Shown: in pieces, positions 1 through 64,000 of the stretch
Layout: the number at the start of each line of letters is the position of its first letter
Numbering within the stretch: the stretch's first letter is position 1
From: Acidilobaceae archaeon
Lineage (GTDB): Archaea > Thermoproteota > Thermoprotei_A > Sulfolobales > Acidilobaceae
DNA length: 64,000 bases
NCBI GenBank assembly: GCA_026413755.1
Contig: JAOAKH010000001.1
Coordinates: 1 to 64,000, forward strand
Direction: 5' to 3'
The notes under the pieces: model-generated
Database searches by the model: none
Seen by the model: only the letters and a program-made list of their open reading frames with translations
Told to the model about the DNA's origin: nothing
Program-made: the position numbers and the translations under genes

Positions 1-1
1 C

Positions 2-673
2 AGCTATACACTAGTGATCAGGTACGCTCGGAAGGCCCTCGGCGATCCCCGGTTCTCTAAGTACACACTAGGAATACCCGGCATAATGATATTTGTGCTA
101 GCCCTCTTTTCCATGTTCGGCCTATTGCTGGAGGCCCTCTCCTTCATGCTCCTCCTCCTGGGGATGGCTATGATAGCCAAGGGCTTTGGCCTCGAGAGGC
201 ACATCTCCACCGCAGCGGGCAAATTCGCGGAGAGCGTAAAGGAGATGCCTCACATGAAGCTTGCGGGCCTGATTATTGCGATAGCGCTGTTGGCAAGCGG
301 GCTCTCGATCACTTATCATGCATTCGTTAACGAAGGACTATACGGTGCTCTATCTAGGTCCCTTAGCGCCGGCATTCCGCTCATCCTCTTGGGCGCTGCG
401 CTATACGTCCTCGTGTCGTATGCCCTCCAGGCCCTCGTTATGTGGAGCTCCAGGCTGTTCAACCACCTGGCTGTCATAGTAGTTCTCCTCTTCTCTGCAG
501 CTGCCTTCCACGACCTAGGTGCACGCTTCGCTGCTTCGCTCTCAGCAGGAGAGGTGGGGGCCGCAGAGGCCCTCTATAGGGCGACACTGGACAGCAACTT
601 CATACCCCTGGTCGTAGTAGGGGCCTCGCTAGCAATGCTTTTCGAGGTCATAAGTAGAGTTAAGAGGGGCTAG
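2..673 (+). CDS. C-terminal part of a DUF373-like membrane protein (5' end outside window)
   Basis: The frame is open to the first bases of the window, so the visible protein of about 220 residues is probably only the C-terminal part. It has a short charged start, then about six hydrophobic segments spread over the whole length, separated by short basic loops, so it is an integral membrane protein. The pattern fits the membrane half of the archaeal DUF373 family, whose function is unknown. It ends directly before the cis-prenyltransferase gene, suggesting co-transcription and perhaps a role in lipid or envelope metabolism. A GTG at 14 could start a shorter protein, but no clear ribosome binding site is visible there. 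Family assignment is moderate. Confidence 0.5.
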   Translation, partial: SYTLVIRYARKALGDPRFSKYTLGIPGIMIFVLALFSMFGLLLEALSFMLLLLGMAMIAKGFGLERHISTAAGKFAESVKEMPHMKLAGLIIAIALLASGLSITYHAFVNEGLYGALSRSLSAGIPLILLGAALYVLVSYALQALVMWSSRLFNHLAVIVVLLFSAAAFHDLGARFAASLSAGEVGAAEALYRATLDSNFIPLVVVGASLAMLFEVISRVKRG

Positions 674-700
674 GTGGTCCCAGGCAAGGAGGGAGCCGTC

Positions 701-1330
701 TTGAAGTCTCTGCTGCACGTGGGCATAATACCTGACGGCAACAGGAGGTGGGCCAGGGCGAGGGGCACAAGCATCGCGGAGGCTTACGCCAGAGGGTACG
801 AGGTGATGAAGCTTACGGTAGAGAGGCTGGCAGACGAGGGCGTAAGGCACATCACGCTTTTCGCCATGAGCAGGGACAACTGTCTTAAGAGGGAGAGCTA
901 TGAGAGGGAGATCTTGTTCAAGCTAGTGGACAGAGCCATAGCGGAGCTAAGGAGCGGCAAGTACCTTAGGGGATTCGCCTTCTCCGTTAGGGTCGTGGGA
1001 GACCTGGAGTTGACTCCCCCTCGCGTGAGGGAGGCTGTGAAAGAAGTAAGCAGTCTCGAGGGGGAGCTCTCCGTTAACGTGGGCCTATGCTATAGCGCTA
1101 GCTGGGAGGAGGAGATGTTTGAAAAGGGTATAAGGCCCCTAAAGGGGGTGCCGCAAATGGACTTGGTCATTAGGACAGGGGGCATGTGGAGACTCAGCGA
1201 CTTCTTCCCACTCCTAACCAGGTATGCCGAGCTCTACTTCACAACTACTCTCTGGCCCGACTTCAACCAGAGGGAGCTAGAGGAGGCCCTGGCGTGGTTC
1301 TACTCGCGGCAGAGGAACTTCGGGAAGTAG
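701..1330 (+). CDS. uppS: cis-Prenyltransferase (undecaprenyl diphosphate synthase family)
   Basis: Makes long cis-polyprenyl diphosphate from isopentenyl diphosphate; in archaea this is the precursor of the dolichol-type carrier for N-glycosylation. The signature GIIPDGNRRWAR lies at the N-terminus, with the catalytic Asp near residue 12. The C-terminal family motif is present as IRTGG...RLSDF...YAELYF...WPDF, although the usual Glu after RTGG is Met. I choose the TTG at 701 because AAGGAGGG at 687-693 precedes it at good spacing and homologues begin just before this motif; a GTG at 674 is the alternative. At about 209 residues it is on the short side. It fits functionally with the heavily sequon-bearing S-layer protein at 40681. 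Confidence 0.88.
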   Translation: MKSLLHVGIIPDGNRRWARARGTSIAEAYARGYEVMKLTVERLADEGVRHITLFAMSRDNCLKRESYEREILFKLVDRAIAELRSGKYLRGFAFSVRVVGDLELTPPRVREAVKEVSSLEGELSVNVGLCYSASWEEEMFEKGIRPLKGVPQMDLVIRTGGMWRLSDFFPLLTRYAELYFTTTLWPDFNQRELEEALAWFYSRQRNFGK

Positions 1331-1780
1331 CTAGGAAGCGGGCTTGAGGAGGTCCAGGGATATAGTGACCACCATCCTGTAGTCGGTCTCCAGCAAGGTC
1401 ACGTCAGCCTCCTTCCTGGCCTCGTAGACCTCTATTACTCTTCCCTTCATCCCTCTGAAAGGACCTCCGATTACCTCCACCAACTGCCCCTTAGATATAG
1501 TCGGCAGCTCCACCACGGGCTTTGCTATCCTTAAAACTTCCTCCTCCTTCACCATAACGGGCCTCTTCCTCTTCGCGTGCCTTAGCCCTGTGAGGAGGAG
1601 CACCAAGGCTCCCGGATCGCCTACCTCCAGGAATATATACCCCTTTGCCTCAGGTGGCACTACAATGCTCCTGAGATCTACGTTCATGTCCTTAGCTCTC
1701 TTCCCTATAACTAGGGCTGTCCTTATCTCCATGCCCCCAGTGACGTATAGGGAGTAGAACCGGGACTTCCGTGCCTCCAT
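1331..1780 (-). CDS. spt5: Transcription elongation factor Spt5 (archaeal NusG)
   Basis: Binds the RNA polymerase clamp with Spt4 and increases processivity. The 149-residue protein has an NGN domain (about residues 1-85: FYSLYVTGG start, then YIFLEV) and one KOW domain (about 93-125: KGQLVEVIGGPFRGMKGRV). Length and architecture are normal for archaea. It starts 6 bases after the stop of secE, in the secE-nusG order common in bacteria and archaea, and the G-rich end of secE serves as its ribosome binding site. It converges on the cis-prenyltransferase gene with no gap. Confidence 0.93.
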   Translation of the reverse strand: MEARKSRFYSLYVTGGMEIRTALVIGKRAKDMNVDLRSIVVPPEAKGYIFLEVGDPGALVLLLTGLRHAKRKRPVMVKEEEVLRIAKPVVELPTISKGQLVEVIGGPFRGMKGRVIEVYEARKEADVTLLETDYRMVVTISLDLLKPAS

Positions 1781-1786
1781 GGGGGG

Positions 1787-1960
1787 TCACCCCGCAGTGA
1801 GGAGCACGTATATCATATGAATAGTGTAGCCCATGAGTCCCACTAAGGCGAAGGCCAGTAGCACTAGCTTCAGGAGCAAGGTGTACTCTTCAGTGTCAGG
1901 CTTCCTAGATAGAGTTAGAATCCTCCTCCAGGCCACTAACAGGCTCTTCGCTCTCTCCAC
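1787..1960 (-). CDS. secE: Preprotein translocase subunit SecE/Sss1 (57 residues)
   Basis: This short gene encodes 57 residues starting VERAKSLLVAWRRILTLSRK, followed by PDTEEY and one C-terminal membrane span (KLVLLAFALVGLMGYTIHMIY). An amphipathic basic helix, then the KPD(x)EEY hinge, then a single transmembrane helix is the archaeal/eukaryotic SecE (Sec61 gamma) layout. It clamps the two halves of SecY in the protein-conducting channel. The GTG start is preceded by GGAGGGG. It lies immediately upstream of spt5, the expected neighbour, which supports the call. Confidence 0.9.
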   Translation of the reverse strand: MERAKSLLVAWRRILTLSRKPDTEEYTLLLKLVLLAFALVGLMGYTIHMIYVLLTAG

Positions 1961-2058
1961 GTTACCCCTCCGCGGAGGAAGAACTGCTCGAACCTAAAAA
2001 CAGTTAGGCAGGTTGGCGTTATTACCCGTCCCCGGCGACCAAAGAAAGGGTACATGTT

Positions 2059-2829
2059 TTGGAGGCAGTGGGGGTCGTGCTAGCGGGCGGGGAGGGAAGG
2101 AGGTTTCGCCCTCTAACATACTATATACCCAAACCCATGGTCCCCGTGGGGAAGACAGAGAGGCCTCTGCTGGAACACATAATCCTGTGGCTGAGCAGGG
2201 GGGGCCTCAAGGAGATCATAGTCCTCGTCGGCTATAGGTGGAGGCAGATAGTGAACTACTTCGCTGACGGCTCTAGATTTGGGGTAAACATGAGGTATGT
2301 GGTTGATAAACCCCCCTACTTCGGGACAGGAGGCGCCCTGAGAAGGGCCTTGGATGAGGGGGTCTTGGAGGAGTCAAAGGTAGCCCTGGTATGGTATGGG
2401 GATATCCTCGCGCCCGTTAGCGTGAGTGACCTTCTCAGAAGGCATAGAGAGGAGGGAGCAGATGCAACGCTCGTAGTATCTAACAAATATCGCGTCCCGG
2501 TGGGGGTGGCCCGCCTCGGGAAGGACATGAGGATAGTAACCATAGAGGAGAAGCCAGAAATGGAGGTGAATGTGAACGTGGGGATCATGGCCCTAAGGGT
2601 AGACAGCGTAAAGAGAGCTATGAAGAGCGCGTCCCTTGGCTACTCTTTTGATATCGTAGGGCACTTACTGCCTACAATGATAAAGGCCGGCATGAAGGTG
2701 AGGGCAATTATATATGAAGGGCCTTGGTACGATGTGGGGAGCAGCGAAAGGTACGAGAAGCTAGATCACGAACACGTAGAGGAGATAATGGGGCTGGACT
2801 GCGACGTGCCCCCCTACGTTCACTTATAG
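2059..2829 (+). CDS. Sugar-1-phosphate nucleotidyltransferase
   Basis: Transfers a nucleotide from NTP to a sugar 1-phosphate to make an NDP-sugar. The N-terminal signature VLAGGEGRRFRPLT (residues about 7-20) and KPMVPVG bind the nucleotide. WYGDI near residue 115 has the metal-binding Asp, EEKPE is near residue 155, and the C-terminal DVGSSERY is typical of hexose-1-phosphate guanylyl/thymidylyl-transferases. At 256 residues it lacks the C-terminal left-handed beta-helix domain, so it is the single-domain form; sugar and nucleotide specificity cannot be read from sequence. TTG at 2059 gives the expected N-terminus. It is divergent from secE and converges on thrS. Confidence 0.85.
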   Translation: MEAVGVVLAGGEGRRFRPLTYYIPKPMVPVGKTERPLLEHIILWLSRGGLKEIIVLVGYRWRQIVNYFADGSRFGVNMRYVVDKPPYFGTGGALRRALDEGVLEESKVALVWYGDILAPVSVSDLLRRHREEGADATLVVSNKYRVPVGVARLGKDMRIVTIEEKPEMEVNVNVGIMALRVDSVKRAMKSASLGYSFDIVGHLLPTMIKAGMKVRAIIYEGPWYDVGSSERYEKLDHEHVEEIMGLDCDVPPYVHL

Positions 2830-4257
2830 TTATACCATATGCGTTAGGTCGGCAGGTATCCGCGGGGCTATTCCGCTGGCCTCCTTCACCTCCCTCTCTT
2901 GCTCTTCCACTACCGCCATAAGCCCCTCTGCAGGGTCGCTGCCATACCTTACGCTTAAGTTACGCCTCTTCCCGGACGCGTGGTCATAGACGCTTACGGT
3001 AAGGGTCGACTCCTTCACTTCCTTCGGCCCCACGTAAACGATAACGGGAGGCTTGAGGGTCGACTCAAGGAACCTCACGTCTCCGGAGAGTCCTGTCCTG
3101 GAGCTCTCCTTTACTGCAACCCTCAAGCCCCTCTGCAGCAGCGCCCACTTAAGCTCTGCAGAGACTTTTTCGACCTCCGCGTCCGCCTCCTCCCCAGCCC
3201 TTATGGAGAGCACGGCTATCTGGAGGGGCGCGAGGGAGAAGGGAAGTCTACCCTTGTAGTGCTCAAGATAACCTCCTAAGAACCTCTCCAGAGAGCCCAG
3301 CAGCGCGCGGTGGATCACGAAGACTTTCATGTCGCCTAAGATTTCTTTCACATAATCGTATACCTTGAACCTCCTGGGCAGGTTGAAGTCAAACTGTATT
3401 GTGCCCATTTGCCACTCTTTTACTCCCGAGCTCCCCCTCAAGGACATCATGAGATCTATTTTTGGCCCGTAGAAAGCAGCCTCTCCTACACCCACGTTCA
3501 CCTTAACGTTATACTTCTCTGCTATCCTCTTCGCTATGTCCTCCAAAGCCCTCTCTGCGGCCTCCCACTCCTCTAAAGTGCCCATGAAGTGGGTGCCCAC
3601 CTGCGACCTATCTGACACGCTCAGCCTTATCCTCACGTTGCCCTCGTCCATAGGCAGGCGGAAAACCAGCTCCAGGAGGGACTTCATCTCCTCGAAGACG
3701 CCGGCGATAACGCTTGCAGTCTCTGACTCGGGAGTAATTATGTGTGCGTCGTCCTGGGTGAAGCCCCTGACCCTCAGCAGCCCGTAGAGGCTCCCGCTGG
3801 GCTCATATCTGTGCACCCTGCCCACCTCGAAGATCTTGAAGGGGAGCTTCACCCTGCTTCTGAAGCGTGCTAGGTGGCTCATGAAGATAAGGAGGTGGTA
3901 CGGACAGTTCATGGGCTTCACCGTGAACTCTCTATCCTCTATGTTAAAGACGTACATGTTCTCTCTGTAGAAGTCCATGTGACCCGACAGCCTGAAGAGC
4001 TCGCTGCTGGCAAGTATGGGAGTCTCGGCTATGTAGTAGCCCCTCCTTGCATGAAAGCCTACCAAGATTTGCTGGAGAGCCTGCCTCAAGAAGCCGCCGC
4101 CTATGCTAAAGAGGGGGATACCGGGGCCCGAGAAGTGGCCGTACTCCTTGCCTATAAGGGGCACCGCCGCGTCGGGCTTCAGCACTATGTCGAGCTCGTG
4201 AGCGTAGTCTATGTGGTCCTTTTCCCTCAAGTACTTCTCCCTTCTGCCAGAGGACAC
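2830..4257 (-). CDS. thrS: Threonyl-tRNA synthetase, catalytic form without editing domain
   Basis: Charges tRNA-Thr. The 475-residue protein starts at the class II catalytic core and has no N-terminal TGS or N2 editing domain. Motif 2 is FKIFEVGRVHRYE followed by FTQDDAHI. The zinc ligands are visible as Cys in MNCPYH, His in DDAHI and His in VIHRALLGS, and the last also lies in motif 3 (SLERFLGG). The C-terminal anticodon-binding domain runs from about residue 350. Many Crenarchaeota split ThrRS into a catalytic and an editing protein; this is the catalytic one, and the editing partner is not in this window. A GTG start is assumed, with an AT-rich TATA-like stretch at 4267-4277 unusually close upstream, so the true start could be slightly downstream. 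Confidence 0.93.
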   Translation of the reverse strand: MSSGRREKYLREKDHIDYAHELDIVLKPDAAVPLIGKEYGHFSGPGIPLFSIGGGFLRQALQQILVGFHARRGYYIAETPILASSELFRLSGHMDFYRENMYVFNIEDREFTVKPMNCPYHLLIFMSHLARFRSRVKLPFKIFEVGRVHRYEPSGSLYGLLRVRGFTQDDAHIITPESETASVIAGVFEEMKSLLELVFRLPMDEGNVRIRLSVSDRSQVGTHFMGTLEEWEAAERALEDIAKRIAEKYNVKVNVGVGEAAFYGPKIDLMMSLRGSSGVKEWQMGTIQFDFNLPRRFKVYDYVKEILGDMKVFVIHRALLGSLERFLGGYLEHYKGRLPFSLAPLQIAVLSIRAGEEADAEVEKVSAELKWALLQRGLRVAVKESSRTGLSGDVRFLESTLKPPVIVYVGPKEVKESTLTVSVYDHASGKRRNLSVRYGSDPAEGLMAVVEEQEREVKEASGIAPRIPADLTHMV

Positions 4258-4310
4258 CTCCCCTATATTAATTTAAGGTTAGGGATAAAGCCTCAGCACT
4301 GATCCTACAT

Positions 4311-4392
4311 ACTTGCCCTGCCAGTCTCACGTGGCCTGAGACCCTTTCTTAGGGGATGACAATGAGGGCACACCGGTCAGGCAGGGCACAAG
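4311..4392 (+). ncRNA. Candidate H/ACA-type guide RNA
   Basis: An 8-bp perfect stem (GCCCTGCC at 4315-4322 with GGCAGGGC at 4380-4387) is followed directly by ACA at 4388-4390, as in an H/ACA guide. The enclosed 57 bases contain further pairing (GTCTCA at 4324-4329 with TGAGAC at 4337-4342, or alternatively CCCT with AGGG) and GATGA/ATGA motifs that could form a kink-turn for L7Ae. A TATA-like stretch at 4267-4277 lies about 35-45 bases upstream. The region is not coding on either strand. The two possible inner folds cannot be separated by eye, so this is a candidate only. Confidence 0.35.
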
Positions 4393-4415
4393 TTGTCTCA
4401 GAGAGGTGTTCCTCC

Positions 4416-4733
4416 TCATTGCTTTTGCTCGGCTCCGTCGCCTCTCATCATCGACGCGCATTTACCCGCCTGCTTCTTGAGGTCTGCATATACCATCTCG
4501 AACATCTCTAAGTATCCCGGAGCCAATTTTAGCTTGAGTTCGTCATTGAGATCTTTCTTTATCGCCTTTTCCAGGAACATGACAACCGCGATCCTTACGG
4601 CGAGGCTTCTAGTAATGCCGCACTCTACTGCCACAGCATCTAGGATTGTCTTCTCGAATTCGGTCATCTTGGTGCTCACGGGAACGACGCTAGAAGGCTT
4701 CAGCTCCGGGTCTCTTGAGCTCATATACATCAC
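4416..4733 (-). CDS. Small protein with possible ribbon-helix-helix domain
   Basis: Not recognised with certainty. The 105-residue protein has a segment (about residues 20-60: KMTEFEKTILDAVAVECGIT then RSLAVRIAVVMFLEKAI) whose strand, helix, GI(T/S)RS turn and second helix resemble the ribbon-helix-helix DNA-binding fold. The rest is helical, with a Lys-rich part and a polar tail. The start ATG overlaps the stop of the His-rich upstream gene by four bases (ATGA), so the two are translated together. Several Met codons (1, 2, 4) could be the start. A DNA-binding role is inferred from the pattern only. Confidence 0.5.
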   Translation of the reverse strand: MMYMSSRDPELKPSSVVPVSTKMTEFEKTILDAVAVECGITRSLAVRIAVVMFLEKAIKKDLNDELKLKLAPGYLEMFEMVYADLKKQAGKCASMMRGDGAEQKQ

Positions 4734-5035
4734 TCCAGCGCCTTTATGGCCTCCCTGAGGGCTCTCTTCCTCTCCTCCTCGCTCTCCGTGGCTAGGGCCT
4801 CCACGAGGTGAGCTATGACCCTGTACAGCCTTGCCACCTCGAGGCCCTGAGAGCTTAGCCTCTCCTCCAGCAGCGAAACCTTTGCCCCGAGCGAGTCGAC
4901 TATCATTCTCAGCTCGCCTCCCTCCTCGTGGTGATGGTGATGATGGTGGTGCTCCTCATGCTCATGCTCTGAAATTTCCTCCATCAACTTCTCTATGTCC
5001 TCTGCCCTCTTAGGGAAGCCTATTCTCTTGCTCAA
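4730..5035 (-). CDS. Histidine-rich coiled-coil protein
   Basis: No known family recognised. The protein has a basic N-terminus, an acidic stretch, a run of eight His flanked by HEHEE and EE, and then a C-terminal helical coiled-coil region with leucine heptads. The His/Glu cluster suggests binding of nickel, zinc or cobalt (inference). The frame extends to a TTG at 5065, but a TATA-like box at 5069-5076 lies only a few bases before that codon. The TTG at 5035 has AGGGG upstream at proper spacing, so I prefer it. It forms an operon with the possible RHH protein downstream. Confidence 0.6.
   Translation of the reverse strand: MSKRIGFPKRAEDIEKLMEEISEHEHEEHHHHHHHHEEGGELRMIVDSLGAKVSLLEERLSSQGLEVARLYRVIAHLVEALATESEEERKRALREAIKALE
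4928..4951 (-). repeat. Poly-histidine codon tract
   Basis: Eight consecutive His codons, mixing CAC and CAT, lie inside the His-rich protein gene. The codon mix suggests the tract is kept by selection on the protein rather than by recent slippage. Confidence 0.8.
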
Positions 5036-5068
5036 GGACAAACCCCTACGAGACCGCTGTTCCAAAGG

Positions 5069-5076
5069 TTTTTAAG
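5069..5076 (-). promoter_or_regulatory. TATA-like box of the His-rich/RHH-like gene pair
   Basis: On the minus strand this reads CTTAAAAA, an archaeal TATA-like box. Its distance places transcription start around 5045, which favours the TTG at 5035 as start of the His-rich gene with AGGGG as ribosome binding site. Confidence 0.45.
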
Positions 5077-5151
5077 ATGGGGGAGTCGCACGGGGTATTA
5101 TTTAGCTTCAGGAGAGAAAGCCCCAGATGAGCTACTCCTTTAGGGGCCTTT

Positions 5152-6027
5152 TTGCGCAGGGCGCAACTGCCTCAGCTAAGATCTGGTAATGTGACCTTGA
5201 GGGAGGCGGCGGAAATCTTCAGGTCTAGCCTAGAGGGCCTCGGTCTTAGCGAGAAGAGCGTCAAAGCGTACTGGGCTGCCATCAAGAGCTTTGTGAGCTT
5301 CGCTGGTGAGGAGAGGCCTGCCAGCAGCGTCGCGGTTGATGACTACCTGAGATGGCTGGCGCAGATAAGGGCGGGAAGGCAGCAGTCTACAGTACATTAC
5401 TACTCCGTGTTCGTTAGGAGGTTCCTGAAATGGCTTGGCGTAGAGGCCCCCTCCGTGCCAGGATCGAGGAGAGGGTTCAGCGGGGCCCTTAGTTGGGAGG
5501 AGGTGGAAAGGCTCATGGAGGCGACGAAGGACCTAGTGGACCTCATATGCGTTTCCCTCATGGCGGAGTCCGGCCTCCGCGCCTCTGAGCTCCTGTCACT
5601 GAGGGTTAGCGATGTAGACTTGAGCAGCGGCGTTGTGAGGGTGATAGGTAAGTACGGGAAGCAGAGGGCAGTGATGCTAGGCCCGGTGGGGAGGGCGGTG
5701 CTGGCAGAGTATTTGAGCGCCGTGAGGAAGGGCTCTAGGGACAGGCTGCTGGACCTGTCGTACCAGGCACTGTACAAGAGGGTGAAGAAACTGGCAGAGA
5801 GGGCAGGCCTTGACCCTGCGCTCGTGAGACCCCACAAGCTGAGGCACACATTTGCCACCGAGGCCCTGAGGAGAGGAATGAACCTCTCTGCCCTTCAGAG
5901 GCTCCTGGGGCACAGCGATCTGAAGGTGACGCAGCTGTACTTACACCTGACCTCCGAGGACGTGAAGAGAGAGTACGAGAAGGCCTTCCTCTGGCATCAG
6001 GCCTCGCAGCAGTGGTGGAGGCGCTAG
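5152..6027 (+). CDS. xerA: Tyrosine recombinase XerA
   Basis: Site-specific recombinase expected to resolve chromosome dimers at a dif-like site. The 291-residue protein has the SAM-like core-binding domain (about 13-100) and the catalytic domain (about 112-285). The full catalytic set is visible: Arg143 in GLRASEL, a Lys in the GKYGKQR hairpin, HKLR at 228-231, His254 in LLGHSD and the nucleophile Tyr263 in TQLYLHL. Archaeal XerA acts alone, without a XerC/XerD pair. The TTG start has AGGGG upstream at suitable spacing. No mobile-element context is visible, so a housekeeping role is likely. The last four bases overlap the convergent thiolase gene. Confidence 0.93.
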   Translation: MRRAQLPQLRSGNVTLREAAEIFRSSLEGLGLSEKSVKAYWAAIKSFVSFAGEERPASSVAVDDYLRWLAQIRAGRQQSTVHYYSVFVRRFLKWLGVEAPSVPGSRRGFSGALSWEEVERLMEATKDLVDLICVSLMAESGLRASELLSLRVSDVDLSSGVVRVIGKYGKQRAVMLGPVGRAVLAEYLSAVRKGSRDRLLDLSYQALYKRVKKLAERAGLDPALVRPHKLRHTFATEALRRGMNLSALQRLLGHSDLKVTQLYLHLTSEDVKREYEKAFLWHQASQQWWRR

Positions 6028-7214
6028 GGGATCTCGAGGGCTATGGCAGTGGCGCCTCCGAGGCCATGACAGATAGAAGCCACGCCCCTCCTGCCTTCCT
6101 TCGTTTCGAGCACGTTAAGTAGCTCAAGGGTTATCCTGGCGCCGCTCATGCCCAGGGGGTGACCTACGGCTATGGCTCCCCCGTGAACGTTAAGCCGCTC
6201 GTACGGGACTCCCAGGAGCTTGTTCATGAGGTAGCTGTTAACGGCAAAGGCCTCGTTGTTCTCCCAGAAGTCCACCTTCTCGACGCTCCAGCCTATGCGG
6301 GAGAGGAGCTTCTTCACCGCGTGTACGGGAGCTACAGGGAACTCCACAGGGTCTACTGCCGCGAGCGCGTGGCCTGCTACCCTCGCCTTGGCCTCTAAGC
6401 CCAGCCTTTTGAGGCCCTCTCGAGAGGCGAGCAGGACGACGGCAGCTCCATCGCTCAGTTGGCTTGAGGTGAACACGGTGTGGAGCCCCTCCTTACTGAA
6501 GACGGGCTGCTGTGCGCGAACCTCCTCCAGCTTTATGTCCCACTTTATTCCCTCGTCCTTCTCGAGAGGCGGGTTGCTAGGGAACGGGGCTACGTACCTC
6601 TCCATAGGCCCCTCCCAGGCCTTTGCTGCTCTTCTGTGACTCTCATAGCCTATCCAGTCCAGCTCTTCCCTCTGGGCCCCATACCTTTTGGCAGTTATGT
6701 CTGCCTCCTCTCCCATGACGTAGCCTAGCAGAGGGTCATAAAGGCCGTCGTGGACCATGGAGTCATATATCTCCCCCTTGCCCTTGCTGAGCACGAAGTG
6801 CCTCACGCCCCACCTATGTTTAGAGCTCACGAGGAAGGGGGAGCTGCTCATAGACTCCATGCCTCCAGCAATGATCACGTCGTACTGACCGCTCGCTATG
6901 TATGCTGAGGCAGTTATTATGGAAGCCATTCCGCTGGAGCAGACCATGTCGACATTGTACGCGGGGACTCCTACCGGGATCTCTGCCTTTATCGCAGCTT
7001 GCCTGGCAGTATTCATCCCCGTGCCTGCCCTTATAACGTGCCCCATGAGCACCAGTTCTATACCATCAGGGCTTGCTCCAGTTCTTTCCAGCAGCTTCCT
7101 GATGGAGAATGCGGCGAGGTCTACGGCGGAGTAATCCTTCAGGCCCCTCCCGAACTTCCCTATTGGCGTTCTAACGCCGTCCACTATGTAGACTTCCCTC
7201 AAGGCAAGCACCAC
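6024..7214 (-). CDS. Acetyl-CoA C-acetyltransferase (thiolase)
   Basis: Condenses or cleaves acetoacetyl-CoA and acetyl-CoA. The 396-residue protein has the complete thiolase set: the acyl-accepting Cys in VDMVCSSGMAS near residue 92, NEAFAV, the His motif HGGAIAVGHPLGMSGAR, and the second active-site Cys in CHGLGGA near the C-terminus. Unlike the archaeal mevalonate-pathway thiolases it keeps these catalytic residues in canonical biosynthetic/degradative form. In crenarchaea such an enzyme may serve the last step of 4-hydroxybutyrate carbon-fixation cycles or fatty-acid/ketone metabolism; the context here does not decide. It stands alone and converges on xerA. Confidence 0.93.
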   Translation of the reverse strand: MVLALREVYIVDGVRTPIGKFGRGLKDYSAVDLAAFSIRKLLERTGASPDGIELVLMGHVIRAGTGMNTARQAAIKAEIPVGVPAYNVDMVCSSGMASIITASAYIASGQYDVIIAGGMESMSSSPFLVSSKHRWGVRHFVLSKGKGEIYDSMVHDGLYDPLLGYVMGEEADITAKRYGAQREELDWIGYESHRRAAKAWEGPMERYVAPFPSNPPLEKDEGIKWDIKLEEVRAQQPVFSKEGLHTVFTSSQLSDGAAVVLLASREGLKRLGLEAKARVAGHALAAVDPVEFPVAPVHAVKKLLSRIGWSVEKVDFWENNEAFAVNSYLMNKLLGVPYERLNVHGGAIAVGHPLGMSGARITLELLNVLETKEGRRGVASICHGLGGATAIALEIP

Positions 7215-7245
7215 TCTATGTGCGCAAGTCTTAATATCTTTGAAC

Positions 7246-7692
7246 TTATAGCCTATCTGTCCTCTGTGACGTGATCCTCTCCAGCTCCTCTATAGAGCAG
7301 TGAGGGGGTTCCTGCGACAGCGCCAGTTCCATCCCCAGCTCCGCAGATATCTCGGCCAAGGAGGAGCTCACTCCCCTCTCAGGCCCCACGACCACTATGG
7401 ATCGGAACTCGGCGACGCTCTCTATCACGTCCTTTATTTGTTTGAGGCCCAGTAGGTTCATGACAAACAGTATAGACCTGTTCTTCACCCTTGCCCCCAT
7501 CTGCAGATCCTCCAAGACGTAGAGGTATGCAAGGGCCGCAGCGCAGGGACTCACACTTCTCGGGAGGCCCGCCATGAGCACGGACTCGTTTGGAGAGCGC
7601 AGTGGCCTAGCCCGAAGGGGCTCGTCGAACATTACACGGAGAACTTCTAACCTACCCCCTCCGGCCTCTATCACGGAGATGGTCGCCCTCAA
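7246..7692 (-). CDS. Probable KEOPS subunit Cgi121
   Basis: The KEOPS complex makes the t6A modification at A37 of tRNAs reading ANN codons; Cgi121 binds the Bud32 kinase and tRNA. The 148-residue protein has the central Cgi121 pattern: an Ala/Leu-rich helix, then NRSILFVMNLLGLKQIKDVI, matching the family's EILxxxSGxRQIxxAI, then a hydrophobic strand IVVVGPE. Similarity is moderate and judged by eye. The start ATG overlaps the stop of the MoaD-phosphoribosyltransferase gene by four bases. Another KEOPS subunit, Pcc1, is at 54013. Alternative: an unrelated small hypothetical protein. Confidence 0.55.
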   Translation of the reverse strand: MRATISVIEAGGGRLEVLRVMFDEPLRARPLRSPNESVLMAGLPRSVSPCAAALAYLYVLEDLQMGARVKNRSILFVMNLLGLKQIKDVIESVAEFRSIVVVGPERGVSSSLAEISAELGMELALSQEPPHCSIEELERITSQRTDRL

Positions 7693-8408
7693 CCCTTCCT
7701 GGACCTCTCGTATTCATTAACTCCCCATGGGAAGACGAGCCAGCTGTCTGTGCTCTCTGCATAGTAGTCGGGCACGAGCCTCGTCCAAGGCTTCACGTAG
7801 AGGGTAGCAGTCTTCACGCCCGCCGGCAGGTGATGCTCTATGTAGTCCAGGGCGAGCTGCAGCGTGAGACCCGTGTCGCTCACGTCGTCCACTATGAGCA
7901 CGTTCTTGTCCTTCACGTCTAGTAGAAGAGGTTGTCTAAGGAAAGGCCTCTCCCTTCTCGCGTTTGGGGCTGTGTACAGCTTTACCTCTATAACGCCCAC
8001 GTCCTCTACCCCCAACATGTCCGCTATGACTATGGCAGGCACCGCTCCGCCTCTCAGTATACCGACTATCACCTCTGGCACATAGCGCGATTCCCTCACG
8101 CGCTCCGCCACGACCGATGAGGCTCTCACTACCTCCTCCCAGGAGAGGAACCTCACGCTGCCCCCGTGGACTATGGGGAGCAGGATCACCTCCCTGGCAG
8201 GCCCGTCCTCCGCCAGCCTGTAGTCCACGCCGTCCACGAAAACCATGTACGCCGGCGCGGGGTCTCCGTTGGGCTCAATGGCTTGAGAGAGCGCGCTGTT
8301 GTCCCTCAGCTTTTTCAGTGCCTCCCTCCAACTATCGGCCTCCACCTCTATTACTTCTCTCCCTACTAGCTGCGTGAGCTGTCCTAGTAGCCTTACCCTA
8401 ATTAGCAC
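7689..8408 (-). CDS. MoaD/ubiquitin-like domain fused to a phosphoribosyltransferase
   Basis: This 239-residue protein combines two families. Residues 1-83 are a beta-grasp MoaD/SAMP-like domain: it starts MLIRVRLLGQLTQLVG, as MoaD does, and ends LPIVHGG, the MoaD C-terminal di-glycine motif. Residues 85-239 form a type I phosphoribosyltransferase with the PRPP loop VLIVDDVSDTGLTL (about 170-183) and an Arg-Gly-Gly stretch near 119, similar to archaeal hypoxanthine/xanthine-guanine PRTases. The di-glycine lies exactly at the junction. A GTG codon at residue 85 (8154-8156) could allow separate translation of the PRTase. It is followed in an operon by the Cgi121-like gene. Function of the fusion is unknown. 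Confidence 0.75.
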   Translation of the reverse strand: MLIRVRLLGQLTQLVGREVIEVEADSWREALKKLRDNSALSQAIEPNGDPAPAYMVFVDGVDYRLAEDGPAREVILLPIVHGGSVRFLSWEEVVRASSVVAERVRESRYVPEVIVGILRGGAVPAIVIADMLGVEDVGVIEVKLYTAPNARRERPFLRQPLLLDVKDKNVLIVDDVSDTGLTLQLALDYIEHHLPAGVKTATLYVKPWTRLVPDYYAESTDSWLVFPWGVNEYERSRKG

Positions 8409-8420
8409 AGGAGGACACCG

Positions 8421-8657
8421 CTATATCTCTTCTGGCAACTCCTCCTCCTTCTTCGCGGCACCTCTTCTCTTCAGCGCCGCATTAACTGTGTGGGTTATGT
8501 AGCCCGCTATCTGGTTCCTTAGCTTCTTGCTCTTCAGCTCTAGCAACTGTCCTACGACGCGTTTGTTATGCTCGAAGTCTCCAGTTAACACGTCCGCATA
8601 GGTTTCCAGAAGCTTTCTGGCCGTCCTCTTCACCAGGGAGCTCCTAACCCTTCCCAA
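8421..8657 (-). CDS. rps17e: Ribosomal protein S17e
   Basis: Small-subunit protein shared by Archaea and Eukarya. The 78-residue sequence starts MGRVRSSLVKRTARKLLETY and continues with FEHNKRVV and SKKLRNQIAGYITH, the conserved core of the family; the tail is Lys/Glu-rich. Length is normal for archaea. It lies between the thermosome gene upstream and the MoaD-PRTase gene downstream, all on the minus strand with short spacers. Confidence 0.95.
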   Translation of the reverse strand: MGRVRSSLVKRTARKLLETYADVLTGDFEHNKRVVGQLLELKSKKLRNQIAGYITHTVNAALKRRGAAKKEEELPEEI

Positions 8658-8706
8658 CTCTGCACCCGAGAAAGGGTGAGGAGGGAAAAGCCCTAAATAT
8701 GTGAAG

Positions 8707-10356
8707 TTAGTCCTCCTTCTTCTCCTCTTCCTTCTCCTTCTTCTCCTTCTCTTCCATCCTCTTCGCGGCTATTAGGTCGTCTATCCTCAGTATGAGCGAC
8801 GCAGCCTCTGTGCCTGCCTTCAGCGCGTTGACCTTCACTCTAGCGGGATCGAGTATGCCGGCTTCCCAGGTGTCTATGAGCCCTCCAGTCTCCACGTCTA
8901 TACCGAGGAAAATGCCCTCAGGCCTCTCGTGGGCGCTCCTTAGCTTCACCAGGACATTTATGGGATCGTGGCCAGCATTGAATGCTAGGATCTGGGGAAT
9001 AGCCTCCAGAGCTCTCGCGAAGGCCTCCACGGCTAGCTGAGTCTTGCCCGGCAGGGTCCTGGCGTACTCGTAGACGTCCTTGGCTAGCTCGGCCTCGGTG
9101 GCTCCAGCGCCCCCTACTACGGCCCTGTCCATTAGCGTGTCAGCAACTGCACTCAGAGCGTCGTGAAGGGCCCTGTCTGCCTCGTCCACGAGCCTCTCAA
9201 AGCCTCCCCTAACCACTATCGTAACGCTCCTGAGGTTCTTTGCCCCCTCTACGAAGACCATCTTGTCCTCTCCCACCCTCCTCTCCTCTACCAGCTCAGC
9301 ATATCCCAGGTCCTCAGGCGTCATGTCCTCTATGTCGGTCACTATCTTAGCTCCCGTAGCCCTCGCGAGCTTCTCTATGTCGCTCCTCTTAACCCTCCTC
9401 ACCGCCAGGATGCCCTTCTTAGCCAGGAAGTGCTGCGCCACGTCGTCTATGCCCTTCTGCGTTATGACGACGTTGGCGCCCGTGGCAGCTATTTTCTCTA
9501 CTTTTGCAGCGAGTATTTTCTCTTGCTTCTCCATCAGCTTCCTTACGAGATCGGGGCTGGAGATGCTGATCTCCAGGTCTATCTCGGGCTTCTCTATCTC
9601 AAGCGGAGCGTCGAGCAGGGCTATCTTGGCATTCTCCACCCTCTTGGGCATATCGGGATGAACTATCTCCTTGTCGAGGACTATGCCCCTCACCAGCTGA
9701 GTGTCAAGGAGGCTACCGCCATGCTTCTTTATGATCTGTATATTGCCTAGGTCTACATACCATCTGTCGCCCCTCCACTCCGCTACAGCTCTTACGGCCT
9801 CTACTGCGAGGTTTGCGAAGTGCTCCTTTGCCTCCTTCACGGCCTTGCTGTTAAGGCTAGTTATGGCCACCTTCTTTAGAATTTCAACGTCGTCTATCGT
9901 GACGCGCCTAGATGCCTCCTGCAGCCTCTTGAGGGCTCTCTCCAGGGCTAGCTTGTAGCCCTCAATGATTATGGTTGGGTGTATGTTCTTCTCTAGCAGC
10001 TTCTCCGCCTCCTTTATGAGCTCCCCTGCAAATATAACTGCAGTCTTGGTGCCGTCCCCTGCCTCCTCGTCCTGGCCTTTTGCGATCTGCACTAACATCT
10101 TCCCTGCAGGGTGCTGCAGGTCCATTTTGTCGAGGATAGTAGCGCCGTCGTTCGTCGTAGTTATGTCACCCAGGCTGTCTACCAACATTTTGTCCATGCC
10201 TTTGGGACCGTAGGTTGTCTTCAAGATCTCAGCTATGGCCCTCACTGCCATAGCGTTCGCTCTGAAAGCCTCCCTGCCATAGGTCCTGCTGGTGCCCTCC
10301 TTCAGTATTATTACTGGTATGCCCACGGACTCTGTAGTGGGAAGCCTAGAGGCCAT
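8707..10356 (-). CDS. Thermosome subunit (group II chaperonin)
   Basis: ATP-dependent protein-folding chaperonin in the cytosol. From the ATG at 10356 it is 549 residues, the usual size. Motifs include [13 protein letters not shown], the ATPase signature [14 protein letters not shown] and GDGTKTAVI, plus the C-terminal family motif [20 protein letters not shown]. The C-terminus is a charged Lys/Glu tail rather than the Gly-Met repeats of some homologues. The open frame runs further upstream to 10743, but that part is the antisense shadow of the Fap7 gene. GGAGGGGTGGTGAT precedes the ATG and a strong TATA box lies at 10405-10412. High expression is expected. Confidence 0.97.
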
Positions 10357-10404
10357 ATCACCACCCCTCCTTAGCGCTCCAGATATCTTACGTAGGCCCG
10401 CTTC

Positions 10405-10412
10405 TATATAAG
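10405..10412 (-). promoter_or_regulatory. TATA box of the thermosome gene
   Basis: The minus strand reads CTTATATA within GCTTATATAGAAG, with AT/A-rich bases before it that could be a BRE. It lies about 50 bases before the thermosome ATG, giving a leader of roughly 25 bases that carries the ribosome binding site. Confidence 0.65.
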
Positions 10413-10440
10413 CTTTACGTTGTTCCTGCGCGAGGGGGTA

Positions 10441-11037
10441 ATGAGCGAGTTCATACTCCTGATCACCGGCTCTCCTGGCGTGGGCAAAAGCGCCACCGCA
10501 AGGGCACTGGCAGAGGAGCTGGGCTGCGTAAGCGCGGAGGAGAAGGAGGTCCTCTCGAGGGCCCTCGTCGAGGACCTCACGGGAAGAGATGCCATGGTAA
10601 TAGAAGAGGAGAGGGCTCGACAGGCGATCAGAGAGTTTGTGGAGAGCGTGAGGGATTGTTACGTGGTGAGCACCCTGCATCCAGAGCTCTGGGTTAGCGC
10701 GGCAGAAGAGCACATAGCTGTAATAGTCCTGCTCCGAGTGCACCCAAAGGAGCTAATGAGAAGGCTCCTGGCGCGGGGCTGGGGGAGAAGGAAGGTTGTG
10801 GAAAACGTGCTGGCGGAGGCCTTCAACGTGATCGCGGAGGAGATAGTTATGGAAGACATGGACAGCTTCACGGTGGAGCTAGACGCTACGGCTTGGAGCT
10901 CTCCTCAGGTCTCCGAGGTGATCGAGAAGCTCAGTTCTTGGGACGTGGGGGTGAGGCTCGACTGGCTCTCCGACCCTGAGGCGCTCGAGCTCGCCTCTAG
11001 GTTGACCAGGGAGCTGGACCTGTACGAGGGCAGGTAG
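10441..11037 (+). CDS. Fap7/adenylate kinase 6-like NTPase
   Basis: Broad NMP kinase/ATPase which in eukaryotes and archaea also helps late maturation of the small ribosomal subunit with uS11. The 198-residue protein has the P-loop GSPGVGKS at about residues 11-18 and the family's characteristic block HPKELMRRLLARGWGRRKV (about 101-119), followed by ENVLAEAFNVI. The ATG at 10441 has GAGGGGG upstream; the frame opens earlier at a TTG, but that region contains the divergent thermosome promoter. The 3' end overlaps the convergent HerA-like gene by 159 bases, an unusually long overlap. Confidence 0.88.
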   Translation: MSEFILLITGSPGVGKSATARALAEELGCVSAEEKEVLSRALVEDLTGRDAMVIEEERARQAIREFVESVRDCYVVSTLHPELWVSAAEEHIAVIVLLRVHPKELMRRLLARGWGRRKVVENVLAEAFNVIAEEIVMEDMDSFTVELDATAWSSPQVSEVIEKLSSWDVGVRLDWLSDPEALELASRLTRELDLYEGR

Positions 11038-12555
11038 AGGGCTCGTAACAGTCTGAACGAGAGCCTCTCCGGGCCTTATTTTGTCTAGCATATCTACTAG
11101 CTCTTTCCTAAGCCCCATAGTCTGTGCTATGACCTCCTTGTCGCGGGAGCTCCTGAGCGCGTGAACCACCTTACTGTTGGTGTTCAGCAGCACCCCGTTC
11201 GGAACGTGGGCTGGAGATTGCGTAGCTATGGCAAGCATTATGCCGTACTTGCGGCACTCAGAGAAGAGCTGCTCCACGAACGGAGACTCCTCGCCTCCGA
11301 GGACGTTATGTGCTTCATCTATGGCTATTAGTACCCTAGGGCCTCTGACGCCTGAAGACCTCTCCACAAAGAGCTTTGACAGGAAGAAGAGTACGTAGGA
11401 CTTTCTGGCTATGACGTTGTTTATGGCGTCCACTCTGACGACAATTATGCCAGAAGTCTCGAGGGGAGAGCTCTCCTTGAAAGCTCTATAGGAGCCCCTT
11501 GTAAGCATGGATATCTTTCTCAGCAGCGCCCTCTTCACCTCCCTGTCCCACTTCGACTCCTCCGGCAGGTCGTCCACAGCTTCTTCTAGCTCCCTGAGCG
11601 AGTTTGTCCTCCTTCTCTCCAGCGCCCTCATTAGCATGTATGCCTGCGGGGGCGTGAGGGAGAGCGCTTTCATTGCGACGCTTACTAGCGCGTCTACGTC
11701 CTGTATGTCAAGGGGGTTAATGGAGGCCTCCCCCCTCATGGGATCCCTCTCTATGAACGAGACCCCCCTCTCCCTTAGCAGCGAGGCGTGTTCTCCTGTC
11801 CAGTCAAACAGTATCACGGGGATGCCGAGCTCCTCCCAAGCTCTCTGCGCGATAACGGAGAGCGTGGTGGACTTGCCAGAACCCGTGGAGCCGAAGATCC
11901 CCACATGACCCTCTAGGTCTTTTGACCTGATTTGGAAGCTCTGAGGGGTAGGGGAGTCCAAGATCTCCCCTAGCGTAAAGCCCTCGCCTCTTGACGTGCG
12001 AAAGGGCCTCTCCCCTATCGAGTTGTCGGAAAGTAGCAAAGTGCCCCTCGAGTGGAGGCCGAGGCGGTGAAGGGAGGCAGCAAGCACCCTAAGCTCCTCC
12101 CCCTCCGCCTCGCTGACCCTCACGCCGTCCACAAGACTGGAGAGAAGGGTCTTAAGGACCTCCGCCTCTATATGTAGGACCTTCTTGTCGCGAGAGGAAA
12201 GTATCAGAAGGGACCTCCTCAGTTCCCCCTCCATGACCGAGACCAGGGCAAACCTGACGTTGCTTTTGTGAGCCCTATCTACTACCACCTTTGCGAGCTC
12301 CCTGCCCACCTCCTCCTTGCCCCCCCTTACTTCGATCTCTAAAGCCTTGTAGTCCCCCTCCTCCCCTCCCTCCCCTCTGCGAAGGCTCGGGAAAGGGAGG
12401 GGGAAGCGTAGGAAGAGCGCAAGGAGCAGCAGAGAGACGAAGGTCGCGGCGAGGAAGAGGTACTTCAGCTCTATTATCCCTAGGATGTAAAGGGAGAGCA
12501 GCAGAGCAGCTAGAGCGGGCAGCAGCCTCAGTGGCCATGGGACTTGGTCTAGCAT
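10879..12555 (-). CDS. Membrane-anchored HerA/FtsK-type ATPase
   Basis: Hexameric translocase-like ATPase. The N-terminus has two hydrophobic segments (about residues 8-27 and 31-50), then a cytosolic domain. Walker A is GSTGSGKSTT near residue 224 and Walker B is VLIAIDEAHNVL near residue 409; QSP motifs (ATQSPAHVP) follow as in HerA/VirB4 proteins. Archaeal relatives include DNA-end resection HerA and conjugation-like ATPases, but the membrane anchor and the lack of a nearby NurA nuclease argue against classical HerA. The last 53 residues are encoded opposite Fap7 and look unlike a conserved domain, so the real C-terminus may have been extended by loss of a stop codon. Confidence 0.8.
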   Translation of the reverse strand: MLDQVPWPLRLLPALAALLLSLYILGIIELKYLFLAATFVSLLLLALFLRFPLPFPSLRRGEGGEEGDYKALEIEVRGGKEEVGRELAKVVVDRAHKSNVRFALVSVMEGELRRSLLILSSRDKKVLHIEAEVLKTLLSSLVDGVRVSEAEGEELRVLAASLHRLGLHSRGTLLLSDNSIGERPFRTSRGEGFTLGEILDSPTPQSFQIRSKDLEGHVGIFGSTGSGKSTTLSVIAQRAWEELGIPVILFDWTGEHASLLRERGVSFIERDPMRGEASINPLDIQDVDALVSVAMKALSLTPPQAYMLMRALERRRTNSLRELEEAVDDLPEESKWDREVKRALLRKISMLTRGSYRAFKESSPLETSGIIVVRVDAINNVIARKSYVLFFLSKLFVERSSGVRGPRVLIAIDEAHNVLGGEESPFVEQLFSECRKYGIMLAIATQSPAHVPNGVLLNTNSKVVHALRSSRDKEVIAQTMGLRKELVDMLDKIRPGEALVQTVTSPLPALVQVQLPGQPRGELERLRVGEPVEPHPHVPRTELLDHLGDLRRAPSRSV

Positions 12556-12621
12556 TCAGCTCCCTTCTATGCGGGCCTTATTATAGGAGGGGGCACCGGC
12601 GGCTGCTGTGGGGAGGAGGAG

Positions 12622-13998
12622 CTATTTCTTCGCCCTCCTCACTCTCAGCACGGCTCCCACCTTCTCTATTACCTCCACATCCTCACCCTTCTTGATTTCC
12701 TCTTCGCTGACAGCCTTCCAGTACTCCCCCTCCACTATAACGAAGCCGGGCTTGTTGGGTGATATGTCGTCCACTGCCTCCCCCCTAGCCCCCTCGAACC
12801 TCCAGAGGTAAGGTTGAGCCATCTTTGCCTTGATCACCTTGTATGACACAAAGGCTGTGACGGCCCCTGCGGCTATGCCCATGGCGTATACGTAGAGGAG
12901 CAGCCTGTTCATATACTCAGGGGAGGCGGTGAAGCCATCTATGCCAGGGACTGCCGGAAGGATCACTACGCCGAGGGCTATCATGATTATCCCCACGCCT
13001 CCTATTATCCCAAAGCCGGGCGTGTTCAGCTCTATGAAAAGGAGGAGCGCGCCCAGCCCAATGAGCGCAAGGGAGGCTATGTTAGGGTTAAGGCCGCTCC
13101 CCAGCAGACCTACTATTAGCAGAAGTGCGCCGAGCGCCATGCCGGGCAAGTTAGCTGAGACTATGCTGAATATGAGCGCTATGGTTCCTATGGAGAGCAG
13201 GAGGCCCGATATGAGAGGGTCTGAGAGGACGCTGAGGATCCTCTCGGAGAGGCTCATGTCGAGGATCTCGTAGGAGCCGTTGAGCTCCAGCCTCACCCTC
13301 TCCTCGCCATAGACGGCAATGGTGAGCCCATTCACCTTCCTTATGAGCTCTTCTCTGCTCGCGGCAACGAAATCGATGATGTTGTACCTTACTGCCTCCT
13401 CGGCGCCGTAGTTATCGTTAAAGAGCACGAACCTCACCATGGCAGTGGTGTTCCTCCCCTTAGAGCCGCCGTGCTCACAGAGGGTCTTAATTATAGGGTT
13501 TATTATTTTGCTATCGTTTACTGGCATGTACCTCCCTGTAGTTGGGTCGTAGCTTATGGGCTGCAAGGAGCCTATTATCGTGCCCGGCTGCATGGCTGCC
13601 ACGTGAGTTGACATGAGTATCAGCGTGCCAGCACTCTCTGCCCACTTGTCCACCACGTACCCTATTACGGGCACCTTGCTCCTGCTTATAGCGATCACTA
13701 TGTCTGTTGAAACGTCCGCGAGACCTCCCGGCGTGTTCAGCTCTACTAGCAGCGGCACTCCCCTTCTCGCCGCCTCCTCGAGGGCCCTCGTTACGTACTG
13801 CTTCGTCCAGGAGCTTATGACGCCCTCCACTCTTATCACAAGGACGCTGGGCCCTGCTTTTCTGTCGAAGTTCTCCTCCCTAACTATCCCCGCGGTCTTC
13901 TTTACCTCTCCACAATACTTCGGGCCCAGCTCGCTGCCCTCTGCAGAAAGGGGGAGCACGAGCAAAGAAAGCAAGAATAGGAGGAGAAGGGTCCTCAT
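12622..13998 (-). CDS. NfeD-type membrane serine protease (ClpP class)
   Basis: The 458-residue protein starts with a signal peptide (MRTLLLLFLLSLLVLPLSAEG). The ClpP/crotonase-fold protease domain follows to about residue 230, with the Ser nucleophile in WAESAGTLILMS and a candidate catalytic Lys about 40 residues later. Then come several membrane spans (about 255-390) and a C-terminal OB-fold NfeD domain ending in VLRVRRAKK. The archaeal homologue in Pyrococcus cleaves the C-terminus of its partner stomatin. Here the partner gene lies directly upstream with a 5-base gap, so the pair forms the same operon. It probably acts in membrane protein quality control. Confidence 0.9.
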   Translation of the reverse strand: MRTLLLLFLLSLLVLPLSAEGSELGPKYCGEVKKTAGIVREENFDRKAGPSVLVIRVEGVISSWTKQYVTRALEEAARRGVPLLVELNTPGGLADVSTDIVIAISRSKVPVIGYVVDKWAESAGTLILMSTHVAAMQPGTIIGSLQPISYDPTTGRYMPVNDSKIINPIIKTLCEHGGSKGRNTTAMVRFVLFNDNYGAEEAVRYNIIDFVAASREELIRKVNGLTIAVYGEERVRLELNGSYEILDMSLSERILSVLSDPLISGLLLSIGTIALIFSIVSANLPGMALGALLLIVGLLGSGLNPNIASLALIGLGALLLFIELNTPGFGIIGGVGIIMIALGVVILPAVPGIDGFTASPEYMNRLLLYVYAMGIAAGAVTAFVSYKVIKAKMAQPYLWRFEGARGEAVDDISPNKPGFVIVEGEYWKAVSEEEIKKGEDVEVIEKVGAVLRVRRAKK

Positions 13999-14003
13999 GA
14001 ACT

Positions 14004-14948
14004 CTACCTCTCCTCCTTTGCCTGCACCTGCTGCCTCAAGAGGGATAGAGTAAGGGCCGCAGCCTCTCCTCCTAGCGTGGCTGGCGTGATTATGACCATG
14101 TTCTTCTCCCTTGCTATCTCCATGAGGGTCTGTAGCTCTCTAAGCCTCATTGCGGCCGGGTGCTTCTCGTACATCATCGCCGCCTCAGCCATTATAGTCG
14201 CAGCCTGCCTCTCCCCCTCTGCCTCTATTACCCTCGATCTCCTCTGCCTCTCTGCCTCAGCCTGCTTTGCCATAGCCCTTAGCATAGTCTCTGGCAGCTT
14301 GACTTCCTTGAGAGTGACCGCAGTTACCTTTATGCCCCAGGGGTCCGTGAGCTGGTCCAAGATCTCCTGAAGCCTCTTGTTGATCTCCTCCCTCCTCATG
14401 AGGAGTTCGTCGAGATCGAGCTGGCCTATGACGTCCCTAAGGGTAGTTTGAGCCAGCATGAGGACGGCATAGGCGAAGTTCTCTATCTTCGTCACAGCCC
14501 TCTCTGCGTCTATGACCTTGTAGTACACCACTGCGTCTACGCCCACGGTGACGTTGTCCTTAGTGATGACTCGCTGCTCTGGGACGTCTATGGTGACTAT
14601 CCTCAGGTCCACCTTTACCATGGAGTCCACGAAGGGAATGAGGAGGAACAAGCCTGGGCCCTTTACCCCTACGAGCCTCCCTAGTCTGAACACCACCGCT
14701 CTCTCGTACTCCTTGACCACGCGTACAGAGAGGGCTATGAGGAACACTGCTACCAGGACTAGGAGGAGGAGCACGCTGAACAAGTCCGCGACCTGAAGTG
14801 GGACGAAGCTCAGCTCTTCCTCTAGCGCCTGGAGCCTCGCACCCTCGTTGTCGTAAGCTATAGTGCTCAGGGCAGCAGGGAAGAACGCTAGAAGCGCCGT
14901 GACCCTTCCCCTACTAAGCTGCACACCCAGGGAGGACTCGCTCCTCAA
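14004..14948 (-). CDS. Stomatin/slipin family SPFH protein
   Basis: Forms oligomers at the inner membrane surface and works with the NfeD protease encoded next. The core is one transmembrane helix (DLFSVLLLLVLVAVFLIAL) followed by the SPFH domain (VKEYERAVVFRLGRLVG, GLFLLIPFVD) and a helical C-terminal part rich in Ala, Glu and Arg. I prefer the TTG at 14948, preceded by GGAGATGG; the frame continues to 14975 without a good site. This leaves about 60 residues before the membrane helix, with a second hydrophobic stretch near residues 20-31, longer than in typical slipins. A start just before the main helix cannot be excluded. Confidence 0.88.
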   Translation of the reverse strand: MRSESSLGVQLSRGRVTALLAFFPAALSTIAYDNEGARLQALEEELSFVPLQVADLFSVLLLLVLVAVFLIALSVRVVKEYERAVVFRLGRLVGVKGPGLFLLIPFVDSMVKVDLRIVTIDVPEQRVITKDNVTVGVDAVVYYKVIDAERAVTKIENFAYAVLMLAQTTLRDVIGQLDLDELLMRREEINKRLQEILDQLTDPWGIKVTAVTLKEVKLPETMLRAMAKQAEAERQRRSRVIEAEGERQAATIMAEAAMMYEKHPAAMRLRELQTLMEIAREKNMVIITPATLGGEAAALTLSLLRQQVQAKEER

Positions 14949-14997
14949 GGACCATCTCCTTTTAGAACTATACAAAATTAGTCCTAATAAACCCGCG

Positions 14998-15423
14998 TTA
15001 AAGGAACTCAGACATCTTCTTGCTCCTCTTGAAGAGCTTCTCCTCCAGTTGTCTGAGCTTCAGGCCTCCATCCGGCTTCTCCAGCTTGTAGCTAGATCTC
15101 AATTGCTTCAGCTCCTCCAAGGCATGGAACCTCCACTCGCCGCCAGCAATCTTCACGGCAAATATGACCTTCCCGCCCGTTCTCCTCGCCAGCTCCCTCA
15201 GCCCCTCTACCTGCTCGGCCCTAACATATATTGGTCTCATTGAGCTCTTGACCTCCTTGACCTCTATGATTAGTAAGACCCCCTCCTTTGCAGCTACTAT
15301 GTCCGGCTGGAACCTCTCCCTCACGCCGGCCCCGCTAGCCGCGGCTCTCACTGCCATGTACCCTTTTTTCCACAAGTAGTTTGCTAGCTCATTCTCCATC
15401 TTGGAAGTACGCTTTGATGGCAT
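14998..15423 (-). CDS. hjc: Holliday junction resolvase Hjc
   Basis: Cuts four-way DNA junctions in recombination repair. The 141-residue protein has the archaeal Hjc layout: a conserved Glu in ENELANYLWKKGY, then RAAASGAG, then the PD-(D/E)xK nuclease motif as QPDIVA and LIIEVKEVK. The usual extra Ser/Arg residues lie in between. The C-terminal 40 residues are an extra Lys/Leu-rich helical tail. It lies 4 bases after the PIN-ATPase gene on the same strand, and the SPFH gene follows 49 bases later. Confidence 0.93.
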   Translation of the reverse strand: MPSKRTSKMENELANYLWKKGYMAVRAAASGAGVRERFQPDIVAAKEGVLLIIEVKEVKSSMRPIYVRAEQVEGLRELARRTGGKVIFAVKIAGGEWRFHALEELKQLRSSYKLEKPDGGLKLRQLEEKLFKRSKKMSEFL

Positions 15424-15427
15424 GCTC

Positions 15428-16945
15428 TCACTCCGGCAGGATCCTCAGCTCTAGTCCATGGCTCTCTGCAAGGCTCTTCAACTTCTTTATCTTCCTTGCC
15501 GTCACCTTGCTGGCAAGCCTAGGTATCTTCACTATGAGCGTTCCTTCCCTCACCTCCGCGCTTGCCTCTGGCAAAATTCTCCTGACGCTCTCCTCTATGC
15601 CGAACCCTCTCCTCGCACTTTTCACCGGAACTACCATGGTCTGCTCGCCGAAGGTATAAATCTCGAACTCTAGCTCGCCTGTCATGTAGTCCCTCACCTC
15701 CACAACCGGCCTTGTGAGCTCCGCCTCCCTGAGCCCCGAGGGGAGCTTCACTGCCATGGAGACCTCGTATACCTTCTCCACCCTGCCCTCGTGGATGAAG
15801 ATCACTGTGTCGATAATGCTGGGTATCATCCCGAGCTCCACCCTTCTGATGAACCTCTGTATCGCGTCTATTGGGCTGGTGGCGTGCATTACGCCAACCA
15901 TGCCTATACCTGCGAGCCTCAGATCGACGTAGAGCTTGAAGTCCTCGTCCCCCCTAAGCTCGTCGAAGACCGTATAGTCGGGCCTGGAGAGCAATAATAT
16001 GTCGTGCAGCTCTCCCGGATCTGCGTAGGTCTTGGAGTACTGAGTTATGACGGGCGGCAGCTTCATGTCTCTTGGCGACTCCACAGTCTTTACTATCTTT
16101 CCCTGCCTAGAGTAGAACTCAGCGAGGGCCTGGGCGAAGGTGGTCTTGCCCATGCCTGGGGCGCCCGCTATTAAGATCCCCTCTGCTCTTTCCATAAGCC
16201 TCCTGAGGAGCTTCTCGGGGAGCCCGTAGTCCTCCAGCCTCAGCTTCACTAGGGGCTTGACCGCCGTTATCTCCCACCCATTGCTGAAGGGCGGCCTGGC
16301 TATGATTATCCTGTAATCCCCGAGCTGCACTATGGTAGAGCCCAACCTGTCTATCTCTACGTAACCTCCCCCCCTGCTAGCCCCCTCCACGATCTCCTTT
16401 GCCATCTCTTCCAGCTCTCCCCTGTTCATGGGCTCCTCACGCAGCTTCACAAAGACCCATCTGCCAGGGCTGCCCACCTTTGCTAGGGGAGGCGCCCCCT
16501 CCTTGAGGTGAACGCTCATAGTCTTTGCGTCGAAGAAGGACTCTATCTTTAGCCTCTTTGGGCCTCCCTTCGAGGAGAAGAGCACCCTGACCCCTATTGC
16601 CTGGGCGGAGGCTGCCTGCACGGGGTCAGAGGTGATCAGCACTGCGCCCGTCTTCCAGGCGTACTCCCTCACGAGGGACTTAACATAGCTCACGTCCAGC
16701 TCTCTCCCCCGCCTCTCCTCGTCAACTACCGCTATCTCCAGCCCCTCTTGGCGTAGGCTCAGGAGCTTCCTCAGCTCCTCTAGCCCCGTGAAGCCCACCC
16801 CCCTGCCGGCCCAGGCCTCTGCGGTAAGGTAATCTACTACGGTCTTGTGGATGAAGAGTCTCCCCCTTACCTCCCCCCTTTCCACTATGCTGAGCAAGGT
16901 GCCGTCTATAACGGCCTCTAGATCTGCAACGTAGAGAGTTGACAC
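15428..16945 (-). CDS. PIN domain-PilT-type ATPase-KH protein (COG1855 type)
   Basis: Conserved archaeal protein of unknown exact role. Domains in order: N-terminal PIN nuclease-like domain (about 1-130; YVADLEAVIDGTL at the start, AVLITSDPVQAASA near 105), a secretion-type AAA ATPase (about 190-400; Walker A GAPGMGKTTFAQ near residue 263, Walker B TVFDELRGDED), and a C-terminal KH-like RNA-binding part (EASAEVREGTLIVKIPRLAS onward). The 505-residue length is slightly shorter than usual. The combination suggests RNA binding and ATP-driven handling of RNA or ribosomes (inference). It is upstream of hjc by 4 bases. Confidence 0.87.
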   Translation of the reverse strand: MSTLYVADLEAVIDGTLLSIVERGEVRGRLFIHKTVVDYLTAEAWAGRGVGFTGLEELRKLLSLRQEGLEIAVVDEERRGRELDVSYVKSLVREYAWKTGAVLITSDPVQAASAQAIGVRVLFSSKGGPKRLKIESFFDAKTMSVHLKEGAPPLAKVGSPGRWVFVKLREEPMNRGELEEMAKEIVEGASRGGGYVEIDRLGSTIVQLGDYRIIIARPPFSNGWEITAVKPLVKLRLEDYGLPEKLLRRLMERAEGILIAGAPGMGKTTFAQALAEFYSRQGKIVKTVESPRDMKLPPVITQYSKTYADPGELHDILLLSRPDYTVFDELRGDEDFKLYVDLRLAGIGMVGVMHATSPIDAIQRFIRRVELGMIPSIIDTVIFIHEGRVEKVYEVSMAVKLPSGLREAELTRPVVEVRDYMTGELEFEIYTFGEQTMVVPVKSARRGFGIEESVRRILPEASAEVREGTLIVKIPRLASKVTARKIKKLKSLAESHGLELRILPE

Positions 16946-16976
16946 TATGGCCCCTAGTGACTTTTGAGAGGAAAAC

Positions 16977-17858
16977 TTATTTTCTCAACTTCTCAGCGAG
17001 GCTCCTAGCCTCTCTGAACTGCTTCTCAGCTATGTAAAGGTGTTCTCCCGTGTCTACCAGCACGTCCTCCCCTGCTATGAGGCTCTCGAGCCTCGCCCCG
17101 CTGTTGTAGACTTTCACTATCTCTTCGTCTGAGGCGAGGTCTAGCAGCATTGCGGGGGGCCTGCTTGCGTCGAAGACCGCTATCTCAGCTACCCTCCCCG
17201 GCTTTATTGCCGGCGGCGGGAGGGAGAGGAACTTCCTCAAGGCCAGGCTCTCCTCCCAGGGGCTTGGGCTGGAGCCTGCGCTGTAAGACACGGAGTTAAA
17301 GAAGCTGAGGACAGGGCCCGCGCTCGACCTCCCCTTGCCATCTATCTCCTTTATCTCGCCCTCTCCCTCGCAGCCCTCGCCCGCTATGCTTACTATCGCA
17401 GCTATGCCAGGGACGTAGTTCGGTCTTACACCGCTACACGCAGGCACCGCGAGCCCATAGAAGCCCCCCACAAGCCTGGAGAGCTCCAGGGGGAGCTCCA
17501 CCCCTATCCCCTCTGCTACTATAAGAGTCACGCCGCTCATGTGAAGCTCGTAAACTGCTGGCAGGGAGGCCGTTATGAGGGTCTTCAGGTCAGAGCTCTT
17601 GTAGAAGCGCACCCTCTCTGCCATGGTGGGCTTCTTGAACCTCATAGGATAGGCGGCTATACTCGCAAGGGCGCTCAGGCCGGGGACTATTATTCTTCCC
17701 TCTCCGCCCAGCAGGAGGGTGGCATACGTATACTCCTCTGGCACCACGTCCTCCCCCACTCCCTCTACCTTTCCGTCCTTCACGTATACGTAACCCTTCC
17801 TCAACACCCTCTCGCCCGTAAAGATCGCAGAGCCGGTCAGCAGTATGTCAAAGCCCAT
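16977..17858 (-). CDS. Degenerate amidohydrolase-like protein
   Basis: The N-terminal (DILLTGSAIFTGERVLRKG) and C-terminal (IKPGRVAEIAVFDASRPP) parts are the composite beta-sandwich of metal-dependent amidohydrolases such as dihydroorotase or cytosine deaminase relatives. The central barrel is short and its metal-binding motif is lost: where active enzymes have PG(F/L)xDxHxH, this one has IVPGLSALASIA. At 293 residues it is about 100 shorter than active relatives. It is probably not a hydrolase in the usual sense, but the frame is intact and codon use is like its neighbours. Substrate unknown. It lies between the PIN-ATPase gene and an unknown gene. Confidence 0.65.
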   Translation of the reverse strand: MGFDILLTGSAIFTGERVLRKGYVYVKDGKVEGVGEDVVPEEYTYATLLLGGEGRIIVPGLSALASIAAYPMRFKKPTMAERVRFYKSSDLKTLITASLPAVYELHMSGVTLIVAEGIGVELPLELSRLVGGFYGLAVPACSGVRPNYVPGIAAIVSIAGEGCEGEGEIKEIDGKGRSSAGPVLSFFNSVSYSAGSSPSPWEESLALRKFLSLPPPAIKPGRVAEIAVFDASRPPAMLLDLASDEEIVKVYNSGARLESLIAGEDVLVDTGEHLYIAEKQFREARSLAEKLRK

Positions 17859-17890
17859 AGTGGACCTATGGGAGAAAGGCCTGGGCGTTC

Positions 17891-18319
17891 TTATAACACT
17901 AAGAGCTTAGCCCCCTCTCCCTCCCTCACTTGGCGCACATCTCTCCCCGGCGATGGCTCCAACATAACTCTGTCCTTGCTCACAGCTACTAGCTCGAAGA
18001 ACGACTTGCCCATGGGCCTAATGGCGATTATGTCGAGGGGGCCCACTGCAAGGCTAGCTACCTCGAAAGGCCCCAGCTCTGCCCTTCTCCGAACGCTCCT
18101 CAGCTCCAGCGGCTCCAGGGGCGGCAGGTGGACGTAAAAGTACCTCCTCTTGTTAACGCGATAATCCCTCACCTCAAAAGCCCTGGTGACGCTCAGGTGC
18201 TCGTGTCCTATAGATATGATCGCGTTGCGGAACTCCAGCACTAGCTCGTCCGAGAGGAAGGCTTTAACTGCCCCCCCTCCCCACGCGATAAGCGCTTGTC
18301 TCAAGGTCTGCCTCCTCAC
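17891..18319 (-). CDS. Uncharacterised protein overlapping thiI
   Basis: No family recognised. The protein of up to 142 residues looks soluble: an N-terminal mixed region, then basic and aromatic stretches (DYRVNKRRYFYVHLPPL), then IIAIRPMGKSFFELVAV. The start is uncertain: GTG at 18319 or TTG at 18304 both lie inside the 3' end of thiI, giving an overlap of about 40-56 bases. The next in-frame start is much further in. The overlap and short distance suggest coupled translation with thiI. Confidence 0.55.
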   Translation of the reverse strand: MRRQTLRQALIAWGGGAVKAFLSDELVLEFRNAIISIGHEHLSVTRAFEVRDYRVNKRRYFYVHLPPLEPLELRSVRRRAELGPFEVASLAVGPLDIIAIRPMGKSFFELVAVSKDRVMLEPSPGRDVRQVREGEGAKLLVL

Positions 18320-19448
18320 TCCCTATGTCCACCTCTATGGGCTCGGGGACTGCTATCGGCGTTACCTTCTCGTACTCCCTCCAGAAGTTCTCCTCATTTG
18401 CGTGGGGCGTAGGCGGGTGAAGGCCGCAGACCTCTATTTGCCTCTCGTTGAGCTCGTAAGTGCCTATCTTCATTGTCTCCTTTATGATCTCTTCCTTGTC
18501 GCTGCCCGCCAGAGGCCTCAGCACAGGCAGCGCGAGCCCCCCGCCTATCATCATCATGTTCCTCAACGTTTGACTGGCCACCTGACCTACGGACTCCCCT
18601 GTAGCTATCGCCTCTGCTCCTATCTTCTTAGCCAGCTCCACTGCGTGCTCCATCATTAGCCTCCTGAGCACCAGGACGCGGTAGTGCGGCGAGACCAAAG
18701 AGTTGATCAGCATTAGGGGCCCCTTGAAGTTTACGATATACATTTTCATTTTATAATTGTAGCTCCACTCTGCCAGCTTCTTCCCTATTTTTACTGCAGT
18801 CTTTACCACATAGGGATAGCCTAGGTCGTAGTGAACGAGGTGGACCTTTGCCCCCCTCCTCATGAGCCTCCAGGCAGCCACCGTCGAGTCGAAGCCCCCA
18901 CTGAAGAGGACAAGCACTGTGCCCTCCGTCGCTGGGGCCATTCCCCCCACGCCCTCTATTATCGTGTCATAAAGGAAGACGCTCTCCCTTCTGAGCTCCA
19001 CGTAGACTGTGATTTCTGGGTCCTCGAGGTCCACCTTCTTTGCGCCCGCCTTTAGCAGCTCTGCGCCAAGGACCCTCTCTATGTCCTTACTGGTGAAGTC
19101 GTGATCTCCCACCCTCCTCGCCCTCACCATGAACTTCTTTTCCCTCACCCTCTCAGAGAAGAGCTCCACTGCCCTCTTCACTAGGTGGTCCAAGCCCTCG
19201 AAGCCAAAGGAGTGTGCCGGCGACACGCTCTTCACGCCGAAGACGCGCCTCGCAGCCTCCACGGCAAGCTCCACGTCAGAGGGGGACCATATGATTATCC
19301 TGCCCTCCGTCACCTCCACCCTACTCTCCACGCCCCTCCTTCTCAGCGCCTCCCTCAGCGCCCTCGCCAAGGCGTCCTCTGCTCTCCTCCTGGCTATCCT
19401 GCCCTTCACACCTATTTCGCCGTATCTTACTAGCACTGCATTGTACAT
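18264..19448 (-). CDS. thiI: tRNA 4-thiouridine synthetase ThiI
   Basis: Adenylates U8 of tRNA for 4-thiouridine formation and may supply sulfur for thiamine. The N-terminal THUMP region (about 1-165; VRYGEIGVKGRIARRRAE) is followed by the PP-loop ATP pyrophosphatase domain with LFSGGFDSTVAAWRLM near 180. There is no rhodanese domain, as usual in archaea, where the sulfur donor differs. The ATG at 19448 follows GGGGAGG and a TATA-like box (CATATATAG on the minus strand) at about 19466-19474; a TTG four codons upstream is the alternative. The conserved core ends well before the C-terminus, and the tail overlaps the next gene. Confidence 0.93.
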   Translation of the reverse strand: MYNAVLVRYGEIGVKGRIARRRAEDALARALREALRRRGVESRVEVTEGRIIIWSPSDVELAVEAARRVFGVKSVSPAHSFGFEGLDHLVKRAVELFSERVREKKFMVRARRVGDHDFTSKDIERVLGAELLKAGAKKVDLEDPEITVYVELRRESVFLYDTIIEGVGGMAPATEGTVLVLFSGGFDSTVAAWRLMRRGAKVHLVHYDLGYPYVVKTAVKIGKKLAEWSYNYKMKMYIVNFKGPLMLINSLVSPHYRVLVLRRLMMEHAVELAKKIGAEAIATGESVGQVASQTLRNMMMIGGGLALPVLRPLAGSDKEEIIKETMKIGTYELNERQIEVCGLHPPTPHANEENFWREYEKVTPIAVPEPIEVDIGSEEADLETSAYRVGRGGS

Positions 19449-19495
19449 GATCCTCCCCAACTATATATGATGGGGCACCTAACTACTTAAAGAGC

Positions 19496-20575
19496 TCAGT
19501 ACCAGTGGGAGTAGAACCTGTGCTCGGGCACCATGAGCTTCGGCTCCCTGAAGGCAGAGCATACGGGAGCCAAAGAGCAGCCCCCGTTGCAGCCCGCCAC
19601 CGCGCGGCAGCCCTCAGAGCAGGAGCCCCTACACGTCGGCCTCTCCCTTGTGCAGCAGTGCCTCCCAAAGGCCCAGAGTATGTCGTCCAAAAGGAATGGG
19701 TCCACGGCCCCCGCAGCGGCTGCCTCCTTGTATGCTATCCTAACGGCCAGCCTCAGCATCACGTCCTCCTCGCTCCCGAGCTCCACCCCTGCAGCTATCT
19801 TCTCTAGACTCTCCTCGTCAACCCTGACGAGCCCTATCCTGAGGGCTATCCTCACGAGGTGGTTGTCCACGGGGACCTCCTTGTTGTGCTGATCGGCTAT
19901 GTGTAGCACCCTCCTCCTCTCGAGGAATTTGGCCAGTAGGAATGCCTTCTTCTCCACCGGGTCCTGGTAGGCCTTAAAAGCCTTCAGTAGGTTCACAAAC
20001 CCTCCGGCTCCCTCCCTCAGCCTACCTCTCGACTCGAGCACCAGCGCAAAGGGGTCGCCCTCGTAGAGCCTGAGCAGCTTCTGCCCTATGTCCCTCAGGA
20101 GCTCTAGCCTCAATCCTAAGTCTGGGGGCCTCCTGATCCTCTCCCCGTTAGTTAGCCATTCCTCCAGCTCCCTCAGCTCGAGCCTCGCCAGCCTTGTAGC
20201 ATCAAAGAAGCCCGGGTCCTCGGAGAGCTTCTTGCTCCCCAGTCTATATAGTAGCTCCGACCCGTGGTATAGCTTTCCCTCTACGTAGCCCTCGTACGGC
20301 CTTCCAGGCCTACTCGCCCTGTGGTCCATGGCTACCATGACGAGGAAGTATGCCGTGACCTCCCTCTTGCTGGCCTCCCTCGGCGGGTATAGCTCCGGGT
20401 TAACGAAGGCGTCGGGCTCGAGGCTGGTAGCCATACGGGCCGCAGCCTTGCCGAAGGCCTTTGCGGCCTCCCTTACGATCTCGACCCTCAAGGCCTCCTC
20501 CCAGAGATCCTCGAGCTTATAGCTTATGCCCGGCCTACCCTTTGGGAGAGCCTTGAAGAAGTTCATAGCGGACAC
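19496..20575 (-). CDS. HhH-like glycosylase-fold protein with C-terminal Cys cluster
   Basis: Not fully recognised. The 359-residue protein is mostly helical. The segment VPVDNHLVRIALRIGLVR resembles the VDxHVxRxxxRLG helix of HhH-GPD DNA glycosylases, although no clear Lys/Asp catalytic pair is seen. The C-terminal 60 residues hold a dense Cys cluster (CC, C, C, C, C, C, C within about 40 residues), fitting an iron-sulfur or zinc site. The N-terminal part also recalls queuosine-nucleotide glycosylases. Starts GTG 20575 and ATG 20566 both overlap the divergent Mut7-C gene. A glycosylase role on DNA or a modified base is an inference. Confidence 0.5.
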   Translation of the reverse strand: MSAMNFFKALPKGRPGISYKLEDLWEEALRVEIVREAAKAFGKAAARMATSLEPDAFVNPELYPPREASKREVTAYFLVMVAMDHRASRPGRPYEGYVEGKLYHGSELLYRLGSKKLSEDPGFFDATRLARLELRELEEWLTNGERIRRPPDLGLRLELLRDIGQKLLRLYEGDPFALVLESRGRLREGAGGFVNLLKAFKAYQDPVEKKAFLLAKFLERRRVLHIADQHNKEVPVDNHLVRIALRIGLVRVDEESLEKIAAGVELGSEEDVMLRLAVRIAYKEAAAAGAVDPFLLDDILWAFGRHCCTRERPTCRGSCSEGCRAVAGCNGGCSLAPVCSAFREPKLMVPEHRFYSHWY

Positions 20576-21053
20576 TATGCTTGGAGACCTGGCCAGGTGG
20601 CTGAGGATAATGGGCTACGACGTGGCGTACTCTAAAGGCTATGAGGACGAGCAGATCCTAGAGGCAGCCTCGTTGGGGGACAGGATAATAATAACGCGGG
20701 ACAGGAGGCTTTACGCTAAGGCAAAGAAGGCCTCCCTCAAGGCTATTCTGGTGGAGTCTACGGGGACTGCAGAGAAGATAGCCGAGGTGGTCGTGAAGGC
20801 GGGGCTAGAGGTGAGGGCGGACCCCTCGGTAAGCCGGTGCCCCGAGTGCAACAAGGAGCTGTCCAGGGTAGAGGACAAAGAGGCAGTTAAGGACAAGGTG
20901 CCGCCTCTTGCCCTCAAGACATACAAGGTCTTCTACGTTTGCAGCATATGTGGCAGCGTGTACTGGGAAGGGAGCCACTGGAACAACATCAGGAGGACAG
21001 TGGAGCTGGCCAGGAGGCTCGTGGAGGCTCACCAGAGGAAGGCAGAGAAATAG
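20553..21053 (+). CDS. Mut7-C RNase domain protein (DUF82)
   Basis: PIN-like nuclease fold with a zinc ribbon. The N-terminal motif FIADTMLGDLARWLRIMGYD (about residues 4-23) and the later IITRDRRLYAKA are the acidic signature of Mut7-C domains. Two CxxC pairs (CPECNKEL near 97 and CSICGSVYW near 136) form the zinc ribbon. Length of 166 residues is typical. I choose TTG 20553, with GGGAGAG upstream and a TATA-like TTATAGCTTA at about 20517-20526. This overlaps the divergent gene by about 23 bases. The 3' end overlaps the convergent RecQ-like gene by 25 bases. Substrate unknown; probably RNA processing. Confidence 0.88.
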   Translation: MKKFIADTMLGDLARWLRIMGYDVAYSKGYEDEQILEAASLGDRIIITRDRRLYAKAKKASLKAILVESTGTAEKIAEVVVKAGLEVRADPSVSRCPECNKELSRVEDKEAVKDKVPPLALKTYKVFYVCSICGSVYWEGSHWNNIRRTVELARRLVEAHQRKAEK

Positions 21054-23491
21054 CGGTAGTCCTCCAGCACCCTCGCTAGCCTGAGCGCAGTCTGGGTGGA
21101 CTTGGAGGCCATCACGATGAGCCCCCTGTCGCACAGCTTCTCTGCTCCATACGATCCTATGAGGGCGGAGAGGCTAGCCATGTTTCTCCCCCTTACCTTC
21201 ATGGGGGAGCCAAAGAGCATGGAGTACGCCCTATATATCCCCTCGCATGTTTCTTGCCCGTCGCAGTATAGCGTCACACCCCTCCTCCCTAGCGACTCCT
21301 CTGCCTCCTTCACGAGGCCCGCTACCCTCTCATAGCAGCGTGCGCACTTAACTATGCCCAAGGCGAGTCTTTCCATACTTACTCTTGAGAATGCTCTGTC
21401 CTCCTCTAGGTACTTTTCCACCCCCTCTCTCATGGCCTTGCTCTTGTCCTCGCTCACCATGACCTTCTCCACGAGCTCTCTCAGCCTCTCCACCCTCACC
21501 TCCTCCAGGGCCTTCTCCCTCGTCAGCGACACGAAGAGCTCTCTGGGAGGGGATGCCGTCACCTCCATTTCCCCTAGGGGCTCTACCACTATGAGCCTCT
21601 TGCTCCTCAGGGGTCTCCAGGGACCTATGCACTTGCCCGTCCTCGCCAGCACTGACGCACCGCTAGATATCATTACGGGGGAGTACAGAGGCGCTTGGTG
21701 ACACGCGGAGTACTCTACAGAGCGCTCGCCAACTAATGCCACGTATATGCCTTCATTCAGCTTCATGTAATACCCTTTGCCCTTCTCCGCGATCCTTGGC
21801 TCCGCCCCAGAGATCACGTGGTAGTCCAGGAGGCCCGCTCCTCTGAGGGCCTCCAGGGCCCTAAGCGTTTGCCTGGGAGCCCCCAGCACGTCGTCTGGCA
21901 GGATCACATAGCCCGGCTCCTCGAGGGCCTTCAGTATGGCTGCAAGGGTGTTGTGGAGCCTCATGACGAAGCTGAGCCTGGGCGCGGAGGAGAGGGACAG
22001 TTTGAGGTCTGCGTCGGCTGGGTTATATAGGAGGGTGGCGACGGCCCCCTTGCCGTCTCTCCCAGCCCTCCCCACCTCCTGATAGTACTCCTCTATGGAG
22101 TCGCTCATGATGTAGTGAACTACCCACCTCACGTTCTGCAGGTCCACCCCCATTCCGAAAGCCTTCGTGGAGACCAGCACCCCTTCCTCTAGCCCCCTCA
22201 GCCTCTCCTCTGCCCTCAGCCTCTCCTCGTCCCTCATGCTGCCGTGGTACTTCAGCACCTCTACGTCGAGCCTCCGCTTGAGGAAACCGGCTATAGTGTC
22301 CACATTAGCCCACCTGGCGATAGAGCTCGAGACGTAGCTGGTGAACACTAAGCCCAGCCATTTGTCCCACGCGGCTCTGGAGAGCTCCACGTTCCTCCTC
22401 ACTACCCTCTCTAAGGCCTCTAACCTCTCGTACCCCTGAGGCGCAGGCAGGACCTCGAAGCTTATGTCCCCCCTGATAGCCCTAGCTCTGATCACTACCG
22501 GCCTATAAGGGCCCTCGTAGTCCTCCGAGGGCGGCTCCTCGTGGCCTAGGAGCCTGAGGACCTCCAGGAGGGACCTCTGGGAAATGGTGGCCGTTAGGGC
22601 TATTACGGGCGGGCGGAAGCGTCTCCTCAAGGAAGATATGACCTTCGCCGCATACGCGTAGGAAGGCCTGAACGAGTAGCCCCACTCCACCACTGCATGG
22701 ACCTCGTCTAGGACGAAGAGAGCCGGGGGGCTCTCCTCCAGCAGCCTGCGTACCCTACCTTCCAGCAGTCTCTCCGGGGAAACGAGGAGGAGCTCCAGCT
22801 CCCCTCTCCTGGCCTTGGCGAGCAGCCTCTCCCTCTCTTCCTCCGGGACTGAGGAGTCGAGGAAGGCCGCCCTGAGCCCGAGTCTGGAGGACTTGCTTAC
22901 CTGGTCCCTCATGAGGGCCCTTAGGGGGGATACGAGAAGGGAGTAGGAGCCGAGGAGCCCTGAGGCGAGTCTGGAGGAAGCGTGAAATATGGCAGACTTG
23001 CCTGAGCCCGTGGACATGATAACTACCAGAGACCCGCCCTCTTCCAGGAGCCTTGGGATCACCCTGAAGGCAGCCCTCTGGCCCTCATTGGGCTTGAGGC
23101 CCCCATAGAGCTGAGAGAAAGCGTCTAGGAGGCCCGCTTCGAGCGCAGAGAGCGACCGCTGGCTGGCGCCGGCAACCAGCTTGAGCCTGCCCCTTTCTGC
23201 GCCCTTTAGCTCCCTCGATATTATCGTGAGCCCCTCTCTGCAGGCCAGCTCCAGGAGCTCCTCGAGGCTCGCTCCCTCCATTGCCTGGAGCTCAGGGAAC
23301 AGCAGGGCCCCTCCCCTAGCGACCCCCACTCTGACCCCGAGGCCTCTCATGAGGCCATATAGGGATTTCGGGGGCAGGACAGAGGGGAACTGCAGCAGCA
23401 GCTCCAGCAGGGCCCCTACGCTCTCTGGAGGCTCCAAGAGCCTTGCCTCCCCCTGAGGACAGGCTACAGAGTATACTCTGTACTCCTTCAC
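21029..23491 (-). CDS. RecQ-like superfamily 2 helicase with extra N- and C-terminal domains
   Basis: The 820-residue protein has a RecQ-type motor at about residues 135-480. Walker A is STGSGKSAIFH, motif II is LDEVHAVVEWGYSFR with the RecQ WG(H/Y)xFR feature, motif III is ALTAT, motif V is STKAFGMGVD, and motif VI is YYQEVGRAGRDG. The first 130 residues and the last 340 match no domain I recognise; the C-terminal part has Cys pairs (KCARC, YCDGQETC) that may bind metal. No HRDC domain is seen. RecQ proper is uncommon in Crenarchaeota. A role in unwinding DNA in repair is likely. The GTG start lies 31 bases after a palindromic TATA box. Confidence 0.82.
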   Translation of the reverse strand: MKEYRVYSVACPQGEARLLEPPESVGALLELLLQFPSVLPPKSLYGLMRGLGVRVGVARGGALLFPELQAMEGASLEELLELACREGLTIISRELKGAERGRLKLVAGASQRSLSALEAGLLDAFSQLYGGLKPNEGQRAAFRVIPRLLEEGGSLVVIMSTGSGKSAIFHASSRLASGLLGSYSLLVSPLRALMRDQVSKSSRLGLRAAFLDSSVPEEERERLLAKARRGELELLLVSPERLLEGRVRRLLEESPPALFVLDEVHAVVEWGYSFRPSYAYAAKVISSLRRRFRPPVIALTATISQRSLLEVLRLLGHEEPPSEDYEGPYRPVVIRARAIRGDISFEVLPAPQGYERLEALERVVRRNVELSRAAWDKWLGLVFTSYVSSSIARWANVDTIAGFLKRRLDVEVLKYHGSMRDEERLRAEERLRGLEEGVLVSTKAFGMGVDLQNVRWVVHYIMSDSIEEYYQEVGRAGRDGKGAVATLLYNPADADLKLSLSSAPRLSFVMRLHNTLAAILKALEEPGYVILPDDVLGAPRQTLRALEALRGAGLLDYHVISGAEPRIAEKGKGYYMKLNEGIYVALVGERSVEYSACHQAPLYSPVMISSGASVLARTGKCIGPWRPLRSKRLIVVEPLGEMEVTASPPRELFVSLTREKALEEVRVERLRELVEKVMVSEDKSKAMREGVEKYLEEDRAFSRVSMERLALGIVKCARCYERVAGLVKEAEESLGRRGVTLYCDGQETCEGIYRAYSMLFGSPMKVRGRNMASLSALIGSYGAEKLCDRGLIVMASKSTQTALRLARVLEDYRYFSAFLW

Positions 23492-23973
23492 CTCTGTCAG
23501 CTCTGCCCCTCTCCCACCCTTGCTTATATAAGGGGCCCTCGTCGCAGTAACAAGAGAGGAGTTGAAGCTCAGGACACGTATCTCCTTTGGGGAAAGGGCA
23601 ACCTCCTAGAGTGAGACGTCGCGCTCTTGGCGCTACTCGAGGCGCTCGAGGCAGCCGTCCGCCCTCCGGTAGACTCTGTGCTCCACCGAGAAGGCGGGCC
23701 GCAAGGAGGGGTCGCCTGCCGCATGACCTCTAGGGCCAGTAGTTTCCGTGGCATTGTAGCCTTGCTGCTATGCCCAGCTCCCTGCTGAAGCCCTTCCTCT
23801 CCCTTTGACTCTCTTGCCCCGACAGGGCTTACGCTTGGAAATGACGTTAGGTCTGCCCAGTTCAGCTACGGTGGGGGGAGCCCGAAGCTCCGTTCTCCGC
23901 GACGGACCTCCTGCTTCTCTTCCTCTCGCCCCTTAGATATTTCCTTCCGGCGGGACTTAGCTGAGGGGCCTGA
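23492..23973. other. 480-base gap without a convincing gene; possible structured RNA
   Basis: No open frame in this stretch looks like a protein. It begins with a palindromic TATA box and is rich in potential stems on the plus strand, for example GGCAT/ATGCC around 23752-23776, GGCGGGC with GCCTGCC near 23695-23722, and GGAGC/GCTCC near 23877-23891. The size of about 370 bases between the TATA box and the next promoter fits RNase P RNA or SRP RNA. However, I could not find the conserved RNase P (GAGGAAAGTC, ACAGAA) or SRP helix 8 motifs, so no assignment is made. The last 40 bases contain TTAGATATTT, a TATA-like promoter for the AMMECR1 gene. Confidence 0.4.
23523..23532. promoter_or_regulatory. 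Palindromic TATA box, possible bidirectional promoter
   Basis: CTTATATAAG reads the same on both strands. To the left it lies about 35 bases before the GTG of the RecQ-like gene; to the right it would start transcription near 23555, at the beginning of the gap that may encode an RNA. Confidence 0.6.
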
Positions 23974-24624
23974 ATGGAGAGGCTTGAGCCGAGCGAGGTA
24001 AGCTTGGAGCTGGCGAGGGAGCTAGTTAGGCTAGCGAGGAGCGCGATAGAGAGTAAGCTCTCTGGGAGGCTTCGCATAGAGGAGCTCAGGAGGTCCGGCA
24101 TGGAGAAGTACGCGGCCGTCTTCGTAACTCTGGAGAAGGAGAGGGAAGGGCGCAGGGAGCTGAGGGGCTGCGTGGGCATGATAGAGGCCGTTATGCCCCT
24201 CTGGATCGCGGTGGCCGAGTCAGCGATCTCCTCCGCTTTCGAGGACCCCCGGTTCCCGCCTCTGAGGAAGAGAGAGCTGGAGGAGGTGACGGTGAGCCTG
24301 ACAGTCCTGGGTAAGAAGGAGCCAGTGAAAAGTTTGGAGGAGGTCGTTATAGGGGAGCACGGCCTATACGTGGAGAGGCCCGTGGGCGGGAGGCTCTTCG
24401 CAGGGGTCCTGCTGCCGGAAGTGCCGGTCGATAACTGCTGGGACGTGGAGACCTTCGCTAACATGACCTGTGCAAAGGCGTGGCTGGAGGAGAGGTGTTG
24501 GGAAAGGTCGGGGACCACGCTCTACAGGATACCCGGCAGGACTTTCAGAGAGCTGTCGCCAGGAGGGGACGTGGTGGAGGTAGATCTGAAAAAAGAATAC
24601 GAGAAGTGCAAATATAAGCGCTGA
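23974..24624 (+). CDS. AMMECR1 family protein
   Basis: Highly conserved family of unknown biochemical function found in archaea and eukaryotes. The 216-residue protein has the diagnostic LRGCVGMIEAVMPLW motif near residue 68, EDPRFPPLRKREL near 90, and GLYVERPVGGRLFAGVLLPEV near 132. Length is normal for archaea. The ATG start is preceded by a TATA-like box at about 23935. A C/D box sRNA gene follows, with its TATA box overlapping the last codons of this gene. Confidence 0.93.
   Translation: MERLEPSEVSLELARELVRLARSAIESKLSGRLRIEELRRSGMEKYAAVFVTLEKEREGRRELRGCVGMIEAVMPLWIAVAESAISSAFEDPRFPPLRKRELEEVTVSLTVLGKKEPVKSLEEVVIGEHGLYVERPVGGRLFAGVLLPEVPVDNCWDVETFANMTCAKAWLEERCWERSGTTLYRIPGRTFRELSPGGDVVEVDLKKEYEKCKYKR
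24611..24618 (+). promoter_or_regulatory. TATA box of the C/D box sRNA
   Basis: AATATAAG, preceded by two A bases, lies inside the last codons of the AMMECR1 gene and about 28 bases before the expected sRNA 5' end, the normal archaeal spacing. Confidence 0.55.
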
Positions 24625-24639
24625 AAGGAACCTGTATGC

Positions 24640-24699
24640 TCGGTGAAGAGTGTAGCCTGCCCTGAGCGCTGCAATGAGGAGGCCTTTGATCGCTGATCA
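24640..24699 (+). ncRNA. C/D box sRNA (2'-O-methylation guide)
   Basis: All four boxes are in order with archaeal spacing: C box GTGAAGA (24643-24649), a 12-base guide, D' box CTGA (24662-24665), an 8-base spacer, C' box ATGAGGA (24674-24680), a second 12-base guide and D box CTGA (24693-24696). Both guides have the standard length. The C and C' boxes each differ from RUGAUGA but keep the UGA core. A TATA box lies at the right distance upstream. It would direct methylation of the target base opposite the fifth guide base before D or D'. Targets were not identified. Confidence 0.7.
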
Positions 24700-25437
24700 T
24701 ATCCTCACGAGCGGCGCCAGCTCCTTGAGGGTGTAGTAGATCCTCTTCTTCCTCTTGCCCCTGTTCTCTAGCTTGACGCTAACTATCTCTCCAATCTCAC
24801 AAGTGTTCCTGACGTGAGGCCCCCCGTCCACTTGGACGTCTATGCCTGAAATCTCGACTACCCTCAACACCCTCTCCTCCGGCGGGGTCCTCTCTGCCAG
24901 CTTTACCATGCCGGGCATGGAGAGGGCCTTCTCCCTCTCCAGCCAATATACTTTCACTTCCGCGCAGCCCGCTATAAGCTGGTTCGCCTTCCTTATCCCC
25001 CTCTCCAGCGCCTCCCTCCAGTCCTCCACCCCTATGTCGAAGTCGTCTCTAGCATACTCGTGCGTTATGTGGCCCCCAGTTATGAGGGCGCCGTAACGCT
25101 CGAACAGCACTGCAGCCAGGACGTGAGAGGCAGTGTGGAGCCTCATCATATTATACCTTCTCCCCCAGTCTATGCGCCCTACTACCTTTACGCCCTCACT
25201 CAGCGGCGAGGGGTCATCGACGATATGAGCCACCTCCTCGCCCGCTACTTCGGCCCTCAGCACCCTCACCTCTTTCCCCCCTACTTCCAGGACCCCCGCG
25301 TCGCTGTCGAGGCCTCCATGGGGCGCTGGGTGGAAGGCCGTTGCGTCGAGAAAGACGGAGTTACCGACCACCCTCGTGACAGTTGCCTCAAAGCTCCTGA
25401 GGTAGCTGTCCTCCTGGAAGAGGAGCCTGGTCCTCAT
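24697..25437 (-). CDS. alaX: Alanyl-tRNA editing protein AlaX (medium form)
   Basis: Hydrolyses mischarged Ser- or Gly-tRNA-Ala in trans. The 246-residue protein has an N-terminal beta-barrel domain like that of AlaRS and then the editing domain with zinc motif HTASH near residue 103. The second zinc motif appears as VDGGPHVRNTCEIGEI near 200; where many AlaX and AlaRS editing domains have CGGTH, this has DGGPH, so one zinc ligand may be replaced or come from the Cys further on. Length fits AlaX-M, which can discriminate Ser. It stands convergent with the C/D box sRNA. Confidence 0.88.
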   Translation of the reverse strand: MRTRLLFQEDSYLRSFEATVTRVVGNSVFLDATAFHPAPHGGLDSDAGVLEVGGKEVRVLRAEVAGEEVAHIVDDPSPLSEGVKVVGRIDWGRRYNMMRLHTASHVLAAVLFERYGALITGGHITHEYARDDFDIGVEDWREALERGIRKANQLIAGCAEVKVYWLEREKALSMPGMVKLAERTPPEERVLRVVEISGIDVQVDGGPHVRNTCEIGEIVSVKLENRGKRKKRIYYTLKELAPLVRI

Positions 25438-25495
25438 AGGCCCCCCGGGGAAGGCTAAGGGCTAAAGGCTTTGAAAGTTATCGAGAGGGGGCCAG

Positions 25496-27121
25496 GTGAA
25501 GTACGACGCAGCAGTAATAGGCGGCGGGCACAACGGGCTAGTTGCAGCTTGTTACCTTGCAAAGCACGGCCTGAGGGTGGGGCTTTTCGAGAAAAATAAC
25601 TTCCTCGGCGGTATGGCGGCCAGCCCGGAGCTCTGGCAGGGCTTCAAGGTGCCGCTGGGGGCATATGTGCTTAGCCTGTTCAGCAGGAGCATAGCCAGCG
25701 AGCTGGGGCTCTTTGAAAGGGGGCTAAGGCTCATTCCCAAGGAGCCCGGTATGACGGTCCTCCTGCCAGGGGGGAGGACCATATCTTCGTGGTCGGATCT
25801 GGAGAAGATGAGGAGGGAAATAGCGCGCTTCTCAGAGAGAGACGCAGAGAGGTACTTAGAGTGGAGCAGGACTTGGGAGCTCGTAGGGGAGGTGCTCGAC
25901 TACATATACTCCAGCCCTCCCATGAGCCTCCCGGAGGCTCTAGAGGTGGCAAGCAAGGCGACCAGGTTCGCCTCTAGCCTCGGCCTGGGCTCTCTCGTAG
26001 AAGATTTGCCGAGGCTGCTCCTCTCGCCCGCCTCCAGGCTCCTGGACGAGTTCTTCGAGAGCGAGGAGGTGAAGGCTCTCCTCGTGGAAGATGCGCTAGT
26101 GGGCGAGCTCGTGGCCCCTAGCTCCCCCGGCTCCGCCTTGGTCATGGCTCACCACTACATGGGCGCCATAACCGGCAAGAGAGGTCAGTGGGCATATGTG
26201 GCGGGGGGCATGGGGGCCCTCTCTGAAATACTGGCCCAGATCTGCAGGGAGCTCGGCGTGGAGGTCCACCTGGGGGCTAGAGTGGAGGAGATAGTGGTGA
26301 AGAACGAGAAGGTGGAGGGCTTGAGAGTAAACGGAAAGCTGGTGGAGGCCCCGAGGGTCCTGAGCACCGTCGACGCGAGGGTCACGCTGCTGGGTCTAGT
26401 GAAGGACATAGAGAAGGGGCTTGCCAGGAGGCTGAGGGCGCTGAGGTCCGTGGGGGCCTCCTCTAAGCTGATCATAGCATCAAGGGGCCTCCCGAGGCTG
26501 AAAGAGGAGTACAGGGGCGCAGCAGACAAGATCTTCTCCTCCTCAGCCCTAGTGCTCGAGAGCGTGGAGTATGCTGAGAGGGCCTACCGGGAGGCCCTCG
26601 TGAAGGGCTTCAGCAGCGAGCCCTGGATGTCAATAAACACCCAGAGCTACGTAGATCCCAGCGTTGCGCCGGAGGGCTGGCACATAATTTCGGTCTTCAT
26701 GCAGTACACGAGGAACGACGTGCCGGGAGGCTGGGAGGGGAGGAGAGAGGAGCTCAGGGCAAGGGCCCTCGAGACCCTTTCGCGCTACTTCGAAGACCTG
26801 AGGGCAGAGAAGTTCCTGCTCCTCGTGCCCGCGGACTACGAGTCCCTCTTCGGGGCACCGGGCGGTCATATATTTCACCTCAGCATGACGCCTGACCAGC
26901 TCTGGGTCAGCAGGCCCCTTCCAGAGCTCTCCCACTACAGGACGCCCATAAAGGGCTTGTACCTAGGCGGGGCCAGCTGTCACCCCGGGGGAGGAGTTAC
27001 AGGAGTTCCGGGCTACCTGGCCGCCAAGGCTCTGTTAGAGGACGCGGGGGTCATAAGGCAGAGGAGGGTCAGCTTTACCGGTCTTGTGCTGGACAGGATA
27101 AAGAGAAAGATACGCCTCTAG
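25496..27121 (+). CDS. FAD-dependent oxidoreductase of the phytoene desaturase/PYROXD2 type
   Basis: The 541-residue protein starts with a dinucleotide-binding motif VIGGGHNGLVAACYLAKHG and a conserved EKNNFLGGMAAS. The C-terminal family motif is GLYLGGASCHPGGGVTGVPG near residue 490. This is the CrtI/NAD(P)-independent amine-oxidase-like group. Archaeal members without carotenoid genes around are usually of unknown substrate; no crtB or crtY is next to this one, so carotenoid desaturation is not supported. The GTG start has GGGGCCAGGT upstream. The 3' end overlaps the convergent E1-like gene by four bases. Confidence 0.82.
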   Translation: MKYDAAVIGGGHNGLVAACYLAKHGLRVGLFEKNNFLGGMAASPELWQGFKVPLGAYVLSLFSRSIASELGLFERGLRLIPKEPGMTVLLPGGRTISSWSDLEKMRREIARFSERDAERYLEWSRTWELVGEVLDYIYSSPPMSLPEALEVASKATRFASSLGLGSLVEDLPRLLLSPASRLLDEFFESEEVKALLVEDALVGELVAPSSPGSALVMAHHYMGAITGKRGQWAYVAGGMGALSEILAQICRELGVEVHLGARVEEIVVKNEKVEGLRVNGKLVEAPRVLSTVDARVTLLGLVKDIEKGLARRLRALRSVGASSKLIIASRGLPRLKEEYRGAADKIFSSSALVLESVEYAERAYREALVKGFSSEPWMSINTQSYVDPSVAPEGWHIISVFMQYTRNDVPGGWEGRREELRARALETLSRYFEDLRAEKFLLLVPADYESLFGAPGGHIFHLSMTPDQLWVSRPLPELSHYRTPIKGLYLGGASCHPGGGVTGVPGYLAAKALLEDAGVIRQRRVSFTGLVLDRIKRKIRL

Positions 27122-27864
27122 CGAATCCTTGAGCGGCACTCCTCGCAGCTCATATGCTTGAGGGCTATCTCGTCTATGGCAGGCCTCCTCGCGTCCACAA
27201 CTATGAGCTTGTTGTACGCAGGCTCCCCTATACCTGTCATGACCTTCAAGGCCTCCATGACCTCTATTGAGGCCACGATCCCAACGGTAGGCGCCACTAC
27301 CCCGCTACAGCCCCGTTCTGCGGGGGGCTTTGGGGCTATGCAGGCAAGACAGTTGCTCCTCCCGCGCTCCACGACGGTGACCTGTCCGTAGTACCTCTCT
27401 GCCGCCCCATGCACCAGGGTCTTCCCCTTCTCCCAAGCATACTGATCTAGCACTAGCCTTGACCTCCACTCGTCGAGGCCGTCCATTATGATATCGGCGC
27501 CCTCCAGGACTTCTTCTGCGTTCTCCTCCGTTACCCTTTCCTCGTAGCTCTCCACCTCCACGAGAGGGTTGAGAGCAGCTATCCTTTCTGCCGCTGCCCT
27601 CGCCTTGGGTCTACCTATGTCGCTCGTGCTGTAGAGTATCTGTCTGTTCAAGTTCTCAAGCCCCACTTTGTCGGGATCTATAAGTATGAGCTTTCCCACG
27701 CCGAGCGCAGCGAGGTAGAGCGAGATGAGGCTCCCGAGGCCTCCCAGGCCCACCACTGCCACCCTTGAGCCTAGGAGCCTAATCTGACCCCCTGCTCCCA
27801 GGAGGGGGAGTTGGCGGGAGTACCTCACTATGTCTATCTTGTCTAGGCTCACTCCCTCACCCAC
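27118..27864 (-). CDS. E1-like adenylyltransferase (MoeB/ThiF/UbaA family)
   Basis: Activates the C-terminal Gly of a ubiquitin-like sulfur carrier by adenylation. The 248-residue protein has the Rossmann motif VAVVGLGGLGS, then NLNRQILY, DIGRPKA, and a GLDEWRSR stretch near the ATP site. The catalytic Cys is probably in RGCSGVVAPTVGIV, and two CxxC pairs (CLAC, CEEC) make the zinc site. A single archaeal E1 usually serves SAMP conjugation, tRNA thiolation and molybdopterin synthesis. The MoaD-like domain fused to a phosphoribosyltransferase at 7689 could be one of its clients. It overlaps cysS by 16 bases. Confidence 0.92.
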   Translation of the reverse strand: MGEGVSLDKIDIVRYSRQLPLLGAGGQIRLLGSRVAVVGLGGLGSLISLYLAALGVGKLILIDPDKVGLENLNRQILYSTSDIGRPKARAAAERIAALNPLVEVESYEERVTEENAEEVLEGADIIMDGLDEWRSRLVLDQYAWEKGKTLVHGAAERYYGQVTVVERGRSNCLACIAPKPPAERGCSGVVAPTVGIVASIEVMEALKVMTGIGEPAYNKLIVVDARRPAIDEIALKHMSCEECRSRIR

Positions 27865-29261
27865 TCCGTCTTATCCTTGTAGTCCAAGAGCCTTATGCCC
27901 ACCCTCTGGAGCCTCTCCCTTATGGCGTCCGAGAGGTCGTAGATCTTCCTGGCCCTCAGCTCCGACCTCACCTCCACGAGCAGGTTTATGAGCTCCGTCT
28001 CCAGCCTGGCGCTGCCCTCCCCTAGCATGATGTCGTCCAGCACGGCGTACACCCTGTTGAACTCCTCCAGCATCTTGTATGCGTACAGCAGCACTGCTTG
28101 GCTCTCGCTGGCCTCCAGCTCCCTGTAGTACAAGTTAGTCAGCTCCCACACGCTGCTCATGGCGGCCCCGAAGTTGAAGTCGTTGCTCATGCTCTCGTGC
28201 CAAGCGCCGTGCGCAGCCCTTAGCATCTGCAAAAGCCTCATATCGCCCTCCTTTAAGTAGTGGGAGGGCTCCCTCGTAGCGAGCCTCCTCTGGAGCCTCT
28301 CTGCCACGTCCCTCAGCCTCTGGTATAGCCTTGAGGCCTGCTCCAGCCCGCTCTCGCTGTAGTCTAGGTTGCTCCTGTAGTGGGAGCTCAGCAACCAGAG
28401 TCTCAGGACCCTAGGCCCCCACCTCTTTGCTGCCTCCCTGAAGGGGATTATGTTGCCCAGGCTCTTGCTCATTTTCTCCCCAGATATGGTAAGATATGAG
28501 ACGTGCATCCAGTACCTCACCCAGGGCCTTGAGCCAAAGTACGCCTCGCTCTGCGCCCTCTCGTTCTCGTGATGCGGGAAAACCAGATCTACCCCTCCTC
28601 CGTGGATGTCTATTCGGGAGCCGAGGTATTTGCTGCTCATGACGCTACACTCTATGTGCCACCCCGGCCTGCCCCTCCCCCAGGGGCTCTCCCAGCTGGG
28701 TTCGCCGGGCTTTGCGGCTTTCCAGAGCGCGAAGTCGTATGGGTTCTTCTTCTCCTTCACATGCTCCTCTTGCCTCCACGCCTCCTTGTTGAGGGCGCCG
28801 CTTAGCCTACCATAATCTGGGAAGCTGTCCACATCGAAGTAAACGCTGCCGCTCTCAGCGACGTAGGCGTGCCCCTTCTCTATCAGCCCCTTCACGAACT
28901 CGACTATCTCCGCTATGTGATCCGTTACCCTAGGGTGAACGTCGATCCTTATGCTCAGTGCCCTCAACATCTCCATGTAGTCCTTGGTGTACTCTTCTGC
29001 TACTTCTCTCCAGTCTCTCCCCTCTTCCTTTGCCCTATTTATTATCTTGTCGTCTATGTCGGTGATGTTTTGCACATGATATACAGAGTAGCCCCTCAGG
29101 TTCAAGTACCTCTTTATCGCGTCGAACGAGGCAAAGGTCCTGGCGTGGCCTATGTGGGTGTAGTCGTACGGAGTGGGGCCGCAGGTGTACATGCCTACAA
29201 AGGGGGGACTCGCTGGAGAGAAGTGCTCTAGCTTCCTCCCCAGCGTGTTATATACGTACAC
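27849..29261 (-). CDS. cysS: Cysteinyl-tRNA synthetase
   Basis: Charges tRNA-Cys. Class I synthetase of 470 residues with the HIGH motif in [12 protein letters not shown] near residue 31-42 and the KMSKSLGN loop near 268. Zinc ligands are visible in [14 protein letters not shown] and [12 protein letters not shown]. The C-terminal half has the DALR-type helices ([14 protein letters not shown]). Length is normal. The presence of CysRS means the organism can charge Cys directly rather than only by the SepRS/SepCysS route. The start GTG at 29261 is close to a TATA-like ATATA stretch; nearby starts are possible. Confidence 0.96.
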
Positions 29262-29324
29262 AATACGCTTTACACCTCGAGCTTAGCCCTCTCTACGCCT
29301 TATAAGGTCAGCGTCCGTAGAGCT

Positions 29325-29954
29325 ATGGGGATCAGAGTGGAGGAAAACGGAAGGCACCCTGCGGTCCTCGCCATGAAGGAGATAGCAGGCTTCATCCTTA
29401 GGGCAACGGAGGAGCTAGACACAAGGGCCGTCGACGCCTTCGTCGAGGTGTTGATCCGTGCATATCGCGAGAAGAACAAAGTGCTTGTCATGGGTGCGGG
29501 GAGGAGCGGGTTGGTGGGGAGGGCCTTCGCCATGAGGCTCCTCCATCTCGGCTTCAACGCCTTCGTGCTGGGCGACACGATAGTCCCTAGCATAAGGGAA
29601 GGGGACGTGGTAGTAGCGATCTCTGGTTCGGGAAGAACGCAGCTGATAATGACCGCCGCCGAGGCAGCCAAGAGAGTGGGGGCATATATGGTGGCAGTCA
29701 CGAGCTACCCCGATAGCCCGCTAGGGAAGCTGTCAGATCTGGTGATAAGGGTGCCCGGGAGGACGAAAATGAGCTCCATGACGGACTACTTCGCAAGGCA
29801 AATCCTAGGGATCCATGAACCCCTCGCCCCTCTCGGCACCCTCTTCGAGGACACGGCCGTCGTATTCTTTGACGGGGTCGTCTATGCCCTCATGATAAGG
29901 CTGGGGGTAAAGGAGGAGGAGATGAGGGCCAGGCACGCCAACATAGAGCTATGA
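29325..29954 (+). CDS. hxlB: 6-Phospho-3-hexuloisomerase (SIS domain)
   Basis: Interconverts fructose 6-phosphate and arabino-hex-3-ulose 6-phosphate; in archaea, together with HPS, this makes ribulose 5-phosphate in reverse. The 209-residue protein is one SIS domain: [20 protein letters not shown] near residue 50 and [14 protein letters not shown] near 92, the two sugar-phosphate binding loops, then [19 protein letters not shown], a block typical of PHI. The partner HPS is not in this window. A TATA-like CTTATAAGG lies at about 29299-29307. Its stop overlaps the next gene's ATG. Confidence 0.88.
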
Positions 29955-30802
29955 GGCCCATTGAGGGCTGGCCGCTGAGGGTCAGGGCTTGGGGCGTGGA
30001 GGAGATCTGGATAGCCAGGGGCTATAGGCACCCTGTGGGTTACATAGTCTCTACCCCTTACAGGAGAGGGCGGGAGAGGCTGAAGCCCTATCAGCTCTCA
30101 AACGCGCCCTCCTGGTCCCTCCGCTGGGTGGACTGCATAGGCAGGGAGGCCCCGCTGGTGAAGGAGGGGGAAGCCACGGCCATCGATCCAGAGAGGGCCC
30201 TGAGGGAGAGGAGGGGGGACCTCTGGAGGGAAGTCCTAGAGCTTCTAGACTACCTGAGCCCTGAATGGGCGGGTCTCACAGGCTCTTGGGCCGTCTTTGC
30301 GGAAGGGCCCGGCAGCGACGTGGACCTCCTCCTATACGGGGACTTCTACTCTGCCCTGAAGGACCTGAGGGAGGAGGGGCTGGTGGCGCCCTGCGGGAGG
30401 TTCGAGAAGGTGAGAGACTTTCTAAGCTGGGAGGACTACCTGAAGCTCTATAGACTAAAGCTCCTGGACGCATGCTTTAGGGGCAGGCCGTACACCATAA
30501 GGGCCCTGAGGACCCTCGAGGAGGAGCCCTGTGGGAGGCCGGTAGTGTATGCAGGGAGATACGTGGGGGAGGTGGAGATAGTGGAGGGCAGGGAGGCCCA
30601 CCTCACTCCCGCCCGGTATAGAGCTAGGCTAGGGGGAGAGGAGGTGGAGCTAGAGAGCTGGCACACGAGGTACGCGGAGCTCCCGGAGGGCAGGTACTTT
30701 GCTTCCCTTAGGCTCACTTTGGAGGGGGGAGTGCTAAAGGGGTCCCCCGACATAGACGGCTTCCTGAGGCCCCTCAGGCATGAGGCCGGCGGTAGAGCCT
30801 GA
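29951..30802 (+). CDS. Nucleotidyltransferase-fold protein, first of a tandem pair
   Basis: A 283-residue protein of unknown function. Near residue 100 it has the polymerase-beta-like nucleotidyltransferase signature [20 protein letters not shown] (GS...D-x-D), with the metal-binding Asp pair. The N-terminal 90 residues (WPLRVRAWG..., [14 protein letters not shown]) and a C-terminal part with LPEGRYF are shared with the next gene. It overlaps hxlB by four bases (ATGA) and the next gene by 23 bases, so all three are probably one transcript. The substrate may be a tRNA, protein or small molecule. It resembles the predicted archaeal nucleotidyltransferases of COG1665 (tentative). Confidence 0.7.
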
Positions 30803-31694
30803 ACACGGCTCCCTGATCTTCTCACGAGGCCTGGTGGCCCAAGTGATCGGCATACCTTCCCCTCCAGGAATGGTGGCGGCGATTCCGAAGTACGAGCTCT
30901 GCCGCGACAGCCCCTTGAAGGGGAGCGTGGGCTTCTGCAGGCTCATATGGTCCTACGGCCCTCGAGGCGTGGAGAGCGTGATCCCTTTCGCGAGGGCAAG
31001 GCAGGACGGTCTCTACGGAGCCCTAATGCCGTACTTCCCGCGCGAGGAGGCGTGGCAGATAGTGAGGCCGAGGGAAGCTCTCCTCCATGCCCTCTCTAGC
31101 CCTCCAAAGGGGCTGGGGAGGGAGATGTTAGAGGCGCTGGCCTTTCTGAGGTCCTGGGGCCTCTCCCCCGCGGAGCTGGGCCTCACCGGCTCCCTGGCCC
31201 TCCGGGCTGAGAACCCGGCCATATCTGACGTGGACTTCGTCGTCTACGGCTCGCGGGCTGCAGAGAGGGCGTACTATGCATTGCTCTCGCTAGGGGAGGG
31301 GGAGAGGGCGGAGCTAGGGGGCATATCTGCGATCCCTCCCCTTAGCTCTGGCTGGAGAAGGAATAAGCTAGGTGGCACCTATGTCTCCTGGGCAGGAGTG
31401 CCGCTGGAGGGGGAGCTCTGCGACCCCCTGAGGAGCTACTTCTCCCTCCCCACTCCGCGGAGAGCTACTAGGGCCGAGGTGAAGGTCGAGGGGGGTCAGG
31501 CAAGCTCCCTGCTCTATCCCCCCTGCGTGGAGGCCTCAGACGGCAGGTATCTGGTCTCCTTTGAGTACCTCCTCGGCAGGGCCTTCTACGAGGGAGGGAG
31601 GCTTGAGGTGAGGGCACTAGAGAGCTGGGACAAGAGGGTGCTGTACCTGGGACTAAGGGAGCTGCCGGGCGAGATCAGAAAGGTATCTCCATGA
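30780..31694 (+). CDS. Nucleotidyltransferase-fold protein, second of a tandem pair
   Basis: A 304-residue paralogue of the preceding protein. The nucleotidyltransferase signature is LGLTGSLALRAENPAISDVD, then FVVYGS, near residues 139-165, with both Asp. The N-terminal part shares the same plan (HGSLIFSRGLVAQVIG, then PFARARQDGLYG). Its C-terminal domain differs: it holds PCVEASDGRYLVSFEYLLGR, an RNA-binding-like or substrate-binding strand pattern shared with the first protein's [10 protein letters not shown] region. The two genes are closely overlapped. Its 3' end overlaps the geranylgeranyl reductase gene by 20 bases. Function unknown. Confidence 0.68.
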   Translation: MRPAVEPEHGSLIFSRGLVAQVIGIPSPPGMVAAIPKYELCRDSPLKGSVGFCRLIWSYGPRGVESVIPFARARQDGLYGALMPYFPREEAWQIVRPREALLHALSSPPKGLGREMLEALAFLRSWGLSPAELGLTGSLALRAENPAISDVDFVVYGSRAAERAYYALLSLGEGERAELGGISAIPPLSSGWRRNKLGGTYVSWAGVPLEGELCDPLRSYFSLPTPRRATRAEVKVEGGQASSLLYPPCVEASDGRYLVSFEYLLGRAFYEGGRLEVRALESWDKRVLYLGLRELPGEIRKVSP

Positions 31695-33039
31695 CCTTCT
31701 TGTACTCTGCCACGAGGGCCTCCACCTGGGAGCTCCAGCGTGCTAGCCCTGCCGGGCCCTCGGGGTACTGCAGGTACAGTTCCTTGATCTTCCTCATGTA
31801 GTCGTTGGCCCTCAAGAGCTTTGTGAGGAGGCTCGGCTTCCCGAGGAACCTCACCACCATCTCCAGGGCATCTAGGAAGTGCCTTGTGAGGCTGAACTCG
31901 CCCCTCTCGAATACAGAGACGATCTCCTCCTTCCCTACTAGGCCTTTCCTTATGGCCCACTCTATCTCGTCGTTGGTTAGCGTCTGCAGGAACATCCTAA
32001 GTAGGTCCAGGGAAGCCTGTACGGCCCCGAGGCCCCTCATGTATACCATGTTAGCCCTCCAGAGCCCCCTAGCGCTGAAGTCCCCCTCTTCGAAAGCAGC
32101 TACTATGGCGTCTGCCGCGCTCCTAGCCGCCGTCATGGCGTACCCCATGCCGCCACCGTGGACGGGGTCAACGGTGTAGGCGCTGTCGCCTATCGCAATG
32201 AAGTTGTCCCAGACCATGCTGACGAGCGGCCTCCTGGTGGGGAGCCTTGCTCCTGCCTCGCTTATCACCCTCGCCTCCCTGCCCACGTCGGGCCTCTTCA
32301 TTAGCACCTCCCTATAGATCTTCGCTGGGCTCTCGTAACCTCTGCCCAGCTGTACTCCTACGCCGATGTTTGCCAAGCTCTTCCCCTTAGGGAAGAACCA
32401 CCAGTAGCCGCCGGGGGCTACGTTAACGTTGAAGTAGATCCTTATGAACTCCGGCTCCTCTATCTCGTAGTCCAGCTCCACTATCTTCCTGAAGGCCACG
32501 GAGAAGTCGGTTTCTGGAGCGTCTACGCTTACAGGCCACTCCGGGGGCAGCTTCTTCCTTACGGAGGCCGCACTGCCCGTGGCGTCTACGATCACCTTGG
32601 CCCTTAGCTCCAGCTCCCCCTTCTCGCCCCTTGCCTTCACGCCCACGAGCTTCCCGGACTCTATTATGGGGTAACTTACCTTGGTTTCCAGCAGCAAGTC
32701 CACCCCCCGCGAGGCCTCCCTGAGGAGCGAGATGCCGTACTTGTTTCTGTCTATCATGTAGCCCTCTCCGCCCGTGAGCCTCAGCACTCCCTCCTCGCTG
32801 GGGCTGTAAATGAGGGCCCCCCTCACTACCTGCTTCAGTGCATCTCCCGAGGGGTGCGGCAGACCGTTCTTGTCAAAGTTCCCTGCGCCGATGGCATCTC
32901 CGCACGGCTTCCCCCAGATCTTCGAGAAGTCCCCCATTTCTACGCCCGCCACCCTCAGCCCAGAGTCTTTCAACATATATGCAAGGGAGGCGCCCGCTGG
33001 GCCTAGGCCTACTATAACTACGTCGTAGTCCACCCTCAT
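31675..33039 (-). CDS. Geranylgeranyl reductase family flavoprotein
   Basis: Reduces the isoprenoid double bonds of archaeal lipids. The 454-residue protein starts with the FAD motif DYDVVIVGLGPAGASLAYML, has KPCGDAI (the family's PCG motif) near 45, a second conserved block IGDSAYTVDPVHGGGMGYAM near 290, and the product-binding region PGGYWWFFPKG near 215. Length and motifs fit archaeal GGR. It stands opposite the tandem nucleotidyltransferase genes, converging with 20 bases of overlap. A TATA-like TATATAATTT lies at about 33071-33081, upstream of the start. Confidence 0.9.
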   Translation of the reverse strand: MRVDYDVVIVGLGPAGASLAYMLKDSGLRVAGVEMGDFSKIWGKPCGDAIGAGNFDKNGLPHPSGDALKQVVRGALIYSPSEEGVLRLTGGEGYMIDRNKYGISLLREASRGVDLLLETKVSYPIIESGKLVGVKARGEKGELELRAKVIVDATGSAASVRKKLPPEWPVSVDAPETDFSVAFRKIVELDYEIEEPEFIRIYFNVNVAPGGYWWFFPKGKSLANIGVGVQLGRGYESPAKIYREVLMKRPDVGREARVISEAGARLPTRRPLVSMVWDNFIAIGDSAYTVDPVHGGGMGYAMTAARSAADAIVAAFEEGDFSARGLWRANMVYMRGLGAVQASLDLLRMFLQTLTNDEIEWAIRKGLVGKEEIVSVFERGEFSLTRHFLDALEMVVRFLGKPSLLTKLLRANDYMRKIKELYLQYPEGPAGLARWSSQVEALVAEYKKVMEIPF

Positions 33040-33126
33040 GCCGCTCGCCGCCCTAATTCAGAGCTTCCAGTATATAATTTTCGCTAGTATCCCACAAAGG
33101 CTTTAGGCTCCCCAGGAAACTTATGA

Positions 33127-33651
33127 ATGGGGACAGCCTTGTCTAGGCCTTATAGGAGGAGGGGCTTCTTCGACATATTCGACGAGATAGACAGGATGAT
33201 GGAGGAGATGATGAGGGAGCTCATGAGGGGGCTGGAGGAGGGACGGGAGGAGAAGAGGTTCAGAAGAGGGCCCTTCTTCTACGGGATGAAAATCACCATA
33301 GGCCCCGACGGCGTGCCCAGGGTGGAGCGCTTTGGCAACCTTGGCATGAAGGAGGGCAGGCCTCTCATTAGGGAGGAGATCGAGCCCCTGGTGGAGGTGA
33401 TAGAAAGGGGCGACGAGGTGGTCGTGGTGGCAGACATTCCTGGCGTCTCGAAGGAAGACATAGACGTGGAGGTGAAGGATAGGGAAGTGATCATAAGGGC
33501 GCAGGCAGAGGAGAGGAAGTATTACAGGAGGGTAGAGCTGCCCAGCGACGTCGATCCCAAGAGCGCGAGAGCTACCTACAAGAACGGAGTGCTAGAGGTG
33601 AGGATCAAGAGGAAGGAGGGGGAGAGAGGGCACAAAGTGTCAGTGGAGTAG
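33127..33651 (+). CDS. Small heat shock protein (Hsp20 family)
   Basis: Holdase chaperone. The 174-residue protein has a charged Arg/Glu- and Met-rich N-terminal arm (FDIFDEIDRMMEEMMRELMR) and the alpha-crystallin domain from about residue 85 (PLVEVIERGDEVVVVADIPG, then VKDREVIIRAQAEERKYY, ending in ATYKNGVLEVRIKRK with the VLEV groove strand). No C-terminal IxI extension is visible, as in some archaeal members. An ATG start after CAGGAAACTT is used. The 3' end overlaps the convergent ZPR1 gene by 12 bases. Confidence 0.92.
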   Translation: MGTALSRPYRRRGFFDIFDEIDRMMEEMMRELMRGLEEGREEKRFRRGPFFYGMKITIGPDGVPRVERFGNLGMKEGRPLIREEIEPLVEVIERGDEVVVVADIPGVSKEDIDVEVKDREVIIRAQAEERKYYRRVELPSDVDPKSARATYKNGVLEVRIKRKEGERGHKVSVE

Positions 33652-34167
33652 AGGGCACTCCTCGTCAATAGCACCCCTTTCAGCCTCTCCCACCACCCTG
33701 CTTTTCCCCTCCGGGTCGCAGATCACGAGAGTGAACTCTACTCTCCCCTCTACGGCTTCGTTAAGCCACCTTCTGATCTCCTCGCACCTGCCTCCCTCGC
33801 ACGTGACGTCAAGGGCACCCAAGAACTCGTGCAGTATGCCCTCCACAGTGGTTATGTAGCCCTGTGCATATGGCCCCGGCGTGTACTCCAGCCCCGCCTC
33901 CGGTATAGCCACTGAGGCCTTGGCGGACTTCACCACTAGGTATCTCAGCTCCTTCTCCCCCCTCACTTTCACCTTTATCTTCACGGGCTCCCCGGCCTCA
34001 GCAGTTTCCACGTCCCTCCTCCTGAAGCCGCAGCTCTCGCACTTAACTACGGAGATCAGCAAGGGTCCCAGGTAGGGGACCTCGTACGCGTAGACGGAGG
34101 CCTTCACCTTGTTGCCGCATTGCGGGCAATTTAGCTCGAACTCTCTCAAGGCTATGGGCTCGCTCAT
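33640..34167 (-). CDS. ZPR1-type zinc finger protein
   Basis: Archaeal single-ZPR1-domain protein of 175 residues. The zinc ribbon is LNCPQCGNKVK near residue 13 and KCESCGFRRRDVE near 43 (CxxC-CxxC). The domain continues with the beta-barrel motif seen in eukaryotic ZPR1, including GPYAQGYITTVEGIL near 98 and FTLVICDPEGKS near 150. In eukaryotes ZPR1 helps eEF1A folding; the archaeal role is not proven. Start ATG follows GGAG-like bases. Confidence 0.88.
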   Translation of the reverse strand: MSEPIALREFELNCPQCGNKVKASVYAYEVPYLGPLLISVVKCESCGFRRRDVETAEAGEPVKIKVKVRGEKELRYLVVKSAKASVAIPEAGLEYTPGPYAQGYITTVEGILHEFLGALDVTCEGGRCEEIRRWLNEAVEGRVEFTLVICDPEGKSRVVGEAERGAIDEECPLLH

Positions 34168-34224
34168 GGCTCCAGGGGCTTAACCCCACTAAAGCTTATT
34201 ACGGAACCTCTGCAAGGGGTTGCA

Positions 34225-34536
34225 GTGAACTTGAAGGAGGAAGTAGCTCGGTCTTTCGAGGCCTTGAGGTTCTACGTGGCGGACAGGAGAGCAGTAAGGA
34301 CAGAGGAAGTGGAGGAGCTCCTGAGGGCAGCGGGGTCCCTCCAGGTAGTCTTAAAGGCAGAGCTGGGGAAGGTGGTCGTGTACTACATAGACGCCACGAA
34401 GGCTAGGAGGACCTGCCTATACAGCGAGTGCGCCGGGAAGGAGGGGCTGGAGAGGGAAAGATGTCTCAGGGAATGCTCGCTCAGGCTGGAGGAGAAGCTC
34501 GCAAAGGAGGTGGCGGCCGCGATCAGGTCACTCTGA
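34225..34536 (+). CDS. Uncharacterised small protein with Cys motif
   Basis: No known family. The 103-residue protein begins with a helical stretch (LKEEVARSFEALRFYVADRR), then a possible mixed domain with the strand pair VVLKAELGKVVVYYIDATKA. A Cys arrangement C-x4-C-x11-C-x3-C lies in the last third (CLYSEC...CLREC), which may bind a metal or form disulfides. It is flanked by ZPR1 (divergent) and a C2H2 mini-protein (convergent, overlapping by 9 bases). Start GTG has GCAAGGGG upstream. Confidence 0.6.
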   Translation: MNLKEEVARSFEALRFYVADRRAVRTEEVEELLRAAGSLQVVLKAELGKVVVYYIDATKARRTCLYSECAGKEGLERERCLRECSLRLEEKLAKEVAAAIRSL

Positions 34537-34713
34537 CTCCTCTTCCTCTTCCTCCTCGCTTGGGCTCACGAGCTTCCTCTCGTAGCCCTTTGCGTGGGCT
34601 AGCAGGTGGCGGAAGAGGTCCTCGCGCGAGTAGAAGAGGGACTTGCAGAGGGGGCACTCCAGGAGGCCCTCCTCGCTCCTCCTCACGAGCACCCTCGAGC
34701 CGCGGAACTCCAC
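34528..34713 (-). CDS. C2H2 zinc finger mini-protein (61 residues)
   Basis: A single classical zinc finger: [20 protein letters not shown] followed by HAKGY gives C-x2-C-x12-H-x3-H with the hydrophobic Phe and Leu. An acidic tail ([10 protein letters not shown]) follows. One-finger proteins of about 60 residues are common in Crenarchaeota and viruses; the role may be nucleic acid or protein binding. The GTG start lies directly after GGAGG, which is close, but no other in-frame start is available. The frame is longer than chance for its composition and the finger is complete. Confidence 0.7.
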
Positions 34714-34785
34714 CTCCTCCAGCGGGCCCCACCGAGTGCTTCAAGAACTATTAAGCCTTCTAGGGGGCGCTTACCAGGGGCCGCC

Positions 34786-35820
34786 TTGGACGTAACTGCG
34801 GAGGGCAGGAAGTTCCTTGAGGGGTTGAGCAGGGAGTGCGGCTTTGAGGAGAGGTTGTTGGTGAAGCTCGACGAGCCCACGAGCGAGAAGTACGGGAGGC
34901 TGCCCTGGCAGAGGCCTATAGAGGAGCACATAAAGTACGGCGTGATCAACCTGGACAAGCCCGCGGGCCCCACTAGCCACGAGGTGGTTGCGTGGGCAAA
35001 GAGGCTGCTCGGGGTAAAGAAGGCTGGCCACGGCGGCACGCTAGATCCACACGTTACTGGCGTGCTGCCGGTGGCCCTCGAGAAAATGACCAAAGTGGTG
35101 GGGCTAGTCATGCATTCAGAGAAGGAGTACGTTTGCGTTATGCAGCTCCACAAGGCCGTGGCGGAGGAGGAGCTCAGGAGGGCGACGGAGGAGTTCGTGG
35201 GAGAAATATACCAGCGGCCTCCGCTGAGGAGCAACGTGAAGAGAGCCGTGAGGGTGAGGAGGATCCACAAAATAGAGATCCTGGAGCGTGAGGGGCGGCT
35301 CGTGCTCATGAGGGTGACCTCAGATGCAGGCACGTACATGAGGAAGCTCTGCTGGGACATAGGGCTGCTCCTCGGCGTGGGGGCACATATGAGGGAGCTG
35401 AGGAGGGTCAGGAGCGGGCCCTTTGGCGAGAAGGACATAGTGAGGATGCAGGAACTCTCCGAAGCCGTGTACGCCTATAGGGTGGAGGGGAGGGAAGATT
35501 TACTCAGGAGGGCAGTGCTGCCCGGAGAGAGGCTGTGCTGCGCCCTCCCAAAGGTGGCGCTCAGAGACACAGCCGTGGAGAGCATAGTGAGCGGCGCCAA
35601 GCTAGCGGCGCCGGGGGTGGCGCTGGTCAGCGACAGGGTGAGGAGGGGGGAGAAGGTGGCCCTCTTCAGCCTAAAGGGGGAGCTCGTGGGGGTAGCGAGA
35701 GCCTTGATGGACGCGGAGGAGATCTTGAGCGCAGAGAGGGGCATAGTTGCGGAGACGCTGAGAGTAGTTATTGAGCCCGGCACCTACCCGAGGGCGTGGA
35801 AAAGGGGTGAAAAGGGTTAG
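34786..35820 (+). CDS. cbf5: tRNA/rRNA pseudouridine synthase Cbf5
   Basis: Catalytic subunit of the H/ACA ribonucleoprotein; also modifies tRNA U55. From the TTG at 34786 it is 344 residues, normal for archaea. The TruB motif [16 protein letters not shown] carries the catalytic Asp (about residue 87). Other TruB motifs are [14 protein letters not shown] and [17 protein letters not shown]. The PUA domain begins at about 253 ([14 protein letters not shown]). The frame opens further upstream in a region overlapping the mini zinc finger gene, but TTG 34786 gives a family-like start and a TATA-like TATTAAG lies at 34749-34755. It would use H/ACA RNAs such as the candidate at 4311. Confidence 0.93.
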
Positions 35821-35852
35821 AGCAGACGCTCGTTGCGCTGGCGGGGGGCCTC

Positions 35853-36575
35853 TTGGCGACCCTCGGCACCACGCTGGGGGCCATGCTAGTTCTCATACCT
35901 CACCTCTCCAGGGGGGAGAGGAGGGAGGTGCTTGTCGACGTCGGCCTCGCCTTTGGGAGCGGCGTCATGACGGTGGCAAGCTTTGTGAGCCTCCTCCTGC
36001 CCTCCTTGGAGAGGGGGGGCCTCGCGGCCTCCCTCGTGGCCTTCCTCCTTGGCGCTGCCGCCGTAGCGGCTCTGAACGAGGCGATACCTCACGAGCACCT
36101 ATTCAAGGGCTTCGAGGGACCTCCTGAGATGAAGAGGAAGATAAAGGCAGCCTGGCTTGTGGCGCTGTCAATAATCATTCATAACATCCCGGAGGGTTAC
36201 TCGATAGGCGTCGCTTCCGCGCACAGCCCAAGGGACGGCGTGGAGGTAGCCATAGCCATAGCTATGCAGGACATGCCGGAAGGCTTTGCGGTGGCCTTCC
36301 CCCTGATGGCCCTCACGGGGAGCGCCCTCACGGCTATATTCATTTCCTTTCTGAGCGGCCTCAGCGAGCTCCTCGCTGCGCTCTTGGCTGCCCTCCTCCT
36401 CTCCGACGCGTCCTGGGCCCTCCCCTTCGCTCTCTCCTCTGCGGCAGGGGCGATGATCTACGTGGTGAGCCACGAGGCCCTCCCAGAGAGTCATAGGAGC
36501 GGGAGGGAGAAGCAGGCCACGCTTGGCTTCTTCCTCGGCTTCGTGCTGATGCTTGTCCTCGAGTCCTCCCTATAG
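35853..36575 (+). CDS. ZIP family metal transporter
   Basis: Zinc or iron uptake/exchange through the membrane. The 240-residue protein has about seven or eight membrane helices, with the ZIP metal-site motifs IIHNIPEGYSIGVAS (near residue 108) and AMQDMPEGFAVAFP (near 140), the HNxPEG/QDxPEG pair. The start is uncertain: the TTG at 35853 begins inside the first helix, and the frame upstream to 35811 has no ATG, GTG or TTG. A CTG at 35838 would give a complete helix. The gene starts just after cbf5 and is probably read from the same transcript. Confidence 0.85.
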   Translation: MATLGTTLGAMLVLIPHLSRGERREVLVDVGLAFGSGVMTVASFVSLLLPSLERGGLAASLVAFLLGAAAVAALNEAIPHEHLFKGFEGPPEMKRKIKAAWLVALSIIIHNIPEGYSIGVASAHSPRDGVEVAIAIAMQDMPEGFAVAFPLMALTGSALTAIFISFLSGLSELLAALLAALLLSDASWALPFALSSAAGAMIYVVSHEALPESHRSGREKQATLGFFLGFVLMLVLESSL

Positions 36576-36614
36576 CTTATAGGCTATGAGATCTCAGGGA
36601 GCGCGGGCTGAGCC

Positions 36615-36944
36615 TTGAGCGTGGCGAGGCTCGCAGAGGCGGTCAGCAAGTTTGAGGAGGAGCTCAAGAGAGCCCAGGAGGAAGCTGTGTATCTCTCCAA
36701 CGAGCTCCTAAAGGAGAACGAGAAGATCATAGAGTCTGTGAGAAGGGAGGTGGAGGAAGCGCTGAGCAGGATAACCGCGAGGGCTAGGGAGGAGGTAGCT
36801 AGGCAGTCCGAGGCCTTGAGGGCCGAGTACAGCAAGAGGGCAGAGGAGGAGCTCTCTAGGCTGGAGATCAGGGCTAAGGCAAACATGGAGAGGGCTGCGG
36901 AGAGGGTGGCAGAGGAGCTGAGGAGACTGCTGGGGGAGCTATAG
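36615..36944 (+). CDS. Probable A-type ATPase peripheral stalk subunit (H/G-like)
   Basis: A 109-residue protein that is one continuous charged coiled coil (SKFEEELKRAQEEAVYLSNE, then REEVARQSEALRAEY), with Ala-rich heptads. Its position directly before the A-ATPase C subunit (2-base gap) suggests it is the stalk protein AhaH or G-like. Coiled coils alone are weak evidence, so the assignment rests on size and neighbourhood. TTG start at 36615; GTG at 36621 is possible. Confidence 0.6.
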   Translation: MSVARLAEAVSKFEEELKRAQEEAVYLSNELLKENEKIIESVRREVEEALSRITARAREEVARQSEALRAEYSKRAEEELSRLEIRAKANMERAAERVAEELRRLLGEL

Positions 36945-36945
36945 C

Positions 36946-37974
36946 TTGCCGGAGCCGGGGGACTACGCTGAGGCAATAGTGATAGCCAGGGCAATAAAGG
37001 CCAGGCTGCTGAGGCCCGAGGTGATCAGGGAGGCCGCCCTCGCGGCAGACTTCGGCGAGGCCCTCTCTTCCCTCAGGGACTCAATATACTCGGGGCTGGG
37101 GGAGGCGAGGGGGCTCGCGCAGGCTTACTCTTCAGTCTGGTCGAGCTATTTTAGGCAGCTGAAGAGGCTCGCGCAGGCCTCCCCTGCTCCTGCCTCTGAG
37201 CTGCTCATGGCCCTGCAAAGGGAGGAGGAGCTAAGGGACGTAATGATCCTCTTACAGTCAGTGCTCCTTGAGAAGAGGCCTGACGTGAAGCTGCCTTCCC
37301 TCTTCGCAGAGGGGAGCATCGTGCGTGCCCTCCTGGAGGACCCGGAGGCCCTCCTCTCTCCTCAGAAGTTCTCAGAGGCCGTCTCGGGGAGCTTTGCAGC
37401 TCCATATGTGGGCAAGGCTATAAAGGCTTTCAAGGAGCTGAAAGGAGGTCCTGTAGCGCTCTGGGCCACGCCCCTGGCGACGCTCTCCCTTTACTCCAAC
37501 TCCCTCTTAACTCTCGGCGGAGATAGGGAGGACGCGGAGCGCATCATATGCCTGCTCCTGGAGGAGAAGGCCCTCTCCTCCCTCCTCCTCGCCAAGTCCC
37601 TTAATGTCCCGCAGAGGTTCCTTGAAGAGTTCATGGACTGGGAGCTCTGCGGGCTAGCGGGGGAGGAGCTTCTGGAGCTCTATGCGGCAGAGGCGGAGGC
37701 GCTCGGAATAGCAGCAGAGCTGAGGGGAAGGCTCTCCGTGAGGGCAGAGGGGAAGAGCGTCCAGGAGGTCCTCTCTTCTGCAAGGAGGAGCGCCAGATCT
37801 CTCGTCAGGGCTAGGGCCCTTGCTACTATGGCAGGCTACCCCTTCAGGGTCTCCTTCCTGCTCTCCCCCCTCCTCCTGCTCAGGCTTGAAGCGGAGGACG
37901 TGCTGCTCCTCCTCGCCTCTAAGGAGTACAAGATACCCCCGGACTACGTGCTCCCCCAGCTAGCAGAGGCGTAA
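36946..37974 (+). CDS. atpC: A-type ATP synthase subunit C
   Basis: Central stalk connector between the rotor ring and subunits D/F (homologue of V-ATPase d). The 342-residue protein is helical, with repeated 100-residue units. The C-terminal block YPFRVSFLLSPLLLLRLEAE, then DVLLLLASKEYKIPPDYV, matches the conserved end of subunit C. Other A-ATPase subunits are not next to it except the coiled-coil gene upstream, so the operon is split in this genome. It starts with TTG only 2 bases after the stop of the upstream gene. The next gene starts 5 bases downstream. Confidence 0.83.
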   Translation: MPEPGDYAEAIVIARAIKARLLRPEVIREAALAADFGEALSSLRDSIYSGLGEARGLAQAYSSVWSSYFRQLKRLAQASPAPASELLMALQREEELRDVMILLQSVLLEKRPDVKLPSLFAEGSIVRALLEDPEALLSPQKFSEAVSGSFAAPYVGKAIKAFKELKGGPVALWATPLATLSLYSNSLLTLGGDREDAERIICLLLEEKALSSLLLAKSLNVPQRFLEEFMDWELCGLAGEELLELYAAEAEALGIAAELRGRLSVRAEGKSVQEVLSSARRSARSLVRARALATMAGYPFRVSFLLSPLLLLRLEAEDVLLLLASKEYKIPPDYVLPQLAEA

Positions 37975-37979
37975 GCCAG

Positions 37980-38420
37980 ATGCGCTGGTATCTCCTCAGC
38001 ATAAAGCCCCGCTACGCAGAGGCCCTCCTGAGCGGTGAGAAGGAGCTGGAGCTCAGGAGGGCCGACAGCATCTCCCCCCCGCCTCCCGGCTCTCTCGTGA
38101 TCCTATACGCAGGGGAGAAGGTGAGGAGCATAGTGGGCGAGTTCACCGTGGGCAGGGTGTACGTGGGGACCCCTGAGGAAATATGGAGGCTGGCGGAGAG
38201 AAGGGGGATATCGAGGGACGCAAAGGCATACATCGCGGGCTCGAGGAGGGCGATGGCAATAGAGGCGCTGAGGCCTATAAGGTATGAGAAGGTGGGGCTG
38301 GAGGAGATAAGGGAGCTGCTCCCCGGCTGGACGCCGCCTAGGTTCGGGCCGCTCCCAGAGGGCCACCCCGTGAGGGAGCTAATAATAAGGCCACTCAGGG
38401 AACTAGCTGGAGCACCCTAG
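37980..38420 (+). CDS. ASCH/PUA-like domain protein
   Basis: The 146-residue protein starts with YLLSIKPRYAEALLSGEKEL and ELRR, the ASCH signature (SIxPxxAxxILxGxKxxELRR). ASCH domains have a PUA-like fold and bind RNA; some are nucleotide deacetylases or RNases. The catalytic Lys/Glu set seen in ASCH amidohydrolases appears in part (KPRY, ELELRR). It follows the A-ATPase gene by 5 bases, probably as a passenger in the same transcript. Its 3' end overlaps the convergent dephospho-CoA kinase gene by 26 bases. Confidence 0.8.
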   Translation: MRWYLLSIKPRYAEALLSGEKELELRRADSISPPPPGSLVILYAGEKVRSIVGEFTVGRVYVGTPEEIWRLAERRGISRDAKAYIAGSRRAMAIEALRPIRYEKVGLEEIRELLPGWTPPRFGPLPEGHPVRELIIRPLRELAGAP

Positions 38421-38862
38421 TTTGCGCTACCCTCACGGTAACAGGATCATATGGTACTATGCAGGACCCCTTGCCCGGGATGCCGTAGACGGCGCTCCAG
38501 CCGGGCCTGAGGCAAGATATGGCAGCTAGGGCCAGCATGTCCTCCTCGCCGCTCACCTCGATCACCGCGCTCTCCCCCCGCTCTATCACGCTACACAACA
38601 GCGCGTAGGCCTCCAGCGACAGAGTGCCCTTCTCGTTTATAACGCTGTAACGCGGCAGCCCCCCGGGCAGCTGCGCCTCGAAGGCCTCTGTCCTCCTCGT
38701 GACGCCGTCCAGCACGAGCACGGAGCTCCCCCTCTTAGCACAGAGGGAAGAAACGTAGTCCCCCACGCAGACCAGCTTGCCCTCCGCCGGCACTTCCCTC
38801 TCTACCCTGCCCCACGCCGCCGCGAAGTCCGGCCTATGCCTCTCTGGCAGCCTCAGCTTCAT
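38395..38862 (-). CDS. GTP-dependent dephospho-CoA kinase (DUF359)
   Basis: Last step of archaeal CoA synthesis. The 155-residue protein has the family motifs: VCVGDYVSSL near residue 31, LVLDGVTRRT near 49, INEKGTLSLEAYAL near 75, VIEVSGEEDMLALAAISCLR near 98, and GIPGKGSCIV with the VxGxPGxG type turn near 126. Size fits. The Asp residues that bind GTP-Mg in this family are visible (DGV, EED). The ATG start at 38862 has no obvious partner upstream. It converges on the ASCH gene with 26 bases of overlap. Confidence 0.87.
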   Translation of the reverse strand: MKLRLPERHRPDFAAAWGRVEREVPAEGKLVCVGDYVSSLCAKRGSSVLVLDGVTRRTEAFEAQLPGGLPRYSVINEKGTLSLEAYALLCSVIERGESAVIEVSGEEDMLALAAISCLRPGWSAVYGIPGKGSCIVPYDPVTVRVAQTRVLQLVP

Positions 38863-38944
38863 GTGCGCACCTCCGGCCCCCCACAGCCCTGTACGCCCTC
38901 CTCTCCCCGCCCCCTTTCAGATCTAGGCCCACCGGGGAAGAGCT

Positions 38945-40597
38945 ATGAGAAGAGGGGTCAGCGGGCTCCTGGGAGCCTTGATCATAGCGGTGATCCTCTC
39001 TGCTGCGCTCTCGGCAGCCATAGGCGTCAGCTACAGGCTCCAGAGGGCCAGCGAGGAGAGCGCTGCGAGGATAGGGGAGCTGCTCTCAGACGCTTCTACG
39101 CCCATCTCTATAAAGCTAGAGGCATGGGAGGGGCTGAGCGCGATAATAAGTTCGCCGAGGCCCGTGGACGTGAAGTTCTTCCTCCTCGAGTTTAGGAACG
39201 GGACTCTTCTCAAGCTGCCCGGCGGCACCTATGAGAGCGGCAGGGTTAGGCTGCTGGAGAGCTACTCCTGCCAGCCAGTGCGCCTCATTGCCCTCCTCTC
39301 CTCTGGCCTCGCGCTCAGCACCGACTGGCAGGGCTGCGCCGCCAAAAGCCCTCATGTGCTTCCGAGCAGGGACCCGCTGCTGGGAGATATAGCTGTAGTG
39401 CTAGCAGCAAGGGAGAGGTACAGAAGCGTAGAGCTAGATGTAAGGCTAGATATGAGGCTAGAGATGTCAAGAGACTGCACCCTTTACGTAGATGGGCGGA
39501 GAGGCCGCGGCGAGCTGCTTCTCGCGCGCCTCGAGACTCCCGTGGGTAGAGTAGACGTCTGGGCCCGCTGCGTAAGCCTCTTCGACGAAGAGGTAGAGGC
39601 GAGGAGGAACGTGCTGTATCTCTCGCTGGAGGGCCCCCTAGGGGTCTCCTTCTCCGGCCGTGCCGCAGTTAGGGCGCATCTGGAAGAGGTGTCGTGGCAG
39701 TACTCGAGAGAGCTCACAAGGGAGTTACTGCTGCCCATGTACTCTCCCGGCGGGACCTCGCAGTTCAGGGTATGCGTGGCTCGCGACACCATCAGCACTT
39801 CCCTCGGCGCGCGCAGCACATACACGTTCTCAGGAGAGGGGAGCGTGACCTTCGAGGGCTCTCGCCGCATAGTAGTCTCGATCTGGAGCCCTTACGTTGA
39901 GGCCGAACGTAACGTTCCCTTTGCTGACATCCCGCGCCACTTCCCGCTGCTACAATTGCAGCTAGAGCTGGAGCTGCGGGAGGCAAGGGTCTACGAGCCC
40001 CTCGTGGAGCTGAACCTCACGCTGCCCGCTGGCACTAAGATTGAGCTCCTGCAGCTGCGGCTCTCAGGCGTTGACGCCATCTCTAGGGCCCTCTCCGCTG
40101 GGCTCCCCTCTGGACCTCAGGTGGAGGCAACGATCCGCGGACCAGTCTCCTTCTCCAGGGAGCTGAGCTCCCCCCTCTACCTGCCCTTTGACGCTCAGGT
40201 GATCCTCAGGCTCTACCGCCCAGAGTCGCCGCTCAGGGGGGTCTACGCGATCTCACAGTACTTCTATAGATGCCACGCGGATGTGGGGGGGAGCACTGTG
40301 AGCTCCCCCCTTCCCAGCCCTTGGGCGGGCCCAGTTTTAGTGAAGGTAGGGGAGAGGCTGCTCCTGCTAGGGGCCTCGCAGGAGCTCTTCGTGACAGATG
40401 GATCGAAGCGCTACGGCTACGCGTGGGTGATCCGGGAGGCAGCTAACTTCTCCAAGCCCGTGAGGTTCTTTGAGCTGAAGTGGGACGGCATGGAGGTGAG
40501 GGCCTCGCTCAGGCAAGAAGTGCCCTACAATTGGGGGGGCAGGGGGTGGGCGCTGGCAGTCAGCGGGGGGGAGTTCATGATAGTTAGGGTGGAGTGA
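38945..40597 (+). CDS. Secreted protein with pilin-like (class III) signal peptide
   Basis: A 550-residue protein of unknown function. It starts MRRGVSGLLGALIIAVILSA, a short basic N-terminus followed by a hydrophobic helix of the type IV pilin class; cleavage by the prepilin peptidase (PibD-type) after the Gly before the helix is plausible. The rest is a large beta-rich exported domain with several Cys and N-x-(S/T) sites and without membrane spans. It lies directly upstream of the S-layer gene and may belong to the cell surface. Pilins are normally much smaller, so this may be a pilus-tip or surface adhesin type. Confidence 0.65.
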   Translation: MRRGVSGLLGALIIAVILSAALSAAIGVSYRLQRASEESAARIGELLSDASTPISIKLEAWEGLSAIISSPRPVDVKFFLLEFRNGTLLKLPGGTYESGRVRLLESYSCQPVRLIALLSSGLALSTDWQGCAAKSPHVLPSRDPLLGDIAVVLAARERYRSVELDVRLDMRLEMSRDCTLYVDGRRGRGELLLARLETPVGRVDVWARCVSLFDEEVEARRNVLYLSLEGPLGVSFSGRAAVRAHLEEVSWQYSRELTRELLLPMYSPGGTSQFRVCVARDTISTSLGARSTYTFSGEGSVTFEGSRRIVVSIWSPYVEAERNVPFADIPRHFPLLQLQLELELREARVYEPLVELNLTLPAGTKIELLQLRLSGVDAISRALSAGLPSGPQVEATIRGPVSFSRELSSPLYLPFDAQVILRLYRPESPLRGVYAISQYFYRCHADVGGSTVSSPLPSPWAGPVLVKVGERLLLLGASQELFVTDGSKRYGYAWVIREAANFSKPVRFFELKWDGMEVRASLRQEVPYNWGGRGWALAVSGGEFMIVRVE

Positions 40598-40643
40598 CCT
40601 GGAAAGAGGGGGGTGAGGGGCTAGGAGCTGAAGGGGCTGTTCC

Positions 40644-40651
40644 CTTAAATA
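40644..40651 (+). promoter_or_regulatory. TATA box of the S-layer gene
   Basis: TTAAATAC preceded by CCC lies about 35 bases before the GTG at 40681, giving a leader of about 10 bases or a nearly leaderless transcript. This promoter is well placed for a highly expressed surface protein. Confidence 0.6.
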
Positions 40652-40680
40652 CCCTCTCCCCTCAGCTTCTAGCGACTAAG

Positions 40681-43600
40681 GTGAAGGGCTTGAGAAGACT
40701 ACTTGCAGCTCTCGTGTTGGCTCTCTTGCTGCTGCCGCTAGCAGGAACTCTCGTGGAGGTAAGGGCGCAGGCGGTCGCACTGGAGGTCTATGCGAGGGTA
40801 GTTACTCCCGGCAGCCCCATAGTCTTCGTGCTGGACAGGGAAGCAGTGACCAATCCCTCTCTAGCAGGACCTGTGCTGTACTTCTTCCTGAGCAAGAGGC
40901 CAGAGGCGACTATATCGCCCGACGATATACTCATTCAGAGGCTGATCCTACCTGAGGACGCCGTCGATGCCAGGTTCGTGGCGGGCCTCCTGATCATACC
41001 CGCTGACCTGCCTGCCGACTTCGTAGGCGATGTAGTCCTGAAGGCCTCCACCATAACTCAGCCCGGAGGCGGCATAACAGCCGTCTTCTCCAGTTTGTTC
41101 AGGATCGTGAGGGACGAGGCTGCCGTAGAGAGGGCCCTACGGTTTGTGCACCCAGTGACGAAGGAGCCCGTGAGGGACCTAGCGTTCTTCAACTTCACCA
41201 CGCACGGCATTGGGGCCTTCAAGCCTCACAACAGGGTGAGCGTTATAGTTAACCTCTCGGCGCTGGGCGTGGCGGGCAACTTCGCCATAAGGAGGGACAA
41301 CGTGAGCGGAGCTGTCGTGATGCTGAGGCATCCGTGCCTTTCTCGGGTGCTTGCCAACGTCACCGTTAAGGTACCCATCATCTTCCCCGTGCGTATAGCG
41401 CCGGGGAGCTACCTCTATAGCGACTTCCTGGAAGGCCTTAGCTACAGATACCGCGCAGGGGGCAGGGTACTGGAGATCAACGGCACCTTCCGGGGAGACT
41501 TCCCGCTGATGTGCCTACGCTCTAGAAGCATAGAGGGCATTAGCGTGGGCTTCCAGGACTTCAACGTCTCGGCAGTTGCGGTGAACGGCACTAGGCTGTT
41601 GGCTGCCGGCAGCAAGAAGGTCATCATAGACTCTGGGAGTGTAATCGGCGTAACAACTGATGAGGTGCAGGTGCCAAGGGCCATAGTGAGCATAGGGGCT
41701 CCGTACAAGATCAACATGTACCCGAGCGTGGCCTACAGGTTCGTCGACTTGGGCAGGGGCAACTTCTTCGACCTGGAGTCTGGGAGAATCACGCCAGGCG
41801 ACAGGGTGGTGATCGATTATCGCAACATAAGGCCTGGAGCCCTTGATGTGTCAATATTTGTCCGGGATGAAGTCTTTAGCAGGCTTCTCGTCAACAGGAC
41901 AGCGGTGCCAGCTGCAAGACCAAACGGCACTATTTCAGGCCACATACCTGCAGCCCAGTACGGCGGCAGGATAGTTGTGGTGAGCATTAACGCCACTAGG
42001 GCAGTAGATCCCGTGGCGCTGCCCAACCTCAGCCCAGTAGCCGCTAGGGCCCGCGTGCTGCCCGCAATACAGACCTTCGCCTTCAACAACGCTGGAGCCA
42101 TAGTTCCCGGCAACGCCTCTGCCCTCGCTGTCCCAGGAGAGATCTTCGTCATGAGGGGAGTGGGCTTCCAGTTCGTCAGAAAGCCGGACATAAGAGTTAA
42201 CGCCACGCCCGTGAGGGAGCTCTTCTACAGAGACTTCGCCAACGGCTCCTTCATTGCCGTGCTCCAGATACCGCCGAGCCTCGTGATCCGTGCAGGTCAG
42301 CCCGTAATCTTCAACGCTACCGTGGCTGCGCCGTTCAACAGCCACTCCTTCAGCGATAGAGCTAACTACAGCGATGCTAGGGTCTTCGTGGAGCCTAGGG
42401 TAGCTCTTGCCTCCCTCACAGCTAGGGGAGCTGTGGCCAGTTTGGGTCTGGGCGCTGAGAGGTTCGTCTTCAGGGCCGACTGGGAGCCGCTGGAGAGGAG
42501 GGTAGTTAACATACTTGCATACGGAATGCGCCCAGATCTCCTAAGGTTCAACGTGAGCCTCTTTGACGGCGCCAGGTCTAGTCCGGTTGTCGTTGAGAGG
42601 ACAGGCAGCGGCTCCCTTGAGCTGATCAACTTCCCAGTGCCTGAGGTGCCAAGGGGTAACTACAGAGTTAACATATCTGACCGCGCTGCTTCTTTCGTCT
42701 CTTCTGCCAGAGATGAGGACAGGATAAGGATAGTGCAGACTGCTGCCGGAAGGGACGCCGAGGGAGTGTTCAGGAAGATTGTCTTCCTGCCGGCGCCCAT
42801 GAACATGAGCGTGAGGGGCTTTGGCTTCCCAGCAAACGCCGATGTGTTCTACGACATACCTGCGCTCGGAGAGACAAGGATACGTCTCTCGGCGGGCCCT
42901 GCAGCTCTACCCGTTGGGGCGAGGACCAACGCTCTGGGCTCCTTCGAAGGCTGGATAAACTTTGACAGGCCCGACATTAGGCCAGGCACATATGTTGTAA
43001 GGGTGTACACTCAGGTTGCAGGAGAGGAGATCGCCGCGGAGATCAGGGTAGTGCTATTGGTGCCGCCGCCCTTCAGGGTCGACCTAGTTGTGGAGAGCTC
43101 CCAGGTAAGCGACGCTCCAGTAGACCTGTGGGCAGTGGCGTTCTATGGCAGCGAGATAGCGAGGCCTGCCCAGATCTCCAGCGTGATAGTGAGGGCGTTC
43201 CTCAGGATAGGCGAAGCAGCCCCCATAGTGAGGACCATATCCCTCCTCAACGTGACGAAGGACAGGGCCATATACCACGCGCTCTTCAACCCCGTGGAGG
43301 CCTTCGGGCCTGCAGTGAAGGGCAGGTTCGTGCTGCTCATTGCTGAGGCGAGCGGCAGGTTCGTGCCTCTCGCCCCAGTGGACGTGGCAGTAGACGCAGA
43401 GGTCCTCTACGTGCCACCTAGGAGCATAGGTGAGGAGATCTCGGCTGCCCTCAGGGGCAACCTAAGTGCCCTAGACAGCCTAATAAGGCTGGTGAGGAGC
43501 GACATTGCTGCCCTTAGGTCAGGGCTTGCAGCCAACTTCAGCGTCGTGAGGAGCGACATTGCTGCAGTGAGGAGCGACATTGCGGCCGTGAGGGCCCTGC

Positions 43601-44415
43601 TGATCACTGTTGACGAGAAGGCGAGCGCTCAGCTCACTGCCCTCATAGCCATAAGCGACAGGACCAGCGACATAATTTCCAGGCTCGCAGCTCTAGATGC
43701 CAGAGTAGCAAGCGGCATAGCAGTGGTCAGGGCCGACATAAGTAGCCTGGCCTCCCTGCTAAGGGCCGTTAATGCCAGCATAAGGGACGTGGTGGTAGCA
43801 GAGGGCGCTGCAGTGAGGGCCTCCATAGTTGCTGGCAGGGACGCCATAATTGGAGTAGTAAGAGCTAACGCCAGCGCCCTGGCAGAGCTCATAAGGGCCG
43901 TGGACAGGAGGGTCGATGCCTCCGCTAGGGCGCTCTCCGACGCGCTGGCTGCCTTCAGGAGCGAGTCTCTCAGCAGGATGGACTCCATCGTGGCAGAAGT
44001 GGGCAGGGCCAGGACGGACATAGCTGCCGTGGGAGCCGGCGTGACCGTTGTGCAGAGCGTGCTGGCAGAGGTGAGGACCATCGCCGCTACCGTTAACGAT
44101 AGGGTCGTAGGAGTCAGGAGCGTGGTAGACAGCATAAACGCTGCCATGGCGGGGGTTGCCACTAAGTCTGATCTGGCCTCCGCAAGGGACGCTGTGGCAA
44201 GCAGGGTAGCAGCGGCGGAGAGCTCCATTAACAGCAGGGTCGACGGCGTGAAGAGGGCAGTGGACGACGGCGTGGCGAGCATAGAGAGCAGGATAGCCTC
44301 CGCTCAGGACGCCCTGGCCGTCAGCTCCAGGAACTGGGGCGTCATCAACGCAGTGCTGGTCATAATAGCCATAGCCCTGCTGGCTTACTCCATCTTCGTG
44401 GCCAGGAGGCCGTAA
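40681..44415 (+). CDS. S-layer protein with coiled-coil stalk and membrane anchor
   Basis: A 1244-residue secreted protein, probably the main cell-wall component. The GTG at 40681 starts a signal peptide (basic KGLRR, then a long Leu/Ala core ending before AQAVALE). The frame upstream to 40594 is only an extension over the promoter. About 900 residues of beta-rich domains follow with many N-x-(S/T) sequons (for example NFTTH, NLSAL, NVTVK, NASAL). From about residue 927 to 1215 the chain is a near-continuous coiled coil with VRSDIAA-type heptads and little Pro. It ends with one transmembrane helix (residues about 1217-1239) and RRP. This layout, cap plus stalk plus anchor, is like tetrabrachion of Staphylothermus or an SlaA-SlaB combination in one chain. 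Confidence 0.85.
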   Translation: MKGLRRLLAALVLALLLLPLAGTLVEVRAQAVALEVYARVVTPGSPIVFVLDREAVTNPSLAGPVLYFFLSKRPEATISPDDILIQRLILPEDAVDARFVAGLLIIPADLPADFVGDVVLKASTITQPGGGITAVFSSLFRIVRDEAAVERALRFVHPVTKEPVRDLAFFNFTTHGIGAFKPHNRVSVIVNLSALGVAGNFAIRRDNVSGAVVMLRHPCLSRVLANVTVKVPIIFPVRIAPGSYLYSDFLEGLSYRYRAGGRVLEINGTFRGDFPLMCLRSRSIEGISVGFQDFNVSAVAVNGTRLLAAGSKKVIIDSGSVIGVTTDEVQVPRAIVSIGAPYKINMYPSVAYRFVDLGRGNFFDLESGRITPGDRVVIDYRNIRPGALDVSIFVRDEVFSRLLVNRTAVPAARPNGTISGHIPAAQYGGRIVVVSINATRAVDPVALPNLSPVAARARVLPAIQTFAFNNAGAIVPGNASALAVPGEIFVMRGVGFQFVRKPDIRVNATPVRELFYRDFANGSFIAVLQIPPSLVIRAGQPVIFNATVAAPFNSHSFSDRANYSDARVFVEPRVALASLTARGAVASLGLGAERFVFRADWEPLERRVVNILAYGMRPDLLRFNVSLFDGARSSPVVVERTGSGSLELINFPVPEVPRGNYRVNISDRAASFVSSARDEDRIRIVQTAAGRDAEGVFRKIVFLPAPMNMSVRGFGFPANADVFYDIPALGETRIRLSAGPAALPVGARTNALGSFEGWINFDRPDIRPGTYVVRVYTQVAGEEIAAEIRVVLLVPPPFRVDLVVESSQVSDAPVDLWAVAFYGSEIARPAQISSVIVRAFLRIGEAAPIVRTISLLNVTKDRAIYHALFNPVEAFGPAVKGRFVLLIAEASGRFVPLAPVDVAVDAEVLYVPPRSIGEEISAALRGNLSALDSLIRLVRSDIAALRSGLAANFSVVRSDIAAVRSDIAAVRALLITVDEKASAQLTALIAISDRTSDIISRLAALDARVASGIAVVRADISSLASLLRAVNASIRDVVVAEGAAVRASIVAGRDAIIGVVRANASALAELIRAVDRRVDASARALSDALAAFRSESLSRMDSIVAEVGRARTDIAAVGAGVTVVQSVLAEVRTIAATVNDRVVGVRSVVDSINAAMAGVATKSDLASARDAVASRVAAAESSINSRVDGVKRAVDDGVASIESRIASAQDALAVSSRNWGVINAVLVIIAIALLAYSIFVARRP
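43492..43586 (+). repeat. Three copies of a VRSDIAA-encoding repeat in the stalk
   Basis: GTGAGGAGCGACATTGCTGC occurs at 43492-43511 and 43545-43564, with a near-identical copy (one base different) at 43567-43586. The near-identical nucleotide sequence suggests recent duplication within the coiled-coil part of the S-layer gene. Confidence 0.8.
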
Positions 44416-44431
44416 GGCTCTCTAGCCCTCC

Positions 44432-44456
44432 ATAACCTTTTTATGTTTTTCTCCCC
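44432..44456 (+). terminator. T-rich tract after the S-layer gene
   Basis: Two T runs (CTTTTTATGTTTTTCT) follow the stop codon by about 20 bases, fitting an archaeal U-tract terminator for the S-layer transcript. The TTTTTATG part may also serve as a TATA-like element for the next gene. Confidence 0.45.
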
Positions 44457-44474
44457 TTTCTCTCTTGGGTACTT

Positions 44475-45233
44475 ATGGTTATCAGCGTAGAGATCTCCGG
44501 CGCCCTAGAGAGACGCCTCAGGAGGCTGGTGGAGCTGGGCGTTTACCCTAGTGCAGCCGAGGCCGTGAGGGAGGCCGTGAGGACGTTGTTGGAGAGGCAC
44601 GACCTCAGGGAGGTAGCGCTGCAGACATATGTCTCAAAAGAGGCAAGCCTTCACTACGTGGCAGACATAGCTGGGGTAGGCGTGGAGGGGATGATAGAAT
44701 ATATGCTCTCCCGCGGCGTCCTCCCAGCCCTCGGCGCCCTGCGCAGCGAGGACGTGGCGCAGCTAGAGGGGAGGGTAATGGTGGACCCCTCTGCCCTGCT
44801 GGTCCTATACAAGAGCATGCTCCATAGGGCCCTAGCGGTGAGCGGCCTGAGGGCCTTGCTGCCGGCGCAGCTGGCTCCCCTTGCGCAGATACTCGAGGTG
44901 AAGATGGCTAGGTTGGGGGTCCCCGTGAGGAGCAGCTGGGAGGAAATAGATGTGGAGCCTCAGGAGGAGGGGGACGAGCTGATCTCCCCGCTGGAGAGGG
45001 GCATAATGGAGAGGGCGCGGGAGATGGGAGCGATCCTGCTCTCCGACGACGTTAGGGTCAGGCTCAGGGCACGCAGGATGGGGCTGAGGGCTTACAGCAG
45101 CCTCTCCCTAATACCCACAGTCATGGAGAAGGGGGAGAGGGTGGAGGAGCTAGGGGAGATTATAATGTCTGTGAAAGCCGTTCCGGCAGCGGTGCCCCCA
45201 GAGCTGGAGAGGGGGTGGCTCAGGAGTGCCTAG
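44475..45233 (+). CDS. RHH-UPF0175-PIN fusion protein
   Basis: The 252-residue protein appears to join antitoxin-like DNA-binding parts to a nuclease domain. Residues 1-45 form a ribbon-helix-helix (VISVEISGALERRLRRLVEL then YPSAAEAVREAVRTLLE). Residues about 50-95 resemble UPF0175 (ALQTYVSKEASLHYVADIAG, then VGVEGMIEYMLSRGVLP). From about 103 (VMVDPSALLVLYKS) to 220 it is PIN-like, with LLSDDVRVRLRARRMGLRAY carrying the second acidic motif of VapC proteins. Fusion of antitoxin and toxin domains would make an always-neutralised or autoregulated unit. It is the first gene of a tight cluster ending with DNA polymerase B. Confidence 0.68.
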   Translation: MVISVEISGALERRLRRLVELGVYPSAAEAVREAVRTLLERHDLREVALQTYVSKEASLHYVADIAGVGVEGMIEYMLSRGVLPALGALRSEDVAQLEGRVMVDPSALLVLYKSMLHRALAVSGLRALLPAQLAPLAQILEVKMARLGVPVRSSWEEIDVEPQEEGDELISPLERGIMERAREMGAILLSDDVRVRLRARRMGLRAYSSLSLIPTVMEKGERVEELGEIIMSVKAVPAAVPPELERGWLRSA

Positions 45234-45768
45234 GGACATCGCGTTCGCGCTTGACGTCTCGCTAAGCATGGGAGAGAGGTACGCAGACCTGACGCCCAGC
45301 AGGCTCGAGGCCAGTAAGGAGGCAATAGCGATGTTTGCCTCCAGGGCCATTCAGGCGGGAACGAGGGTGGCCATAGCCCTCTTCCACGAGAGGTCCATAC
45401 CTCTCCTCCCCCTCACCTCTGACTACAGGTCCCTCATGAAGGCGCTCGCTGAGGTGAACTTCGTTAAGGAGGGCTCTGCGCTTGGGGATGGAGTAGTTGA
45501 GGCCGTCAAGCTGCTCAGGGGAGGGAAAAGGGAGAAGGCGGCCCTAGTCTTCACCGACGGGGGGATCACCGAGGGGGTGCCGCTTAAGGCGGCCGCGCTA
45601 TATGCGAGGTTCAGCGGCGTGAAGCTAGCTGTGCTTGTCTTAAACGGGGAGCTAAGAGGGGACGTGGCGGAGGACTTCAGGGCAGCGTCGGAGGTTGGCG
45701 CGGAGGTCCATCTGGTGGACTCAAGGCAAAAGCTCCTCTCCCTGACGGCCCGCCTGTTAAATATATAG
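45226..45768 (+). CDS. VWA domain protein with complete MIDAS motif
   Basis: A 180-residue protein consisting of one von Willebrand factor A domain. The metal-ion-dependent adhesion site is complete: DVSLS near residue 10, a Thr/Ser loop around LTSDYRS, and VFTDGGITEG near 107. It lacks signal peptide and membrane helix, so it is cytosolic. In prokaryotes such proteins often assist a MoxR-type ATPase or act as a scaffold; no ATPase is adjacent here. It overlaps the PIN-fusion gene by 8 bases and is followed after 14 bases by a degenerate paralogue. Confidence 0.83.
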   Translation: MPRDIAFALDVSLSMGERYADLTPSRLEASKEAIAMFASRAIQAGTRVAIALFHERSIPLLPLTSDYRSLMKALAEVNFVKEGSALGDGVVEAVKLLRGGKREKAALVFTDGGITEGVPLKAAALYARFSGVKLAVLVLNGELRGDVAEDFRAASEVGAEVHLVDSRQKLLSLTARLLNI

Positions 45769-45782
45769 CTCTCCTACTCCCC

Positions 45783-46316
45783 ATGGGAGACCTCTTGCCC
45801 TTGCTGGTGATAGCCGCAGAGAAGACGAGGGAAGTCGACGTCGCCCTAGTGAGGGAGTTCTTAAGGGCGGCCTCCTCCTTCCGAAGGCCCCTGGGGCACA
45901 AGGTCTCGCTTATAGTTTTCGGCGAGCGCGCAGTGCCCATCCTCGACCCCACAGAGAGCTGGGAGCTGCTGCCAGAAGCCTACGACGTAGTCCCTCTCCT
46001 CGGCAAGTCTGCAGACCTCCTCGCGGCAGTGGAGGAGGCGTGGGAAGTGGCGGAGCTGGAGGAGGAGCCGAGGGCAGCCCTCTTCCTCTGGTCTGCCGCC
46101 GTGAGGCCAAAGCACAAGGTAGAGCTGGCCTTGAGGTTCCTGGAGCGCGGGGGCATGGCTTACAGGGTGGTCGCCCTGAGGCCGAGCATGCCCGGCTGGG
46201 CAAAGTACCATGAGGAGTTGGCAAAGGCGGTCACATACAGGAACAACATGAGCGTGGAGAAGCTCTACATAAGGCTCGCCGAGGAGCTAGAGAGGGCAGT
46301 GGGGAGGAAGCCTTGA
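45783..46316 (+). CDS. Degenerate VWA-like protein
   Basis: A 177-residue protein with the same predicted alternation of strands and helices as the preceding VWA protein (LLPLLVIAAEKTREVDVALV corresponds to its first strand; LGHKVSLIVFGERAVPIL to the second; EEPRAALFLWSAAV to the third). The MIDAS residues are missing: the first motif has AEKTREV in place of DxSxS and the third has WSAAV in place of TDG. It is therefore probably a non-metal-binding partner that dimerises with the intact VWA protein. Its stop overlaps the next gene's start (TTGA). Confidence 0.6.
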   Translation: MGDLLPLLVIAAEKTREVDVALVREFLRAASSFRRPLGHKVSLIVFGERAVPILDPTESWELLPEAYDVVPLLGKSADLLAAVEEAWEVAELEEEPRAALFLWSAAVRPKHKVELALRFLERGGMAYRVVALRPSMPGWAKYHEELAKAVTYRNNMSVEKLYIRLAEELERAVGRKP

Positions 46317-47161
46317 GGCTTAGGTTCGGGCCGGCGGGGGTGCCGATAGACTACAAGGGCCCCATAGAGGGGATCCCGGCGCACCTCAGGTCCCTTGGGC
46401 TAGACGCCATGGAGTACGAGGCGGTGCATGGGGTTAGGATAAGCGAGGCAAAGGCAAGGAAGCTGGGGGAGGAGGCGAGCGCGAACGACGTTGTCATGAG
46501 CCTTCACGCTCCTTATTATGTAAACCTGGCGAGCAAGGACAAGGGGGTCTTCGAGAGGAGCGTGCAGAGGGTCGTGGAGTCGCTGCTGGCAGCGGAGTGG
46601 ATGGGGGCAGAGGCTGTTGTAGTTCACTCCGGCTACTATAAAGGCCATGAGAGCAGGGAGAGCGCGCTGAAGAGGGTCATAGAGGGCTACAGGGAGGCCC
46701 TCTCGCGCGTGGAGTTGAGGACTGCCAAAGTATCTCCGGAGGTAATGGGGAAAGGCAGCCAGGTGGGCACCCTTGAGGAGGCAGTAGAGATATGTAGACA
46801 GGTGGGGAGGTGTAAGCCTTGCATAGACTGGGCCCACCTATACGCTAGGTCCGAAGGGAAGTTCGTGGTGAGGCAGGAGGACGTGATCAAGGTGCTGGAA
46901 TACGTTGAGAGGGAGCTGGGGAGGGAGGCGGTCAACCCCCTGCACTCCCACTTCTCGAAGATAAAGTACGGGAGGGGAGGGGAGAGGGAGCACCTAACGC
47001 TCTCCGAGCCGGGAGGGCCTGAGTGGGCGATAGTCTGCAAGACGTACTTGGAGTTGGGCTACAGCGCAGTAACGATAAGCGAGAGCCCCGTGCTTGAGAG
47101 GGACGCCCTGGTCATGAAGGGGGTCTGCGAAGAGATCAAGATAAAAGGTCCAAAGGGGTAG
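46313..47161 (+). CDS. nfo: Endonuclease IV (AP endonuclease)
   Basis: Cuts DNA 5' of abasic sites in base excision repair. The 282-residue TIM barrel has the zinc-binding motifs MSLHAPYYVNLAS (His near residue 65), VVVHSGYYKG (His near 103), a catalytic Glu in SPEVMGKGSQVG near 142, CIDWAHLYARSEGKF near 170 (Asp and His), and HSHFSKIKYG near 205. This is the archaeal type, with a shorter barrel than bacterial Nfo. A TTG start overlaps the upstream gene's stop by four bases. It sits in the cluster that leads to DNA polymerase B. Confidence 0.88.
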   Translation: MRLRFGPAGVPIDYKGPIEGIPAHLRSLGLDAMEYEAVHGVRISEAKARKLGEEASANDVVMSLHAPYYVNLASKDKGVFERSVQRVVESLLAAEWMGAEAVVVHSGYYKGHESRESALKRVIEGYREALSRVELRTAKVSPEVMGKGSQVGTLEEAVEICRQVGRCKPCIDWAHLYARSEGKFVVRQEDVIKVLEYVERELGREAVNPLHSHFSKIKYGRGGEREHLTLSEPGGPEWAIVCKTYLELGYSAVTISESPVLERDALVMKGVCEEIKIKGPKG

Positions 47162-47169
47162 GGAGGGCG

Positions 47170-47499
47170 GTGAGGAGCTTGCCCAAGATCTCCAGGGTCA
47201 TACTCGACACTGCCGAGCACCACCCGCTTCACAAGGACTGGCTCAAGCTCGCAAGGAGCTTGAGTCAGGAGCTGGGGGTGGAGCTGGAGGTCCTATCGGA
47301 GGACTACGTCTTCGCTATAGAGCACGGCGAGACGGACGATCTGGGCATGGCATGGCTGCCGCAGCTCTTCGCGAGGCTAGAGGACGGCAGCGTGAAGCTG
47401 CTGCTCAGCAGGTACCCCTTCGACCCCCAGACCGCCAAACCTAACGAGCAGATGGCGCTGGAGGAGGTAAGGAGGAGGCTTAGGGAGATAACTCAATAA
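47170..47499 (+). CDS. Uncharacterised 109-residue protein between nfo and polB
   Basis: No family recognised. It is soluble, begins with a short basic stretch, then VILDTAEHHPLHKDWLKLAR, a helix, the acidic VELEVLSEDYVFAIEHGETD, and a C-terminal helix. Eight bases separate it from nfo and 31 from polB, so it is most likely co-transcribed. His and Asp residues in the first part (DTAEHHPLHKD) might bind metal, but this is not a known motif. It may be a lineage-specific repair or replication accessory. Confidence 0.6.
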   Translation: MRSLPKISRVILDTAEHHPLHKDWLKLARSLSQELGVELEVLSEDYVFAIEHGETDDLGMAWLPQLFARLEDGSVKLLLSRYPFDPQTAKPNEQMALEEVRRRLREITQ

Positions 47500-47503
47500 G
47501 AGC

Positions 47504-47525
47504 CCCCGCGCTATACTACGCGGGG
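47504..47525 (+). promoter_or_regulatory. Inverted repeat covering the ribosome binding site of polB
   Basis: CCCCGCG at 47504-47510 and CGCGGGG at 47519-47525 can form a 7-base-pair stem with the 8-base loop CTATACTA. The G-rich arm contains the likely Shine-Dalgarno sequence GGGGAG just before the TTG at 47531, so folding would hide it. A stem of all G-C pairs is stable at high temperature. Confidence 0.45.
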
Positions 47526-47530
47526 AGAGT

Positions 47531-49867
47531 TTGAGGATCACCTTCCAGCTGCTCGACGTTTCCTACGAGCTCGTAGGGAGGGAGCCAAGGATACTTATGC
47601 TCTCCCGCCTTCGCGACGGCAGGAGGGTCACAATATGCTATGACGGCTTCAGGCCGTACTTCTACGTGCTGGCAAGCGAGCTAGAGAGGGTAGCCAGGGA
47701 GATAAGGGCTCTCTCCAAGTCCTCCAGCCCAATAGTCTCTGTTGAGGAAGTGAACAGGTTCTACTACGGCAAGCCCGCCAGGGCCCTTAAGGTCACGACG
47801 CTAGTGCCTGCTAGCGTCAGGGAGTACAGGGAGGAGGTGAAGGAGATCCCCGGCGTGGAGGAGGTGCTTGAGGCAGACATAAGGTTCTCCATGAGGTTCT
47901 TGATAGACTTCAACCTGTACCCCATGAGGTGGTACTCGGCAGAGGTGGAGGAGATCAAGAACCCCTACGGCACAGATGCCGCGTTCCTCGTGAAGAGCCC
48001 TATAGAGGAGGAGCAGAGCCTAGCAAACGTGGACCCCCTCGAGGGGCTGAAGGTGCTGGCCTTCGACATAGAGGTCTACAACGAGCAGAGGAGCCCCGAC
48101 CCGAAGAGGGACCCAGTGATCATGATAGGCCTCATGACCCACCCCGAAGGGGAGCTGAAGGTCCTGGAAGCGGAGGGGAGCGACAGGCAGCTCATAGCGA
48201 GGTTCGTCGAGGAGGTGAAGGCTTACAACCCTGATATAATAGTCGGCTACAACCAGAACAACTTCGATTGGCCTTACCTCCTGGAGCGCTCAAGGCTCCT
48301 AGGGGTAAAGCTCTCCGTGGGGAGGGGCGGCGAGGAGCCTCAGAGCGGCGCCTACGGCCACTTCTCAGTGCCGGGGAGGCTTAACGTAGATCTGCTAGAC
48401 TTCGCCGTAGGCATAGGGGAGGTGAAGGTGAAGAGTCTGGACGAGGTGGCAGACTACCTAGGCGTTATGCCGAAGGAGAAGAGAGTGCTCCTGGAGTGGT
48501 GGCAAATAGGCGAGTACTGGAAGGACAAGGCAAAGAGGGAGATCTTGCGCGAGTACCTGAAGCATGACGTGATATCGACAATGGGGCTTGCGCTCAAGTT
48601 CCTGCCCTTCGGGGCTCAGATGAGCCAGATCAGCGGGCTACCGCTAGATCAGGTGATGAGCGCCAGCACCGGCCACAGGCTGGAGTGGAGGCTCATGAGG
48701 GAGGCCTTCAAGAGGGGGGAGCTGGTGCCGAACAGGGAGGAGAAGGACGAGGAGAGCTACGAGGGAGCAATAGTCCTGGAGCCGAAGCCAGGCATACATG
48801 TGGACGTAGCAGTCCTCGACTTCGCCAGCATGTACCCTAACATAATGGTGAAGTACAACGTGGGCCCCGACACGAAGGCAGAGGAGGGGGACGTATACGT
48901 GGCTCCCGAGGTGGGCCACAAGTTCAGGAAAGAGCCGCCCGGGTTCCTCAAGTCCGCGATAGAGAGGTTCCTGCGCTGGAGGAAGGAGATAAGGAAGGCC
49001 ATGGAGGGGCTTCCCAAGGACAGCCCAGAGTACAGGCTGCTGGACGAGAGGCAGAAGGCGATAAAGATACTCGCTAACGCTAGCTACGGCTACCTCGGCT
49101 GGACCTCCGCGCGCTGGTACTGCAGAGAGTGCGCGGAGGCGGTAACTGCATGGGGGAGGAGCCTCATAAAGACTGCCATAGCCAAGGCGAGGGAGCTAGG
49201 GATAGAAGTGATCTACGGCGACACGGACAGCCTTTTCGTGAGGAACAGCGACAGGGTGGCCCAGCTTGTGAGCTATGTGGAGAGGGAGCTGGGCTTCGAC
49301 ATAAAGGTGGACAAAGTCTACCGGAAAGTCTTCTTCACGGAGGCAAAGAAGAGGTACGTAGGCCTCACGGTGGACGGTAAGATAGACGTGGTGGGCTTCG
49401 AGGCCGTGAGGGGCGACTGGAGCGAGCTGGCGAAGGAAACTCAGACGGCTGTGGCGGAGATAGTGCTGAAGACGGGGAGCGTGGAGAAGGCGGTCGAGTA
49501 CGTGAAGGAAGTGGCGAGGAAGGTGAAAGAGGGGAAGGTCAGTCTGGAGAAGCTGGTGATATGGAAGACTATAACGAGGAGGCTCACAGAGTACAAGGCA
49601 GAGCAGGCCCACGTGGCTGCAGCAAAGCTCATGGTTAGGCAGGGAATAAGGGTGGAGCCGGGCACAAAGGTGGGTTACGTTATAACGAAGGGCGCGGGCC
49701 CGCTGTTCACTAGGGCAAAGCCGTACTTCATGGCGAGCTGGGAGGAAATAGACAGGGAGTACTACGTGGAGAAGCAGATCATACCAGCGGCCATGAGGAT
49801 CCTAGGGTATTTCGGCGTTAAGGAGTCGCAGCTGGTGCCCAGGAGAACGCTGAAGGACTTCATGTGA
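47531..49867 (+). CDS. polB: Family B DNA polymerase
   Basis: Replicative or repair DNA polymerase of 778 residues. The 3'-5' exonuclease motifs are FDIEVYNE (about 178) and NQNNFDWPYL (near 240). Polymerase motifs: A, DFASMYPNIMVKYN (about 430); B, KILANASYGYLGW (near 515); and C, YGDTDSLFV (about 562). The N-terminal region with the uracil-sensing pocket is present. The length fits the shorter crenarchaeal PolB group. TTG start with GGGGAG close upstream. It ends 8 bases inside the convergent dnaG gene. Crenarchaea usually carry a second and third PolB elsewhere. Confidence 0.96.
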   Translation: MRITFQLLDVSYELVGREPRILMLSRLRDGRRVTICYDGFRPYFYVLASELERVAREIRALSKSSSPIVSVEEVNRFYYGKPARALKVTTLVPASVREYREEVKEIPGVEEVLEADIRFSMRFLIDFNLYPMRWYSAEVEEIKNPYGTDAAFLVKSPIEEEQSLANVDPLEGLKVLAFDIEVYNEQRSPDPKRDPVIMIGLMTHPEGELKVLEAEGSDRQLIARFVEEVKAYNPDIIVGYNQNNFDWPYLLERSRLLGVKLSVGRGGEEPQSGAYGHFSVPGRLNVDLLDFAVGIGEVKVKSLDEVADYLGVMPKEKRVLLEWWQIGEYWKDKAKREILREYLKHDVISTMGLALKFLPFGAQMSQISGLPLDQVMSASTGHRLEWRLMREAFKRGELVPNREEKDEESYEGAIVLEPKPGIHVDVAVLDFASMYPNIMVKYNVGPDTKAEEGDVYVAPEVGHKFRKEPPGFLKSAIERFLRWRKEIRKAMEGLPKDSPEYRLLDERQKAIKILANASYGYLGWTSARWYCRECAEAVTAWGRSLIKTAIAKARELGIEVIYGDTDSLFVRNSDRVAQLVSYVERELGFDIKVDKVYRKVFFTEAKKRYVGLTVDGKIDVVGFEAVRGDWSELAKETQTAVAEIVLKTGSVEKAVEYVKEVARKVKEGKVSLEKLVIWKTITRRLTEYKAEQAHVAAAKLMVRQGIRVEPGTKVGYVITKGAGPLFTRAKPYFMASWEEIDREYYVEKQIIPAAMRILGYFGVKESQLVPRRTLKDFM

Positions 49868-51128
49868 TGTCTTCGAAGGTGAGCACCTTCACGTTCGGAG
49901 GCCTGTAGGAGATCTTAGTCCCCATCCTAGCCCCTATGAGGAACGTCACTCCCTTCTCCGCCGCGAGGTCCACTAGCCTCTGAGTAACTATGCCGTCGAA
50001 GACCACGGCGAAGGTCTTCCCAGGCTCCAGGGTCTGCAGGGCTCCGAAGAGGTCCTTCACCTTCACCCTCCCCACCTCTCCCCAGTTCTGGTCGTATAGC
50101 ACTGCCTCGAGGGTCCCCTTGAGCTTCTCTATATCCCCTAGCACGGCCTTGGGGAGCGCCACCGTCACCTCAGGGGGCTGGGGCGGCTTCTCCTCCTCGG
50201 GCGGCGCCTCTGCCTCGGGCACTGTTAGCGGCTTCTGCTCCGGCCTCGCCTCAGCCCTCTGCTCGGGCCTCACCTCAACTCTCTGCTCCTGCCTTACCTC
50301 CTTCTGCTCTGGGGGCTTGAGCTCCTTGAGGAACTCCTCTGCGGGCACCATTTCGCTCAAGGCCTTCGCTATCTCCCTCCCAGTGAGCTGCTCCACTTCC
50401 TTTCCTTTCGGCGCCCTGGCTATGTAGTCCACCTTCATCTGCCCCACGGCGCTGGCAGCTATGAGCTCCCCCACGCGGTCCCCGTCTACGAACAAGATCA
50501 CCTTCTTGCCCTGGGCCAGCCTCTTCACGCTCTCCGGCAGGGTCTCTTTTGCCCCCTCTATAGCTATTGCGTTCGTGTAGCCGTACTTCAGCAGGTTTAT
50601 CACGTCGGCCCTGCCCTCCACTACTATCAGCGTGTCAGCCCCCTCCACGTCTGGGCCTGCTGGAAGCCTCTCCGGGCCGTACTCTATCAGCCTGGGGGCC
50701 CTCTCCGCCTCCCCTTCCACCTGCCTCAACACTTCCTTTATGTCGGGCTCGCTCTCCTTGATCTTCTTTATTATCTCCTTTGCCCTCTCTATGACTATCT
50801 TGAGCTTCTCCGTCCTCAGGTCCTTTATGTCCTCCACCACTACCCTCGCGCTGTAAGGGCCCACCCTGTCTATCACCTCCAGCATTGCCGCGAGGACGGC
50901 AGTCTCTACTCTATCGAGGTTGCTGGGCAGCTGTATCGTCCCTACAGTCTTGTTGCCCACTTGCTTCAAGTCCACCTGCATCCTGCCTATCTTGTCCTTC
51001 TCCTGTAGGTCCTCTAGGTCGAACTCCTGGCCTAAGAGCCCCTCTGTTTGGCCGAAGATCGCGCCTATGACGTCGTGCCTGTCTACTTTGCCGTCTATCT
51101 CTATCCTCGCCTTTATGAGGTACTTCAA
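49860..51128 (-). CDS. dnaG: Archaeal DnaG-like primase
   Basis: TOPRIM protein of 422 residues that associates with the archaeal exosome and can make RNA primers. The N-terminal domain (about 1-110) starts MKYLIKARIEIDGKVDRHDV. The TOPRIM motifs are DTLIVVEGRADVINLLKYG near 168 and VILFVDGDRVGE near 208, with the Glu and Asp pair intact. A linker of about 55 residues near 280-330 is rich in Pro, Glu, Gln and Arg, with several RxEQR/RPEQ repeats. The C-terminal part (VTVALPKAVLGDIEKLKG onward) is the archaeal DnaG tail. It converges on polB with an 8-base overlap. Confidence 0.94.
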   Translation of the reverse strand: MKYLIKARIEIDGKVDRHDVIGAIFGQTEGLLGQEFDLEDLQEKDKIGRMQVDLKQVGNKTVGTIQLPSNLDRVETAVLAAMLEVIDRVGPYSARVVVEDIKDLRTEKLKIVIERAKEIIKKIKESEPDIKEVLRQVEGEAERAPRLIEYGPERLPAGPDVEGADTLIVVEGRADVINLLKYGYTNAIAIEGAKETLPESVKRLAQGKKVILFVDGDRVGELIAASAVGQMKVDYIARAPKGKEVEQLTGREIAKALSEMVPAEEFLKELKPPEQKEVRQEQRVEVRPEQRAEARPEQKPLTVPEAEAPPEEEKPPQPPEVTVALPKAVLGDIEKLKGTLEAVLYDQNWGEVGRVKVKDLFGALQTLEPGKTFAVVFDGIVTQRLVDLAAEKGVTFLIGARMGTKISYRPPNVKVLTFEDIT

Positions 51129-51169
51129 GCCCTCACCCAGGAGCAGAGGGCAACTTGATCTTTAAAAGT

Positions 51170-52264
51170 CTACCTAGTCACGCTCCTCGAGACCCTCTCT
51201 ATGATCTCCCTCACATCGCCCCTCTCGGCCAGAGCCCTCACAGGCCTGAGGAGCTCTGTAAGGGCTCTGGCCGTGGCTGCTTTCAGGTCGAGGGGGTGGA
51301 GCTCCCCCCTTGCGTAGGCTGCCTCCATCTCCCTCACGTCTGTGAAGGTAACAGGGCCTCCGTACTTTGCAGGCCTGTCCACCTCTAGCCTATAGTTCCC
51401 CCTCGCAGCCAGGACGTACTTGTTTATTTCTATCACCGGGTTCTGCTCGATCACCCTCGCTGGGCAGTAGGCCTTTCTGAGCTTCTCCTCTATGAGCTCC
51501 GGCGGGTCGTGGAGGAATATAGCTGTCTCGGGCTTAGACTTGCTCATCTTTACTTCCGCGTATAGCTCGTCCACCTCGCCTCCTCCCATCCTCTCTGCCC
51601 CCTGGAGGCCGGTGATTATTGGCGTGTGGATCGCTACGGGCTTCTTCAGCTCCTCCCCCATGAGCCTCGAGTATAGCCTCCTCAGCTCAGCCCTTTCTGC
51701 TACATCTCTGGCAAGCATATGGGCCTTCCGCTGGTCCAGCCCGCCCAGGGCTATGTCAAGCCTAAGATAGAATATGTCTGCCACCTGCATGGCAGGGTAG
51801 ATCAGCTTTGAGGCGTCTATCTCCGCCTCTTCAGCCCTCCTGCCCATTATGGTGAGGGCTCTCCTTATCCTCGCCAGGCTCGAGCTCTTCGCCACTCCCA
51901 ACACGAGGGCCCAGTATTTTTCGTCAGAAGCGATCTCCTCTGCGTCCACGAACTTGATCTTCTCCACCGGCATGCCTAAGGACCTCATGTACTCCCTCAC
52001 GAGCCGGGCGGATTCCCTGATGAGCTCCATGTCCCCTCCCAGCTTGTCGTTTATATATGCGTGCCAGCTGGCCTCCAGGATCGTGAAGTCCACGCCCGCC
52101 TCTACCAGGTCCGCTACCTTAAACATCCAGACAAGCCAGCCCACGTGGACGAGCCCGCTGGGCTCATAGCCTATGTACCCTCTAGGCCTCCTCTCCAGCG
52201 CTGCTGCCAGCTCCTCCTCAGTTATGATCTCCACGGCGTTCCTCTTCGCCAGCTCTAGCTTCAT
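51170..52264 (-). CDS. tyrS: Tyrosyl-tRNA synthetase
   Basis: Charges tRNA-Tyr. From the ATG at 52264 the protein is 364 residues. Class I signatures: GYEPSGLVHVGWLVWMFK near residue 30 (HIGH-like HVGW) and KMSKSKPETAIF near 230. The residues that bind Tyr in archaeal TyrRS (YPAMQVADIFYL, GGLDQRKAHMLAR) are visible. The frame extends upstream to 52375, but that is opposite rps15; GGGAAGAAC precedes the ATG and a TATA-like CTTAAAAGC lies at about 52298-52306. Archaeal enzymes lack the C-terminal S4-like domain, as here. Confidence 0.94.
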   Translation of the reverse strand: MKLELAKRNAVEIITEEELAAALERRPRGYIGYEPSGLVHVGWLVWMFKVADLVEAGVDFTILEASWHAYINDKLGGDMELIRESARLVREYMRSLGMPVEKIKFVDAEEIASDEKYWALVLGVAKSSSLARIRRALTIMGRRAEEAEIDASKLIYPAMQVADIFYLRLDIALGGLDQRKAHMLARDVAERAELRRLYSRLMGEELKKPVAIHTPIITGLQGAERMGGGEVDELYAEVKMSKSKPETAIFLHDPPELIEEKLRKAYCPARVIEQNPVIEINKYVLAARGNYRLEVDRPAKYGGPVTFTDVREMEAAYARGELHPLDLKAATARALTELLRPVRALAERGDVREIIERVSRSVTR

Positions 52265-52337
52265 GTTCTTCCCAGCTGCAAGGAGGGAGAGCTCATAGCT
52301 TTTAAGCCCTTGGGGAGAGGGAAGCTGGGAGAGAAGC

Positions 52338-52796
52338 TTGAACAGGAGGAAGGAAAAGGGCAAGTCCGGCTCCACGAGGCCAGCGAGGCCCCAGCCGCCG
52401 AGTTGGCTCAGCTTTACGCCGGAGGAGGTAGAACTAATAATAGAGGAGCTGGCTAAGAAGGGCTACAAGCCGAGCATGATAGGGCTCATCCTGAGGGATC
52501 AGTTCGGCATACCGCTCGTTAAGCCTATACTCGGCAAGTCGGTGACGCAGGTGCTGGAGGAGAAGGGGCAGGCACCGAAAATACCCGAGGACCTCCTCAG
52601 CCTCATGAAGAAGGCAGTCAACATAAGGAGGCACCTGGACGAGCACCCAAAGGACACCCACGCAAAGAGGGGGCTAGTGGACACAGAGTCGAAGATCAGG
52701 AGGCTGGCGAAGTACTACAAGCGTGTGGGCAAGCTGCCGAAGGACTGGGAGTACAGCCCAGAAAGGGCTAAGCTCCTGGTGGCAGGAGAGGGCTAG
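52338..52796 (+). CDS. rps15: Ribosomal protein uS15
   Basis: Small-subunit protein of 152 residues in the long archaeal form, with an N-terminal extension [20 protein letters not shown] characteristic of Archaea and Eukarya. The S15 core contains [17 protein letters not shown], the helix [18 protein letters not shown] and the end WEYSPERA. The TTG start has a GGAAGCTGGGAGAG stretch upstream. It heads the rps15-recJ/cdc45-pcc1 gene string common in archaea, overlapping the next gene by one base. Confidence 0.95.
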
Positions 52797-54034
52797 TGCT
52801 AAAGCTCACCCTCTCCCCCCTCACGTTGGAGAAAGACGGCGCTGCTGCAAGGAAGGCACTGGAGGCGCTCGTGGAAGAGGCGCCCCTCCTCCGCGTATAT
52901 TCCTACCCCTCCCTCGACGCCCTCATAGCCTCGGGCCTGCTCTTCCTCATAGCTTCAAAGCTAGGGGCTAGGGCAGCGCTCAAGGTCTCGCCGGAGCCCC
53001 CGAAGGTCATAGAAGCAGATAGCGTGCTCGTCGGCTATAGGGAGCTTAACTATAAGGCCGAGGAGGTGAAGAGGAAGGCCCTTGCGCTCTTCTCCGGCGA
53101 GCTGAAAGCCATACCAGTTCACGGTACCACCTACGTGGACGGGGAGGGGAGCCACGCCGCCATGGTGGCCCTGATAGCCTGGGAGGAGCTGGACTCGGAG
53201 CTCCTCCTCATGGCCCTCGCCGGCTCCTACGCCAGCAGGTACGTCAGCGAAATGGGCAGGTTCTCAGGCCTAGACCTGCTGCTCCTTGAGAAGCTGAAAG
53301 CCAACCCTAACCTCTCCCTCTCCATGAAGACCGTCCTCAAGACCTACAAGCCCCATGAGAGAGACGTTTGCACTGCCATGACGCTCACGCTCGACCCCTA
53401 CTATCCGGGCATAACGGGCAGGGGGGACTGCAGCGTGCTTGCAGCCTATGGAGTAGGGAGCATGCTGAAGGGGGAGATGAGGAACGTTAAGAGGGAGGAG
53501 CTAGAAGCCCTCGCGGGGGCGGTGCTGGACTACGTGAAGGACTCCTTCAAGGTGGAGCTTAGGCCGGAGGCGATAGTAGGTGGGGTCGTGGTATCTGAGA
53601 ACAAGTCTCTTGCGATCAGCGACCCGCGGGAGGCCTCCCATGCCCTCCTATACGCGGCGGAGGCTCTGAGGGACCTGAGCAGGGTTGCTGCCGCGATGGC
53701 CGACGTGCAGGGCGAGTACTCCTTAGCAGAGGCCAGGCTGGAGGCATATGGCAGGAGACTGGCGGAGCTGGTGGGGGCGGGCGTGACGAGGCTAAGGGGG
53801 AACTACAAGGCAAAGGTCTATGAGGTCCAAATCTCGAAGGGGGACTCGCCCACGCTGCTCTGGAGGGCCCTCAGGACCATGGGCCTCGTGGAGCAGGACT
53901 CCGTACTGGCCTTCAAGGGAGAGGACGGGCTCTATGCCTCTCCCTTGCAGGTGGAGGAGGCGCTAGGCTACGGAGGGGCTAGGAGGGTAGGGGAGTGGAG
54001 GGAGGGCCTCGTATGGCTGGGGAGAGCTGCGTAG
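52796..54034 (+). CDS. Cdc45/RecJ-like protein lacking DHH catalytic residues
   Basis: The 412-residue protein occupies the RecJ position in the archaeal rps15-recJ-pcc1 string. The first motif, which in active DHH phosphoesterases is SHxDxDGxxSA, reads VYSYPSLDALIASGLLFLI, with no His and only one Asp. The DHH motif is not visible; DGEGSHAAMVAL occupies that place. This suggests an inactive structural member of the GINS-associated family, such as crenarchaeal RecJdbh/Cdc45, working with MCM and GINS. C-terminal part (from about 310) is helical. Function by analogy only. Start is GTG, overlapping the rps15 stop by one base. Confidence 0.72.
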   Translation: MLKLTLSPLTLEKDGAAARKALEALVEEAPLLRVYSYPSLDALIASGLLFLIASKLGARAALKVSPEPPKVIEADSVLVGYRELNYKAEEVKRKALALFSGELKAIPVHGTTYVDGEGSHAAMVALIAWEELDSELLLMALAGSYASRYVSEMGRFSGLDLLLLEKLKANPNLSLSMKTVLKTYKPHERDVCTAMTLTLDPYYPGITGRGDCSVLAAYGVGSMLKGEMRNVKREELEALAGAVLDYVKDSFKVELRPEAIVGGVVVSENKSLAISDPREASHALLYAAEALRDLSRVAAAMADVQGEYSLAEARLEAYGRRLAELVGAGVTRLRGNYKAKVYEVQISKGDSPTLLWRALRTMGLVEQDSVLAFKGEDGLYASPLQVEEALGYGGARRVGEWREGLVWLGRAA

Positions 54035-54264
54035 CGATATTGAGGGTGGAGAGCGACAAGGCCAGGGCCCTCCTGGAGGCCGTGGGGCCCGACAACAGGG
54101 CGGCGCCGCCCTGGCTGTCGGTTAGCTGCTCCGAGCTTCCCGGCGCTCTCGAGTGCGTGATCAGCATGGGCTGCGAGGAGCCGTCGAGGCTGCTCAGCCT
54201 TAGGAACACCTTGGAGGACCTGCTGCTCTCCCTGAGGGCAGCCCTCGAGGCGCTGGAGGGATAG
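54013..54264 (+). CDS. pcc1: KEOPS complex subunit Pcc1
   Basis: Pcc1 dimerises the KEOPS complex that makes t6A in tRNA. The 83-residue protein begins MAGESCVAILRVESDKARAL, followed by VGPDNRAAPPWLSVSC (the conserved VxPDN turn) and a C-terminal helix SLRNTLEDLLLSLRAALEAL. Size and pattern are typical. The ATG at 54013 has GGAGGGCC upstream; an earlier in-frame start at 53995 is less likely. It overlaps the Cdc45/RecJ-like gene by 22 bases. The nearby gene order supports the call. A Cgi121-like partner lies at 7246. Confidence 0.83.
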   Translation: MAGESCVAILRVESDKARALLEAVGPDNRAAPPWLSVSCSELPGALECVISMGCEEPSRLLSLRNTLEDLLLSLRAALEALEG

Positions 54265-54307
54265 GAGCTATATAAGGCTCAAAGAAGGGAGGGCGAGGGG
54301 AGCTGTA

Positions 54308-54949
54308 GTGTCGAAGGCGGTAAGAGACAAGTGGAAGCTGAAGAAGTGGTACCAGGTGCAGACGCCGCCGCTCTTCGCAAACATGATACTAGGCGTCACG
54401 CCTGCCGACGACCCGGACAAGCTGATAGGCAGGGTAATCGAGACGAGCCTCTTCGACATAACTGGAGACCTAACGTACGCTCATGTGAAGCTCTACTTCC
54501 AGATAGTGAAGGTGGAGGGCCAGGTAGCCCTCACCCGCTTCAAGGGCCACGAGCTCCAGAGAGACTACCTGAGGAACCTAACGAGGAGGAGGAGCTCAAA
54601 GGTGGCTGCCATATTTGACGTCTTCACTAAGGATGGCTATGGGCTGAGGCTGACCACCATAGCCTGGACGCGCTTCAAGTGCAAGACTAGCCAGAAGAAG
54701 GCCATAAGGAGGGCCATGAGGGAGCTCCTCGTGGAGAGGATAAAAGAGATGACTCTGGACGAGCTGATCCCTGCCATGATCTACGGCGACAAGGAGGGGA
54801 GCCTGCCCCAGCAGGCGGAGGCGGCTGCTAGGAGGATCTATCCGCTGAGGAAGGTAGAGATAGCTAAGTCGAAGCTCCTCTGGGTCCCCGGACCTAACGG
54901 ACCCGAGAAGGCGGTAGTGATCTCCCCCATAGAGAGGAGGGCTGCGTAG
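54308..54949 (+). CDS. rps3ae: Ribosomal protein S3Ae
   Basis: Small-subunit protein of 213 residues with GTG start. Conserved stretches: KWKLKKWYQVQTPPLFANMI near residue 8, GRVIETSLFDITGD near 40, RRRSSKVAAIFDVFTKDGY near 96, and the end KVEIAKSKLLWVP. Length is normal. It ends at 54949, and the start region of the GlmU-like gene begins two bases later. A TATA-like GCTATATAAGG at 54267-54277 lies about 35 bases upstream, so it may have its own promoter after pcc1. Confidence 0.95.
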   Translation: MSKAVRDKWKLKKWYQVQTPPLFANMILGVTPADDPDKLIGRVIETSLFDITGDLTYAHVKLYFQIVKVEGQVALTRFKGHELQRDYLRNLTRRRSSKVAAIFDVFTKDGYGLRLTTIAWTRFKCKTSQKKAIRRAMRELLVERIKEMTLDELIPAMIYGDKEGSLPQQAEAAARRIYPLRKVEIAKSKLLWVPGPNGPEKAVVISPIERRAA

Positions 54950-54951
54950 CT

Positions 54952-56208
54952 CTGAAAGCCCTCGTCCTCCTCGCGGCCGGGAAGGGGGAGAGGATCAGGC
55001 CTTTCTCGGAGACGAGGCCAAAGCCACTGCTGCCCATCCTAGGCGAGCCGCTCATCTGCAGGCACCTGAGGCTAGCGCTCAGGCACGCCTCTTACGATAG
55101 GGTGATCGTGACGGGCAGCTACATGATAGGGGAGCTCAGGGAGGGCATTAGGAGGTGTGGCTTTGAGGCAGAGGTAATAGATCAAGGGGGGCCGGACATC
55201 GGGACTGCCGATGCAATAGCTAAAGCCATGCAGGCGGGGGGTCCCGGGGAGTACACTATAATCTACTCTGACGTCTTCATGAGCGGGGAGGGCTACGAGC
55301 TCCTCTCGAGGCTCCCCTCCCCTGCCCTTCTGGCAGCAGAGGTGGAGAACCCGTGGGAATACGGCGTGCTGGAGGTGAGGGATGAGGTGATGCTCAGGGT
55401 GACGGAGAAGCCAGCTGAGGGGGAGGCGAGAGGTAACCTGGTCTTTGCAGGGGCTCTGAAGCTCAGCTACGATGTGCTGGAGGTCCTGAAGTCCCTCAAG
55501 CCCTCTCCGAGGGGCGCTTACGAAGTTACGGACGCCCTGAACATACTGGCAGCTAGGGAGGACGTGAGGGTGGGGAGGCTAAAAGTCTGGAGGGACGTGG
55601 GGAGGCCTTGGGATCTGCTAGTAGCTAATAGGATAGCGCTGGACCTTGAGCTGCGAGAGGAGGTGAAGGGCGAGGTGAGCTCCCTGGCCTCCGTTGAGGG
55701 CAAGGTGTTCGTGGAGGAGGGGGCAGAGGTGAAGGCCTTCGCTGCAATAGAGGGGCCCGCTTACATAGCTAGGGGCGCGGAGGTAGGGCCGCATTCCCAC
55801 ATAAGGCCGTACTCCGTTATACTGCGAGAGGCCCACGTGGGGGCCTTCACTCAGGTGAAGGGCTCCCTTATCATGGAAGGCTCCAAGGCCCCCCACCTGA
55901 ACTACGTGGGGGACAGCATAATAGGGGAGCACGTCAACTTGGGGGCCGGGGCTATTGCTGCTAACCTCAGGTTCGACGAGGCCCCCGTGGAGGTCACGAT
56001 AAAGGGCAAGAGGGTGAGCAGCGGGATGAGGAAGCTGGGGGCCTTCGTGGGAGGGCATGCAAAGGTGGGCATCAACGTCTCAATAATGCCTGGGGTAAAG
56101 ATCGGGTCGTACGCATGGATCTGGCCTGGCTGCGTGGTGAGCAGGGACGTGGAGACGGGGGAGAGGTACAACTGCTGGGCAGCTTATAAGGCTCCGGAGG
56201 GAGGCTAG
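54952..56208 (+). CDS. GlmU-like sugar-1-phosphate nucleotidyltransferase with beta-helix domain (CTG start)
   Basis: The nucleotidyltransferase domain starts ALVLLAAGKGERIRPFSET then RPKPLLPILGEPL, which includes the whole active-site loop. The frame holding this has no ATG, GTG or TTG in front of it, and an in-frame GTG at 55102 would delete it. The CTG at 54952, 11 bases after GGAGGG, is the best start, giving about 418 residues. The C-terminal part from about residue 250 is a left-handed beta-helix with repeats such as VHVGAFTQVKGSLIMEGS and NLGAGAIAANLRFDE, as in GlmU and archaeal bifunctional glucosamine/galactosamine-1-P enzymes. It fits the supply of UDP-N-acetyl sugars for glycoproteins. 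Start is inferred. Confidence 0.82.
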   Translation: MKALVLLAAGKGERIRPFSETRPKPLLPILGEPLICRHLRLALRHASYDRVIVTGSYMIGELREGIRRCGFEAEVIDQGGPDIGTADAIAKAMQAGGPGEYTIIYSDVFMSGEGYELLSRLPSPALLAAEVENPWEYGVLEVRDEVMLRVTEKPAEGEARGNLVFAGALKLSYDVLEVLKSLKPSPRGAYEVTDALNILAAREDVRVGRLKVWRDVGRPWDLLVANRIALDLELREEVKGEVSSLASVEGKVFVEEGAEVKAFAAIEGPAYIARGAEVGPHSHIRPYSVILREAHVGAFTQVKGSLIMEGSKAPHLNYVGDSIIGEHVNLGAGAIAANLRFDEAPVEVTIKGKRVSSGMRKLGAFVGGHAKVGINVSIMPGVKIGSYAWIWPGCVVSRDVETGERYNCWAAYKAPEGG

Positions 56209-56220
56209 CGGGGAAGAAGG

Positions 56221-56853
56221 ATGGCAAGGTCCGCCTATCACTACATGAAGGAGCTGTGGAAGAGGCCTTACGACGGTGAGCACGGCCTCCTCATGAGGGA
56301 GAGGCTGATAGAGTGGAGGAAGCAGCCGACCATAGTGAGGGTAGAGGGGCCCACAAGGCCTGAGAGGGCGAGGGAGCTGGGCTACAAGGCAAAACAGGGG
56401 GTGATAGTGGTCAGGGTAAGGGTGAGGAAGGGAGGGATGAGGAAGCAGAGGCCCAACAAGGGCAGAAGGCCCAAGAGGATGGGAGTCTACGGCTTCGCGC
56501 CTGCGAAGAGCCTCAGGCTCATAGCTGAGGAGAGGGCCCAGGTGAAGTACAGGAACATGGTGGTCCTAAATAGCTACTACGTGGGGGAGGACGGGAACTA
56601 CGCCTGGTATGAGGTGATCCTAGTAGACCCCCACCATCCAGCGGTGAAGAGCGACCCAGAGCTGAAATGGGTGAGCAGCGGGAAGCACAGGGGGAGGCCC
56701 CAGAGGGGGCTTACGAGCGCAGGGAAGAAGATGAGGGGTCTCAGGAAGTCCAGAGGGCTGAAGGGGACTCACAGGCAGAAGTGGAGGAGAAAACAGAGGG
56801 ATAGGCGCCACGAGGCCAGCAGGGGCGCAAGGCTCATAAGGCCGGAAGAGTGA
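56221..56853 (+). CDS. rpl15e: Ribosomal protein L15e
   Basis: Large-subunit protein of 210 residues, shared by Archaea and Eukarya. It starts [17 protein letters not shown] and has [40 protein letters not shown] and the basic C-terminal end rich in [12 protein letters not shown]. The ATG is preceded by GGAAGAAGG. It is part of the superoperon and lies 12 bases after the GlmU-like gene. Confidence 0.96.
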
Positions 56854-56887
56854 TAACCGTCCTGACCCCTCCTGAAAGGGGACCTGC

Positions 56888-57316
56888 TTGATATCCTCTG
56901 TAGAGGCAAGGGTGCATGTACACGCTACCGAGAGCAGGGAGAAGGTGCTGAAGGCCCTCCTCGAAGTCTTCCCTCAGGAGCTGAGAGGCTTCGTTAGCGT
57001 GGAGCGGGAGCTGCTGGAGGGGCACTACGGGAACCCCATAGAGGTCCTCACGGCCACCCTCAGCATCAGGGCGGAGGAGGTCCTCAAGCACCTGATCAGC
57101 AGGCTGAGCGAGAGGGATGGTCAGCTGCTTAGGGCCACCCTCGAGGACAGGGTGGACAGGGGAGGGGACCTGTACCTCAGGATTAGCAAGCAGGAGGCCT
57201 TCCTGGGGAGAATAGTCCTAGAGGACTCCGACGACGTGGTGAGGGTCCGCTTCAACTTTTCGGGCAGGAGGGAAGAGGCGCTGGAGCTATACGGGGGGGC
57301 TCTGGGATCTACGTAG
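56888..57316 (+). CDS. DUF54 RNA-binding protein (exosome-linked)
   Basis: The 142-residue protein belongs to COG1325, a family predicted from gene order to be linked to the exosome or RNase P. It begins SSVEARVHVHATESREKVLK and contains GHYGNPIEVLTATLSI near residue 46 and a last motif KQEAFLGRIVLEDSDDVVRV. It starts with TTG 35 bases after the L15e gene. Its end overlaps the likely start of the Rpp30 gene by about 10 bases. Confidence 0.82.
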   Translation: MISSVEARVHVHATESREKVLKALLEVFPQELRGFVSVERELLEGHYGNPIEVLTATLSIRAEEVLKHLISRLSERDGQLLRATLEDRVDRGGDLYLRISKQEAFLGRIVLEDSDDVVRVRFNFSGRREEALELYGGALGST

Positions 57317-57933
57317 ACCTCTCTCTCAGGCCGAGGGACGAGCAGGCAGCGATAGGCCTCCTCAGGAGGGCGAAGGAGCTGGGCTTCTCAAGGCTCTCGC
57401 TTGAGCTGAGGGACGGCCTGATGTGGGAGGCCGTAGAGGGGGAAGCGAAGAGGTTGGGCATCGCGGCCGTCCCCCGCGTGACAGTGGAGGGGTCCACGAG
57501 GCAGGAGGTGAGGAGAGCGCTAGAGGAGGTGAGGAGAGGAGCGCTGGTGGCGGTGAGGGCGCTGAGCCTAGACGCGCTGAGGTACTCCTCTGTGAACAAG
57601 AGGGTGCACCTGATCAGGGTGGAGCCGGGGCTGGAGAAGTTCATAGATAAATCGGAGCTCAGGCTCTTCAAGGCCAGGGGCTGGGGGGCCCTGGAGGTCT
57701 CGCTAAGGGAGGCGAGGAGCAGGCGCGGGCTTGCGTACCTCTACGAAGCCTGCCACAGGGCCCACTTGCTGGACGTTAACCTTGTGATCTCGAGCGACGC
57801 GGAGATGCCAGAGGACCTCTGGAGCCCCCTGGCAGCCATAGGTCTCTTGGCCTCCATGGGGATCCCGAGCTGGAGGGCCAAGTCCTGGATGACGTCAGTT
57901 CCTGCGTACGTGCTAGACAGAATATTAAGCTAG
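57307..57933 (+). CDS. rnp3: RNase P protein component 3 (Rpp30), non-standard start
   Basis: Protein subunit of archaeal RNase P, which trims tRNA 5' leaders. The frame reads IYVDLSLRPRDEQAAIGLLR, then RAKELGFSRLSLELR, the conserved N-terminal strand and helix of Rpp30. The middle has VEGSTRQEVRRALEE, and the end has LVISSDAEMPEDLWSP near residue 158, a PHP-like fold feature. No ATG, GTG or TTG is found in frame between a stop at 57184 and the Met at 57421, which is far too late. The best match in position is ATC at 57307, after a G run, giving 208 residues, the normal size. It overlaps the DUF54 stop by 10 bases. Confidence 0.8.
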   Translation: MYVDLSLRPRDEQAAIGLLRRAKELGFSRLSLELRDGLMWEAVEGEAKRLGIAAVPRVTVEGSTRQEVRRALEEVRRGALVAVRALSLDALRYSSVNKRVHLIRVEPGLEKFIDKSELRLFKARGWGALEVSLREARSRRGLAYLYEACHRAHLLDVNLVISSDAEMPEDLWSPLAAIGLLASMGIPSWRAKSWMTSVPAYVLDRILS

Positions 57934-57957
57934 GGGCGCCTTTGTTGGGGGAGACCC

Positions 57958-59181
57958 TTGGAGCCTACGGGCGTCCTCATAGGCATAGTGGGCAAGACCA
58001 ACACCGGCAAGTCCACCTTCTTCTCTGCCGCCACAGAGATATCGGTGCCCATAGAGAACAGGCCCTTTGTTACCATAGAACCTAATGTTGGGGTAACCTA
58101 TGCTAGGAAAGCCTGCGTTCACAAAGAGCTGGGCCTCCCTGGCTGCGACGCCTCCAACAGCCTCTGCAAGAGGGGCGAGAGGCTCATACCGATCAAGATG
58201 GTGGACGTGGCGGGCCTCGTGCCGGGGGCTCACCAGGGGAGAGGGCTAGGGAACAGGTTCCTCGATCACGTGAGGAGGGCCGACGTGCTACTGCTCGTGG
58301 TGGACGCCAGCGGCTCCACCGACGAGGAGGGGAGGCCCGTGAGGCCGGGGAGCTATGACCCAGTGGAGGAAGTGAGGCAAATGGTCTTTGAGTTCGAGGA
58401 GTGGCTGTTCTCCATTATAGCGAAGGACTGGGAAAGGTTAGCGAGACAGTTGGACGCCTCTTCGGGAGCAGACTCAGCAGGTCTTATAGCCCAGAGGCTC
58501 TCGGGGCTAGGGGTCACGAGGGGGCACGTGGCAGAGGCAATCAGGGCGACGGGCCTGGAGAACAAGAGGTTCTCCTCTTGGAGCAGGGAGGAACTAAGGG
58601 CCTTCGCCTCTAGGCTCAGGGAGCTCTCGAAGCCCATGGTAATAGTGGCGAACAAGCTGGACGTGGGCCCCGCAGAAGAGAACGTGAAGAGGCTAAGGGA
58701 GGCCTACAAAGGGGTCCCCGTGGTGCCCACTAGCGCGCTGGCGGAGCTTGTGCTCAGGAAGGCAGCCTCGAAGGGGATATTGGATTACTTGCCGGGCGAC
58801 AGGGAGTTCACGCTGACCTCCTCCCCGCCGCCGGAGCTGCGTAAGGTGCTGGATAGGGTGGCGGAGCTCATGAGGAGGTGGGGCTCTACGGGGGTGCAGG
58901 AGGCGATAAACGAGGCCGTCTTCGGCAGGCTCTCGCTCATCCCGGTCTACCCGGTGGAGGACCACAACAGGTTTACAGACAAGCAGGGAAGGGTGCTGCC
59001 GGACGTGCTCCTGGTGCCAAGGGGCTCAACGGCTAGGGACGTAGCATACAAGATCCACACGGAGCTGGGCGACACGTTTCTCTATGCCATAAACGCGAAG
59101 ACCAAGCAGAGGGTGGGGGAGCTCTACGAGGTGAAGGAGAACGACGTTATAAAGATAGTGGCGAGCGGCGCTAGAAGATGA
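57958..59181 (+). CDS. Obg/YchF family GTP-binding protein with TGS domain
   Basis: The 407-residue protein has the G1 motif GIVGKTNTGKSTFFSAATE near residue 9, G3 as VDVAGLVPGAHQGRGLGNRF near 81, NKLD as G4 near 231, and a helical insertion plus C-terminal TGS domain (RGSTARDVAYKIHTELGDTF near 360). In this family the G4 NKxD suggests GTP use, while YchF itself prefers ATP. It binds ribosomes. The archaeal member is usually in this gene string. TTG start, GGGGGAGACC upstream. It converges on the Pop5 gene with an 11-base overlap. Confidence 0.9.
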   Translation: MEPTGVLIGIVGKTNTGKSTFFSAATEISVPIENRPFVTIEPNVGVTYARKACVHKELGLPGCDASNSLCKRGERLIPIKMVDVAGLVPGAHQGRGLGNRFLDHVRRADVLLLVVDASGSTDEEGRPVRPGSYDPVEEVRQMVFEFEEWLFSIIAKDWERLARQLDASSGADSAGLIAQRLSGLGVTRGHVAEAIRATGLENKRFSSWSREELRAFASRLRELSKPMVIVANKLDVGPAEENVKRLREAYKGVPVVPTSALAELVLRKAASKGILDYLPGDREFTLTSSPPPELRKVLDRVAELMRRWGSTGVQEAINEAVFGRLSLIPVYPVEDHNRFTDKQGRVLPDVLLVPRGSTARDVAYKIHTELGDTFLYAINAKTKQRVGELYEVKENDVIKIVASGARR

Positions 59182-59596
59182 GCTTCCTCGCTCTCCTCAG
59201 GCTCCCGGTGGCGGCTATGGGCACGAGTCTGGCCTTCTTGCCCTCAACCTCCCTGACGTAAGCCAGCGCCGCGAGCGCATGGTCCTTATAGCTGCTCCTC
59301 ACCCTCACCGCCCCCCTTCTTCTCTCCTCGTCGTACTCGATCAGCTTTGCCCTGCTCGCTATGAGGCCCAGCTCTCCGTACAGCTCTTTCATTGCAAGGG
59401 CAAAGGCTCTCCCTACCTCCTCCCTACCCAGCCTCTCAGAGGTGAGGGCCTCGAAAACTATGTACCTCCTCCTCTCCCTTTTCCTGAACAGTAGCCTCGG
59501 GAGCTCGGGCAGTCCCACTCGCCTCACCGCGTAGCCTCCAAAGGCCCCCGCCAGGAACCCCGCGAGGGCTCCTAGGGCTACCGTCAAGAGGTCCAA
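59171..59596 (-). CDS. rnp2: RNase P protein component 2 (Pop5), with N-terminal hydrophobic extension
   Basis: The Pop5 domain starts at about residue 43 (RRRYIVFEALTSERLGREEV) and contains KELYGELGLIASRAKL, RRRGAVRVRSSYKDHALAAL and PIAATGSLRRARK at the end, as in archaeal Pop5. In front lies a hydrophobic stretch (LLTVALGALAGFLAGAFGGY) that could be a membrane anchor or a signal peptide, not usual in this family. The TTG at 59596 has AGGAGGAG upstream and a TATA-like CTTAAATA near 59607-59614. An internal GTG at about codon 27 could also start the conserved domain. It is encoded opposite the rest of the string. Confidence 0.78.
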   Translation of the reverse strand: MDLLTVALGALAGFLAGAFGGYAVRRVGLPELPRLLFRKRERRRYIVFEALTSERLGREEVGRAFALAMKELYGELGLIASRAKLIEYDEERRRGAVRVRSSYKDHALAALAYVREVEGKKARLVPIAATGSLRRARKLIF

Positions 59597-59643
59597 GGCC
59601 TTCTCCTCCTATTTAAGCCTTAGAGGGCGCCGCTAAAAAGTAG

Positions 59644-60420
59644 GTGAGGGGCTTGGCTTTCACGACGCCTCAGGTAATGGCTTACGACAGGGCTGCTACT
59701 ATATTTTCGCCTGAGGGAGACCTGTATCAGGTGAAGTACGCTTTCGAGGCAGTTAAGAAGGGCTGGACCAGCCTGGGCGTCAAGAGCGTCCACGGGGTGG
59801 TGCTTGCCGCAGAGAAGAGGAAGCTCTCAAGCATGCTGGACGTGGCTGACGTGGAGAAGATATACAAGGTGGACGACCACGTGGGAGTGGCCTTTGCAGG
59901 CATGGGGAGCGACGGGAGGGTGCTCATAGACTACGTGAGGGTGGTGGCTATAAGGCACAGGCTGATCTACGGGGAGCAGGCAACTGTGGAGTACCTTTCT
60001 AAGGCGGTGGCGGACATAAAGCAGGCATACACCCAGCACGGCGGCGTAAGGCCTTTTGGCGTAGCTCTCATATTCGGCGGCGTCAACCCAGGAGGCCAGG
60101 TCAAGCTCTACCGCACGGATCCGGGAGGGCAGTACTTCAGCTACAAGGCGGTGGCCATAGGCATAGGGGACAACTTCGTGAACGCGTTCTTCGAGAAGAA
60201 CTACAGGGAGGACCTGACGATAGATAAGATGATAGAGCTCTCTATAGAGGCGCTGCTCAGGAGCAGGCTTGCAGGGGGGGAGGAGAAGAGGGAGATCTTG
60301 ATACCTACCTTCCACGAGCTAGTGGAGGTGGGCTACGTAGACGCTAAGGAGAGGATGTACAGAAAGCTCACCACCTCAGAGCTGATCGAGTACGTTAAAA
60401 GGGTCGAAAGGGGCCTCTAG
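59644..60420 (+). CDS. psmA: Proteasome alpha subunit
   Basis: Forms the outer rings of the 20S proteasome. The 258-residue protein has the alpha signature YDRAATIFSPEGDLYQVKYA near residue 14, then the N-terminal helix and KSVHGVVLAAEKRKLSSMLD, YGEQATVEYLSKAVADI and FGVALIFGGVNPGG. No catalytic Thr is expected. Start GTG after AAAAAGTAG; a start at 59644 matches the family. It is immediately followed by sbds in the archaeal superoperon. Confidence 0.96.
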   Translation: MRGLAFTTPQVMAYDRAATIFSPEGDLYQVKYAFEAVKKGWTSLGVKSVHGVVLAAEKRKLSSMLDVADVEKIYKVDDHVGVAFAGMGSDGRVLIDYVRVVAIRHRLIYGEQATVEYLSKAVADIKQAYTQHGGVRPFGVALIFGGVNPGGQVKLYRTDPGGQYFSYKAVAIGIGDNFVNAFFEKNYREDLTIDKMIELSIEALLRSRLAGGEEKREILIPTFHELVEVGYVDAKERMYRKLTTSELIEYVKRVERGL

Positions 60421-60441
60421 CCCCCTAGCGGGGTAAGGGCT

Positions 60442-61143
60442 TTGTCGAAGAAGCAGAGCTACGTAATTGCTTGGATCGAGATCAAGGGGGAGAGGTTCGA
60501 GATACTCGTAAGGCCGGAGAGCGCCTTCAGATACAAGGAGGGGGAGAAAGTGGAGATAGACGAGGTCTTGTGGTCCGACACGGTCTTCAAGGACAGCAAG
60601 AGGGCCCTGAAGGCCAGTCCTGAGAGCCTGAGGAAGGCCTTCGGGACAGAGGACGTGAGGGTAATAGCGGAGAAGATCCTCAAGGAAGGCAAGATACAGC
60701 TGACGGAGGAGGAGAGGAGGAAGCTGCTCGAGGCAAAGAGGAGGAAGGTCATAGCATACATTACGAGGAACGCCATAGACCCTAAGACGAAGCTCCCCAT
60801 ACCTGAGCAGAGAATAGAGGCGGCCATGGAGCAGGCGGGGATATCGGTTGACCTTTATAAAGACGCGGAGAGCCAGGCAATAGAGATAGTGTCAAAGCTG
60901 GCCCGCATAATGCCCATAAAGATAGCGAAGGCCCTGCTGGAGATAACAGTGCCCTCGGACGCAGCCGGAAGGGCCATGGCTGAGGCGAAGAGGCTGGGGG
61001 AGGTGAAGAGGAGCGAGTGGCTTAAGGACGGGAGCCTTAGGCTCGAGCTAGAGATCCCCGCGGGGGCCCAGGTGGACGTCATGAACAAAGTGCAGGAAGT
61101 AGCTAAGGGGAGGGCAATGATAAACGTGAAGGTGGTGACGTGA
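60442..61143 (+). CDS. sdo1: Ribosome maturation protein SBDS
   Basis: Releases aIF6 from the 50S subunit with EF-2. The 233-residue protein has the three-domain plan: N-terminal FYSH domain (KQSYVIAWIEIKGERFEILV), a helical middle domain (LTEEERRKLLEAKRRKVIAY near 92, then TRNAIDPKTKLPIPEQRIEA near 112), and a C-terminal ferredoxin-like domain (LRLELEIPAGAQVDVMNKVQ). TTG start after GGGGTAAGGGC. It lies 21 bases after psmA and overlaps rrp4 by four bases. Confidence 0.96.
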   Translation: MSKKQSYVIAWIEIKGERFEILVRPESAFRYKEGEKVEIDEVLWSDTVFKDSKRALKASPESLRKAFGTEDVRVIAEKILKEGKIQLTEEERRKLLEAKRRKVIAYITRNAIDPKTKLPIPEQRIEAAMEQAGISVDLYKDAESQAIEIVSKLARIMPIKIAKALLEITVPSDAAGRAMAEAKRLGEVKRSEWLKDGSLRLELEIPAGAQVDVMNKVQEVAKGRAMINVKVVT

Positions 61144-61832
61144 TGAAGGCCTATGGCCAAATAGCCCTGCCTGGCGACAGGCTTGAGCAGAGGGTGGAGG
61201 CGGAGAGACCTTTCGTTATGGAAGTGGGAGGGGAGAAGGTAGCCACCGTAGTAGGGATAATCTCCCAGAGGGAGGGTAAGGCCTACTTCGTGCCTCTGAA
61301 GAGCATATATGTGCCGAAGGTGTGGGACGTAGTAATCGGCCTAGTGGAGTCAGTGAGCGCGGCGAGCTGGATGGTGGACATAAACTCCCCCTACCAGGCC
61401 CTCCTCTATGCACAGGACTTCCTAGGCAGGTCCTTCAACCCCTCGACGGACGACCTCTACCAGATCCTTAAGCCAGGGGAGTACGTAAAGGCAAAAGTGG
61501 TGGCCTTCGACAAGACCAGGAGCCCCCTGCTGAGCGTCCAGGGGGAGGGCCTCGGGAGGTTCATAAAGGGGGCTGTGATAGACGTGCCCCCTGCCAGGAT
61601 CCCGAGGATAATAGGGAAGAAGAGGAGCATGACGAGCCTCCTCGAGGAGAAAACCGGCTGCTCCGTTTTCCCTGCAGTGAACGGCAGGGTCCACGTGGAC
61701 TGCCCTAGCCCGGAGCTAGAGGCGATAGCAATAATGGCGATAAGGCTTATAGAGAGGGAGTCCCATACAGCAGGCTTGACGGAGAGGGTGGCTAAGTTCA
61801 TAGAGGAGGAGAGGAGGAGGAGGGGCATATGA
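61140..61832 (+). CDS. rrp4: Exosome subunit Rrp4
   Basis: RNA-binding cap subunit of the archaeal exosome. The 230-residue protein has an N-terminal domain, an S1 RNA-binding domain ([20 protein letters not shown] near 58, with [11 protein letters not shown]), and a C-terminal KH domain ([20 protein letters not shown] near 142). The ATG overlaps the sbds stop by four bases and its own stop overlaps rrp41 by four bases, so the three are translated together. Confidence 0.95.
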
Positions 61833-62548
61833 AGGCAAAGGTGGGGATAGACGAGAGGGGCCTGAGGCACGACGGCAGGAGGCCCGACGAGATGAGGCCA
61901 GTTAGCATGAAGGTGGGGGTGCTAGCCAACGCCTCTGGCTCCGCCCTCGTGGAGTTCGGGAAGACAAAGGTGCTTGCGGCAGTCTACGGCCCCAGGGAGC
62001 CCCAGCAGCGCTTCATGGTGCTGCCCGAGAAGGCAATCTTGAGGGTCAGGTACCATATGGCGCCCTTCTCCACCACCGAGAGGAAGAGCCCTGCCCCCTC
62101 CAGGAGGGAGGTGGAACTCTCGAAGGTAATCAGGGAGGCGCTGGAGGACGTGGTGATCACCTCAGAGTACCCCAGGACCGTGATAGACGTCTTCGTGGAG
62201 GTGCTGCAGGCAGACGGCGGCACGAGGGCCGCGGGGATCACGGCTGCCTCTCTGGCGCTGGCAGACGCAGGGCTCCCTATGAAGGCTCTCGTGGCCAGCG
62301 TTGCGGTGGGGAAGATAGCCGGCGCCCTAGTGCTCGACGTTGACGAGGCGGAGGACTCCGTCGGGGAGGCCGACATGCCCGTGGCGGCAGCCCCAGACCT
62401 TGGGCTCATCACTCTGTTCCAGCTCAACGGCGTGCTAACTGAGGAGGAGGTGCAGAGGGGGCTCTCCATGGCGCTGAGGGCAATAGAACAGCTCGTGGCT
62501 ATGGAGAAGACGGTCCTCAAGCAGAGCTATGAGGTGGTGGAGGAGTGA
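61829..62548 (+). CDS. rrp41: Exosome catalytic subunit Rrp41
   Basis: RNase PH-fold subunit that carries the phosphorolytic 3'-5' exonuclease site with Rrp42. The 239-residue protein starts [20 protein letters not shown] and has the phosphate- and RNA-binding Arg residues in [10 protein letters not shown] and [20 protein letters not shown] near 130, and the catalytic Asp in [17 protein letters not shown] near 170. Length is normal. Four-base overlaps with both neighbours. Confidence 0.96.
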
Positions 62549-63378
62549 GCGTAACTCCATTCAGGCTCCCCGTCATCCCTGCCCTCAAGAGGCAGTCCTA
62601 CCTCAGCCTCTACAAGAGAGGGGTGAGGGACGACGGGAGGAGCATAAGGTCCCCCAGGCAGGTGGAGATCAAGGTAGGGGTCCTCGATAAGGCGGAGGGC
62701 TCCGCGCTTGTGAAGCTCGGCAACACCCAGGTGCTGGCGGGCGTCAAGGTGGAGGTCACCTCCCCCTTTAAGGACTCGCCCAACCAGGGAGTCCTGGTGG
62801 TCCACGCAGAGAACGTCCCCTTAGCCTCCCCCATATTTGAGCCGGGCCCCCCTGACGAGAACGCCATAGAGCTTGCTAGGGTCATAGACAGGAGCCTGAG
62901 AGAGGTGAAGGCCGTGGACCTCGGGTCCCTTGTGATAAGGCCGGGGGAGAAGGTGTGGAACGTGTGGGTTGACATATATGTCCTAGATCACGACGGGAAC
63001 CTCTTCGACGCTAGCATGCTAGCAGCCATGGCGGCCCTCATGAACGCCGACCTCCCAGACTACGAGGAGCTGGAGACGGGCGAGATATCTTTAAGGAGGG
63101 GCGTCGGCGGGAGGAAGATCAAGGTAGACCACATGGTAGTTACCGTTACCACAGCGAAGGTGGGGAGCTACATAATAGTGGACCCCAACTTCGAGGAGGA
63201 GGTGATCTCGGACTACAGGCTAGTGTTGGCCTTTGATGAGAAGCTGAGGATAGTGGGGGCACAGAAGACGGGGAGCGGCGGCATGAAGCTGGAGGAGCTA
63301 CAGGAGGCCATAAAGGTCTCAAAGGAGGCTGCGCAGATCTACTTTAAGGTATTGGAGCAGGCGAGAGGGGGGAGCTGA
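62545..63378 (+). CDS. rrp42: Exosome subunit Rrp42
   Basis: Inactive RNase PH-fold partner of Rrp41 that helps form the RNA-binding channel. The 277-residue protein has [20 protein letters not shown] near residue 14, then [40 protein letters not shown] near 94, and [20 protein letters not shown] near 140; the catalytic Asp of Rrp41 is replaced. GTG start overlaps rrp41 by four bases. rpl37ae follows after one base. Confidence 0.95.
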
Positions 63379-63379
63379 G

Positions 63380-63631
63380 ATGGGGAGGACCAAGGTAGTA
63401 GGCCCGGTAGGGAAGTACGGCGCTAGGTACGGCGTTAGCGTAAGGAAGAGAGTGAAGGAAATACTGCTTAAAATGAAGGCGGAGCACGAGTGCCCGTTCT
63501 GCGGCGCGAAGGGTACTGTGGAGAGGGTCTCTGTGGGCATATGGAAGTGTAGGAAGTGCGGGAACATTTGGGCCGGAGGGGCATACGCGCCCTCCTCTGA
63601 GATAGCGGTGCCGAAGAAGCAGCAAGCTTAA
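63380..63631 (+). CDS. rpl37ae: Ribosomal protein L37Ae
   Basis: Large-subunit zinc-ribbon protein of 83 residues. It starts MGRTKVVGPVGKYGARYGVS and has CPFCGAKGTVERVSVGIWKC (CxxC) and KCGNIWAGGAYAP, the complete four-Cys zinc site of this family. The ATG follows GGGGGGAGCTGAG. It is the last gene of the exosome string. Confidence 0.96.
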   Translation: MGRTKVVGPVGKYGARYGVSVRKRVKEILLKMKAEHECPFCGAKGTVERVSVGIWKCRKCGNIWAGGAYAPSSEIAVPKKQQA

Positions 63632-63635
63632 TTAG
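63626..63635 (+). promoter_or_regulatory. TATA box of the tRNA-Ala gene
   Basis: GCTTAATTAG lies at the end of rpl37ae and about 26 bases before the tRNA, the standard distance. Confidence 0.55.
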
Positions 63636-63655
63636 CTCGGCGACATCTTTTGCCT

Positions 63656-63729
<74 letters not shown>

Positions 63730-63747
63730 CTTCTCCGGGGAGCGGCG

Positions 63748-64000
63748 GTGAGGCCTCAGAGGGAGATCCTAGCAGAGGTCCTGGAAGCTTTGAGGGGCTT
63801 CGAGGGGGAGCTGAGGAGGCACAAATGGTTCCCCTCTACTCCTGAGAGCCCCGAGTGGTGGGCAGGCTACAGGGACCCCTTCCACATAGCTGTGACGGCG
63901 GTGCTGGTGAGGATGAACAGGTGGGAGCAGGCGGAGAGGGCTATGGAGGAGCTCTTGAGGAGAGGCTTGGGCTCTCCTGAGGCCCTCGCGAGGGCGAGTG
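63748..64000 (+). CDS. HhH-GPD DNA glycosylase, N-terminal part (runs off window)
   Basis: From the GTG at 63748 the frame stays open to the window end. The 84 visible residues contain WWAGYRDPFHIAVTAVLVRM then NRWEQAERAMEELLRR, the substrate-binding N-terminal helices of endonuclease III-like HhH-GPD glycosylases (DPFxxLVxxILxQxTxW). The catalytic Lys/Asp and any iron-sulfur cluster would lie beyond the window. It starts 18 bases after the tRNA, with CGGGGAGCGGCG upstream of the GTG. Confidence 0.72.
   Translation, partial: MRPQREILAEVLEALRGFEGELRRHKWFPSTPESPEWWAGYRDPFHIAVTAVLVRMNRWEQAERAMEELLRRGLGSPEALARAS

Follow-up and report, generated by a model that had tools for sequence, protein, structure and literature searches.

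An archaeon of the Acidilobaceae encodes, in one open reading frame, the ubiquitin-like protein Urm1 with its diglycine end retained and, directly behind it, a predicted purine phosphoribosyltransferase. This two-domain fusion is real, and we read it, with a probability of roughly two in three, as a precursor in the style of the ubiquitin fusions, from which Urm1 and the enzyme would be released by a JAMM metalloprotease cutting after Gly83. The gene lies in a 64-kb stretch of DNA (64,000 nucleotides, hereafter the window), where a reading of the open reading frames shows positions 8408 to 7689 of the minus strand as a single open frame of 239 codons. The features on which the argument rests, all on the minus strand of the window, are the following.

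7689-8408 (-): Urm1-phosphoribosyltransferase fusion gene, 239 amino acids; GTG start at 8408-8406, stop at 7691-7689
8160-8405 (-): Urm1-like beta-grasp domain, residues 2-83 (NF053661 over residues 4-83; AlphaFold; Foldseek)
8160-8168 (-): His-Gly-Gly motif, residues 81-83, with proposed cleavage after Gly83 (invariance across relatives)
8154-8156 (-): in-frame GTG (Val85), potential internal start, not conserved (sequence and relatives)
7692-8147 (-): predicted purine phosphoribosyltransferase domain, residues 88-239 (PF00156; PDB 1vdm, 4trb, 4z1o)
7869-7895 (-): PRPP-binding loop IVDDVSDTG, residues 172-180 (sequence and alignment A2)
7246-7692 (-): small open reading frame, 148 amino acids, overlapping the fusion stop by 4 bases; Cgi121-like by hhalign
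8421-8657 (-): ribosomal protein S17e, directly upstream of the fusion (PF00833; synteny)
8707-10350 (-): thermosome subunit; the listed frame reaches 10743, the upstream extension being probably not coding
10879-12555 (-): HerA-like ATPase of the same conserved neighbourhood
27121-27870 (-): E1-like activating enzyme of the ThiF/MoeB/Uba4 type (PF00899, 228.8 bits)

Domains and neighbourhood of the fusion gene

The front half of the protein (residues 1-83) is closed by LPIVHGG (residues 77-83). It had originally been labelled MoaD-like, a label that we replace: the NCBIfam model Urm1_like (NF053661) covers it end to end over residues 4-83 (E 2e-8), Pfam ThiS gives no match to this domain even at E 10, the tail is HGG and not PPxGG, the locus is that of Urm1, and the MoaE of this genome sits on another contig, fused to a MoaD of its own. 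The NF053661 score of 34-37 bits lies below the curated cut-off of 70 bits; among the families compared, which carry f numbers (the window's own is f1), only f11 reaches that cut-off, since the stand-alone Urm1 proteins of f2, f3, f4, f8 and f10 likewise fall below it. Sulfolobus acidocaldarius was the only control genome matched by the model. Modelled alone with AlphaFold, the domain is predicted with confidence (pLDDT 94.7) as a beta-grasp fold closest to SAMP1 and Urm1 structures, with Foldseek matches to SAMP1 (3po0, E 3.6e-5), Chaetomium Urm1 (7q5n, E 1.8e-4), Sulfolobus solfataricus Urm1 (4wwm, E 3.7e-4) and Urm1 6yuc. Residues L11, F57, G60, D62, R64, P78, H81, G82 and G83 are invariant in the alignment of the window's family, and all 22 Urm1 sequences aligned from different families share HGG. 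Profile, predicted fold and conserved gene neighbourhood identify the front domain as the Sulfolobales orthologue of Urm1. In Sulfolobus and Saccharolobus, Urm1 has a free end that reads HGG (not PPxGG) and is linked through its diglycine to lysine residues in many proteins (PMC4569737, PMC12625751).

The back domain matches PF00156 over residues 88-239 (E 6.6e-24), and V173, D174, D175, S177, D178 and G180 of its PRPP loop are invariant in alignment A2. By sequence and fold, the nearest solved structures to this half are Pyrococcus 1vdm and two from S. solfataricus, 4trb of the adenine type and 4z1o of the hypoxanthine-guanine-xanthine type. Profile, alignment and structure matches agree on a phosphoribosyltransferase fold with a PRPP loop, and the domain is predicted to be a type I (PF00156) purine phosphoribosyltransferase of the HGXPRT/APRT type. 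In the AlphaFold model of the whole fusion (mean pLDDT 90.9, pTM 0.65) each domain is well folded.

Synteny in the compared loci places Urm1 in a neighbourhood of rpS17e, a HerA-like ATPase and the thermosome, and in f11 genomes a free urm1 directly follows rpS17e. Such a neighbourhood is described for Sulfolobales URM1 homologues in the passages of Makarova and Koonin that treat them (PMC2948915). The E1-like enzyme, originally placed at 27118, is indeed present at 27121-27870 and scores 228.8 bits against ThiF; no second enzyme of this kind was found in the genome. Immediately downstream of the fusion, the frame at 7246-7692 has no Pfam hit; it aligns by hhalign with the Urm1-fused Cgi121 domains of other lineages (probability 94.5, E 8.1e-8, 73 columns), has a counterpart downstream in most family members and is probably a divergent Cgi121-like protein of the KEOPS complex. 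Cgi121 has been reported as absent from Sulfolobales and Desulfurococcales.

The junction in relatives and the origin of the fusion

A homologue search for the fusion and its Gly-Gly, covering 98 relatives, yielded 43 fused loci in the window's family, the window included, and HGG is kept in every one of them. The original proposal of a fused two-domain frame with a retained internal Gly-Gly is thereby borne out, and the same architecture occurs in a public Acidilobaceae metagenome-assembled genome (JANXEI010000002.1). Between the Gly-Gly and the next invariant residue (Trp90) the 43 loci carry a linker of 5-15 residues with little conserved sequence. The GTG noted just past the junction does exist (8156-8154, codon 85, in frame with the fusion) and recurs two codons past the Gly-Gly in the congener G001. 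In 24 of the 43 fused loci, however, the stretch from the Gly-Gly to the invariant Trp contains no ATG, GTG or TTG, and a start codon of the enzyme's own, as originally suggested, is thus not conserved. Where Urm1 and the phosphoribosyltransferase (prt) are split, the two glycine codons (GGT GGN) also form a Shine-Dalgarno-like sequence (GGTGG) for prt; of the 11 split genes, 9 use GGT for the first glycine, against 10 of the 43 that are fused (Fisher p 0.0006), which indicates that the ribosome-binding-like signal has faded. In at least 10 family genomes, four of them single-contig assemblies at 99% completeness (G017, G024, G026, G032), a search at E 1e-5 retrieved nothing Urm1-like besides the fusion, and hence no other source of free Urm1 was found there.

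In two congeners of the window's genome, G002 and G003, a frame difference separates the two genes, and Urm1 ends in HGG-MLGG-stop and HGG-VFGG-stop, respectively; the other three congeners, like the remainder of the family, have the fusion. A frameshift-type split in close relatives had been named beforehand as evidence against the fusion: the split is there, but the other congeners are fused and the Gly-Gly is strictly conserved. These two genomes are also what an error that erased a stop codon between two genes would have in its favour. Such an artefact of sequencing or assembly has a negligible probability and is ruled out by the relatives, since dozens of genomes assembled independently, several as a single contig, have the fused frame open; the same architecture at 43 loci is no assembly accident. 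The Urm1 genes of families f8, f10 and f4 have their stop codon right behind HGG, with prt directly after it, and in two f15 genomes an in-frame Urm1/prt pair is parted by TAA. From these outgroup and f15 states, the two-gene order is likely ancestral and the loss of the stop codon derived.

Urm1 tails, MoaD-MoaE fusions and JAMM proteases

The genome of the window holds one JAMM/MPN+ protein, a candidate protease of the desampylase type.

Contig C5, 14611-14979: JAMM/MPN+ desampylase-type candidate protease (PF14464, 50.9 bits; NF041370, E 1.4e-9)

Its motif HTHPSCPPVPSALD has an intact E and HxH...SxxD, and its match to NF041370, the haloarchaeal desampylase model, is weak, lying below the cut-off of that model. 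With a profile built from the family, each of the 18 family genomes of at least 95% completeness yielded a JAMM, and the E and HxH...S..D motif is intact in those family sequences that were aligned. The same profile corrects a first impression from PF14464 alone that JAMM is absent in the Sulfolobaceae-like f11: divergent copies exist there, and those aligned show the motif HTH..PS..D.

Other families, too, add residues behind the HGG of Urm1. Besides the phosphoribosyltransferase that follows it in f1, f5 shows four short tails and a single Urm1-Cgi121 fusion, in which PF09138 and PF08617 each pass their cut-off. In genera g54-g56 of f2, a Cgi121-like domain continues nine of the Urm1 frames; PF08617 passes its cut-off in G139, and the others have a lower score or none. 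In part of f3, Urm1 bears tails of 2-14 residues past HGG.

Urm1-Cgi121 fusions with internal SHGG, in f5 and f2: L169:1691-2539 (-); L195:2074-2877; L199:2272-3159 (-); L200:1112-1972; L201:1500-2378

The original prediction also raised the idea that sulfur transfer is tied directly to purine salvage; nothing was found in its support, and no such tie is indicated, since the partner elsewhere is simply the next downstream gene and Urm1 is fused to the KEOPS subunit Cgi121 in other lineages.

JAMM was found in 59 of 66 genomes with any residues after the HGG of Urm1, including all 21 such genomes outside f1 (Cgi121 fusions and short tails), as against 12 of 33 genomes in which Urm1 ends exactly in HGG-stop. 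The association is significant by Fisher's test, with related genomes treated as independent and shared ancestry ignored (p 8e-8 over all genomes, 1e-6 outside f1, 0.0017 for genera outside f1). The seven genomes with post-HGG residues and no JAMM are drafts of 55-92% completeness; the fused G036, at 92%, gave no JAMM hit. A safe statement from these comparisons is that at least three lineages lost the Urm1 stop codon separately, all of them with JAMM. JAMM also accompanies exact HGG ends in f11 and in some f2 and f3 genomes, which is consistent with a separate deconjugating role.

The association is confounded, because MoaD-MoaE fusions in the same lineages could alone explain the presence of JAMM. 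These fusions are mostly present in f1, f3, f5 and f2 g54-g56 too, and they track JAMM as well, which weakens the idea that Urm1 fusions are all that JAMM follows. Their junction keeps PPxGG in f1, G063 and f2 g54-g56 and an equivalent Gly-Gly end in f3 and f5; the internal Gly-Gly is retained at L087 (contig C45:57752-58081) and at other loci of f1, f3, f5, f6 and f11. Four f7 genomes (G053, G072, G082, G097) have lost the Gly-Gly of their MoaD-MoaE fusion and have no JAMM, whereas in their relative G063 the Gly-Gly is kept and a JAMM gene adjoins both the MoaD-MoaE fusion and E1. This contrast is informative, and JAMM may be kept for the MoaD-MoaE substrate as well. Family f6 has a MoaD-MoaE fusion with Gly-Gly, yet no JAMM was detected in it. 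The free MoaD/SAMP1-like protein of the window's genome (L089:991-1272, minus strand) ends in PPASGG-AA-stop, and its last two residues would likewise have to be trimmed off.

The precursor reading, its rivals and known systems

We infer that the gene product is a precursor in which Urm1 is followed directly by the purine phosphoribosyltransferase. The desampylase-type JAMM/MPN+ metalloprotease would cut after His81-Gly82-Gly83, exposing a diglycine end of Urm1 that the E1 could adenylate for urmylation, tRNA thiolation or both, and the enzyme would be released with a short N-terminal tail. The stop codon between adjacent, co-oriented urm1 and prt, downstream of rpS17e, would have been lost in the family ancestor, a loss that we propose was tolerable because the protease was present. 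Of the three options originally offered for the junction, putative processing at the Gly-Gly is the best, given an HGG kept at all 43 loci and the co-occurrence with JAMM. Whether the principle extends further is, in our estimate, an even bet: a JAMM desampylase may free ubiquitin-like genes of the Sulfolobales from a stop codon directly after the Gly-Gly, Urm1 being repeatedly made as a precursor, fused to a co-transcribed neighbour or with short tails, and in f1 the entire Urm1 pool would be proteolytic in origin, in fixed ratio to a metabolic enzyme.

The main rival, which we consider unlikely, is a stable fusion acting in cis, in which Urm1 would be a permanent, gene-encoded urmylation that regulates the activity, oligomerization or turnover of the enzyme, and the Gly-Gly would be kept for structure or recognition. 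Reversible linkage through HvJAMM1 and SAMP1 reportedly regulates an enzyme (PMC4443979), and the model of the fusion, with both domains well folded and a pTM of 0.65 for the whole, suits this idea. However, a plain linker would not be expected to keep HGG invariant in an unstructured tail while the stretch after it varies, several complete genomes offer the fusion as the only Urm1 source found, other lineages join Urm1 to another partner or give it short tails of unrelated sequence, and two congeners are split.

Internal initiation, giving the full-length fusion and a phosphoribosyltransferase begun at the GTG at 8156, is improbable: that codon in the window and G001 and the Shine-Dalgarno-like GGT GGN of the split relatives speak for it, but over half of the fused relatives (24/43) have no start codon before the enzyme, the signal has faded where the genes are fused, and the Urm1 end would still not be freed. 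It is hardly plausible, finally, that the Urm1 half is a degenerate passenger with a relic Gly-Gly and that only the enzyme matters; its score below the curated Urm1 cut-off would fit decay, but the free Urm1 of other families also scores below 70 bits, nine residues including the HGG are invariant in the family, and the domain folds confidently.

The favoured reading, a precursor cut after Gly83, has precedents. In eukaryotic ubiquitin fusion genes, ubiquitin is joined to ribosomal proteins (RPS27A, UBA52). There as here, the ubiquitin-like protein is the N-terminal half joined to an unrelated working protein, with a diglycine at the junction and, in several of the genomes compared here, no free copy found; unlike there, the components are Urm1 and a purine phosphoribosyltransferase (Cgi121 elsewhere), the candidate protease is a JAMM enzyme rather than a cysteine deubiquitinase, and cleavage is putative. 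MoaX of M. tuberculosis is cut after Gly82, and this cleavage is needed for function (PMC4326299); a Deinococcus JAMM is reported, as cited in PMC11237513, to cut MoaD-MoaE; and Caldiarchaeum JAMM-type proteases cut the precursors CsUb-pre and CsSAMP, CsJAMM acting on the latter (PMC6043591). On the strength of these precedents we therefore take the gene to encode a putative JAMM-cut precursor. In MoaX and other MoaD-MoaE fusions a beta-grasp domain is likewise joined at Gly-Gly to the next protein, but their partner is a direct client of the sulfur carrier, whereas the partner here has no known use for one. The Caldiarchaeum precursors share with the window's gene that an archaeal ubiquitin-like protein is made with residues past Gly-Gly; CsUb-pre has a 9-residue tail, whereas the fusion carries a whole enzyme. 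Urm1 of S. acidocaldarius and Saccharolobus islandicus resembles the front domain in synteny (S17e, HerA-like, thermosome), HGG end and beta-grasp fold, but stands alone and ends exactly in HGG. A thaumarchaeal fusion of a ubiquitin-like protein to Cgi121 near rpS17 (PMC2948915) also joins such a protein to a neighbouring function, and the f2 and f5 Urm1-Cgi121 fusions embody the same idea; the partner in the window differs, and the passages of PMC2948915 on these fusions do not tie them to JAMM processing.

Our literature search found no published report of a Urm1-phosphoribosyltransferase fusion, which does not prove that none exists. The principle itself is already known; what is new is the partner, the repeated fusion of Urm1 to operon neighbours and the association of tails with JAMM. 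The gene would be the Urm1-lineage counterpart of the ubiquitin fusion genes, formed as the stop codon between two adjacent genes was lost, with intermediate states of its origin still visible in living relatives. It would also give a testable reason for the presence of JAMM in archaea that lack E2 and E3 enzymes, namely the making of modifiers besides their removal, and the states of Urm1 tails and fusions could serve as an evolutionary assay for JAMM substrates.

Two minor observations concern the surroundings of these genes. In the window and its congeners G001 and G003, the thermosome gene is co-oriented with rpS17e and urm1, but it points the other way in G017, G018, G024, G066 and G050, which suggests a local inversion in the window's genus. 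Some g14 genomes carry a second JAMM-like gene near a short E1-like gene (L137 on contig C5 of G018; L145 on contig C57 of G035), a pair that possibly represents a separate ubiquitin-like conjugation or defence cluster.
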